In this document: positions 1 through 38,812 of the stretch, one piece after another
Position numbering within the stretch: the first letter of the stretch is position 1
Layout of the letters: each line of letters starts with the position of its first letter
Notes under the pieces: model-generated
The model's input: only the letters and a program-made list of their open reading frames with translations
Databases searched by the model: none
What the model was told of the DNA's origin: nothing
Source: Candidatus Siliceabacter maunaloa
GTDB taxonomy: Bacteria; Actinomycetota; Thermoleophilia; Solirubrobacterales; Solirubrobacteraceae
Length of the DNA stretch: 38,812 bases
NCBI GenBank assembly: GCA_024330185.1
Contig: JANDLV010000038.1
Span: 1 to 38,812 of the forward strand
Direction: 5' to 3'
Position numbers and translations under genes: made by a program

Positions 1-33
1 CGGACAGGGCGGGAGGGACCGCCGTTCAAAGTT

Positions 34-618
34 CTACGAGACTTCGGACAACCTCAGCGATTGCGTCGATCCCTCCCACGCAGACGCAAGTTCGTCGCCC
101 CTTGCGCTTGTCGCTCCGGGTCGCGACCTCCGCAAGACTCCCCGGACGAAGTCCGACGTGTGGTTGCCGATGACGCCGTCCAGCCGGGTAGCGCCCCTCT
201 GGGGCCTGTCGCCGAGCCAGGTAGCGGGCGCACCGAGGCCGGCCAACAGCCCGGCCGCGACCCGCACATCGTCCTGTTCAGCTTGGTCGAGAAGCCGTTC
301 GCGCTTGGGGAGGGCATCCGCTGCTCGGCTGACATCAGTCGCGCGGGCCCAGATGACCGGGCGGCGGGCGTTCCCTGTTTGGCCGGGGTGGAGGTCTGCC
401 TCGACGAAGGGCTCGCACGCGCTGGCAGACTGCTGGATTAGCTCGACAGCCCGTCCGATGCTTACCGAGGTCGTCACTTGTGGCTCCATATCGAGCGAGA
501 GAGGCTCGTGCCCGACAAGGCAGTCCTCTCCAGCGTTGGCGAGGAGACAGCCCAAGCCGTAAGCAGCCAGATGGGCGATGAGGAGATGTCCCGACAGCGG
601 GATTGTCCAGGTCTCCAC
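34..618 (-). CDS. Cas8-like large-subunit protein of the type I-G CRISPR operon, short or truncated
   Basis: Last visible gene of the leftward cas operon, 194 aa, GTG start three bases after the cas3 stop. The N-terminus (IPLSGHLLIAHLAAYGL) and a middle block with GLLAGLGAPATWL, then GATRLDGVIGNHTSDFV, resemble from memory the N-terminal half of the type I-G Cas8/Csx17-like subunit, which would recognise the PAM and start target unwinding in Cascade. Position beside csb1, csb2 and cas3 supports this strongly; sequence similarity is inference without a search. The frame stops at 34-36, giving a protein much shorter than a usual Cas8. The gene may be truncated, may continue in another frame beyond the window edge, or may be a split subunit; one alternative frame stays open to base 1. 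Confidence 0.55.
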   Translation of the reverse strand: METWTIPLSGHLLIAHLAAYGLGCLLANAGEDCLVGHEPLSLDMEPQVTTSVSIGRAVELIQQSASACEPFVEADLHPGQTGNARRPVIWARATDVSRAADALPKRERLLDQAEQDDVRVAAGLLAGLGAPATWLGDRPQRGATRLDGVIGNHTSDFVRGVLRRSRPGATSARGDELASAWEGSTQSLRLSEVS

Positions 619-621
619 GCG

Positions 622-3251
622 TCAACCTCCCTCTCGAGACACCTGGATGTCTGCGCAGCGCAGAAGCGCCTCAAGCAGCGCGAGCCTGTGAACTCCAAGC
701 CGCTGCTCGACCCGCGCTCGCTCGTCCTCGTACCTGCCGCTCGGGCCAAACAAACGGTCGACCCAAACCCGTACCTCGTCCGGGCATTCCGACCAGCCGT
801 CGAGTAGGTCGCCGCCCCCGCGATCGAAGATCGGCCGCCCGCGGCCGTGATGGGCCGCCACGAGCGTGATGACCAGCGGATCGCCACCGCTGGCGTACGC
901 GGCGTACGCGGCGCTGAGCTGCTCGTGGCGCCAGCCGTCTCCCCGATCGGGCCGGTGTCCTGGTCGCGGCTTGGCCAGCTCGACGCCCGTGGCACCCATC
1001 CGGCGCTGAAAGCGCGGATGGCGCTTGCCCTCATCGTGCGTATGAGCCGCGAGCTCCAGCCGGCCGCAGTCCGCCCCGAGGCCCTCGGGCGCTAGGGCAC
1101 GGAGGATCTCGCCCATCCGACGCTCCACAGCGGCCTGATGGCCGTCGACCGTCACCGCCTCGGCCGTCACCAGAGGAGTCTGCTCGGCCCGGCGCTCCAG
1201 TTCGCGCACGACCATGACGCCTGTCCGAGAGTCACCACCGCACCAGTGCAGCTCCAGATCTGTCAGGCGCCGGTGATGGCGCAGCCGGCGCGCGAGATCG
1301 GGACGGATGTCTTCCAGCACATCAGCGAGCGCCGTCCGACTTGCGCGTCCGCCAAGCGCGGGATCCTGCTCGACCAGCGGGTGGACATTCTCGGCAGACA
1401 CCACGACGATGTGATCGGATCGCTCGCCGTCGGAGACCTCCGAGAGCACGTCGTCCAACGCGCCGCCCACACCCGGACCCTCGCGGAGCCCGACCACTCC
1501 TGCCGTACAGATGCGCGCGCCGTCGGGCACGACGAGCGTGTCCCCTGAACCGAGCGGCTGGGCATCTGCCAGCTTCATCGGCTCCGTCTGACCGTCGCGT
1601 GTGCGGACGACCCACGACGCCACCTCACCGTGGTCCACCGCGCCGACGATCCGTTCCAGCGTCTTGCCCAGACGCACGGTAGCCACCTCGTGCGCGCGCG
1701 GGGGACAGGCCATCAGCACGCCGCGGACCACTCCCGCATCGAGCTCGAGATGCCGACGGGCGACGATTCCCACATCGGGGAGCACACGTTCGGGATCGTC
1801 CAGATAGAGCGCTACATCTGGGTCGGCGCCGAGCACGTCACTCGTCATAGCGAGGGTCTCTAGGTCGACTCCCCGCAACGCGGGCAGAGGCGGGCGATCG
1901 GGCAGAGGCAGCGTGGACGCGGCGACCTCCTCGGGCGAGATGCTGCCGCCGAGTCCGTCGAGCCAGCGAGCGGCGGCGATCAGCTCCTCCTGCTCGTAGG
2001 GCCCGATGTTTCGCGGCAGCCCATCCGCGCCCGCGGTGCGCAGCAAGCCTTCGGGGCTGACGACGACGAAGGTCGAGGAGGCCAAGCGTCCGGAACGATT
2101 GAGGCGCCCGGCGCGTTGGGCGAGCGCAGACGCCGACGCGATCGTACTGACCATGGCCGGCAGATCGAGATCGACGCCGACCTCGAGTGACTGGGTTGAT
2201 ACGAGGAAGTCGACGTCGTCGTTGCCGGCGGCCGTCAGCAGTCCAGGTCGGCGCGCGCGCAGCCGGCTAACGTCGGCTCGCCGCAGGCGCCCGCAGACAA
2301 GCTCCACCTTCTGACCATCGCGGTCGCCGAGCGCTGCGGCGACATCCAGGGCCATCGGCACGTCGTTGACAAACACTCCGACAGTGCCCTGTCCAGCGGC
2401 CAGGCGCGCGTGTTCGACGACGGCCTTCGTCGCGTCTTTACGCCAGTCGTCCACCTCGACCACTTCGATCCTCTTCACTGCTTGGACCCTGCGCGCCAAC
2501 CTCCCGTCCTGGAGATCCTCCGCGCTCAGGCCAGCCTGGCTCGCCGCTGGTGACCGGGTGGCGCTCATGGCCACCACTTGGAGTCCCATGGCGGTGGGCG
2601 ATCGAGCGGCGACGTTTCTCGCCGTCTCGACCAAGCGCTCATGCAGATGCGCCTCGTCGATGACGACGACTGCGTCCTGGCCGACCATCCCCGCCTCGTG
2701 GTTGCGCGAAGCACGTGACGCGCCATAGCCGCGAAGCAGCAGGCGTGACCCCCACATCTGCGGAGTGGCGCAGATGACCTGACAGGCGGCCGGCTCCAGC
2801 CGCCACCCATCTTCGAGCTGCACACCACCACGAAGACGCCAGGCCGCGAGCGGAGCGGCCTCGCCTTCGGTGGGAGACGACGTGACGAGCCTCAGAAGGG
2901 CACCGGCCACCTCGGCGTCGAGGGAGCCATCCTCCTTCCGTACCGCCGCCCCGCTGAGGATCCGCGCCAAGACCGTGGCGCGGTCGTACTGGTCGTCGAC
3001 GAGGACACGCCGGGGGGCGACGAGCACGAGCCGGCGCGGCGGTCGTTCGGCAAGCCGGCCCGCGGCATGCTCGGCAACAAGAAAGACGTGGGCGTCGATC
3101 ACCGAAGACTTCCCGAGCCGGTGGGCGCCGCGATGTCCGGCCACCGGCCGCTGCGGGCGACCTGCTCCACCAGCGCCCGCTGCCAGGGGTAGGGTCGCTG
3201 ACCGTCGTTCACCGCGGCGAAGAAGTCTGCGAAGCGCTCCCCGATGCTCAC
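622..3251 (-). pseudogene. cas3: Cas3 helicase-HD nuclease of type I-G, reading frame broken in Walker A
   Basis: ATP-dependent helicase and nuclease that degrades DNA opened by Cascade. The natural start is GTG at 3251-3249, overlapping the csb2 stop (GTGA). From there 47 residues read ERFADFFAAVNDGQRPYPWQ and end in APTGSG. The frame must then shift by one base at about 3111 to continue as GKSSVIDAHVF; the remaining 829 residues are open to 622. That part contains the DEAH box (VVVIDEAHL), MSATR, the SLEVGVDLD block and the QRAGRLNRSGR motif VI. A C-terminal HD domain follows (HTHDEGKRHPRFQ, WRHEQLSAAY, VAAHHGRGRP). Helicase first and HD last is the I-G arrangement. Restored length is about 876 aa. 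Without correction the GTG start gives only a ~50-aa peptide; the same downstream frame is also open upstream to 3345 but lacks the conserved N-terminus. A real mutation and a sequencing error are both possible. Confidence 0.85.
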
Positions 3252-4732
3252 GGTGCACCATCCTCGACGGGTACGAGCAGCCCGCCGCCCAGGTGGCGGG
3301 CCCGTCCCAGCGCGAGCAGCCCACCTGGCGCCGGCGCCAGGTCACCGAGCGTCACGCGGGCGTCGACGGCGACCATGAGGTCGCCAGGCGGGGCGCGGTG
3401 GACGAACTGCGATGCGCTCCCGGCCACACGACGACCTCGTGCCTGCACATCACGATCGCGCAGCTCGGTCACGAGCCCCTGGCGAAAACCCCAGCCCCTC
3501 CCCCACGCCACGCCCTGGTCTTCGAGGACGCCGCGCAGCGCGTAGCCGACCGAGCAGAGGACCGCGTCGTCGAGACTCCACAGCCCGCGCCGCGGCGTAC
3601 CGGCCGTGTCGAGAACCATGGGCACCACCGTGGCCAGATCGGTTCCCTCAGCGGACCAGAAGGGCATGGCGGGGCCGATCGCCGGTGGCTCCAGGTGTAG
3701 CTCGCGTCGACCCAGGCCGACCGTCGGCCTGCTGTCGAGCGCATCGAGCAGCGTGGCCCTGTCGGCTTCGGGCACGCCGGCCGGAAGACCCAACACCAAT
3801 CCGGGCGTCTCACCGGCGGCACCTGGGAGGAGATGAATGGCCAGGTGCCCCGGTCCCCGCAGCGGCCCGTCGCCGTCGCGGCCGCTGACGAACGCGGGCA
3901 CATCCGTCCCGATCGCCGCCACGATCGCGCGATGAACCGCCACGGCGACGGCCACCCGACGGTCGAGCCGCAGCGCCCAGCGCGGCAACCGAGCGCTGAA
4001 CTTCACCTGCCAGGCCTCTGCGAACGGCCAGGAGCCGGCGATCGGCGCGCGCGCGAAGCGCCGCAGCTCGGTGGCCTCCTCGCCGGCGCTCTCGACCGGC
4101 TGGTCAGCGGCCTGCTTGCTCTGGGGGCCCGATACGTGGCGGCCGGCTCTGAGAGCGCGTCGATGCGCCGTGGCCAGTGCGTCGAACCGCCCCGCAGTCG
4201 CTATCCGCAGGGGGCGTCCGGGTCCACGACCCGGAAGGCGCACGAGAACACCCGGAGCCTCAGCATCCATGTCGCCGAGCGAAACGGTCACGATCGCCGT
4301 ACTGTCCGCGCGCCCCACGTGCGTGACCTCGGGCGCAAGCTCCTGCAGGCTCTCGAGAACGGCCCGCCCCGGAGCGGGCCACCCGTACGTGATCGGGCCG
4401 TCGAGTGCGCAGAGCGGCTCGAAGTCCGTCTCGTTCGCATGATTCACCGCGGCGCGAAGCCGGTAGCGGCGCGCGCGGTAGGCCACCGAGCGCGTCCCCG
4501 GCGGGATGATCCCGAGCGGCTCGTGTTCCTCGAGCCAGCGCACCGCGCCGCGGTGCGCTTTTTGGGCTTCGAGCACACGGCCCTCGACGGTCGCATACGG
4601 GCCACCGGCCGCCGCAGCTACGAACGCGGCGTGAAGCCGGGCGGGTGACGGCAGTTCCTCCGGCGCCCCAAGCTCACCTCCACTGTAGGCACCGCGCGGG
4701 AACGCCACGCGAATGAGCAGCGCTTCGGACAT
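3248..4732 (-). CDS. csb2: Csb2 (Cas5-Cas6 fusion, GSU0054 family) of type I-G Cascade
   Basis: 494 aa, second gene of the leftward operon, starting at ATG 4732 only five bases after the csb1 stop and ending in a GTGA overlap with cas3, so the three are probably translationally coupled. The start LLIRVAFPRGAYSGG followed by ELPSPARLHAAFVAAA is typical of the Cas5-like half of GSU0054 proteins; later blocks include PITYGWPAP and PSPARLHAAF-like RAMP segments, and a C-terminal half that in the family carries the Cas6-like fold. The family provides both the crRNA 5' handle cap and crRNA processing in I-G systems, which lack a separate cas6. Assignment rests on sequence pattern plus gene order; the catalytic residue for processing cannot be named from sequence alone. 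Confidence 0.85.
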   Translation of the reverse strand: MSEALLIRVAFPRGAYSGGELGAPEELPSPARLHAAFVAAAAGGPYATVEGRVLEAQKAHRGAVRWLEEHEPLGIIPPGTRSVAYRARRYRLRAAVNHANETDFEPLCALDGPITYGWPAPGRAVLESLQELAPEVTHVGRADSTAIVTVSLGDMDAEAPGVLVRLPGRGPGRPLRIATAGRFDALATAHRRALRAGRHVSGPQSKQAADQPVESAGEEATELRRFARAPIAGSWPFAEAWQVKFSARLPRWALRLDRRVAVAVAVHRAIVAAIGTDVPAFVSGRDGDGPLRGPGHLAIHLLPGAAGETPGLVLGLPAGVPEADRATLLDALDSRPTVGLGRRELHLEPPAIGPAMPFWSAEGTDLATVVPMVLDTAGTPRRGLWSLDDAVLCSVGYALRGVLEDQGVAWGRGWGFRQGLVTELRDRDVQARGRRVAGSASQFVHRAPPGDLMVAVDARVTLGDLAPAPGGLLALGRARHLGGGLLVPVEDGAP

Positions 4733-4737
4733 CTCGG

Positions 4738-5907
4738 CTATCCGACGGCGTCGTCCGCGGTGGCGTCGTCCGCGCCGCGGTTGAGTGCAGGGTCACCCGT
4801 CACCGCCTGGATCTGCCCCGTCCATTCGAGCCGGGCGGGAAGACGGTCGATCGCCTCGCGCAGGTGCGCCCCACAGGCATCGATGGAGAGGTCCAGCTCG
4901 ATCTCCTGGTCGTCGAGGATCACCCGTGCTCGGGGGGCTGCCACGTCGCAGTACGCACGCAGGTCGGGGTCGGCATCGGCATAGGCATTGCCGAGCAGCA
5001 GCAGCGCCAGGAGGGCCCCGCGGCCCGCCACGTCGTCCTCCTCATTGCCACCGAAGCGCAGGCGCCGCAGTCCCGCCAGTGAAAGCGTGCGCGCCCGGTG
5101 AACGGCCGGTACCGACACGCCGTGGGGGGTCTCCGTCCCGGGTGGGATCCCACCGAGATTGAGTTTGGAGGCCGAGAGCGTCTCCGCCTTCTTCTTTCGC
5201 GCTGCATCCGCATCCTTCTCGACCTGCTCGACCAGTTTCGGACTGAGATGCTCCCGCTGGCGGTCGACCAGGGCGTCGAGTTCGTCCGGCGTGACATAAA
5301 AGTCCTGTCCCAGGGGATCCAGGCGCGCGCCCGAGCGCCGCGACACCGGATCGACGCCAGCTACGACCCCGAACAGCTCAGACACGAGCAGGCCGCGCAA
5401 CCTTAGTTGCCCTGTCTTGCGACTCGAGTCCCAGCCGCCGAACGCCAACGTGGCAGGCGACGTCACGAACACGGGCGAGAGGTCCGCGTGTGTCGCATCC
5501 CGTAGCGCCCGGTACCACGATCCGTCGACCACGGGACTGCCGTCCTGCCTTGCGAAACGGATGTGCGCATCGAAGGCGCGATGGGGCAACCGCAGGTCGC
5601 TGAGCGCTTCGCGTCCCTCGTAGGCTACCTCGATGATGGGGACTCTTGCCGCCGCCTCGCTGGAACGCCGTGCCGTGGCAAGTCCCTCCTCAGCGCGGTT
5701 GCTCTGCGACTGCTTGGAGTCAATCAGCGCGGTGCGCCGAAACTCCCCGTCCACGTATCTGGTTTCGAACACGAACTCGGATCCGTTGCGCCCCGCGTAG
5801 CGGGCCGGCGCGATGACCGCGCCGTCGACGACGGCGTAGGTCGCCGGGTGGTTGAGCGTGGCCGCTCCTCCCCGGCGCAGGTGGTCGTATAGCTCTGTGA
5901 GTTCCAA
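4738..5907 (-). CDS. csb1: Csb1 (Cas7-like backbone, GSU0053 family) of type I-G Cascade
   Basis: 389 aa, first gene of the operon. The start is TTG at 5907 with a good Shine-Dalgarno (GAGAGGAG, about five bases upstream). GSU0053/Csb1 hallmarks are clear: DSKQSQSNRAEEGL near residue 63, the LRLPHRAFDAHIRF segment near residue 105, FGGWDSSRKTGQLRLRGL near residue 155, and a basic stretch rich in Lys near residue 240. Csb1 polymerises along the crRNA as the Cascade backbone. It lies about 240 bases from the two-repeat CRISPR unit on its 5' side. The frame is intact and of normal family length, unlike cas3 downstream. Confidence 0.9.
   Translation of the reverse strand: MELTELYDHLRRGGAATLNHPATYAVVDGAVIAPARYAGRNGSEFVFETRYVDGEFRRTALIDSKQSQSNRAEEGLATARRSSEAAARVPIIEVAYEGREALSDLRLPHRAFDAHIRFARQDGSPVVDGSWYRALRDATHADLSPVFVTSPATLAFGGWDSSRKTGQLRLRGLLVSELFGVVAGVDPVSRRSGARLDPLGQDFYVTPDELDALVDRQREHLSPKLVEQVEKDADAARKKKAETLSASKLNLGGIPPGTETPHGVSVPAVHRARTLSLAGLRRLRFGGNEEDDVAGRGALLALLLLGNAYADADPDLRAYCDVAAPRARVILDDQEIELDLSIDACGAHLREAIDRLPARLEWTGQIQAVTGDPALNRGADDATADDAVG
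5878..5907 (-). promoter_or_regulatory. csb1 initiation site: TTG start with strong Shine-Dalgarno
   Basis: On the minus strand GAGAGGAG is followed five bases later by TTG GAA CTC. No ATG or GTG in this frame gives a better start, and Csb1 proteins begin close to this sequence. The whole effector operon may be read from a promoter between here and the CRISPR unit; I see no convincing -35/-10 pair. Confidence 0.4.
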
Positions 5908-6148
5908 CTGGGCTCCTCTCGAATGCCGCTGGTAGCAAGTTGCTGAGGAACGGTCGTTCTGACCCGCCAGATCCTGACAAGCTCACTTTCGGCGAAGTAG
6001 AATCCATACCTCCGTGGCCCACGCCCACTCCGCTCTGCGCGTAACGACAGTCACGCTGGCTTTCCGCTCACGAACCCGGCGCGATATCCTTCCGGGGACC
6101 TCTATGTAGAAGCTGGTTGGCCAGTGTCCCGAGGCCTTGACGGCGGCT

Positions 6149-6254
6149 CCCTCGACGAACCCGCCGTCGCCGGCTCTTCGGACCCGGTGATGTGGTGCGA
6201 GCGGAGCTCGAGGCGCAGCCCTCGACGAACCCGCCGTCGCCGGCTCTTCGGACC
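6149..6254. CRISPR. Minimal CRISPR array: two identical 36-bp repeats and one 34-bp spacer
   Basis: Bases 6149-6184 and 6219-6254 are identical over 36 positions (begin CCCTCGACGAACCC, end GGCTCTTCGGACC) and are separated by a unique 34-bp spacer at 6185-6218. Sequence outside the two copies is unrelated, so this is repeat-spacer-repeat and not a longer tandem duplication. Each repeat can form a small hairpin, GCCG-TCGC-CGGC on the plus strand. It sits between the csb1 start (5907) and a rightward nucleotidyltransferase module, as expected for a CRISPR next to its effector operon. No third or degenerate copy is found at the same 70-bp spacing on either side. Transcription direction and leader cannot be decided here. 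It may be the decayed end of an array or a minimal array; the main array could lie outside the window. Confidence 0.8.
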
Positions 6255-6283
6255 GGCTCCGATGACTACCATTGGACGCGCAG

Positions 6284-6589
6284 ATGTCCGCACATGACCT
6301 CCTCCTGTCTGCGTCCGCGCAGCTTCCCGGCGCGGACATCGTCGCGCAAGGGGTCGACGACCTCGGTCGCGGAGTCGAGAGCATCGCGGGTCTGGTAGTC
6401 GCAACTGCGGCGCCTCGCCTCATGGATGTCGGGGTCTCCGTTCCGGAGATCGCACTGCCGCTCCCCTCTCACCGGCTCTACGAACTCCTCTCTTCCGAGG
6501 ACCCCGCCTCGGCGCACAGCCGCTACAACGCGCTCCTGCGCAGAGTCGTCAGCTTTGCTCGTGCGGCCGAGCATGCGGCCGCCGGTTGA
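6284..6589 (+). CDS. Small partner protein of a DUF6036-type nucleotidyltransferase module (putative antitoxin)
   Basis: 101 aa from ATG 6284; an in-frame TTG at 6272 would add four residues. It reads MSAHDLLLSASAQLPGA, contains two moderately hydrophobic helical stretches and a basic, helical C-terminal third, and ends 17 bases inside the next gene, so the two are translated together. I recognise no catalytic motif. Small proteins of this kind often precede DUF6036 nucleotidyltransferases in actinobacteria, and a toxin-antitoxin role is inferred from that arrangement only. It begins 30 bases after the CRISPR unit and diverges from the cas operon. Confidence 0.6.
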   Translation: MSAHDLLLSASAQLPGADIVAQGVDDLGRGVESIAGLVVATAAPRLMDVGVSVPEIALPLPSHRLYELLSSEDPASAHSRYNALLRRVVSFARAAEHAAAG

Positions 6590-7097
6590 CGCGGATCGCG
6601 TACACGCCTTCGCCCGCGCACTCGGTCGCGAGGCCCGCGTCCATATGACGATGTACCTGACCGGTGGCGCCACCGCGGTGCTCTCGGGGTGGCGGGCGAT
6701 GACCGTCGACGTCGACATTCGCCTCGAGCCGGACCGTGAGTCAGACGTGCTGCTCCGTCATGTGCCGGCGTTGAAGGAGCGACTCGGAGTGAATGTGGAG
6801 CTTGTGTCGCCGCCCGATTTCATTCCCGAGCTGCCGGCTTGGCGCGAACGAAGCCCATACCTCTTCACCGAAGGTCTCCTCGACGTACGCCACTTCGACC
6901 CCTACTCCCAGGCGCTCTGCAAGCTCGAGCGAGCGTTCGCGCATGACTTGGCCGACGTGGAGGCGATGGTCGGTGCTGGCATGGTCGAACCGTCCCGTGC
7001 TCTCGCGCTGTTCGAGACGATCGAGCCGCTGCTGTTTCGCTACCCCGCTATCGACCCCGGTGCCTTTCGAGCCCGCGTCGAGCGCGTGCTCGCGTAG
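6573..7097 (+). CDS. DUF6036-like nucleotidyltransferase (putative toxin-antitoxin component)
   Basis: 174 aa if started at ATG 6573, which overlaps the upstream gene by 17 bases. Diagnostic features: YLTGGATAVLSGW then TVDVDIRLEP, the nucleotidyltransferase-fold pattern with paired Asp in the DVDIR strand; then LKERLGVNVELVSPPDFIPE, SPYLFTEGLLDVRHFDPY, CKLERAFAHDLADVEAMV and PLLFRYPAIDP. These blocks match the DUF6036/AbiEii-like nucleotidyltransferase family as I remember it. Such enzymes typically transfer nucleotides to RNA or protein targets and often act as toxins in two-gene modules. The gene ends eight bases before the convergent nirD stop. Confidence 0.75.
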   Translation: MRPPVDADRVHAFARALGREARVHMTMYLTGGATAVLSGWRAMTVDVDIRLEPDRESDVLLRHVPALKERLGVNVELVSPPDFIPELPAWRERSPYLFTEGLLDVRHFDPYSQALCKLERAFAHDLADVEAMVGAGMVEPSRALALFETIEPLLFRYPAIDPGAFRARVERVLA

Positions 7098-7105
7098 GCC
7101 GCCCC

Positions 7106-7471
7106 TCAAGCCGCCGCAGCGGCCGACCGCTCAGCGGCCACCGCCACGAACACCCGACCCGCCCGGACCTCCACCTCGTGCGCCGTCGCAGCCTCGTCGT
7201 CGGAGGTCAGCGCGTCGCCTGTGGCAAGCGCGAAGCGCCGCTCGTGCAGGGGGCAGATGACCGCGTGGTCGCAGACGATGCCGTCGGCGAGTGGGCCGCC
7301 GGAGTGGGGGCAGGCGTCGTCGAGGGCGAACCAGCCCTCGAAGGAGCGAAACAGGGCGATGCGCCGCCCGTCGAGGGTCAGCGCGCGGCCCTCGCCGAGC
7401 GGGACGTCCTCGACGTCGCAGGCGTAGGTCAGGGCCGGGGGGGCGAGCGGCGGTGCGGCGGCGGGGGTCAT
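7106..7471 (-). CDS. nirD: Nitrite reductase small subunit NirD (Rieske-type)
   Basis: 121 aa. ATG at 7471 overlaps the nirB stop in ATGA. Rieske-type [2Fe-2S] ligands are visible as CPHSGGPL and CPLHERRF, spaced as in NirD proteins. NirD pairs with NirB in the cytoplasmic NAD(P)H-dependent assimilatory nitrite reductase that forms ammonium from nitrite. The C-terminal tail is Ala-rich. It is last in the leftward nasA-nirB-nirD operon. Confidence 0.93.
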   Translation of the reverse strand: MTPAAAPPLAPPALTYACDVEDVPLGEGRALTLDGRRIALFRSFEGWFALDDACPHSGGPLADGIVCDHAVICPLHERRFALATGDALTSDDEAATAHEVEVRAGRVFVAVAAERSAAAAA

Positions 7472-9882
7472 CGGGCTCCTTCGGGGGGTGGGCCGACCAG
7501 GGCGAGCTCGGGCTCCTGCTCGCCGGGCTCGTCGAGGTCTGAGAACTGGGACGGGTGGTAGGGGTCGTCGCGCTCCAGCCACGGGTCGCTGGTGGCGGCC
7601 TTGGCGATCTTCAGGCGCTGGCGCAGGGCCGCGCCGGACTCCTCGCCCAGCACGACCTCGCGGACGGTCTCGAGGCCCACCCGCGGGACGAAGTCGTACG
7701 TGCGCTCCTTGTAGTCCGCGTTCTCGCGGTAGTACTGCAGGAATGTCGTGGTCACCCGCAGCGCCTCGGCGCGCGTCTCGACGGTGCACAGCACGTCGGC
7801 CTCGCGGACGTTGCCGCCCGCCGCGCCGCCCAGGCGCACCTGCCAGCCGCCCTCCACGGCGACGCAGCCGATGTCCTTGACCGTGGCCTCCGCGCAGTTG
7901 CGCGGGCAGCCCGAGACGCCGGACTTGACCTTCGCAGGGGTGTGCAGCCCCTCCCACGCCTTCTCCATCTCGGTGCCCAGGCCGATCGCGTCACCCAGCC
8001 CGAAGCGGCAGAAGTCGGTTCCCACGCAGGTCTTCACCGTGCGCACCGCCTTGGCGTAGGCGTGGCCGGAGGGCATGCCCAGCTCGGCCCAGATCGCGGG
8101 CAGGTCCTGCTTGCGCACGCCCAGCAGGTCCAGCCGCTGGCCGCCGGTGACCTTGACCATCGGCACCTCGTAGCGATCGGCGACGTCGGCGATGCGCCGC
8201 AACTCGTCGGGCGTGGTCACGCCGCCGTACATGCGGGGCACGACGGAGAACGTGCCGTCGCGCTGGATGTTGGCGTGCACGCGGTCGTTGATGTAGCGCG
8301 CGTCGCGCTCCTCGCGGTGCTGGTTGGCCCGCACCTCGCTGACCAGGTAGGCCAGCGCGGGCTTGCAGGTGCCGCACTCGCGGCCGGTGCCGCAGGCGGC
8401 GGCCACGTCGCTGACCGACTCGTGGCCGTCGGCGCGGATCGTCTCGGCGAGCTGCTCGCGGGTCTGCTTGCGACACGGGCAGAGGTAGGCGGGCTCCTCG
8501 TTGAGCCCGCCGGTGGCGGCGGCGACGATCTCGATCACCGCCGGCTTGCACGAGCCGCAGCCCGTGCCCGCGCGCGTGCGGGCCATGACCTCGCGGGGGG
8601 TGGCGCAGCCCTCGTCGGCCACGGCGGCCACGAGGTCGCTCTTGCAGACCCCGTTGCAGTCGCAGATCTGCGCCGTGTCGGGAAGGTCGGCCGGGCCCAG
8701 CGCGCTCGCGTCGGCCAGCGCCTGCAGCGGGTCGTCGACCGGCTCGCCGCTGCGTACGGCGGCCACGAGCGCCTCGGCGCCGCGGGTGTCGCCCAGTAGC
8801 ACGGCGCCCACGGCGCGCCCGCCGGAGACCGCCAGCTTGCGGTACACGCCGGCGTCCGGGTCGGCCACGATGGCCTCCCGCTCGCCGCCGGCCTCGCCGG
8901 CGGTGACGAGGTCGATCCCGGCCACCTTGAGCTTGGCGGTCAGGACCGAGCCGGGGTACAGCGCGTCCTCGCCGGCGATCGCCTCGGCGGCCACGCGGGC
9001 CTGCTCGAAGATCGGCGCGACAAGGCCGTAGATCCTCCCGCGGTGCTGGGCGCACTCCCCCACCGCGTAGATGCCGTCGTGGTCGGTGCCCATCGCGTCG
9101 TCGACGACGATGCCGCGCTCGCAGGCCACGCCGATCTCCCGGGCCAGCGTGGTCTCGGGACGGATCCCGACCGACACGACGACCAGATCGGCGGCCAGCT
9201 CGTCGCCGCCGGCGAAGCGCAGGCCGCGGGCCCGGTCGGGGCCCATGATGCATTCGGTGCTGCGCTCCAGGAGCACGTCGATGCCCAGCTCGGCCAGGGC
9301 GGGGACGAGCAGCGCCGCCGCGCCCGCGTCGACCTGGCGCTCCATCAGCCGGTCGACCAGGTGCACGACGGTGACCGTGGTGCCCTGCGCGGCGATCCCC
9401 CGCGCGGCCTCCAGGCCCAGCAGCCCGCCGCCGATGACCGCCGCGTGCTGCGTTCCGTTCGCGGCGGCGGCGTGGATCGCGGCGCAGTCCGCCGGCGTGC
9501 GAAACGGGTGGACGCCGGGCAGGTCGATGCCGGGTATGGGCGGCATGAGCGGCTGGGAGCCCGTGGCGAGCACGAGCGCGTCGTAGGCCAGCGCCGTGTC
9601 GTCGTCGAGCGTCGCCTCCCGCGCCGCGGTGTCCACGGCGGTCACCCACCGCCCGCAGCGCACGTCCACCCGCTGGTCGGCGAACCACTCCGCGGGGCGC
9701 AGCTCCAGCGTCTTGGGATCCTCGCCGGAGACGAGGATCTCCGACAGGCGCACGCGGTCGTAGGGGGGCGAGACCTCGCCGCAGACGAGCGTGATCGTCG
9801 CCTCGCGGTCGCGCTCGCGCACCTGCTCGCACACCGCCTGGCCGGCGATCCCGCCGCCGACGATCACCACCGATCGGCTCAT
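7468..9882 (-). CDS. nirB: Assimilatory nitrite reductase large subunit NirB
   Basis: 804 aa from ATG 9882. Domains in order: FAD/NAD(P)H reductase with VVIVGGGIAGQAVCEQV at the N-terminus and a second Rossmann motif (VIGGGLLGLEAARG); two BFD-like [2Fe-2S] segments (CDCNGVC...CGSCKP around residues 405-445, CPCRKQT...CGTCKP around 465-510); a ferredoxin-like half domain; and the siroheme/[4Fe-4S] site (CVGTDFC and SGCPRNCAEA, i.e. C-x5-C and C-x3-C). It reduces nitrite to ammonium with six electrons from NAD(P)H. It lies 55 bases after nasA and overlaps nirD, so one transcript is likely. Length and all cofactor ligands are normal. Confidence 0.95.
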   Translation of the reverse strand: MSRSVVIVGGGIAGQAVCEQVRERDREATITLVCGEVSPPYDRVRLSEILVSGEDPKTLELRPAEWFADQRVDVRCGRWVTAVDTAAREATLDDDTALAYDALVLATGSQPLMPPIPGIDLPGVHPFRTPADCAAIHAAAANGTQHAAVIGGGLLGLEAARGIAAQGTTVTVVHLVDRLMERQVDAGAAALLVPALAELGIDVLLERSTECIMGPDRARGLRFAGGDELAADLVVVSVGIRPETTLAREIGVACERGIVVDDAMGTDHDGIYAVGECAQHRGRIYGLVAPIFEQARVAAEAIAGEDALYPGSVLTAKLKVAGIDLVTAGEAGGEREAIVADPDAGVYRKLAVSGGRAVGAVLLGDTRGAEALVAAVRSGEPVDDPLQALADASALGPADLPDTAQICDCNGVCKSDLVAAVADEGCATPREVMARTRAGTGCGSCKPAVIEIVAAATGGLNEEPAYLCPCRKQTREQLAETIRADGHESVSDVAAACGTGRECGTCKPALAYLVSEVRANQHREERDARYINDRVHANIQRDGTFSVVPRMYGGVTTPDELRRIADVADRYEVPMVKVTGGQRLDLLGVRKQDLPAIWAELGMPSGHAYAKAVRTVKTCVGTDFCRFGLGDAIGLGTEMEKAWEGLHTPAKVKSGVSGCPRNCAEATVKDIGCVAVEGGWQVRLGGAAGGNVREADVLCTVETRAEALRVTTTFLQYYRENADYKERTYDFVPRVGLETVREVVLGEESGAALRQRLKIAKAATSDPWLERDDPYHPSQFSDLDEPGEQEPELALVGPPPEGAR

Positions 9883-9937
9883 CGCGAGCACCTCCGTTGC
9901 GGCTCGACGCAGACCTGGGTCGAGCGATGACGCGCCG

Positions 9938-12900
9938 TCATGCGCCCATCCTGGACGGTTGCGGTTTCCCGGCCGCGTCGGCCGTGTTTCGACTCCGTGA
10001 AGCCAGGATGGACTCGACCTCCTCGGTGCAGCCACCGCAGCCGGTCGTCGCGCGCGTGACGCGGCCGACCTGTGCGACGGTGCGCAGGCCTCGCGAGGCG
10101 ATCGCGCGCTCCAGTTCGCCGCGGGTGACCGCGTTGCACGAGCAGATCGTCTCGGCGGGGTCCGGTTCGCCCGCCGCGTCGCCGGCACCGGGCAGGAGCA
10201 GCTCCTCGGGGACGTCGAGCCCGTCGCGCAGCAGCCCCGAGAGGCGGCGCGCGTCGGTGGTGTCGCCCACCAGCGAGACGCCGACGAGCCTGCCGTCCTC
10301 GAGCACGAGCCGCCTGTGGACTCCCGCCCGCGTGTCGGAGACGAGGATCTCCTCCGCCCCGTCGGGCAGCGGCCCGGTCGACGCGCCGCCGGCGAACACG
10401 CCGACGCCGGAGACCTTGAGCGTGGTCGCGGTGATCGCGCCGTGGAAGCCCGCGGGATCCCCGGCGATCCGAGCGCCCGCGACCCGCGCCTGCTCGGCGA
10501 CCGGCGCCCACAGTCCGTAGACCGTCCCACGGTGCTCGGCGCACTCCCCGACCGCCCAGACGTCGGGAGCACTGGTGCGCAGCTCGTCGTCGACGAGGAT
10601 GCCGCGGTCGCACGCCAGGCCGGCCGCACGGGCGAGCGCGACCTGGGGGCGCACGCCGGCGGCCATGACCACTGCGCCGGCCTCGAGCTCGTCGCCGTCG
10701 TCGAGCACCACCCGGCCCGGTTCGATCTGCGCCGCGGCACGGCCCAGGCGCAGCGCGATGCCCTGGGCACCCAGCCCGCGGGCGAGCATGGCCCCGCCGC
10801 CGGCCTCGAGCTGCTGGGCCATCAGGTGCCCCGCGAGCTCGACCACGGTCACCGCCGCGCCACGGGCGCGCAGGCCCGCGGCCGCCTCCAGGCCCAGCAG
10901 GCCGCCGCCGATCACCACGACCCGTGTCCCCGGCGGGGTGGCGGCCAGATGGTCGGCGTCGCGCCGCGTGCGGAAGGCGCCGACGTGGGGAAGCTCGGTG
11001 CCCGGCACCGGCGGGACGAACGGCCGCGATCCGGTGGCCAGGACCAGCGCGTCGTAGGGGTGGCGCTGGCCGTCGGCGTCGGTGACCTCGCGCGCGGCGG
11101 TGTCGATGGCGCCGGCGGGCCCGTGCAGCGCCACGCCGTGCTCGGCGAACCAGGCGGCCGGGCGCAGCTCGAGCTCCGCGGCGCCGCAGGTGCGCGCGAG
11201 CAGCTTGGACAGCAGGATGCGGTTGTAGGGCAGGCCGCCCTCCTCGCCCAGCATGCTGATCCGCCAGTGCTCGCCGGGGCGACGGCGCAGCGCCTCCTCG
11301 GCCACCGCGAGACCGGCCATGCCGGCCCCCACGACCACCAGGCGCCGGGGGCGCGGCGGGGCGCTTCGACGCACCGGCGTGTCGGGCTGCGCCACGCGCT
11401 CCAGGCGTACCGCGACGGCCTTGAGCTCGGGCTGGCCGGAGTCGGGGTCGGTGGCGCCGATGGTCAGCGCGTTCAGCGAGCCCGCGCCCGGCTCGGCGTG
11501 CAGGTCGCCCCAGTGGAAGGGCGCGAAGGCCACGCCGCGTGGCAGCGTCTCGTCGCAGCGCAGGGTCAGGCGGGTCTCGCCGCGGCGCGAGACCACGCGG
11601 ACGGCCCTGCCGCCGTCCAGGCCGGCCGCCTGCGCGTCGGCCGGGTGGCAGGCAACCTCCGGACGTCCGGCCGCCGCGCGCAGCGTGGGCGAGTGTCCGG
11701 TGCGGGTCATGGTGTGCCACTGGTCGGCGACCCGTCCGGTGGTCAGCAGCAGCGGGAACGCGGCGTCCGGCACCTCGGCGGGGTCGGCGTGCGGGGTGGG
11801 CGCGAAGCGGGCGCGCCCGTCGGGCGTGGCGAACTGCAGCCGCGTGTACAGGCGCTGCGTCCCGGGATGGTCGCGGATGCGCCCCGGGCACGGCCACTGG
11901 AGGCTGCCCTCGCGCAGCAGCCGCTCGTGGCTCATGCCGCTCTGGTCGCAGGGCGTGGCGGCCGTGGTGGCGGCGAACTCGGCGAACACCGCGGCGGCGT
12001 CGGGCCAGGCGAAGGCGTCGCCGTGGCCGAGGTGGCGGGCCACGCCGGCGACGATCTCCCAGTCCGGACGCGCCGCGCCGGGCGGAGGCAGCGCGCGGCG
12101 CACGAGCGCCACGCGGCGCTCGGAGTTCGTCATGGCGCCCTGCTTCTCGGGCCAGGCGGCGGCGGGCAGCACGACGTCGGCGTGGGTCGAGGTCTCGGTG
12201 GGGTGGTGGGCGTCGGAGACCACGACGAGCTCGGCGCGCTCCAGCGCGCGGCGTGCGCGCAGCCCGTCGGGCAGCGAGACCAGCGGGTTGGTGGCCATGA
12301 TCCACACCGCCTTGACGCGTCCGTCCTCCAGCGCGTCGAAGAGCTCGACGGCGGGCAGGCCCGGCTGCGGGGAGATGCTGCCCTCCGCCAGGCCCCAGTG
12401 GGCCTCCATCGCCGCGCGGTCGGGCGCCTCGGCGACCTTGCGATAGCCCGGCAGCATGTGCGCCAGCCCCCCGGTCTCCCGGCCGCCCATCGCGTTGGGC
12501 TGGCCGGTCAGCGACAGCGGACCCGCGCCGGGGCGCCCGATCTGGCCGGCGGCCAGGCAGAGGTTGATCAGCGCGCGGTTCTTGAGCGTCCCGACGGTCG
12601 ACTGGTTGGCCCCCATCGACCACAGCGCCATCGCACCGGCCGCACCGGCGAAGCGCCGCGCCGCGGTCTCGATGTCGGCGGCAGGTACGCCGCAGACCTC
12701 CGCGGCGCGCTGGGGCGGCCACTGCGCCGCGACCCCCCGCGCCTCCTCCCAGCCGGTCGTGTGGCGCTCCACGAAGGCGGTGTCCACCAACCCGTCGCGG
12801 TCGATGACGTGGAGCATCGCGCTCAGCAGCGCAAGGTCGGTCCCGGGGCGCACCGGCAGGTGCAGGTCGGCCCCGGTCGCCGTCGGCGTGGCGCGCGGGT

Positions 12901-13498
12901 CGGCGCAGATCACGAACGCGCCCTCGGCCTGGCGGTCGCGGATGCGCGACCAGACGATGGGATGGCAGGCCGCGGTGTTGGTGCCCAGAAGCAGCAGGCA
13001 GTCGGTCAGGGCGAGGTCGGCGTAGGCGGGCGGGGGGCCGTCGGCGCCCAGCGACTGCGTGTAGCCGGCCACCGCCGAGGACATGCACAAGCGGGAGTTC
13101 GAGTCGACGTTGTTGGTGCCCAGGAACCCCTTGGCGAGCTTGTTGACCGCGTAGTAGTCCTCGGTCAGGAGCTGGCCCGAGATGTAGAAGGCGATCGCCT
13201 CGGGGCCGTGCTGCGCGGCGAGGTCGCGCATTCCGCCGGCCACCCGGGCGTAGGCCTCCTCCCAGCCGGCGGGCGCGAGGCGTCCGTCCGCGTCGCGCAA
13301 GAGCGGCGTGGTCGCACGGTCGGACGCGTGCACGGCGCTGGACAGCTCGAGCGGCTTGCGACACGTGCGCCCGCGGTTGACGGGGTGCAGCGGGTCGCCG
13401 CGCACCGCGCGCAGACGCCTGCCGTCGGTGTCCGCGAGCAGGCCGCAGCCCACCCCGCAGTAGGGGCACTGGGTCCGCGTGGTCGGCACGGACACCAT
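9938..13498 (-). CDS. nasA: Assimilatory nitrate reductase fused to a NirB-like FAD reductase and BFD [2Fe-2S] domain
   Basis: 1186 aa from ATG 13498. Residues 1 to about 700 form a molybdopterin oxidoreductase: N-terminal [4Fe-4S] ligands CPYCGVGC and a fourth Cys in GRTCRK, the NNVDSNSRLCMSSAV block, GANQSTVGTLKNRA, LTGQPNAMGGRE and a C-terminal molydopterin-binding part (LLLTTGRVADQWHT). About residue 715 a second protein begins, a NirB-type FAD/NAD(P)H reductase with RRLVVVGAGMAGLAVAEE and VVVIGGGLLGLEAAAG. The last ~65 residues are a BFD-like [2Fe-2S] domain (CSCN ... CGGC). One chain therefore carries electron input from NAD(P)H to the Mo centre, which other NasA enzymes take from ferredoxin or a separate subunit. 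A further in-frame extension to 13636 exists but lacks the family start. Confidence 0.93.
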   Translation of the reverse strand: MVSVPTTRTQCPYCGVGCGLLADTDGRRLRAVRGDPLHPVNRGRTCRKPLELSSAVHASDRATTPLLRDADGRLAPAGWEEAYARVAGGMRDLAAQHGPEAIAFYISGQLLTEDYYAVNKLAKGFLGTNNVDSNSRLCMSSAVAGYTQSLGADGPPPAYADLALTDCLLLLGTNTAACHPIVWSRIRDRQAEGAFVICADPRATPTATGADLHLPVRPGTDLALLSAMLHVIDRDGLVDTAFVERHTTGWEEARGVAAQWPPQRAAEVCGVPAADIETAARRFAGAAGAMALWSMGANQSTVGTLKNRALINLCLAAGQIGRPGAGPLSLTGQPNAMGGRETGGLAHMLPGYRKVAEAPDRAAMEAHWGLAEGSISPQPGLPAVELFDALEDGRVKAVWIMATNPLVSLPDGLRARRALERAELVVVSDAHHPTETSTHADVVLPAAAWPEKQGAMTNSERRVALVRRALPPPGAARPDWEIVAGVARHLGHGDAFAWPDAAAVFAEFAATTAATPCDQSGMSHERLLREGSLQWPCPGRIRDHPGTQRLYTRLQFATPDGRARFAPTPHADPAEVPDAAFPLLLTTGRVADQWHTMTRTGHSPTLRAAAGRPEVACHPADAQAAGLDGGRAVRVVSRRGETRLTLRCDETLPRGVAFAPFHWGDLHAEPGAGSLNALTIGATDPDSGQPELKAVAVRLERVAQPDTPVRRSAPPRPRRLVVVGAGMAGLAVAEEALRRRPGEHWRISMLGEEGGLPYNRILLSKLLARTCGAAELELRPAAWFAEHGVALHGPAGAIDTAAREVTDADGQRHPYDALVLATGSRPFVPPVPGTELPHVGAFRTRRDADHLAATPPGTRVVVIGGGLLGLEAAAGLRARGAAVTVVELAGHLMAQQLEAGGGAMLARGLGAQGIALRLGRAAAQIEPGRVVLDDGDELEAGAVVMAAGVRPQVALARAAGLACDRGILVDDELRTSAPDVWAVGECAEHRGTVYGLWAPVAEQARVAGARIAGDPAGFHGAITATTLKVSGVGVFAGGASTGPLPDGAEEILVSDTRAGVHRRLVLEDGRLVGVSLVGDTTDARRLSGLLRDGLDVPEELLLPGAGDAAGEPDPAETICSCNAVTRGELERAIASRGLRTVAQVGRVTRATTGCGGCTEEVESILASRSRNTADAAGKPQPSRMGA

Positions 13499-13529
13499 GC
13501 TGAGTTCCGGGGATTTCCCTCGGGCGTCC

Positions 13530-13551
13530 GGTCGATGAACGCTCGATGAAC
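13530..13551 (-). promoter_or_regulatory. Tandem 11-bp direct repeat in the nasA/glnA divergent promoter
   Basis: On the minus strand GTTCATCGAGC (13551-13541) is followed directly by GTTCATCGACC (13540-13530), one mismatch, period 11. Two abutting 11-bp units are how OmpR/PhoB-family response regulators bind; the GTTCA core resembles the Streptomyces PhoP box. A GlnR-like regulator of that family is encoded 1.4 kb away. It lies 32-53 bases before nasA and 78-100 before glnA, so it could control both. Confidence 0.5.
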
Positions 13552-13554
13552 GGG

Positions 13555-13572
13555 CGTTGCCGATGGACAACG
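13555..13572. repeat. Inverted repeat CGTTG-n8-CAACG in the same promoter
   Basis: Five-base arms (13555-13559 and 13568-13572) with an eight-base centre, immediately beside the 11-bp direct repeat. The arms are short, so this could be chance; it is noted because it lies in the 131-bp divergent promoter. Confidence 0.25.
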
Positions 13573-13629
13573 CGCTTGGGACGTGGGGACAAAGACAGCG
13601 GGCGATCGGCCTCGTAGCGTGGCGACGCA

Positions 13630-14943
13630 ATGGCAACCGGCCACCACGAGTTCGTCCTGCGCACGGTCGAGGAGCGCGGCGTGCGCTTCGTGCGACTGTG
13701 GTTCGTCGACGTCCTGGGCCTGCTCAAGAGCTTCGCCATCCCGGTCTCCGAGCTGGAGGGCGCGCTGACGGAGGGCGTCGGCCTGGACGGCTCCTCGCTG
13801 GAGGGGCGCACGCGCCTGCGCGAGCACGACGTCATCGCCCATCCGGACCCACGCACGTTCCAGGTGCTGCCGTGGCGGCCCGACTCGCTGGTGGCGCGCA
13901 TGTTCTGCGAGGTGCGCATGCCCGACGGCGACCCGTTCGGCGCCGACTCGCGCACGATCCTGCGCCGCGTGCTCGAGCAGGCCGCGGGCCTCGGGTACAC
14001 CATGCAGGTCGGTTGCGAGATGGAGTTCTTCCTCTTCGCCGCGCTGGGCGAGGACGGCGCCGCGCCACGCCTGCTGGACAGCGGCGCGTACTTCGATCTG
14101 ACTCCGCTGGACGCCGGCAGCGACTTTCGCAAGCGCACCATCGACTACCTGGAGGCGATGGGCATCCCTGTGAAGGCCTCCCACCACGAGGTCGCGCCCT
14201 CCCAGCACGAGATCTCCCTCGCGCACGCCGACGCGCTGTCGATGGCCGACGCGGTGACGACCTTCCGCCTGGCCGTCAAGGAGGCCGCCGACGAGCTGGG
14301 CGCCTACGCGACGTTCATGCCCAAGCCGCTGGCCGAGCATCCGGGGTCGGGCATGCACCTACACGTCTCGCTGTTCGAGGGCGAGCGCAACGCGTTCCAC
14401 GACCCGGCGCCCGGCGTGCCGCTGTCGCCCACCGGCCGAGCCTTCGTCGCGGGTGTCCTCGCGCACGCCCGGGAACTGACCGCGGTGACCAACCAGTGGG
14501 TGAACTCCTACCGGCGGCTGGCCTGCGGCTTCGAGGCGCCGGCGTCCGTGAGCTGGACGCTGCGCGGCGCCGCCGCGCTCGTGCGGGTGCCCCAGCGCCG
14601 CCCGGGCCGGGCCGAGGCGGCGCGCTTCGAGCTGCGCTCCCCCGACCCGGCGTGCAACCCCTACGTGGTGCTCGCCCTGATCCTGGCCGCGGGGCTGCGC
14701 GGCATCGAGCGCGGCTACGAGCTGCAGGCCGAGTCCGTCGACGACGAGCCCACACCGGGCGACGGGCACCTGCCCCGCGACCTGCGCGAGGCGACCGACC
14801 TGTTCGACGCGTCCGAGCTTGCCCGCGAGACCCTCGGTGACCACCTGTGCGACGCGTTCGTGCGCAACAAGCGCCGCGAGGTCGACGACGAGCGGCGCAC
14901 CGTCACCGAGTTCGACCGGTCGCGCTACCTGCGGCTGCTCTAG
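13630..14943 (+). CDS. glnA: Glutamine synthetase, type I-like without adenylylation loop
   Basis: 437 aa from ATG 13630. Clear GS features: VDVLGLLKSFAIP, GLDGSSLEG, ATP/metal-binding EMEFFLF, KASHHEVAPSQHEI, the FMPKPLAEHPGSGMHLHVSL motif, and RFELRSPDPACNPY. It condenses glutamate with ammonium. The usual adenylylation site (NLYDLPP) is absent; the region instead reads DDEPTPGDGHLPRDLREA, so control by covalent modification is unlikely and control may be transcriptional. It diverges from nasA and is followed by glnR. It could be one of the secondary GlnA-like ligases, but position with nitrate genes and complete active-site motifs favour real GS. Confidence 0.88.
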   Translation: MATGHHEFVLRTVEERGVRFVRLWFVDVLGLLKSFAIPVSELEGALTEGVGLDGSSLEGRTRLREHDVIAHPDPRTFQVLPWRPDSLVARMFCEVRMPDGDPFGADSRTILRRVLEQAAGLGYTMQVGCEMEFFLFAALGEDGAAPRLLDSGAYFDLTPLDAGSDFRKRTIDYLEAMGIPVKASHHEVAPSQHEISLAHADALSMADAVTTFRLAVKEAADELGAYATFMPKPLAEHPGSGMHLHVSLFEGERNAFHDPAPGVPLSPTGRAFVAGVLAHARELTAVTNQWVNSYRRLACGFEAPASVSWTLRGAAALVRVPQRRPGRAEAARFELRSPDPACNPYVVLALILAAGLRGIERGYELQAESVDDEPTPGDGHLPRDLREATDLFDASELARETLGDHLCDAFVRNKRREVDDERRTVTEFDRSRYLRLL

Positions 14944-14945
14944 CG

Positions 14946-14996
14946 ATGGCCCCGACCGCCGACACGATGGTCCAGACCGGCGACCCGCCACCGTGA
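14946..14996 (+). CDS. Possible 16-residue leader peptide overlapping the glnR start
   Basis: ATG at 14946, two bases after the glnA stop, reads MAPTADTMVQTGDPPP and ends in TGA at 14994-14996, which overlaps the likely GTG start of glnR (14993) as GTGA. It fills almost the whole glnA-glnR gap. It could provide translational coupling to a gene with a weak GTG start, or be chance in a GC-rich gap. Confidence 0.25.
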   Translation: MAPTADTMVQTGDPPP

Positions 14997-15676
14997 CCGC
15001 CGCCTGGATCTACGGCACGCGCGACGCCGAGGCCGCGGCCCAACTGCTTGCCGAGCTGGGCTTCAGCCCGCACCGCGTCGCCACCAACGGCACGCTGCGC
15101 CCCGCCGAGGGAGCCGACCGGGCACCGAGCCTGGCACTCATCCTCGTGGGCGACGACCCCGAGGATCCGGGCGAGCCCGCGTGCGCGGAGCTCTGCGCGC
15201 GGCTCGCGGCCGAGGAGGAGCTCGGGGAGGTGCCGGTGATCATCGCCGTCGAGGCCGGCGAGCTCGCGGGCGCCGAGGTGGCGGAGGGTCACGAGCTGCT
15301 GGTGGCGCCGTTCTCCCTGGAGGAGCTGCGCGCGCGGATCGGCCGCGCGCGGCGGGCGGTCCACGGCGTCGACCACGACGACGTCGTGCGCGTCGGCGGC
15401 CTGGAGCTCGACCTGGCGACCTATCAGGTGACCGTGCACGGCAGGCCGGCGGACTTCACCTACATGGAGTACGAGCTGCTGAAGTTCCTGGCCACCCACC
15501 CGCGCCGAGTGTTCACGCGCGAGGCGCTGCTGGCCCGGGTGTGGGGCTACGACTACTACGGCGGCGCGCGGACGGTCGACGTCCACGTGCGCCGCGTGCG
15601 CGCCAAGCTGGGCTCCGAGCTGGCCGGGCGGATCAAGACGGTACGCAGTGTCGGCTATCGCTGGGAGGACGGATGA
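14993..15676 (+). CDS. glnR: GlnR-like OmpR-family regulator with atypical receiver
   Basis: 227 aa from GTG 14993. Residues 1-120 are a receiver-like domain; the beta3 segment reads SLALILVGDDPED with no phosphoacceptor Asp at the normal place, and the usual beta5 Lys is replaced in LLVAPFSLEEL. The C-terminal winged helix is canonical (YMEYELLKFLATHPRRVF, VWGYDYYGGARTVDVHVRR). This combination matches actinobacterial GlnR, the orphan activator/repressor of nitrogen genes that works without phosphorylation. It sits in the same operon as glnA and next to narK, which carries a GlnR-like box (16738-16775). The stop overlaps the next start (ATGA). Confidence 0.8.
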   Translation: MTAAWIYGTRDAEAAAQLLAELGFSPHRVATNGTLRPAEGADRAPSLALILVGDDPEDPGEPACAELCARLAAEEELGEVPVIIAVEAGELAGAEVAEGHELLVAPFSLEELRARIGRARRAVHGVDHDDVVRVGGLELDLATYQVTVHGRPADFTYMEYELLKFLATHPRRVFTREALLARVWGYDYYGGARTVDVHVRRVRAKLGSELAGRIKTVRSVGYRWEDG

Positions 15677-16716
15677 ACGCATCCCTGACTGCTGCGCCCG
15701 CCACGCGCGGGCGCAGCTCCTACGAGGGTTTCAGGGCCGTGATCAAGGCGGTGGGCACCGGCAAGCGGGGCAGCCGCTCGCTGACCCGCGAGGAGGCCCA
15801 CGCGGCGACGGCGCAACTGCTCGCCGGGGAGGTGTCGCCCGCGCAGGCCGGCGCGTTCCTGATCGCCATGCGCATCAAGGGCGAGACCCCCGACGAGCTC
15901 GCCGGCATGGCCCAGGCGCTGGGCGACGGGCGGACGGGGCCCGACGCGCCGGCGGGCGCTCCGCTCGTCGCCTGCGCAGGCGCCTACGACGGCATGGTCG
16001 ACGCGCCGCACCTCTCGCTGGCCGCCGCGGTGCTCGCGGCCGCCGCGGGCGCGCGGATCGTCGTGCACTGCGGCGATCCGCTGGGGCCCAAGCACGGCAC
16101 GAGGCCTGCGCAGGTGCTCGCCGCGCTCGGCGGCCCCGAGCGGCCTTGCGTCGAGGAGTCGCTGGCCATGCTCGAGCGCTCGGGCGTCGCACTCGTGCAC
16201 GCGGGCGAGGCGATGTCCGGGTGGGAGGCGCTGACCGCGCTGCGCGACGAGATCGGCCTGCGCAGCCCGCTGCACACCGCCGAGAAGCTCGTCGGCCACC
16301 TCGGCGCGACGCGCTTCGTCGTCGGCCACACGCACAGCTCCTACCGCGAGCGCATCCTCGGCGCGCTCGAGCTGCTCGGCGCCCGCGCCGCGGTCACGGT
16401 GCGCGGCATGGAGGGCTCGGACGTCGTGCGCCCCGCCCGACCGGTCGCCACCGAGCCGGGTCGGGTGCTCGAGCTGCCCCAGACCCCGGGGAGCCTGGTG
16501 CGCGGCGACGGCGATCCCGCCGTGGCCGCGCGCCTGACCCACGCGATCGCCACCGGCGCCGAGCACGGCGCCGCGGAGACTGCGGCGGTCCTGTCGGCCG
16601 CCGTGCGCGTGTACGCGGCCGGGCTGTGCCCCTCCCCGCGCGACGGCGTGACGCTGGTGATCGACGCGGTCGCCGACGGGCGCGCGGAGGCAGCGCTCGA
16701 AGCGCTGGTGGTGTAG
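15673..16716 (+). CDS. TrpD2-like (YbiB/anthranilate phosphoribosyltransferase-fold) protein
   Basis: 347 aa, ATG overlapping the glnR stop. It has the class III phosphoribosyltransferase N-terminus (LTREEAHAATAQLLAGEVSP, GAFLIAMRIKGETPDEL) and a glycosyltransferase domain with HCGDPLGPKHGTRP and LRSPLHTAEKLVGHLG. The canonical TrpD PRPP motif GTGGD is not seen, so tryptophan synthesis is unlikely. TrpD2/YbiB proteins in other bacteria bind nucleic acid rather than make phosphoribosyl-anthranilate. I recall related genes in other nitrate-assimilation clusters; function there is not established. Translational coupling to glnR suggests a link to nitrogen control. Confidence 0.72.
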   Translation: MNASLTAAPATRGRSSYEGFRAVIKAVGTGKRGSRSLTREEAHAATAQLLAGEVSPAQAGAFLIAMRIKGETPDELAGMAQALGDGRTGPDAPAGAPLVACAGAYDGMVDAPHLSLAAAVLAAAAGARIVVHCGDPLGPKHGTRPAQVLAALGGPERPCVEESLAMLERSGVALVHAGEAMSGWEALTALRDEIGLRSPLHTAEKLVGHLGATRFVVGHTHSSYRERILGALELLGARAAVTVRGMEGSDVVRPARPVATEPGRVLELPQTPGSLVRGDGDPAVAARLTHAIATGAEHGAAETAAVLSAAVRVYAAGLCPSPRDGVTLVIDAVADGRAEAALEALVV

Positions 16717-16737
16717 TCGCCTGATCGACCCCGTCTC

Positions 16738-16775
16738 GTGACAGAGCCGAAACACGGCGCGCACCGGACCGAAAC
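16738..16775 (+). promoter_or_regulatory. Near-consensus GlnR-type binding box upstream of narK
   Basis: Four pentamers at exact 11-bp period: GTGAC (16738), GAAAC (16749), CGCAC (16760) and GAAAC (16771), each separated by six bases. The actinobacterial GlnR consensus is gTnAc-n6-GaAAc repeated, as a-site/b-site pairs. Both b-sites match exactly, the first a-site matches, the second fits poorly (CGCAC). It lies 49-86 bases before the narK ATG and just after the TrpD2-like stop, so narK probably has its own nitrogen-controlled promoter. Confidence 0.78.
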
Positions 16776-16823
16776 CGACCGCTGAAAGGCTCGCCGCAGC
16801 ACCGAGACGACCTGGGAGATCAC

Positions 16824-18335
16824 ATGGCAGCGGTCAGCGCAGCACCGAGTCGCAGGGGCAGGTGGATCGACGACTGGGAACCCGAGAACGAGGAGTTCTG
16901 GGAGTCCACCGGCAAGCGGATCGCCCGCAAGAACCTGGCGTTCTCGATCTTCGCCGAGCACCTGGGCTTCTCCATCTGGGTGATCTGGACGATCGTCGTC
17001 ATCAACCTGGGCAACGCCGGCCTCACGCTGTCGCTGTCCGAGCAGTTCATCCTGATCGCGGTCCCCAACCTGATCGGGTCGTTCCTGCGCATTCCCTACA
17101 CGTTCGCCGTGCCGTACTTCGGCGGTCGTGCGTGGACGGCGATCAGCGCGAGCCTACTCCTCATCCCGGTCGCGCTGCTGGCCTTCGTCGTGCCCAGCGG
17201 CTGGCTGGCCGCCCAGAGCCCCGACACGCAGCTCTGGGTCCTGCTGGTCTGCGCGGCGACGGCGGGCTTCGGAGGCGGCAACTTCTCCTCGAGCATGTCG
17301 AACATCTCGTTCTTCTACCCGGAGGGCAAGAAGGGGCTGGCGCTGGGACTCAACGCCGCGGGTGGCAACCTCGGGGTGGCGGTGGCCCAGCTCCTGGTAC
17401 CGCTGGTGATCATCATCGGGGTCTCGGGTGCAGCGGTGAGCGCACCGGTTCACGAGGTGAACCTGCAGTACGCCGGTTACCTGTTCATGCCGTTCATCGC
17501 GCTCGCCGTCTTCTGCGCCTGGCGCTACATGGACAGCCTCACCCAGGCGAAGGCCGACAAGTCCTCCTACGTCAAGGCGCTGACCGAGCCGCAGACGTGG
17601 GTCATGTCGCTGCTCTACATCGGCACCTTCGGCTCGTTCATCGGCTACTCGTTCGCGCTGCCGCTGCTGATCAAGAACACGTTCCCCGAGTTCCTGGCCG
17701 CCAACCCGTTCATCGCGACCTACCTGGCGGGCCTGGGCTTCGTGGGCGCGCTCATCGGCTCGGTGGCCCGACCACTGGGCGGCTGGCTGTCGGACCGGTG
17801 GGGCGGCGCGCGGGTGACCCTCGCCTGCTTCGTGGGCATGGCCGTCTTCACCGGGGTCGCGATCGTCGGCGTCAACACCCGTGACTTCGCGCTGTTCTTC
17901 GGCTCGTTCATGGTGATCTTCGTCCTGTCGGGCGCGGGCAACGGCTCGACCTACCGGATGATCCCGAGCATCTTCGGAGCGCTGGGGCGCAAGGAGGCCG
18001 CGGAGCAGGGGCTGGACCGCAAGGCCACCACGGTGGAGTTCAAGCGCCGGGCGGCGGCGGTGATCGGCATCGCCGGCGCCATCGGGGCCTTCGGCGGCTT
18101 CCTCATCCAGGTCGCGCTGCGGCAGGCCAGCCTCGGTGTCTCGGCCGCGGTGACGGCCGCCGAAGGGACGGCGGCCAAGGCGCAGGTGGCCTTCGAGCAG
18201 TCCGACTGGTCGGTGCCGGCGCTGTGGCTGTTCTTCGGCGCCTACGTCGTGTTCGCCGGGATGACGTGGTTCTTCTACCTACGCCGCTCCTTTGCCACCA
18301 AGCGCGTACCGAGCCTGGCCTCCGCCTCGATCTAA
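16824..18335 (+). CDS. narK: NarK/NasA-type nitrate/nitrite transporter (MFS)
   Basis: 503 aa, about twelve membrane segments. The two nitrate-signature motifs are present: GFGGGNFSSSMSNISFFYP and GAGNGSTYRMIPSIF, with MFS motif GGWLSDRWGGARV between them. Start ATG 16824 gives the usual cytoplasmic WIDDWEPENEEFW leader that precedes membrane segment 1. It imports nitrate for the assimilatory enzymes encoded divergently. A GlnR-type box stands directly upstream. It ends sixteen bases from the convergent methyltransferase stop. Confidence 0.94.
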   Translation: MAAVSAAPSRRGRWIDDWEPENEEFWESTGKRIARKNLAFSIFAEHLGFSIWVIWTIVVINLGNAGLTLSLSEQFILIAVPNLIGSFLRIPYTFAVPYFGGRAWTAISASLLLIPVALLAFVVPSGWLAAQSPDTQLWVLLVCAATAGFGGGNFSSSMSNISFFYPEGKKGLALGLNAAGGNLGVAVAQLLVPLVIIIGVSGAAVSAPVHEVNLQYAGYLFMPFIALAVFCAWRYMDSLTQAKADKSSYVKALTEPQTWVMSLLYIGTFGSFIGYSFALPLLIKNTFPEFLAANPFIATYLAGLGFVGALIGSVARPLGGWLSDRWGGARVTLACFVGMAVFTGVAIVGVNTRDFALFFGSFMVIFVLSGAGNGSTYRMIPSIFGALGRKEAAEQGLDRKATTVEFKRRAAAVIGIAGAIGAFGGFLIQVALRQASLGVSAAVTAAEGTAAKAQVAFEQSDWSVPALWLFFGAYVVFAGMTWFFYLRRSFATKRVPSLASASI

Positions 18336-18351
18336 CGACTTGCGCCACCCG

Positions 18352-19050
18352 TCAGAAGTCGACGTAGTAGTCGAACGGTCGCGTGTCGGGGATCTCGGCG
18401 GTGCGAAGGACGACCCACTGGTGGAAATCGTCCGGCGCTGACACTTCTTCGATCGTCCAGCCGAGATTCGTCAGGAAGAAGGACGTGGCGCGCGCGACCG
18501 CCGGCAGCTGGTAATCGTCGACGAACACAATTCCTCCCGTGCGCACGAGACGTCCGAGGTAGACGAGGTCCAGGAAGACTCCGTCGAAGCGGTGGTTGCC
18601 GTCGATGAACGCGAGGTCGAAGCGCCGGCCTTCGCTGACGAATCGTGGGAGTTGCACCTGAGACGCTTCGGCGTAGTACTCGACCACCCCGGTGAGTCGC
18701 GCCTCCGCGAGCACCTGCAGCCCACAGCCGGCGAATCGCGTCTCCTGGTACGGGTCGACGACCACGTGTCTCGCGGCCGGGTTGCCGTTGGCGAGCAGGC
18801 CGTCGCAGACGAACAGCGCCGAGATGCCGTATCCAAGACCGATCTCGATCGTCTGCGTTGCACCTTCGCGCAAGACCCACGCCCGCAGCGCCTCCCCCTC
18901 GGCAGCGCCCACCGCGACGGGGAAGACGCTATGAACCGTGCCGTCGGAACGCGCGACGACAGTGCCGTCGCGGACCAGACGCTCGATCACATGGCGCACC
19001 TGTGGCGCCGCCGCCCCATGACCAGTGCCTTCACGGGGCTCACCTGACAA
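18352..19050 (-). CDS. Class I SAM-dependent methyltransferase
   Basis: 232 aa from TTG 19050; GTG codons at 18999 or 18990 are alternative starts. SAM-binding motif I is IEIGLGYGISALFV; motif II acidic residue in VVVDPYQ; DLAFIDGNHRFD and GGIVFVDDYQLP follow, as in Methyltransf_24-type O-methyltransferases. Substrate cannot be inferred. It converges with narK and shares no operon with it. Confidence 0.75.
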   Translation of the reverse strand: MSGEPREGTGHGAAAPQVRHVIERLVRDGTVVARSDGTVHSVFPVAVGAAEGEALRAWVLREGATQTIEIGLGYGISALFVCDGLLANGNPAARHVVVDPYQETRFAGCGLQVLAEARLTGVVEYYAEASQVQLPRFVSEGRRFDLAFIDGNHRFDGVFLDLVYLGRLVRTGGIVFVDDYQLPAVARATSFFLTNLGWTIEEVSAPDDFHQWVVLRTAEIPDTRPFDYYVDF

Positions 19051-19103
19051 GGTTCACAAATGGCCGGCTCGCGAGACAGGACAGTAGCGTGCGCGGCAAG
19101 CCC

Positions 19104-19859
19104 CTACACCTCGTACTCCGCGCCCTCGACGGCCACTTCGAGCGGGCCGTCGTAGGCGCGACGGGCCTCGCGCACTGCCCAGTTGGGGTCGGCCTCGTCG
19201 GTGAGGTGGGTGAGGACGAGGCGCTTCGCGCCCGCGCGGGCGGCGTGGTCGCCGGCCTCGGCCGGGGTGAGATGGCCGCGGGGCTCCTCGTCGGGCTCAG
19301 CGATGGTCGACTCGAGCATGAGCAGCTCGGTGTCGCGGGCGAAGGCGACGAGGTCATCGGAGGGGCCGGTGTCGGCGCCGAAGGTGAACCGTCCGCCGGT
19401 CGCCGCGCCTCGCAGCTCGACAGCGTGGGTGGCGGTGAAATGGGGAACGCGCTGGAAGCGCACGCGCAGGGGTCCGACGCGCAGCTCCTCGTCGGGGTCG
19501 TACTCGCGCAGGGCGAAGGCGTTCTCGACGAGCTCCTCGCTCCCCCACGTCCCGACGACCCGGCGCAGGCCTTCCCGCGCGCCGGGGGGCACGTGTAGCG
19601 CGGGCCGGGCGCCGGCGGCGCCCGGCCCGTAGGACAGCGCGTAGGAGAAGGGGATGAGGTCGAGGAAGTGGTCGGCGTGCAGGTGGCTGATGACCACCGC
19701 GTCCACTTGCGCGTAACGGAGGCGCTCGCGCAGCTTGGCGAACACGCCGTTGCCGCAGTCCAGGAGGAGCGTTGTCCCGCCCTCCTCCACCAGGTAGCCG
19801 CTGCACGCGCCGCCGGCATCGGGCCAAGACGGCGACTTGCCCAGGACGGTGACGCGCAC
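19104..19859 (-). CDS. MBL-fold metallo-hydrolase, RNase Z-like
   Basis: 251 aa from GTG 19859 (VRVTVLGKSPSWPDAGGAC), the family-typical start; an upstream extension exists in frame but is unconserved. Metal motif HLHADH near residue 56, later His in RVPHFTATHAVEL, Asp in TFGADTGPSDDL, and His in LTHLTDEADP. This set fits the RNase Z/arylsulfatase-like branch of the metallo-beta-lactamase fold. Substrate unknown. It begins 19 bases after the vapC stop, on the same strand. Confidence 0.8.
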   Translation of the reverse strand: MRVTVLGKSPSWPDAGGACSGYLVEEGGTTLLLDCGNGVFAKLRERLRYAQVDAVVISHLHADHFLDLIPFSYALSYGPGAAGARPALHVPPGAREGLRRVVGTWGSEELVENAFALREYDPDEELRVGPLRVRFQRVPHFTATHAVELRGAATGGRFTFGADTGPSDDLVAFARDTELLMLESTIAEPDEEPRGHLTPAEAGDHAARAGAKRLVLTHLTDEADPNWAVREARRAYDGPLEVAVEGAEYEV

Positions 19860-19878
19860 GGGCGCGAACAGTAGTCGC

Positions 19879-20274
19879 TCAATCGAGCGTGCCGCGCGGG
19901 GCGATCCAGAGGCTCTGGTTGCCCAAGACCTCACAGAGCAGATCGAAGTGCCTGTCGTAGTGCAGGACACCGAAGCCTCGCTGCGCGGCCGCCGCTGCGA
20001 TCAGGTAGTCGGCTGCCGGCAGGCGACGACTCGCTCCCAGCGACCGCAGCGCGGCGCGGGCAGCCGCTCCGACCCCTTCGGTGACCGGCGCCTGTGGCGT
20101 CAGCGACGCGAGGCCGTCTTCGAGGCCCATCAGCTCAGCCTCGTCGCGGGCGGCGGCGCAGAGCTCAAGTGCCACCACAGGGCAGACGGCGAGACGGTCG
20201 GCGTCGAGCAGCTCGAGCCAGAGCTCGCGCGCTCCCGGCGCTCGCTGGCGCAGCCAGGCCGAGGTGTCGAACAC
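19879..20274 (-). CDS. PIN-domain VapC-like toxin
   Basis: 131 aa from GTG 20274, the only standard start between the antitoxin stop (20310-20308, in the same frame) and the PIN core. PIN acidic residues: first Asp in FDTSAWL, Glu in VALELCAAAR, Asp in LPAADYLIAAAA, Asp in LHYDRHFDLL. The family cleaves RNA, usually tRNA or rRNA. Partner vapB lies 33 bases upstream; an operator-like palindrome precedes the pair. Confidence 0.82.
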   Translation of the reverse strand: MFDTSAWLRQRAPGARELWLELLDADRLAVCPVVALELCAAARDEAELMGLEDGLASLTPQAPVTEGVGAAARAALRSLGASRRLPAADYLIAAAAAQRGFGVLHYDRHFDLLCEVLGNQSLWIAPRGTLD

Positions 20275-20307
20275 CAGTGGGGGGACCGTGACCGCTGGCG
20301 CGGATGC

Positions 20308-20574
20308 TCACCGCCGGAGGTGATCCTGTCGCGTGGCGTGGATCTCGGCCAGTGCCTCGAAGTCGTAGTCCACGGCGCCGGTGGCTATCTCACGCAGATA
20401 GGCGCGCCCCTCCACCCTGCGCGCCCCTGCGTCGAGCTCCGCGCGGGCACCCGCCAGCGCGAGATCACGGATGAGCCGCGCCCGGCTCCCCCCGCGCTCG
20501 CCCCCGAAGCGCTCCAGGGCCTCTCCGAGCTCCGGGTCGATCGTCACCTGGGTACGCGGGTGTGCAGTGGGCAC
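20308..20574 (-). CDS. VapB-like antitoxin
   Basis: 88 aa from GTG 20574. It starts TAHPRTQVTIDPELGEALER, a strand-helix DNA-binding N-terminus of ribbon-helix-helix type (RTQVTIDPEL), and has an acidic C-terminus (AVDYDFEALAEIHATRQ) as expected for toxin neutralisation. A perfect palindrome lies 11 bases upstream, the probable self-repression site. Confidence 0.75.
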   Translation of the reverse strand: MPTAHPRTQVTIDPELGEALERFGGERGGSRARLIRDLALAGARAELDAGARRVEGRAYLREIATGAVDYDFEALAEIHATRQDHLRR

Positions 20575-20584
20575 ACCCAGCAAT

Positions 20585-20602
20585 GTACCACCGGGGTGGT
20601 AC
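20585..20602. promoter_or_regulatory. Perfect 8-2-8 palindrome, vapBC operator
   Basis: GTACCACC-GG-GGTGGTAC, perfect eight-base arms, ends 11 bases before the vapB GTG start in the 40-bp gap after the four-cysteine protein gene. Antitoxins of this type normally repress their own operon at such a site. Confidence 0.7.
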
Positions 20603-20614
20603 GCCGTCCCCCCC

Positions 20615-20845
20615 TCACGCGTGCAGCGCGGCCTGCTCCTGCGCGGTGGGAAACGCCCAGGCTGAGCGCGAGGCGCGCTCCTGGCGGAAGGTGAAGCGCA
20701 GCTGGCGCGGCGGGCGCAGGCCGTCAGGATGGTCCGGGCGAAAGGTCGTGCAGGGCTCGTCGAGCTGCAGCGAGCAGAGCAGGTTGGAGCGGAAGTAGCA
20801 CTGCTCGCAGGTGACCTTCTTGGTCGCGGTCCGTGCCTTGGCCAT
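20615..20845 (-). CDS. Small four-cysteine protein, unrecognised
   Basis: 76 aa from ATG 20845 with a good Shine-Dalgarno (GGGAGG, ten bases upstream). Basic N-terminus (AKARTATKK) followed by CEQCYFRSNLLC and CTTFRP, giving C-x2-C-x7-C-x7-C, suggestive of a zinc or Fe-S site. The rest is Arg/Phe-rich (RQLRFTFRQER). I do not recognise the family. It precedes vapBC on the same strand and has two direct repeats in its upstream region. Confidence 0.6.
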   Translation of the reverse strand: MAKARTATKKVTCEQCYFRSNLLCSLQLDEPCTTFRPDHPDGLRPPRQLRFTFRQERASRSAWAFPTAQEQAALHA

Positions 20846-20943
20846 TCCGATGTGCCCTCCCGTTGAACTCGATTGCGTTGCCGCAGCGAGGCGCATGGAA
20901 CCGTGCACGACGGGCGCGTGCAAGGGCTGTTGCGAGGGCCATC

Positions 20944-20987
20944 TCGCAAATGGCGACAAACCCGATATGGGCACGTCGCAAATGGCG
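20944..20987. repeat. Two direct copies of TCGCAAATGGCG, 32 bp apart
   Basis: Identical 12-mers at 20944-20955 and 20976-20987. A spacing of 32 bp is three helical turns, so one protein could contact both on the same face. They lie 99-142 bases upstream of the four-cysteine protein start in the otherwise empty stretch 20846-21091. Confidence 0.45.
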
Positions 20988-21091
20988 GAGATTTCGGCGG
21001 GGGGTCACCGCAAGAGGGTCCGCGCATGCACAGTTCGCCCCCCACGAGCCCGGACGAAGCCGCATCCTCCGTTCTTTTCGCCGCCGTCACC

Positions 21092-22141
21092 TCACCAGAG
21101 CGCAGCGCGCACGTGGTCGCGGGTGATCGCGGCGAGGCTCGGGCACCCGGCCAGGGCCATGGCCAGCTCGAGGTCGCCGGTCAGGGCCTCGAGCGCCTCG
21201 CGCGCCCCGTCCTGGCCGCCCGCGGCCAGCCCCCACGCGTAGGGCCGGCCGACCAGCACGGCGCGAGCCCCCAGCGCCAGCGCGCGCAGGACGTCCCCGC
21301 CGTCGCGGATCCCGCCGTCGACCAGCACGGGCACCGCACCGCCCACCGCCCCCGCGACCTCCTCCAGGGCGACCGCGGTGGGCACGCAGCCGTCGAGCTG
21401 GCGCCCGCCGTGGTTGGAGACCACGACCGCCGCGGCGCCGTGCTCCACCGCGGCGCGCGCGTCCTGCGCGGTCAGCACGCCCTTGACGGCCACCGGGAGC
21501 CCGCACGCCTCACGGATCCAGGCCAGGTCGGCCCAGGTGAGCGTGGGGTCCCACCCGGCCAGCGGCTTGGTCCCCTCGCCGCCGGCACCGCCCAGGTGGT
21601 CGGCCAGGCGCACGCCGTCGGGCAGCGGGAGCTCGCCGTTGCGCAGCTCGCGCTCGCGCCGGCCCGCCACGGGGAGGTCGACGGTCAGCACCACCGCGCC
21701 GACGCCGTGCTCGCGGGCGCCGGCCAGCACGCGCAGGGTGCGCTCGCGGTCGCGATCCACGTAGACCTGCAGCCACAGAGGGCCGTCCGCCGCCGCCGCG
21801 ACATCGGCCAGGTCGGTCGTCGCACGGGTGGAGAGCGTGAACAACGAGCCCGCGGCGCCGGCGGCGCGGGCGCCTGCGCGCTCCCCGTCGTGATGCAGCA
21901 GCGCGTGCGCGGCCACGGGGGCGACCAGGATCGGCGTGCGCAGGCGCGCGCCCAGCACCTCGACCGCGGTGTCCACCGCGCCCACGTCGACCAGCCCGCG
22001 CGGGCGGATCCACCAACGCCGCCAGGCACGCTCGTTGTCGGCCAGCGTCTGCTCGTCGCCCGCGCCGCCGGCGAAGTAGTCGTGGACGGCCGGATCCAGG
22101 CGCTCGCGGGCGAGCGCCTCCTGGCGCCGCAGGAGGTCCAT
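21092..22141 (-). CDS. FMN-dependent 2-hydroxyacid oxidase/dehydrogenase
   Basis: 349 aa from ATG 22141. Blocks of the glycolate/lactate oxidase family: YFAGGAGDEQTLADN, PILVAPVAAHALLHHDGE, WLQVYVDRDRE, LTVDLPVAGRRERELRN, VAVKGVLTAQDA, VVSNHGGRQLDG and LVDGGIRDGGDVLRALALGA with active-site Lys (VKGV), His and Arg visible. It oxidises a small 2-hydroxyacid with FMN; substrate cannot be fixed from sequence. Starts of this gene and the divergent NAD(P)-binding gene are only 22 bases apart. Confidence 0.88.
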   Translation of the reverse strand: MDLLRRQEALARERLDPAVHDYFAGGAGDEQTLADNERAWRRWWIRPRGLVDVGAVDTAVEVLGARLRTPILVAPVAAHALLHHDGERAGARAAGAAGSLFTLSTRATTDLADVAAAADGPLWLQVYVDRDRERTLRVLAGAREHGVGAVVLTVDLPVAGRRERELRNGELPLPDGVRLADHLGGAGGEGTKPLAGWDPTLTWADLAWIREACGLPVAVKGVLTAQDARAAVEHGAAAVVVSNHGGRQLDGCVPTAVALEEVAGAVGGAVPVLVDGGIRDGGDVLRALALGARAVLVGRPYAWGLAAGGQDGAREALEALTGDLELAMALAGCPSLAAITRDHVRAALW

Positions 22142-22163
22142 GACGTGGGAGCCTATGCGCCAC

Positions 22164-23078
22164 ATGCGCATCCTGGTAACCGGCATCACCGGCTTCGTCG
22201 GCACGGCGCTCGCGCGCCGCCTGGCCGGCCACGGCCACGAGCTCGTCGGGATGTCACGCGATCCCGCGCGCATCGCGACGGCGGGCGTGGAGGCGGTCGC
22301 GGGCGATGCGACGAGCGGCGCTGGACTGGAGGAGGCGCTGGCCGGCGTCGACGTCGCCTACTACCTCATCCACTCCATGGAGCGCTCGGTCAACGGGAGC
22401 TTCGCCGACACCGAGCTGCAGGGCGCACGCAACTTCGCCGCCGCCGCGCGCCGGGCGGGCGTGCGGCGCATCGCCTACCTGGGCGGACTGGTGCCACTCG
22501 ACGCCCCGGTCTCGCCCCACCTGGCCAGCCGCCTGGCCGTCGAGGAGGCCCTGCTGGACGCCGTGCCCGACTCGGTCGCGTTGCGGGCGTCGATCGTCAT
22601 CGGCGCCCGGTCGCGCTCCTTCCGCTTCCTGGTTCGCCTGGTCGAGCGCCTGCCCGTGATGGCCCTGCCGCCCTGGGCGCAGTTCCGCACGCGGCCCATC
22701 GACGGGCGCGACATGGTCGAGCTGCTGGCCGCGGCCGCCAGCGCTCCCGGCGTCGCGGGGCGCTCCCTGGACGCGGTCGGGCCCGATACCCTCTCCTACG
22801 GCGGCATGATCGACCGCATCCGCCACCACATGCTGGTCGGGCGGGGCTCGCTGCGCCTGCCGGTCACCCTTCCAACCGTCTCCAGCCGCGTGGCCGCGGT
22901 GATCGCCGGCGAGGACCCGGGGCTGATCGAGCCGCTCATGGGCTCCCTGGGCTCCGACCTGCTGCCCCGCGACGAGCAGGCCGCCCCGCTGCTGGGGGTG
23001 CGCACGCGCAGCTTCGATCGCGCGGTCGAGCGCGCCCTGCGCGACTGGGAGGCGCAGGAGGAGCTCGCCGCCCGCTGA
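22164..23078 (+). CDS. NAD(P)-binding protein, atypical SDR (complex I 39-kDa/YbjT-like)
   Basis: 304 aa from ATG 22164; ATGs at 22155 and 22140 are also in frame. Rossmann motif ILVTGITGFVGTALARRL at the N-terminus, DVAYYLIHSM in place of the classical catalytic Tyr, and RRIAYLGGLVP. The pattern is that of NmrA/YbjT-type atypical SDRs. Role unknown; divergent from the FMN oxidase with a gap too small for two ordinary promoters. Confidence 0.8.
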   Translation: MRILVTGITGFVGTALARRLAGHGHELVGMSRDPARIATAGVEAVAGDATSGAGLEEALAGVDVAYYLIHSMERSVNGSFADTELQGARNFAAAARRAGVRRIAYLGGLVPLDAPVSPHLASRLAVEEALLDAVPDSVALRASIVIGARSRSFRFLVRLVERLPVMALPPWAQFRTRPIDGRDMVELLAAAASAPGVAGRSLDAVGPDTLSYGGMIDRIRHHMLVGRGSLRLPVTLPTVSSRVAAVIAGEDPGLIEPLMGSLGSDLLPRDEQAAPLLGVRTRSFDRAVERALRDWEAQEELAAR

Positions 23079-23119
23079 GCCCGGTGGATCCAGGCTGAGC
23101 GGGTAGGGTCACCCACGCC

Positions 23120-23563
23120 GTGTCCGTCGTCGTCGCCACCATCCACATCGACGCACCGCCCCAGGCGGTCTGGGACATGGTGATGGACCCGGCCCGGACC
23201 CTGGAGTGGGTCACCATCGCACGGAAGGTCGAGCATATAGACGACGGCCCTCTGCGCGACGGCTTTCGCATGGATCAGACCCTGTGTCTGCGCGGTGTCA
23301 ACTTCAAGGTGAAGTGGTCGCTGGAGGAGCTCGACGAGCCGTGGATGGCCAGGTGGGAGGGTCGCGGCCCCGCCCGCTCCACCGCGCGCATAGAGAACCG
23401 CCTGTCCGAGCGCGACGGCGGCACGCACTTCGACTACCGCAACGAGTTCAAGGCGCCGATGGGCCCCCTGGGCGCCGTCGCGTCCAGGGCGGTCGTGGGT
23501 GGTATCCCCGACCGCGAGGCCAACACCTCGCTGCAACGTCTGAAGCAGATCCTGGAGCAGTGA
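23120..23563 (+). CDS. SRPBCC (START-like) family protein
   Basis: 147 aa from GTG 23120. Typical SRPBCC opening (IHIDAPPQAVWDMVMDPART), the central EELDEPWMARWEG turn, and a C-terminal helix (NTSLQRLKQILEQ). Such folds bind hydrophobic ligands; no ligand can be named. Downstream of the SDR gene by 41 bases, possibly the same transcript. Confidence 0.75.
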   Translation: MSVVVATIHIDAPPQAVWDMVMDPARTLEWVTIARKVEHIDDGPLRDGFRMDQTLCLRGVNFKVKWSLEELDEPWMARWEGRGPARSTARIENRLSERDGGTHFDYRNEFKAPMGPLGAVASRAVVGGIPDREANTSLQRLKQILEQ

Positions 23564-23588
23564 ACAGTTACGTTGTACTGTCACTGCC

Positions 23589-23984
23589 ATGACTGACTTC
23601 CTCGACGACAAGAAGCGTGAGATCAACGACCGGCTCAAGGAGCTCAAGCCGCTGGTGGACGAGTACCAGCGCCTGGTGGCCGCCAAGGCCGCCCTGGACG
23701 GCGTCGGCGCCGAGTCGGCCACCCCGCGTCGCAGCCGCCGTGCCGCCGCCTCCTCCGGCGCCTCGGGCAACGGACGCCGCCGTCGCGGCCGCCCCCGCGG
23801 CAGCGGCACCCGCGCCACCCAGGCCCTCGACCTGGTCAAGGCCAACCCCGGCATCTCGATCCCCGAGATCGCCGAGAAGATGGACATCCAGCAGAACTAC
23901 CTCTACCGCGTCCTCCCCGGCCTGGCCCAGGACGGGCTGGTCGAGAAGCAGGGGCGGGGTTGGCACCCCAAGGAAGCTGCGTAG
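23589..23984 (+). CDS. AT-hook/winged-helix DNA-binding protein
   Basis: 131 aa, ATG 23589. N-terminal coiled coil (KKREINDRLKELKPLVDEYQ), a basic Ser/Ala-rich linker with an AT-hook-like GRRRRGRPRGSG near residue 70, and a C-terminal winged helix (ISIPEIAEKMDIQQNYLYRV). The arrangement suggests a small nucleoid-associated or regulatory protein; I know similar actinobacterial proteins but not their target. Ends directly at a strong hairpin. Confidence 0.7.
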   Translation: MTDFLDDKKREINDRLKELKPLVDEYQRLVAAKAALDGVGAESATPRRSRRAAASSGASGNGRRRRGRPRGSGTRATQALDLVKANPGISIPEIAEKMDIQQNYLYRVLPGLAQDGLVEKQGRGWHPKEAA

Positions 23985-23994
23985 GCGTCGACGC

Positions 23995-24019
23995 GGGGCC
24001 GGCGTCGGGCGCCGGCCCC
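23995..24019 (+). terminator. Perfect 10-bp GC hairpin after the DNA-binding protein gene
   Basis: GGGGCCGGCG, loop TCGGG, CGCCGGCCCC, beginning ten bases after the stop codon. There is no T-tract, as is common for actinobacterial terminators. Confidence 0.7.
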
Positions 24020-24029
24020 ACGTGCCGGA

Positions 24030-24233
24030 TCAATCGGCCTTCGGCAGCGTCGCACCGACGGTCCGCAACAGTTCGTCGGCGGCTCCGCGAAGCTCTCCGA
24101 CGAACCCGTTCCTCTCGCCGTCATCGCTGTCATCGAGCGAGTTGGCTACCTGCAGGTCCCACTGGCACATCACGCACGCCGGGGCCACGAGCTTCCATCG
24201 GGAGTACGCGTACCCGTCCAGGAGCACTGGAGG
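24030..24233 (-). other. Possible gene remnant in a lower-GC stretch
   Basis: The gap 23985-24308 holds the terminator and this stretch. On the minus strand an open frame reads RPPVLLDGYAYSRWKLVAP and then CVMCQWDLQVANSLDDSDDG before stopping at 24030. Composition is less GC-rich and more protein-like than a chance frame, but there is no convincing start (an ATG at 24170 would leave 46 aa). It may be the tail of a decayed gene. Confidence 0.2.
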
Positions 24234-24303
24234 GCGCGCTTGTCCCCACTTGGCTCGCTTCGGCTCTCCCGGGGCCAGACGACACGGCTGGTGTGCCAAG
24301 CTG

Positions 24304-24321
24304 TGTGCATGCGATTGCACA
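24304..24321. promoter_or_regulatory. Inverted repeat over the second vapB start codon
   Basis: TGTGCA-n6-TGCACA, perfect six-base arms, covering the ATG at 24309. Binding by the antitoxin would block translation start or transcription. Same 6-6-6 layout as the site before the DUF433-like antitoxin. Confidence 0.45.
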
Positions 24322-24548
24322 TAAGTCTCGAGGACGACCTCGTGCGTGAGCTCGACCAGCGGGTCGGCCGCCGACGGCGCAGTGCGTTCATTGCCGGGAC
24401 CGTTCGCCGAGCGCTCGAGGACGGGCGGCGGTGGGATGACATCGAGACGGCGCTGGGCGCGGTCTCCGACGAGGACCACGACTGGGACGACGACCCGGCG
24501 TCGTGGGTCCGCTCGGTGCGGCGGGGCGACGACCGACGGCTCGGGTGA
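24309..24548 (+). CDS. VapB-like ribbon-helix-helix antitoxin
   Basis: 79 aa from ATG 24309. RHH N-terminus MRLHISLEDDLVRELDQRVG and helix RRSAFIAGTVRRALE; acidic, Trp-containing C-terminus (DEDHDWDDDPASWV) for toxin binding. The stop overlaps the toxin start in GTGA. Confidence 0.82.
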   Translation: MRLHISLEDDLVRELDQRVGRRRRSAFIAGTVRRALEDGRRWDDIETALGAVSDEDHDWDDDPASWVRSVRRGDDRRLG

Positions 24549-24940
24549 CCGGGCAGTTGTGGCTGCTGCTCGACACCACGGTTCTCATCGATGCCCTGCG
24601 CGGCCGCGCCGCGGCCGGCCGGCTACGGGACCTGCGCCATGGCGAGGTGCCCTTGATCTGCGCGGTGAACGTCGAGGAGATCGCGCGGGGGGTGCGCGGC
24701 GGAGAGGAGGCCGCCGTCGGTCGGCTTCTCAACGCGTTGCGGATCGCGCCGCTCGGGCGCGCCGAGGGCGAGCTCGCCGGTCGTTGGCGTCGCGAGCACG
24801 CCGCGCGAGGCGTCACGCTTGCTCAGGCCGACTGCCTGATCGCCGCTGCCGCTGTTGGCGTCGGCGCCCGCCTCGCGACCGGCAATCCCAAGGACTTCCC
24901 CATGCCCGAGCTCTCGGTCGAGCACTGGCCCATTGGCTGA
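24545..24940 (+). CDS. PIN-domain VapC-like toxin
   Basis: 131 aa from GTG 24545. PIN residues: Asp in [11 protein letters not shown], Glu in NVEEIARGV, Asp in [11 protein letters not shown], and ATGNPKDFP at the end of the fold. Probable RNase neutralised by the upstream antitoxin. Confidence 0.85.
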
Positions 24941-25136
24941 GCGGTCCGCATCACTCGCTCCCATAGCCGTTCCACGATCCAGGACGAGAGGTCACGGCGT
25001 AGCGCCTGCCCGTCGGTCGCGACCCGGGAGGGTCAGCCGGGGTTCGCGTGGGCGTCCCTCCACGCGGCGAGTGGCCGGACGGACTTGGCCCGCTGTCCAA
25101 TCTCTCGCGGGCGCCGCTCCCTTAGCCTGCCCGGCC

Positions 25137-26363
25137 ATGGCGAAGATCAAGGTGACCAACCCCGTCGTCGAGCTCGACGGGGACGAGATGACCCGGATCA
25201 TCTGGCACTTCATCAAGGACCAGCTCATCCTTCCCTACCTCGACGTGGCGCTCGAGTACTACGACCTCGGGGTCGAGGTCCGCGACGCTACCGACGACCA
25301 GGTCACGGTCGACGCGGCCAACGCGATCAAGCAGCACGGGGTCGGGGTGAAGTGCGCGACCATCACTCCGGACGAGGCCCGCGTGGAGGAGTTCGGCCTC
25401 AAGCGGATGTGGCGCTCGCCCAACGGGACGATCCGCAACATCCTGGGCGGGGTCATCTTCCGCGAGCCGATCGTCATCTCCAACGTGCCGCGCCTGGTTC
25501 CGGGGTGGACCCAGCCCATCATCATCGGCCGCCACGCCTACGGGGACCAGTACCGCGCGACCGACACGAGGATCCCCGGCGCCGGAAAGCTGATGCTGAC
25601 CTTCACGCCCAGCAACGGTGACGAGCCCATCGAGCTGGAGGTCTTCGACTTCCCCGAGGGCGGCGGGGTGGCAATGGCCATGTACAACCTCGACGCGTCC
25701 ATCCGCGACTTCGCGCGCGCCTCCCTGCGCTACGGCCTGGACCGCGACCTCCCGGTCTACATGTCGACGAAGAACACGATCCTCAAGACCTACGACGGGC
25801 GCTTCAAGGACCTGTTCCAGGAGGTGTTCGACGACGAGTTCAAGGAGGAGTTCCACGCCGCCGGGCTCACCTACGAGCACCGGCTGATCGACGACATGGT
25901 GGCCGCCGCGCTGAAGTGGGAGGGTGGCTACGTGTGGGCGTGCAAGAACTACGATGGCGACGTGCAGTCCGACACCGTCGCGCAGGGCTTCGGCTCCCTG
26001 GGCCTGATGACCAGCGTGCTCATGACCCCCGACGGCCAGACCGTCGAGGCCGAGGCCGCCCACGGCACGGTCACCCGCCACTTCCGCCGCCACCAGCAGG
26101 GCAGGGAGACCTCCACCAACCCGATCGCGTCGATCTTCGCCTGGACACGCGGTATAGGCCACCGGGGACGGATGGACGGCACGCCCGCGGTGGCGCAGTT
26201 CGCCCAGACGCTGGAGCGCGTGTGCGTGGAGACCGTCGAGAGCGGAAAGATGACCAAGGACCTTGCCCTGTTGGTGGGCGGCGACCAGGGGTGGCTGACC
26301 ACCCAGGACTTCCTGGCCGCGATCGACGAGAAATTCGAAAGGGAGATGAGTTCAGGGAGATGA
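25137..26363 (+). CDS. icd: NADP-dependent isocitrate dehydrogenase (dimeric, eukaryote-like)
   Basis: 408 aa from ATG 25137. [35 protein letters not shown], the substrate-site [14 protein letters not shown], and [25 protein letters not shown] metal-site blocks identify the homodimeric NADP-IDH type. It oxidises isocitrate to 2-oxoglutarate, the carbon skeleton for nitrogen assimilation. Seven bases separate it from mdh. The gap 24941-25136 before it shows no gene and presumably holds its promoter. Confidence 0.94.
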
Positions 26364-26370
26364 ACGTCTG

Positions 26371-27342
26371 ATGGCAACCCGTGTGACGGTCACCGGCGCC
26401 GCCGGCCAGATCGGCTATGCCCTGCTGTTTCGCATCGCCTCCGGGCAGATGCTCGGCCCCGACGAGGAGATCGAGCTGCGCCTGCTGGAGATCCCCGACG
26501 CGGTCAAGGCCGCGCAGGGCACTGCGCTCGAGCTGTTCGACTGCGCCTTCCCGCTGCTGAGGTCCGTCGACGTCCACGATGATCCCAAGCAGGCCCTCGA
26601 CGGCGTCGACATCGCGCTGCTGGTCGGCGCGCGCCCGCGCTCCAAGGGCATGGAGCGCGCCGACCTGCTGGAGGCCAACGGCGCCATCTTCAAGCCCCAG
26701 GGGGAGGCGCTCAACGCCGGCGCAGCCGACGGCGTGCGCGTCCTGGTCGTCGGCAACCCGGCCAACACCAACGCGCTGATCGCCTCCGCGAACGCACCCG
26801 ACATCCCCGGCGAGCGCATCACGGCCATGACGCGCCTGGACGAGAACCGCGCCGTGGCCCAGCTCGCCCAGAAGCTCGGCGTCGGCGTGGCCGACGTGCA
26901 GGACCTCGTGGTGTGGGGCAACCACTCGCCCACGATGTTCCCCGACCTGTTCAACGCCAAGGTCGGCGACGAGCGCGCCGTGGACCAGGTCGACATGGAC
27001 TGGTACGAGTCCGAGTACATCCCCCGCGTGGGCAAGCGCGGGGCGGAGATCATCGACGCCCGCGGGGCCTCCAGTGCGGCCAGCGCGGCCAACGCGGCGG
27101 TCGACCATGTGCGCGACTGGGTCCTGGGCGCCGACGGGCTGCGCTCGATGGCCGTGCCCTCCGACGGCTCCTACGGCGTGGCGCAGGGCATCGTCTCCTC
27201 GTTCCCGGTGCGCTGCTCGGGCGGCTCCTACGAGATCGAGCAGGGGCTGGAGGTCGAGGAGTTCGCGCAGGCGAAGATCGACGCCACGGTCAAGGAGCTC
27301 ACCGACGAGCGCGATGCGGTCAAGGGGCTGGGACTGGTCTAG
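26371..27342 (+). CDS. mdh: Malate dehydrogenase
   Basis: 323 aa. N-terminal [53 protein letters not shown] and catalytic-His [13 protein letters not shown] match the cytosolic-type MDH family in length and order. Cotranscribed with icd, so two TCA-cycle dehydrogenases share a promoter. Confidence 0.95.
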
Positions 27343-27389
27343 CCATGGCGGGCCTGGTTGCCGCGCGGGAGGAGCTGCGCGGCTTCTGA

Positions 27390-27421
27390 GCGGCCGGGCG
27401 TCCCGTCGGCCGCCTGACGGG
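27390..27421 (+). promoter_or_regulatory. Two mutually exclusive hairpins between mdh and the YihY gene
   Basis: GCGGCCG (27390) can pair with CGGCCGC (27407), while CCCGTC (27402) can pair with GACGGG (27416). The two share bases 27407-27413 so only one can form. The first could end mdh transcription; the second ends seven bases before a GGAG and 14 before the ATG. Could also be chance in GC-rich DNA. Confidence 0.3.
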
Positions 27422-27434
27422 TAGGAGATGAAGG

Positions 27435-28379
27435 ATGCGTCCATTCCGCCGCGCCGGCGCCGCCGCCGAGGGGGCGCTCAGCGAGTTCTTCGCCAAGGGC
27501 TGTCCCAAGTTCGCGGCGGCCATCTCCTACTACGCCCTGCTGGCGCTGTTCCCCCTCGCGATCATCGTCGTGGCGGTGGCCGGGCTGGTCATCGACAACG
27601 ACTCCGCGCGCGCCCGGGTCATCGAAGCGATCCTCGACCGGGTGCCGCTCAGCGCCGACGCGGGGCGGATCGAGCTGGAGGACCTCCTGGCCACCGTAAC
27701 GTCCAGCTCGGGCGCCACGGGCGCCTTCGGCGTGGCCTTCCTGCTCGTGGCGGCCAGCGGGGTGATGGGCGCTCTGCGCTTCGCGCTCAACACCGTGTGG
27801 GAGGTCGAGGACCCGCGGCCGCCCCTGCGCGGGAAGGTCCTTGACGTGCTGCTCGTGCTCGGCGCCGGGCTCCTGGTCGCCGTCTCGCTGACCCTGACCT
27901 TCGTCGTGCGCCTGGTGTCGGACGCCAGCGAGGAGGAGCTGGGCGCGGTGGGCGGGCCGGTGGCCGATGTGGTGCTGGCCACCGGGCGGCTGCTGCCGGC
28001 CGCCCTGGCGCTGGGGGTGTTCACCGCCATGCTCCGCTTCCTCCCCTCGGCGCCGGTGCGCTGGCGCCATGCGCTGGTGGGCGGCCTGGTCGCCGCGGTG
28101 GGCTACGAGGGCACGAAGACGTTGTTCGCCCTCTACCTGGAGAACGTGGCCAACCTGAGCGCCGTCTACGCCTCGCTGGGCACGGTGGTGGCCTTCCTGG
28201 TCTTCGTCTGGCTGACGGCGAACCTGTTCCTCTTCGGCGCGGAGCTGGCCCGTCTCCTGCCCGAGGTGACCGGCGAGCCCGATCCCGACGCCGAGCCGTT
28301 CCTGCGCCGGGTGGGCGGCGCGATCCGTGGGCTCGCGCTCCATCCGCCGGCGCGGCGACGGGAGGAACTCGATCGTTGA
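27435..28379 (+). CDS. YihY/BrkB family inner-membrane protein
   Basis: 314 aa, start ATG 27435 with GTAGGAG upstream. About six membrane helices; AAAISYYALLALFPLAIIVV near residue 30, GVMGALRFALNTVWEVE, YASLGTVVAFLVFVWLTANL and a final LFGAELARLLPE are YihY signatures. Role in the family is uncertain. Its stop overlaps a TTG of the next frame (TTGA). Confidence 0.88.
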   Translation: MRPFRRAGAAAEGALSEFFAKGCPKFAAAISYYALLALFPLAIIVVAVAGLVIDNDSARARVIEAILDRVPLSADAGRIELEDLLATVTSSSGATGAFGVAFLLVAASGVMGALRFALNTVWEVEDPRPPLRGKVLDVLLVLGAGLLVAVSLTLTFVVRLVSDASEEELGAVGGPVADVVLATGRLLPAALALGVFTAMLRFLPSAPVRWRHALVGGLVAAVGYEGTKTLFALYLENVANLSAVYASLGTVVAFLVFVWLTANLFLFGAELARLLPEVTGEPDPDAEPFLRRVGGAIRGLALHPPARRREELDR

Positions 28380-28429
28380 CGCCGGCGGTCCTCACCCGGC
28401 CCTCCCCGCCCTGCGATGATCAGCAGACG

Positions 28430-29596
28430 ATGATGATGGGCCGCTCGATCAAGCTCGTGAACCTCTTCGGGATCCGGATCGGCGTCAACCCGACCTGGTT
28501 CATCATCCTGTTCCTGGTCATCTTCTCGCTGTCAGGCTACTTCGAGGACATCCTCGGCGGCTCGCAGACCCAGGCCTACGTCGTCGCGGTGGCCAGCGCG
28601 CTGCTGTTCTTCGTCTCGCTCATCGCCCACGAGATGGGACACGCACTGGTCGCCCGGCGCCTGGGCATCGGCATCAGCGGCATCGACCTCTGGCTGCTGG
28701 GCGGCGTGGCCAAGATGACACGCGACACGCGCACCGCGGGCGAGGAGTTCAAGGTCGCCGCCGCGGGCCCCGCGGTGACGCTGGTCATCGTCCTCCTGTG
28801 CGCCCTGGGCGGCCTGCTCGCCGGGCGCGGCGACTCGGTCCTGGAGGCGGCCACCTTCAGAAGCGACGTCAGCGCCTCCCCCGCGCTCGCACTCGTGGCC
28901 TTCCTGGGCCTGATGAACGCGGTGCTGCTCGTGTTCAACCTGGTGCCCGCCTTCCCGCTGGACGGCGGGCGCATCGCCAAGGCGCTGGCCTGGCGATTGA
29001 CAGGCGACCGGATCAAGGCCACCCGTGTGGCGGCGTGCCTGGGCCAGGCCTTCGGCGTGGGGCTCATGGGCCTGGGCGCCTTCCTGCTCGTGACCAGCGA
29101 CAGCGCCCTGGACAGCTTCTGGTGGCTGCTGCTGGGCTTCTTCATCTTCCAGGGCGCCCGGGCCGCGGTGACCTCGACGCAGTTCGCCCAGCGCCTGGAG
29201 GGCGTCACCGTGGCCGACGTGATGGACCGCGAGCCGGTGGCCATGCCCGCCGCCACCCGGGCCATCGACGCGCAGGAGGCGTGGTTCCTGCGCTACGGCT
29301 GGGACTTCTTCCCCGCCGTGGACGAGGCCGGACGCCTCGTCGGGCTCGCGCGCCAGGCGCAGGTGGACCAGGAGGTCGCCGCGGGCCGCCCGGCGACACC
29401 GGTGGGCGAGCTGGTCGACGGCAGCGCCGAGGACTGGGGGATCCTGGCCGACGAGCCGATCGAGTCGCTGCTGGGCCAGGAGCGACTGCGCGACCAGGGC
29501 GCCCTCATGGCCGTCGACGCCGACGGGATCCTGCGCGGCGTGGTGACCGTAGAACAGGTGCGCAGAGCCGTCGCGGCTGCGCTTCCCGCCGGCTAG
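28430..29596 (+). CDS. M50 site-2 protease-type metalloprotease with CBS domains
   Basis: 388 aa if begun at ATG 28430 (three consecutive ATGs; a TTG at 28376 overlapping the previous stop is possible). Membrane protease: zinc motif HEMGH near residue 67, NLVPAFPLDGGR near 170-181 with the third zinc ligand Asp, multiple membrane segments, then a cytoplasmic pair of CBS-like repeats (VTVADVMDREPVAMPA; ALMAVDADGILRGVV). These bind adenine nucleotides and usually modulate cleavage. Target unknown; classical S2P substrates are anti-sigma factors. Confidence 0.9.
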   Translation: MMMGRSIKLVNLFGIRIGVNPTWFIILFLVIFSLSGYFEDILGGSQTQAYVVAVASALLFFVSLIAHEMGHALVARRLGIGISGIDLWLLGGVAKMTRDTRTAGEEFKVAAAGPAVTLVIVLLCALGGLLAGRGDSVLEAATFRSDVSASPALALVAFLGLMNAVLLVFNLVPAFPLDGGRIAKALAWRLTGDRIKATRVAACLGQAFGVGLMGLGAFLLVTSDSALDSFWWLLLGFFIFQGARAAVTSTQFAQRLEGVTVADVMDREPVAMPAATRAIDAQEAWFLRYGWDFFPAVDEAGRLVGLARQAQVDQEVAAGRPATPVGELVDGSAEDWGILADEPIESLLGQERLRDQGALMAVDADGILRGVVTVEQVRRAVAAALPAG

Positions 29597-29756
29597 TGCC
29601 GGTGTTCGGAAGTACGCGCCGTCGCCGGTGGTCGGCGGCGCCGACTGGCGCCGCACGGTGATCCGGGAGTGTGCCTCTGGCACATGACCGATCGTCGGGT
29701 GGCGCCAGGCGGTGATCGGCGGCAACCGGAACGGTGCGTACTGCCGAATGCCGGTA
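29597..29756. repeat. 160-bp imperfect palindrome upstream of sdhA
   Basis: The two arms, 29597-29675 and 29679-29756, are reverse complements over most of their length around a TCT centre. The centre is perfect (TGTGCC-TCT-GGCACA). An outer block (29605-29622 against 29731-29748) matches at 16 of 18 positions; several remaining differences in the outer arms are G/A or T/C, allowing G-U pairs in RNA. It could be a MITE/REP-like element or a structured 5' leader of the sdh mRNA, whose first gene starts 20 bases later. The sdh promoter must lie inside or downstream of it. Confidence 0.65.
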
Positions 29757-29775
29757 CTGGATAGAGTCGAGATCC

Positions 29776-31473
29776 ATGCCCTCACACGACGTCCTCATCA
29801 TCGGCGCCGGCCTCGCGGGCCAGCGGGCTGCGCTGGCCGCCGCCGATGCCGGAGCGTCCGTGGCCATCCTCAGCAAGGTCCACCCCGTGCGCTCCCACTC
29901 GGTGGCCGCGGCGGGCGGCATCAACGCCGCGCTCAAGCCGCAGGACACCTGGGAGTCCCACGCCTACGACACCGTCAAGGGCTCGGACTTCCTGGGCGAC
30001 CAGGACGCCATCGAGATCATGTGCCGCGAGGCGCCCGACGAGCTGTTGCACCTCGAGCACATCGGCGTCACCTTCCACCGCAACGACGCCGGGGAGCTGG
30101 GCACCCGCGCCTTCGGCGGCGCCAGCGCCGCGCGCACCTACTACGTGGCCGACATCACCGGCCAGGCCATCCTGCACGTGCTCTACGAGCAGATCACGAA
30201 GTACCACGAGACGGTGGACTCCTACGAGGAGTGGTTCACCACCTCGCTCGTCCAGGACGACGAGGGCACCTGCGTGGGCTGCGTCGCGCGCGACATCCGC
30301 ACGGGCGAGATGGAGCTTTTCAACGCCAAGTCGGTGATCCTCGCCTCGGGTGGCAACGGGCAGACCTTCAAGCCGACGACCAACGCCCTCATCTGCACCG
30401 GGGACGGCATCGCGCAGGCCTACGCCATCGGCGCGCCGCTGATGGACATGGAGATGGTCCAGTACCACCCCACGACGCTGACCGAGAACGGCTTCCTGAT
30501 CACCGAGGGCGCCCGCGGGGAGGGCGCGCACCTGCTCAACAGCGACGGCGAGCGCTTCATGGAGAAGTACGCGCCCAACAAGATGGAGCTGGCCTCGCGC
30601 GACGTGGTCAGCCGCGCCGAGCAGACCGAGATCAACGAGGGCCGGGGCATCGGCCCCGACGGCGGGGGCCTCTACCTCGACGTCACCGTCGTGCCCCGCA
30701 AGCGCACGCTCGAGGCGCTGCGCGAGATCGTCAACATCGGCAAGGACTTCGCGGGCACCGACATCACGCGCGAGCCGATATCCATCCGCCCCGGCCAGCA
30801 CTACATCATGGGCGGGGTCAAGACCGACGTCCACGGCCAGGTGCCCACGGTGGCCGGCCTCTACGCAGCCGGCGAGGTGGCCTGCGTCTCGGTCCACGGC
30901 GGCAACCGGCTGGGGGCCAACTCCCTGCTGGACACGCTGATCTTCGGCCGCCGCGCCGGCCAGCACGCCGCGCAGCGTTCCAGGGCGATGCCGATGCCCA
31001 CCACCCCGACCAGCCGCCTGCGTCAGGACCTCGAGCACATCGATGCGATCATCGCCCGCGACCGCAGCGGCCGGCGCATCTCCGAGATCAAGGACGAGCT
31101 GGGCACGATGATGAACCGCAACGTCGCCGTCTACCGCGACGCCGACGGCCTGGCCACCGCCCACGAGACGGTGCGCCGCCTCAAGGAGGACGCCACGACC
31201 GCCTACATCGACGACCGTGGCACCGTGTTCAACCAGGACGTGCTGGGCGCCATCGAGCTGGGCTACATGCTCGACACCGCCCAGGCCACCGTCGTGGCCG
31301 CCATCGAGCGCAAGGAGTCGCGTGGAGCGCAGTTCCGCACCGACTTCCCCGAGCGCAACGACGACGAGTGGCTCAAGCACATCGACATCTCCCGCAACGG
31401 CGACGACGAGCCCCACGTGACCCACTCGCCGGTGACCATGACCCAGTGGGAGCCCGAAGAGAGGAAGTACTGA
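29776..31473 (+). CDS. sdhA: Succinate dehydrogenase/fumarate reductase flavoprotein subunit
   Basis: 565 aa from ATG 29776. FAD motif VLIIGAGLAGQRAALAAADA; the HSVAAAGGINAAL segment with the His that normally bonds FAD; HPTTL and GARGEGAHLLN active-site blocks, HYIMGGVKTD, and GNRLGANSLLDTLIFGRRAG. It oxidises succinate to fumarate (or the reverse). Its partners downstream are a long SdhB and a CCG-domain protein, not membrane anchors SdhC/SdhD. Confidence 0.93.
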   Translation: MPSHDVLIIGAGLAGQRAALAAADAGASVAILSKVHPVRSHSVAAAGGINAALKPQDTWESHAYDTVKGSDFLGDQDAIEIMCREAPDELLHLEHIGVTFHRNDAGELGTRAFGGASAARTYYVADITGQAILHVLYEQITKYHETVDSYEEWFTTSLVQDDEGTCVGCVARDIRTGEMELFNAKSVILASGGNGQTFKPTTNALICTGDGIAQAYAIGAPLMDMEMVQYHPTTLTENGFLITEGARGEGAHLLNSDGERFMEKYAPNKMELASRDVVSRAEQTEINEGRGIGPDGGGLYLDVTVVPRKRTLEALREIVNIGKDFAGTDITREPISIRPGQHYIMGGVKTDVHGQVPTVAGLYAAGEVACVSVHGGNRLGANSLLDTLIFGRRAGQHAAQRSRAMPMPTTPTSRLRQDLEHIDAIIARDRSGRRISEIKDELGTMMNRNVAVYRDADGLATAHETVRRLKEDATTAYIDDRGTVFNQDVLGAIELGYMLDTAQATVVAAIERKESRGAQFRTDFPERNDDEWLKHIDISRNGDDEPHVTHSPVTMTQWEPEERKY

Positions 31474-31477
31474 GCAC

Positions 31478-31497
31478 CCCGGGGCTCCGCCCCCGGG
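31478..31497 (+). promoter_or_regulatory. GC hairpin between sdhA and sdhB
   Basis: CCCGGGG, six-base loop, CCCCGGG: a perfect seven-base stem in the 47-bp gap, beginning four bases after the sdhA stop. It could stabilise the upstream message or attenuate; an AAGGA ribosome site for sdhB follows it. Confidence 0.45.
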
Positions 31498-31520
31498 AAC
31501 CCTCGCATGAAGGACCAACC

Positions 31521-32708
31521 ATGGCTGAATTCACCTTGAGACTCCGCCGCTACGACCCCGAATCGGGCGAGGCCGCCTACTGGGACGAGCACACCATCGA
31601 CCTCGAGCCCCACCGCTCCGTCCTCGAGGGCATCCTCCAGGCCAGGGCGCGCTTCGACGGCTCGATCGGCATCCGCTGCTCGTGTCGCGCCGCGATCTGC
31701 GGGTCGTGCGGCGTGCGCATCAACGGCCAGCCCGCCCTGGCCTGCCACACCCACCTCGACCAGGCCATGAAGGGCGCGCGCGACGGGGTCATCGAGATTG
31801 AGCCGATGGGCAACATGCCCGTGCTCAAGGACCTGATCGTGGACATGGACGCCGTCCACTGGAAGAAGGTCCGCCGCGTCACGCCGTGGCTCATCAACAA
31901 GGAGCCCATCCCCGAGCGCGAGTACATCGTGCCTCACGAGGCGATGGTCGACGTCACGCAGTCGATGGCCTGCATCCAGTGCGGCGCCTGCGTGTCGGAC
32001 TGCCTGTCCATGGAGGTCGACCCGCTCTTCATCGGCCCGGCCGCGCTGGCCAAGGCCTACCGCTTCGTCGGCGACCCCCGCGACGCCCAGCACAGCGAGC
32101 GCCTCAACGACCTCGCGCAGGATCCCCACGGCATCTACGACTGCACCCACTGCTTCAAGTGCATCGAGGCCTGCCCGAAGGGCGTGGCCCCGATGAGCCA
32201 GATCATGCGCCTGCGCCGCATCTCCGGCCGCGACCACGGCATCGTGGACGCCAACAACGGCGAGCGCCACGAGATCGCCTTCACCAACCTGGTGCGCGAC
32301 CACGGGCTCCTGTGGGAGGCCGAGCTGCTGCCGCGCTCCTACGGCGGCGACTCGTGGCTTGCCAAGTTCGGCCCGGCCGCCGGCCGGGAGCTGCTCAGCT
32401 CCCTGCCGGTCATCGGCAAGGCGCTGCTGCGCGGCAAGGTCACCCCGATGGGAGCGCTGAAGGCCCACAAGCTCCCGGACGAGGACCTCCAGCAGGTCAA
32501 GCGCATCTACGCGACCGTCGAGGGGCGCGACGAGGCCGAGCGCTACGAGCTCAACCTGTACATCAGCGGCTACGACGAGGACATGGAGGGCGCCGAGGGC
32601 CCTCCGCCCGACGCGGCAGCCGCCGGAGCCCAGGGTGGCGACGGCGGCATGGCCGGCGCCGAATCCGGGCAACCCGGCCAGTCGCCCGAGAGGAGCCCGT
32701 CCCGATGA
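31521..32708 (+). CDS. sdhB: Succinate dehydrogenase iron-sulfur subunit, extended type-E-like SdhB
   Basis: 395 aa, ATG 31521. [2Fe-2S] site CRAAICGSC with a fourth Cys eleven residues later; second site CIQCGACVSDC; third site CTHCFKCIEACPKG. In classical SdhB the third cluster is [3Fe-4S] with one position of C-x2-C-x2-C lacking Cys; here the full C-x2-C-x2-C-x3-C-P is present, predicting a [4Fe-4S] cluster as in archaeal/cyanobacterial type-E enzymes. An extra ~130 residues after the clusters and a Gly/Ala-rich C-tail make it longer than usual (about 240 aa). The stop overlaps the CCG gene (ATGA). Confidence 0.92.
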   Translation: MAEFTLRLRRYDPESGEAAYWDEHTIDLEPHRSVLEGILQARARFDGSIGIRCSCRAAICGSCGVRINGQPALACHTHLDQAMKGARDGVIEIEPMGNMPVLKDLIVDMDAVHWKKVRRVTPWLINKEPIPEREYIVPHEAMVDVTQSMACIQCGACVSDCLSMEVDPLFIGPAALAKAYRFVGDPRDAQHSERLNDLAQDPHGIYDCTHCFKCIEACPKGVAPMSQIMRLRRISGRDHGIVDANNGERHEIAFTNLVRDHGLLWEAELLPRSYGGDSWLAKFGPAAGRELLSSLPVIGKALLRGKVTPMGALKAHKLPDEDLQQVKRIYATVEGRDEAERYELNLYISGYDEDMEGAEGPPPDAAAAGAQGGDGGMAGAESGQPGQSPERSPSR

Positions 32709-33604
32709 AGGTCGCATACTGGCCCGGCTGCGTCAGCCGCGGCTTCACCCCCGAGCTGCACGGCTCCATGGCCAAGGTCGCCCCGCTGCTGGACATCGAG
32801 CTGGTCGAGCTCGACCGCGCGTCGTGCTGCGGCGCCGGCGTGATCGCCGAGCACAACCAGGAGCTGGCCGACACCCTCAACGCGCGCACCTTCGCACTGG
32901 CCCAGCAGGTCGAGGGCGCCGAGCTGATGATGAACATCTGCTCGACCTGCCAGGGCGCGCAGACCGAGTGCCAGGAGCGCCTGGACGCCAGCGCCGACTA
33001 CCGCGCGCACGTCAACGAGACGTTGGGCGAGCACGGCCTGCACTACGAGAAGGGGCTGTCCAACAAGAACTTCCTCTGGCTGCTGGTCGAGGAGATGGGG
33101 CTGGACGAGCTGCGTTCACGCGTGAAGCAGCCGCTGACCGACCTGCGCGTGGGGCCGTTCTACGGGTGCTACATCGTGCGCCCGACCGACCGGCTGGGCA
33201 TCGACGACCTCAAGCCCCGCGACACCTACCTCGCGCAGGTCATCGAGGCGCTGGGCGGCACGGTCATCGAGTACGCCGGGGCCTACAAGTGCTGCGGCTT
33301 CCCGATCATCACCATGAACAAGGAGGTGTCGCTCAAGCAGGCCGGGCGCCACCTGGGCGACGCGGTGGACCAGGGCGCCGACTGCCTGGTGACGCCGTGT
33401 CCACTGTGCCACCTCAACCTGGACCTCCAGCAGCCGCTGGCCGAGAAGGCGGTGAACCGCACGCTGAACATGCCTGTGCTGCACCTGCCCCAGCTCGTCG
33501 GGCTGGCGCTCGGCCTCGAGCCCAAGGAGCTCGGCCTGCAGCAGCACATCGTCAAGCCCACGTCGGTCATCGACTGGTCGACATCGGTCGTGGCAGGCGT
33601 CTAG
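32705..33604 (+). CDS. CCG-domain (HdrB/SdhE-like) subunit of a type-E succinate dehydrogenase
   Basis: 299 aa. Two cysteine-rich CCG repeats: first PGC, SCCGAG and CSTCQG, second YGCY, KCCGFP and CPLCHLN. This is the domain of heterodisulfide reductase HdrB, and in type-E (SdhABE) succinate dehydrogenases it takes the place of the membrane anchors. Coupled to sdhB by ATGA. No transmembrane segment; a further SdhF partner is not present downstream, where an IS remnant begins. Contact with quinone or membrane is inferred from the family. Confidence 0.87.
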   Translation: MKVAYWPGCVSRGFTPELHGSMAKVAPLLDIELVELDRASCCGAGVIAEHNQELADTLNARTFALAQQVEGAELMMNICSTCQGAQTECQERLDASADYRAHVNETLGEHGLHYEKGLSNKNFLWLLVEEMGLDELRSRVKQPLTDLRVGPFYGCYIVRPTDRLGIDDLKPRDTYLAQVIEALGGTVIEYAGAYKCCGFPIITMNKEVSLKQAGRHLGDAVDQGADCLVTPCPLCHLNLDLQQPLAEKAVNRTLNMPVLHLPQLVGLALGLEPKELGLQQHIVKPTSVIDWSTSVVAGV

Positions 33605-33624
33605 GAGGAAAACACGCTTGAGCT

Positions 33625-33830
33625 CTACGCGGCGGCCTCTGTCAGCGTGACGTCGTGTCCGAGGCGTTGGAGCTGACCGCGCCCGATGCAAAAGGGGCGA
33701 GCTTGGCCTCGATCGCCTGGGACAGCGCGTCGATCTGGGCGTCGAGGAAGTCCAGATGGGCGCCGATCGACCCGATCGACAGGCCATGCAGTTCCTCGAA
33801 GCGGCCCTCCAGCGCGTCTCCAGCTCCCGG
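33625..33830 (-). pseudogene. Internally deleted IS110-family transposase remnant
   Basis: Minus strand, two pieces in different frames. ALEGRFEELHGLSIGSI, AHLDFLDAQIDALSQAIEA and KLAPFA match the helical segment after the DEDD domain of IS110 transposases. The other frame ends QLQRLGHDVTLTEAAA at 33625, which resembles the extreme C-terminus of such transposases. The catalytic Ser domain and most of the DEDD domain are missing, so the copy is dead. It lies just after the sdh operon and marks the border of the accessory right flank. Family assignment is from remembered pattern. Confidence 0.6.
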
Positions 33831-33994
33831 GACAGACGAGGGCACGATGCGCGGCGAAGCACCCACGCCGGGCCGCTCCCACTCCAGCGCCGGCTCGCCC
33901 GCCTGATCGCCGAAGACGGGCAACTCGCGGGCTGACACCGGCAAACCCCGCCGACGGCTCTGTCCGGTGCTCGTCCTGCCGTTCGATGACCCAA

Positions 33995-34366
33995 TCACCG
34001 ACAGGAGAGGCGATGCGCGAACTCAGCCGCAGCAACGACGTCATCGTGCAGATCAAGGTCAAGCTGTTGACCGGCTCGTCGTCGGCCGCCCCGCACTCCA
34101 CCGGCGCTCTGTCGCGTGGCGCGCCTGGTCGCAGCGGGATCGTGCTCGGCGAGGATCTTCAGTGCCTCGCCGTGCTCCGAGACCACGCGGCGCCCGACGG
34201 CGCGGATCCTCTCGCGAACCTGCGCGGTGGGCATGATCCGCAGTTCGCCGCCTTCGAGCTCTTCGACCAGCACAGAGGTGCCGGGGGCGTAGCCGCGCGC
34301 CTCCAGCTCCCGGGGGATCGAGACGACGTTGCTGTTACCGACGCGACGGACCTTGACGACCCTCAT
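33995..34366 (-). CDS. AbrB/MazE-type antitoxin, C-terminus probably altered
   Basis: ATG 34366. Residues 1-50 are a swapped-hairpin AbrB domain (VVKVRRVGNSNVVSIPREL, GTSVLVEELEGGELRI); then VRERIRAVGRRVVSEHGEALKILAEHDP as in antitoxins of this class (about 80 aa). The remaining ~45 residues are Arg/Ala-rich and look like read-through after a lost stop or frameshift. No intact toxin follows; the IS110 remnant lies there instead, so the partner may be deleted. Confidence 0.65.
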   Translation of the reverse strand: MRVVKVRRVGNSNVVSIPRELEARGYAPGTSVLVEELEGGELRIMPTAQVRERIRAVGRRVVSEHGEALKILAEHDPAATRRATRQSAGGVRGGRRRAGQQLDLDLHDDVVAAAEFAHRLSCR

Positions 34367-34382
34367 GGACTAGGTATACACA

Positions 34383-34392
34383 GGGATATCCC
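34383..34392. promoter_or_regulatory. Perfect palindrome GGGATATCCC before the AbrB-type antitoxin
   Basis: Ten-base perfect palindrome 17 bases upstream of the start, beside GTATAC (34374-34379), which doubles as a plausible -10. AbrB-type antitoxins repress their operons at such AT-containing sites. Confidence 0.4.
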
Positions 34393-34531
34393 AAGAGATC
34401 AGGTTTCAGGCATCGGCGCAGTGCAGCGGAGCGAGCGCCCGAGGCGTTGCCCTCTTCGAACGCCGACGGGCCCCGGTGCCTGGGCAGTCGGACATGATCC
34501 GCAGCTCGCTACCTTCGAGCACGACCGTGCG

Positions 34532-34891
34532 TCAGGCGCCTTCGCCGCGTCGCAGGTACACGACGCGATCGTCGAGCGGCTCGCCGACCACCGCGAGCAG
34601 CGCGGCGACGAGCGTGGGGCGCCCCGCCGGACGGCGTGAGAAGCGCGACGACAGCGCGATCAGCACGCCGGGGTGATGGCCACCTCGCGTGAGGTGGTCG
34701 GCTGCGATGCGGGCGAAATCGCCCACGTTCTCGGTCAGCAGCACTCGCCTCTGCGCGACGGCCCGCCCCAAACACGTCCGGATCGGATCTCCCGGCGAGC
34801 CCGAGCTCGGCCACGGTGAGCGCATCGACGCCGGCCGTGCGCAACTCCTGCGCCAGCGCAGGCGGGTACATCTCGTCGAGCGCAGCCTCAC
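34532..34891 (-). pseudogene. DUF5615-like PIN toxin with compensating frameshifts
   Basis: Continuous 119-aa frame from GTG 34891, which overlaps the antitoxin stop (GTGA). The C-terminal half (RRVLLTENVGDFARIAADHL, LVVYLRRG-like end) is a good DUF5615 toxin, but residues 4 to about 38 are scrambled. In the neighbouring frame the missing part is perfect: LDEMYPPALAQELRTAGVDA, then LTVAELGLAGRSDPDVF. One base is missing near 34878 and one extra G lies in the run near 34773, so the ends agree in frame while the middle, including the conserved first Asp, does not. Either two mutations, or two sequencing errors. Confidence 0.75.
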
Positions 34892-35277
34892 CGCGCGTCT
34901 GCGACGGCCGTCTCGCGACGGTGAAGCTCGATGCGCGCGGCGATCTCCTCGGGGTAGTCGGCGCGGTAGCCCAGCGCGGCCTCGATCTGGGGCCGGGTCA
35001 GCGACCCATCGTCGGCCAGCGTGGCCACCGGGTCGGGCTCTGCGGCCAGGTCCTCGACCCACATCGCGACCTCCCACACGTCGGGGCCGCCGATCAATCC
35101 GGCGCGCCGGCCCGTGGGCCCGTCGCGAAACGTCACCAGCGGGTGCTCGTCGCGGCGCGCGCCCTCCTCCGCATACCGGCGAAGGCGGTCGGACAGACTT
35201 CCCCCCGCGGCCCGCGCGCGCAGGCGCAACCGCTCGACCAGAGCGTCGTCGAGACGAAGCGACACGTTCACGGACAT
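34888..35277 (-). CDS. DUF433-like (VapB45-type) antitoxin
   Basis: 129 aa from ATG 35277. N-terminal ribbon-helix-helix-like segment (MSVNVSLRLDDALVERLRLR), middle block GPDVWEVAMWVEDLAAE and a DUF433 end (LTRPQIEAALGYRADYPEEI). DUF433 proteins are the normal partners of DUF5615 toxins, which is what lies directly downstream with a GTGA overlap. An inverted repeat precedes the start. Confidence 0.75.
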   Translation of the reverse strand: MSVNVSLRLDDALVERLRLRARAAGGSLSDRLRRYAEEGARRDEHPLVTFRDGPTGRRAGLIGGPDVWEVAMWVEDLAAEPDPVATLADDGSLTRPQIEAALGYRADYPEEIAARIELHRRETAVADAR

Positions 35278-35279
35278 GT

Positions 35280-35297
35280 CAGCATTGTCGCATGCTG
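35280..35297. promoter_or_regulatory. Inverted repeat CAGCAT-n6-ATGCTG before the DUF433 antitoxin
   Basis: Perfect six-base arms, two bases upstream of the ATG (35277), in the 67-bp gap to the divergent 317-aa gene. Probable self-regulation site; it could also affect the divergent gene. Confidence 0.5.
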
Positions 35298-35344
35298 TCC
35301 GCACTGCGGGAGGGGGTGCTCTTGCCTGGTGGATCGCTCGCTCT

Positions 35345-36298
35345 GTGACAATTCACGCGCGCGGCGACGCTGACGGCCCGCGCGCGGCGATCATCGTGGG
35401 CGTGCACCATCTTCGCCTGTCGCTCAACGCCCCGCCCGCCGAGCGCGAGCGGCTGGCTTGCGAGCTGGAGGCTCGCGGCGCGACAAGACTCCAGGCCACC
35501 GAGCCGCTGGGCCTGGTGTGGTCGACCGACGGGTCAGCGCCGGTGCTGGAGGAGCTGTCGGCCGGCCATCCCACGGTCGTCGTGGGCGTGGAGCGCTTTG
35601 AGTCGCTGGGCGACGAGCTGCTGCGCGCGATCGTGCACGGCGGGGTGGTGACCGTGCTCGAGCGCCGGTCGATCCTCGACGGCCCGCACGGCGAAGGCCC
35701 GCTGGAGTGGGGTGTATGCATGGACGAGGACGGCGAGCTGCTCGACGGCGAGCTGCTGCGCGCCACGGCCGAGCTGGTGGCCGCGATGCCGGCTCCGTCG
35801 TCGGCGCGCGGCTCGCGCACGCCTCTGCACGGCATGGTGGAGCTGTCGCGCGCGCTGGGTCGCCTGTGCGCGACCACCGAGGACCCGCTCGCCCCCGGCG
35901 CCCCTCACCCGGCCACGCTCTCGGCCCTGCTCGAGCTGGCCAACCTCGCGCTCACCCTCGGCGCTCCCACCGCCTCGATGTGCGCGGCCGAGGCCCGGGT
36001 CGCGCGCGCCTGGTGCCTGTCCCGCGCGTGCGCGCACGCGGGCGTCGAGACGCTGTGGGACACGCCCGGCGCGGCGAGCTGGCCGGACTGGCTTGCCACG
36101 CTGGCCGCCAGCGCAAGCGAGGCCATCGACGCCGGATGCCACCACCCGATCGACCTCGCGCCGCAGGCGGTCCTCCTCGCCAGCGAGCACTGGGCCTCAC
36201 CCCAGGAACAGTTCGAGGCCGCCGCCGCAACCCTCCTGGTCAGCTGCCTGCAAGCGCTCGCGCTGTTCGGCGCCACCGGCCAGGCCGGGCGGGCCTGA
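35345..36298 (+). CDS. Hypothetical protein, unrecognised two-part architecture
   Basis: 317 aa from GTG 35345, the first start after the divergent antitoxin. Residues 1-130 look alpha/beta (AAIIVGVHHLRLSLNAPPAE, GLVWSTDG, TVVVGVERFESLG, GVVTVLERRS), followed by an acidic turn (CMDEDGELLDGELL) and a long Ala-rich helical C-terminus with repeated Cys (ARAWCLSRACAHAG). No signal peptide or membrane segment. The frame is well preserved with strong GC third-position bias, so it is a real gene; I know no family for it. It stands between a toxin-antitoxin pair and defence-gene remnants. Confidence 0.65.
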   Translation: MTIHARGDADGPRAAIIVGVHHLRLSLNAPPAERERLACELEARGATRLQATEPLGLVWSTDGSAPVLEELSAGHPTVVVGVERFESLGDELLRAIVHGGVVTVLERRSILDGPHGEGPLEWGVCMDEDGELLDGELLRATAELVAAMPAPSSARGSRTPLHGMVELSRALGRLCATTEDPLAPGAPHPATLSALLELANLALTLGAPTASMCAAEARVARAWCLSRACAHAGVETLWDTPGAASWPDWLATLAASASEAIDAGCHHPIDLAPQAVLLASEHWASPQEQFEAAAATLLVSCLQALALFGATGQAGRA

Positions 36299-36713
36299 CG
36301 CCATGCTCTACGCGGACGCGCGCCGGTGACCGGTAGTGCCGGCGGCACCACATCACTGAACCTCGCACACCATCGCTTGCGGCATCGGAGCGCTCGGACC
36401 TTCGCCGGTCGCTACGGCAGCGTGCCCTGCGGACGCTTTAGGTTCGAACACTGCGCCGGCGGCGCCTGAGGCTCGGTCATCTCGGCCGGAGACGTCGACA
36501 CAAGTCCCTGCGGCTCGCCCACCCGGCGGGGCTTGCCGGCCTTGCTTCCTCGTGCCCGAGGAAGACGAGCGTCTCGCGGCATTGCACGGTGAAACTCAGT
36601 CCGCCAGTCGATGTCCCCGATGCTGACCTTGAGGAATCCGAACTGGAAGAAGACCGCCAGATAGATCGGTGCGCCTCGGGGCCTACGGATGGTCTCCCTT
36701 GCCGGAGCCATCG
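36299..36713. other. Gap with no supported gene
   Basis: An open minus-strand frame (ends 36412) contains SIGDIDWRTEFHRAMPRDAR and a Pro/Ala tail, but has no family match I recognise and lies across the end of the helicase stub. I treat it as rearranged debris. Confidence 0.3.
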
Positions 36714-36899
36714 TCAGTCGATGGTGGCCCCCCGCTCGAAGGCCGGGTTGAGCTGCAGCGGTGGATCCGGCCACAGCAGGCCCGCATCGAGCTCGCGCTT
36801 GACGTGCTCCCGGATGCGCTCGTCGCGACTCGTCAGAAAAGACTCGGCGTAGTGCCGGAAGTCGTCGACGAGGGCTTGGCGGAGTGCGAAGACGTCCAT
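36714..36899 (-). pseudogene. N-terminal stub of a large defence-type DEAD/DEAH helicase
   Basis: ATG 36899, 61 aa: MDVFALRQALVDDFRHYAES, FLTSRDERIREHVKREL, LLWPDPPLQLNPAFERG, then stop. This is the characteristic opening of very large DEAD/DEAH box helicases with DUF1998-like ends found in actinobacterial defence islands, as I remember them. Everything after residue 61, including all helicase motifs, is gone. Upstream of the start is a (TCC)7 tract. Confidence 0.6.
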
Positions 36900-36903
36900 G
36901 AAT

Positions 36904-36924
36904 GGAGGAGGAGGAGGAGGAGGA
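36904..36924. repeat. (GGA)7 trinucleotide tract
   Basis: Seven GGA units, four bases upstream of the helicase-stub ATG; on the transcribed minus strand it is (TCC)7. Such tracts vary in length by slippage and are unusual in this type of genome. Confidence 0.85.
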
Positions 36925-37027
36925 GGGGCAGACTAGCGGCGACGGAAAAGTCGACGGGGAGCTGGGCGTCCTGACATAGCGCCTGACTCCGAATAACAAA
37001 GCCCCTCGCCCGGTGGCGGCTGATCAA

Positions 37028-37041
37028 GGCCAGTTGTGGCC
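37028..37041. repeat. Inverted repeat GGCCA-GTTG-TGGCC
   Basis: Perfect five-base arms, 58 bases upstream of the TIM-barrel gene start, in the only gap that could hold its promoter. Confidence 0.25.
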
Positions 37042-37098
37042 GTCCGATATCAGACCCGGCGAGAACCCGACCGCCAGCCGCGCTACCGTCACGGCCAC

Positions 37099-37788
37099 AT
37101 GAACGCCACGGTCCTGGCTACTAGCCCAACGCTCGCCGGACACCTCCGCATAGGGTGCTCGACCGGGTACTTCGTCGAGTATCGCGGCGACTGGCCCTCC
37201 TTGATCGAGCAAGCCACAGCTTTGTCGTTGCGGGCTATCGAGTTGGCGGCACTCTCCGAGGAGGAGCTGCCTGGACTACTTGCCTACCTCGACGACGAAC
37301 CGAGCCTGCCGTGCGACTACGTCAGCGTCCACGCCCCTTCCAAGGGGAGGCGTATGGCCGAGGAAGAGCTTGTCAGCCTTCTTGATGACCTTCCACCATG
37401 GATTGAGACCGTCGTGGCCCATCCGGACACCTTCGAGGTTCCGGAGCGCTGGAACCGTCTCGGACGGCGCCTAGCAGTGGAGAACATGGATCGACGCAAG
37501 CCGGCCGGCCGTACCGCGCAAGAGATGGCGACCGTATTCGCAATGCTGCCGGATGCGAGCTTGTGCTTCGACATCGCGCACTCATGGGCGATCGACAGCT
37601 CGATGGCGGAAGGCCAAGCAATCCTAGATCGGTTTGGCTGCCGCCTACGCCAGCTGCACGTCAGCTCGCTGGACAGCGCGCAGCACCACGTCCCACTCAC
37701 GCAGGAAGACGAGGAGCTCTTCAGTTCGCTGCTGGACCGCTGCCGAGACGTGCCGTGGATCCTCGAGGCGGCTCCACGAAGCACTTGA
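37099..37788 (+). CDS. TIM-barrel, sugar-isomerase/AP-endonuclease-like protein
   Basis: 229 aa from ATG 37099. Xylose-isomerase-like fold cues: RIGCSTGYFVEYRGDWPSLI, LSLRAIELAALSEEEL, YVSVHAPS, ETVVAHPD, LAVENMDRRKP, LCFDIAHSWA and LHVSSLDSAQHHVPL, which place metal ligands (His, Glu, Asp, His) on successive strands. Substrate unknown. The stop overlaps a TTG start of the next gene (TTGA). Its lower GC than the core suggests transfer. Confidence 0.75.
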   Translation: MNATVLATSPTLAGHLRIGCSTGYFVEYRGDWPSLIEQATALSLRAIELAALSEEELPGLLAYLDDEPSLPCDYVSVHAPSKGRRMAEEELVSLLDDLPPWIETVVAHPDTFEVPERWNRLGRRLAVENMDRRKPAGRTAQEMATVFAMLPDASLCFDIAHSWAIDSSMAEGQAILDRFGCRLRQLHVSSLDSAQHHVPLTQEDEELFSSLLDRCRDVPWILEAAPRST

Positions 37789-38812
37789 ACGCTCCGCACG
37801 GCGCCCTGCACGAGCTCGCGGTGGCAGCGAGCACGGAGTTTCCGAACCTCACCAGAGCACGCCAGCGCTCTCAGTCAAAGCTCGAGGACGTTCGCGCTCA
37901 ACTGGCCGACGCGCCATGTCCGAGCGACGCGAGCGTGGTTGTGTTCGGCTCGCTGGCTCGCGGTGAGCTGACCCGAGGCAGCGATTACGACTGGGCGATT
38001 CTCCTCCACGCGGGCGAGTCCGAGCAGCGCCCGGATATCGCGCGCCTGGATGCGGCAGTGCGGGATGTGCTCGGAGCCGATGAGCGCAAGCCAGGTACGC
38101 AGGATGTCTTCGGCCAGGTCTTCGGTTGCGACGAGCTCGTTGAGCAAATTGGTCTGGACAAGGACAGCAACACGCTTGCTGACCCGCCGGATGCTCCTAC
38201 TCCTGGAGTCGGCGGCCGTGCTCGGCCCCGAGGTCCATGGGCGCTGCCGTACCCGTGTGCTCGATACCTACTTGCAGCGCGGTACCAAGGACTTCCGGGT
38301 GCCGCGCTTCCTCCTCAACGACCTGGTGCGCTACTGGCGCACCGTATGCGTGGATTTCGAGGGTAAGCACTGGGGCTTTGACGCCGACGACGGTAAATGG
38401 GTCACGCGCAATGCCAAGCTACGAACCAGCCGGAAGATTCTGTTCGCCAGCGGTCTGCTCCCGGTGTTGAGCGCCATGCAGTACCGCGCGATTGATCAGC
38501 GGGGTTTCTTGCACGATCAACTCGGAGCGCTCGCTACAGACCGGATCGCGTATGCGTTCTTGACACGTGACCAAGGACATAGCATCGAGGTCGGGGCACG
38601 AGGTCTGCAGGCCTACGACCGCTTCATCGCGCTCCTGGACACTCCGGAGGTACGCGCGCACCTCAAAGAACTCCAGCCTGCGGAGCGAGACGCTTCACCC
38701 ACCTGGGCCAAGATTCGAACATGTGGCCGCGAACTCGAGCAAAGCCTCTTGGCCCTGCGGAGCCTGTCAAGCCCAGTGAGACACCTCGCGTGTGAATTTA
38801 GTGAGCAACCTC
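37785..38812 (+). pseudogene. Nucleotidyltransferase-domain protein, frameshifted and cut by the window end
   Basis: TTG 37785 overlaps the upstream stop. The first 130 residues contain the nucleotidyltransferase motif VVVFGSLARGELTRGSDYDW (GS-x-RG, paired Asp) and end VEQIGLDKDSNT. The frame must then move by one base near 38174 to continue as LLTRRMLLLLESAAVLG (ATG 38191) and FRVPRFLLNDLVRYWRTVCV, open without a stop to the last base. Both halves fit one long nucleotidyltransferase family, whose members I recall near 350-400 aa. Either one mutated gene or a sequencing error; partial at the 3' end. Confidence 0.75.

What the first reader, a model, noticed from the sequence alone, without database searches (positions are those of the whole stretch)
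6149..6254. Single-spacer CRISPR unit next to a type I-G effector operon
Two perfect 36-bp repeats, one 34-bp spacer, right upstream of csb1. Such a minimal unit is easily missed by array finders that require three repeats. It may be a relic, a reduced array, or a regulatory mini-array acting on the operon or on the neighbouring nucleotidyltransferase module.
Basis: seen in the sequence. Interest (0 to 1): 0.75.

Follow-up and report, generated by a model that had tools for sequence, protein, structure and literature searches.

The report
One-spacer mini-CRISPR beside type I-G operon
A bacterium carries a tiny two-repeat CRISPR unit just ahead of its type I-G immune genes; its repeats differ from those of the genome's real array, and comparison with relatives suggests that it grew out of the small guide units that some such systems keep near these genes, although its own guide has no recognisable target.

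Summary
Confirmed: two identical 36-nt repeats (6149-6184, 6219-6254) flank a 34-nt spacer, 241 nt upstream of csb1 and on its strand; no other copy was found in the assembly. Its 3' end is an I-G repeat handle in register, so it is a CRISPR unit of the I-G locus. It is not a piece of the main array: that array, on contig C49, has a repeat that agrees at 17 of 36 positions (3 of 18 in the 5' half), and the unit lacks its leader and most of its hairpin. It is an ectopic, degenerate mini-CRISPR. In 8 of 20 related csb1 loci an ectopic I-G handle near csb1 is followed by a guide that partly matches a nearby TAN-flanked site, as in CreR/CreTA; shuffled handles give 0.025 of 20 on average, 15 other PAMs 0-3 of 20, and 0 of 142 other regions exceed 10.25 (criteria set after three cases had been seen). 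The window's spacer has no TAN target there and no convincing hit elsewhere. Best reading: a CreR-type repeat that degenerated and was then duplicated by one spacer insertion; probably no autorepressor today. New variant of a known kind.

The parts
6219..6254 (-). Repeat A (upstream copy in csb1 orientation), ectopic degenerate I-G repeat
   Evidence: Identical to repeat B, 36 of 36; handle TTCGTCGAGG in register with I-G repeats
6185..6218 (-). 34-nt spacer
   Evidence: Length within the 33-37 nt of the 20 spacers of the main array; no target or origin found
6149..6184 (-). Repeat B (copy nearer to csb1)
5908..6148 (-). 241-nt interval between the unit and csb1; no site matching the guide next to a TAN PAM above chance
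4738..5907 (-). csb1 (Cas7g)
   Evidence: PF09617 E 2.9e-30, TIGR02570 above cut-off
3248..4732 (-). csb2 (Cas5-Cas6 fusion, Cas56g)
   Evidence: TIGR02165 above cut-off; PADLOC Cas56g
622..3345 (-). cas3g
   Evidence: TIGR02621 above cut-off; PADLOC Cas3g
1..618 (-). 5' part of a Cas8g-like gene (csx17 position), cut by the contig end
   Evidence: No family match of its own; 47% identical to L045:15298-16317, which matches PADLOC Cas8g at E 2.1e-9; the rest of the gene lies on C49
6272..6589 (+). Small gene P0002 of the neighbouring two-gene module, divergent from csb1
   Evidence: Found before P0003 homologues in relatives; no family match
6570..7097 (+). P0003, nucleotidyltransferase-like (weak DUF6036)
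   Evidence: DUF6036 E 0.016, 15.4 bits against a cut-off of 23.6; homologues in 10 of 100 other relatives

Best explanation
The unit is an ectopic mini-CRISPR of the type I-G locus and not a fragment of its present array. Most likely course (inferred): the locus held a single repeat-like element upstream of csb1, of the kind that some related I-G loci have (a CreR-type psi-repeat). Its hairpin arm degenerated while the crRNA handle was kept. Then an adaptation complex inserted one 34-nt spacer at it and so copied the already degenerate repeat exactly. Working today (inferred): if transcribed on the csb1 strand, the conserved handle could still load a guide into the I-G effector, but the hairpin is poor and the guide matches no promoter nearby; at most it is one memory of unknown target, and it is probably not a repressor of cas or of the nucleotidyltransferase pair. 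Shown: anatomy, handle homology, a different cognate repeat, no main-array leader, no detected target. Not shown: transcription, processing, the ancestral single repeat, origin of the spacer.
For: Exactly 36 nt, the length of the I-G repeats of the relatives, is duplicated, and flanks are not. The spacer (34 nt) fits the 33-37 nt of the 20 main-array spacers. Last 18 nt match the cognate repeat at 14 of 18 and G033 at 16 of 18, first 18 nt the cognate at 3 of 18. Both copies share the same departure (5 of 8 canonical stem pairs against 8 of 8 in five related repeats), so the departure came before the duplication. Same-family genome G055/L040 has a lone repeat-like element with the exact 16-nt end of its own repeat, 183 nt upstream of csb1 on the csb1 strand; same-family L042 has one at -178 on the other strand. 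Ectopic handles with aimed guides in 8 of 20 related loci.
Against: No ancestor with a single repeat at this very site has been seen. The main-array leader motif is absent in the 70 nt before the unit, which normal acquisition would want. The cas4-cas1 gene of this system reads in two frames, broken inside the Cas1 part, so present acquisition may be impaired, unless this is an assembly error or the second system's Cas1 did it. In the predicted fold the handle is paired. No sigma-70-like promoter on the minus strand between 5880 and 6650. The L040 element shows no target above chance either (P 0.35-0.41).
Confidence: 0.45

Rival explanations
1. Relic of an older or foreign I-G array with its own repeat, shrunk to two repeats and one spacer.
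For: The repeat is nearer to the G033 array repeat (26 of 36) than to its own array (17 of 36), as an older repeat version would be. Perfect identity of two copies is normal for an array.
Against: No array with this repeat in the own assembly or, for a 26-nt piece, in 232 genomes of the order. The canonical hairpin that 5 of 5 related array repeats keep is lost in both copies alike. No leader.
Confidence: 0.22
2. Working CreR- or CreA-like regulatory mini-CRISPR: its guide takes the I-G complex to the csb1 or nucleotidyltransferase promoter and represses it.
For: Place, strand, degenerate repeats with conserved handle, and the class in 8 of 20 related loci, one of them (L042) in the same family. 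The -35 region of the presumed nucleotidyltransferase promoter would fall in repeat A (read by eye).
Against: No target: P against shuffled guides 0.16-0.92, 0.53, 0.665 with TAN; TAN score 0 and 7.25, within the control range. With other PAMs the window reaches 11.25 (CGN) and 11.0 (GAN), as noise does elsewhere (0-3 of 20 loci). No genome site with TAN and full seed. The two repeats are identical, whereas psiR1 and psiR2 of known CreTA diverge (PMC8501985 passages, PMC9458426 abstract).
Confidence: 0.2
3. Not CRISPR-derived: a GC-rich self-complementary duplicated element that resembles a handle by chance.
For: The 36-mer can fold on itself through the handle (-15.5 kcal/mol, z -1.39); look-alikes of its 26-nt piece at 2-3 mismatches occur in 25 other genomes of 232.
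Against: 36-nt length, 34-nt spacer, handle register and position at the I-G operon agree; best match 20 of 22 against 17 of 22 elsewhere in the window.
Confidence: 0.1

Closest known systems
CreR (cas-regulating RNA) mini-CRISPRs, described for I-B, I-E and V-A (PMC13131331, one passage)
   Same: Tiny unit next to the cas operon, repeats degenerate against the cognate array
   Different: No promoter target found; the two repeats are identical; subtype I-G
CreTA (CRISPR-regulated toxin-antitoxin; I-B and I-F in PMC8501985, PMC9458426 and the abstract start of PMC10097628)
   Same: Ectopic degenerate repeats beside a cas operon, a toxin-like gene pair next door
   Different: No guide match to a toxin promoter; repeats identical; the gene pair occurs elsewhere without repeats
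Type I-G CRISPR array (here the 20-spacer array on C49)
   Same: 36-nt repeat length, spacer length, handle
   Different: Only 17 of 36 repeat positions shared, no such leader, hairpin mostly lost
New arrays made by off-site spacer integration (recalled; phrases searched, no paper read)
   Same: A spacer flanked by an exact copy of a repeat-like target
   Different: Here the proposed target is a psi-repeat beside the cas operon; inferred only

Membership tests
Type I-G CRISPR array | Identical repeats with a spacer of normal length beside I-G cas genes | tested here: met
   36 of 36, spacer 34 nt, Cas7g/Cas56g/Cas3g beside it
Type I-G CRISPR array | Repeat of the cognate array | tested here: not met
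   17 of 36
Type I-G CRISPR array | Hairpin followed by an unpaired handle | tested here: not met
   5 of 8 stem pairs; the predicted fold pairs the handle
Type I-G CRISPR array | Leader before the first repeat | tested here: not met
   Main-array leader motif not seen in the 70 nt before the unit
CreR | Degenerate ectopic repeat unit near the cas operon | tested here: met
CreR | Guide seed matches the cas promoter next to a PAM | tested here: not met
CreR | crRNA-like transcript that represses cas genes | not testable with these tools
   No RNA data
CreTA | psiR1 and psiR2 divergent from each other | tested here: not met
   Identical
CreTA | Guide matches the promoter of a neighbouring toxin gene | tested here: not met
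Array born by off-site spacer integration | Empty site with one repeat in a relative | tested here: inconclusive
   L040/G055 has a lone repeat-like element near csb1 but not the same sequence or context; the one same-genus genome, G001, had no csb1 match

The most novel reading that the evidence does not exclude
Guide units aimed at nearby promoters (CreR/CreTA-like) are a regular part of one branch of actinobacterial type I-G systems, and the window shows such a regulatory repeat turned into a nascent immune array: a degenerate CreR-type repeat that received a spacer and was thereby duplicated. That would link regulatory psi-repeats and arrays in the direction opposite to the usual 'array decays into regulator'.
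Probability: 0.25. Interest if true: 0.75.

Novelty: new variant of a known kind. Interest (0 to 1): 0.5.

Why it matters
If a psi-repeat can be re-armed by a spacer insertion, regulatory and immune CRISPR units can turn into each other, and array finders that want three repeats miss that step. The comparison also gives a concrete, testable claim: a branch of type I-G systems carries guides aimed at sites upstream of csb1 or of small ORFs, with a TAN PAM. Type I-G is not among the subtypes named for CreR or CreTA in the passages that I saw. The primary CreR paper was not read (recalled only) and may list more subtypes.

Tried and rejected
Main array missing, or with the same repeat as the unit: rejected after the rest of the operon and the array were found on C49. 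Unit as part of the nucleotidyltransferase module: rejected, six relatives of that module have no I-G repeat upstream. Unit as CreR/CreA through its spacer, or through the sequence after repeat B (P 0.21, 0.065 with TAN): no convincing target. L040/G055 lone repeat as CreR: a TAC site with 6 of 7 seed bases lies at -318 near a TTGACT-N17-TAATGT promoter (by eye), but shuffled guides do as well (P 0.41 and 0.35); left open. Spacer origin: no exact 21-mer in viral contigs, best E 0.2 in phages and 0.1 in plasmids, no own-genome match other than itself (24 nt, up to 3 mismatches); 4 of the 20 main-array spacers tried for comparison also had no viral hit, so this says little. Rfam: none at E 1 or better in 5800-6700. 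A look-alike of the leader end (GAGCCGG) before the unit was dropped: that 7-mer occurs about once per kb. A sequence-only profile of 13 I-G repeats was built and not used.

Looser test, PAM-free, whole loci, own handle: of 11 loci of the other I-G branch with a known array, 2 (L127 11.5, L129 11.0) exceed the best of six shuffled handles, at sites 4-5 kb from csb1 without TAN; 5 further loci without an array were not tested. Of 8 loci of the window's branch in that call, 4 (L040, L046, L048, L053) exceed their shuffles, only L048 (13.25) clearly. The claim of 8 of 20 therefore rests on the csb1-upstream, TAN-restricted test. Its criteria were fixed after three Bifidobacterium cases had been seen and seven; the controls used the same criteria, but it is not a blind test, and the control regions come from the same loci. 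L046 (10.25) only equals the best control region and is not counted.

Full report
Observation. The flanks of the copies differ, so only the 36 nt are duplicated. With up to 3 mismatches the 36-mer occurs twice in the assembly, both times here.

Surroundings. On the minus strand run csb1 (4738-5907), csb2 (3248-4732), cas3g (622-3345) and a gene cut by the contig end (1-618). The window is a whole contig, C53, of a 120-contig assembly. The missing operon part is at the right end of contig C49: the rest of the cut gene (Cas8g-like through its relative in L045), cas4-cas1 and cas2. That the two contig ends adjoin is inferred from the split gene. The array follows in C49 from 40,892 down to about 39,448: 21 repeat positions, 18 of them identical to the consensus over 36 nt and three (39,834, 39,553 and the terminal 39,483) scoring 26 of 36 without gaps, with 20 spacers of 33-37 nt. 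Its distance and order fit the relatives, in which the array lies 7-9 kb downstream of csb1. A second I-G system with a different repeat and a 71-repeat array lies on the same contig. Kinship: G022 and G033, same family as the window genome, have the contig lengths and places of the records of Conexibacter arvalis (L042) and a Solirubrobacteraceae MAG (L045), so the genome is a Solirubrobacterales (inferred).

What the repeat is. Arrays of four related loci give I-G repeats that end in TTCATCGAGG or TTCATAGAGG plus one base. The window repeat, read with csb1, ends TTCGTCGAGGG in the same register. Its last 22 nt match the G033 repeat at 20 of 22; the next best place in the window reaches 17. 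Against its own array it matches 17 of 36 (3 of 18 in the first half, 14 of 18 in the second). Of the eight canonical stem pairs it keeps five, the related repeats eight, and the predicted fold pairs the handle. The main-array leader motif is not found before it. So it is an ectopic, degenerate I-G mini-CRISPR.

Comparison. A scan of genome contigs gave 20 csb1 loci. In 4 of 20 an exact TTCRTYGAGG lies on the csb1 strand within 700 nt upstream; 0.012 are expected per 700 nt from 5 hits in 292,062 nt of background. A systematic scan paired ectopic handles on either strand with the following guide and TAN-flanked sites in 1 kb upstream of csb1. It gives 8 of 20 loci at 11 or more: L042, L047, L048, L049, L051, L056, L058, L059. 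Shuffled handles gave 0.025 of 20 on average over 40 permutations (one permutation with one locus), and the 15 other PAM dinucleotides 0-3 of 20. Of 142 other regions of the same loci none exceeds 10.25. TAN is the predicted I-G PAM of Bifidobacterium (PMC7284854, passages; there from few protospacer hits). Targets lie at -77 (L042), -82 (L058), -147 (L051), -225 (L056), -280 (L047), -420 (L059), -526 (L049) and -705 (L048) from the start of the csb1 match, which in L047, L048, L051 and L056 is not the start codon (query residues 29, 13, 13 and 30). Downstream of the L059 and L049 targets lie ORFs of 25 and 17 codons with a ribosome-binding-like sequence; L047 has one of 46 codons. Overlap with promoter-like boxes was seen by eye only (L048, L049, L059). 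These are CreR-like and CreTA-like arrangements; no function is shown. In the other I-G branch the looser scan of 11 loci gave no TAN target near csb1.

The window's unit against that background. It has the place, the strand, the degenerate repeat and the handle, but no target: P against shuffled guides is 0.16-0.92, 0.53 and 0.665 with TAN; its TAN score is 7.25 and 0 under the stricter handle limit. With CGN and GAN it reaches 11.25 and 11.0, which is what wrong PAMs do in the other loci too. There is no site in the genome with TAN and the full 10-base seed and no match of its first 24 nt with up to 3 mismatches except itself. Viral, phage and plasmid searches gave nothing convincing, but neither did four main-array spacers in viral contigs.

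Reading. Both copies share the same departure from the canonical repeat, so that departure came before the duplication, and the duplicated length and spacer length are those of I-G adaptation. The simplest course is one spacer insertion into a lone degenerate repeat of the kind seen near csb1 in L040 and L042. This is inferred. Against it stand the absent leader and a cas4-cas1 gene that reads in two frames with the break inside Cas1; a relic of an older array is the main rival. It works at most like a one-spacer array. It is not filed as CreR or CreTA, since the promoter match was tested and not met, nor as an ordinary I-G array, since the cognate repeat, hairpin and leader were tested and not met.

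Literature seen: PMC12737573 (passages), PMC13131331 (one passage), PMC9458426 (abstract, introduction, passages), PMC8501985 (passages), PMC7284854 (passages), PMC12838274 (passages), PMC10097628 (start of abstract in a listing). The original CreR paper and the off-site integration work are recalled only.

Noticed in passing
L042, L047, L048, L049, L051, L056, L058, L059, 1 kb upstream of csb1: Ectopic I-G handles followed by guides that partly match a nearby TAN-flanked site: CreR/CreTA-like units in 8 of 20 type I-G loci.
   Followed up: partly
L049 about -431 and L059 about -335 upstream of csb1: Small ORFs of 17 and 25 codons (the first strongly hydrophobic) just downstream of the targeted sites: candidate CreT-like genes.
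   Followed up: no
L040 (G055) -183 to -148 upstream of csb1: A lone repeat-like element with the exact 16-nt end of that genome's own repeat, after a TTGACT-N17-TAATGT promoter-like pair seen by eye.
   Followed up: partly
G000:C49:25881-35817 (L019) and C49:39448-43393 with window 1-5907: Two different type I-G systems side by side in one genome, with 71-repeat and 21-repeat arrays.
   Followed up: partly
G000:C49:41376-43287 (L065): cas4-cas1 of the window's system reads in two overlapping frames, broken within the Cas1 part; frameshift or assembly error.
   Followed up: partly
G000:C49:40328-39834 (L065): Two main-array spacers (beginning GTCAGTCACG and GACCTGACGG) each occur twice in the array.
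   Followed up: no
window 6266-7097 and L077-L082: Two-gene nucleotidyltransferase-like module in other Solirubrobacterales; a TANNAT box right before the start codon seen by eye in the window and in 4 of 6 relatives suggests leaderless transcription.
   Followed up: partly
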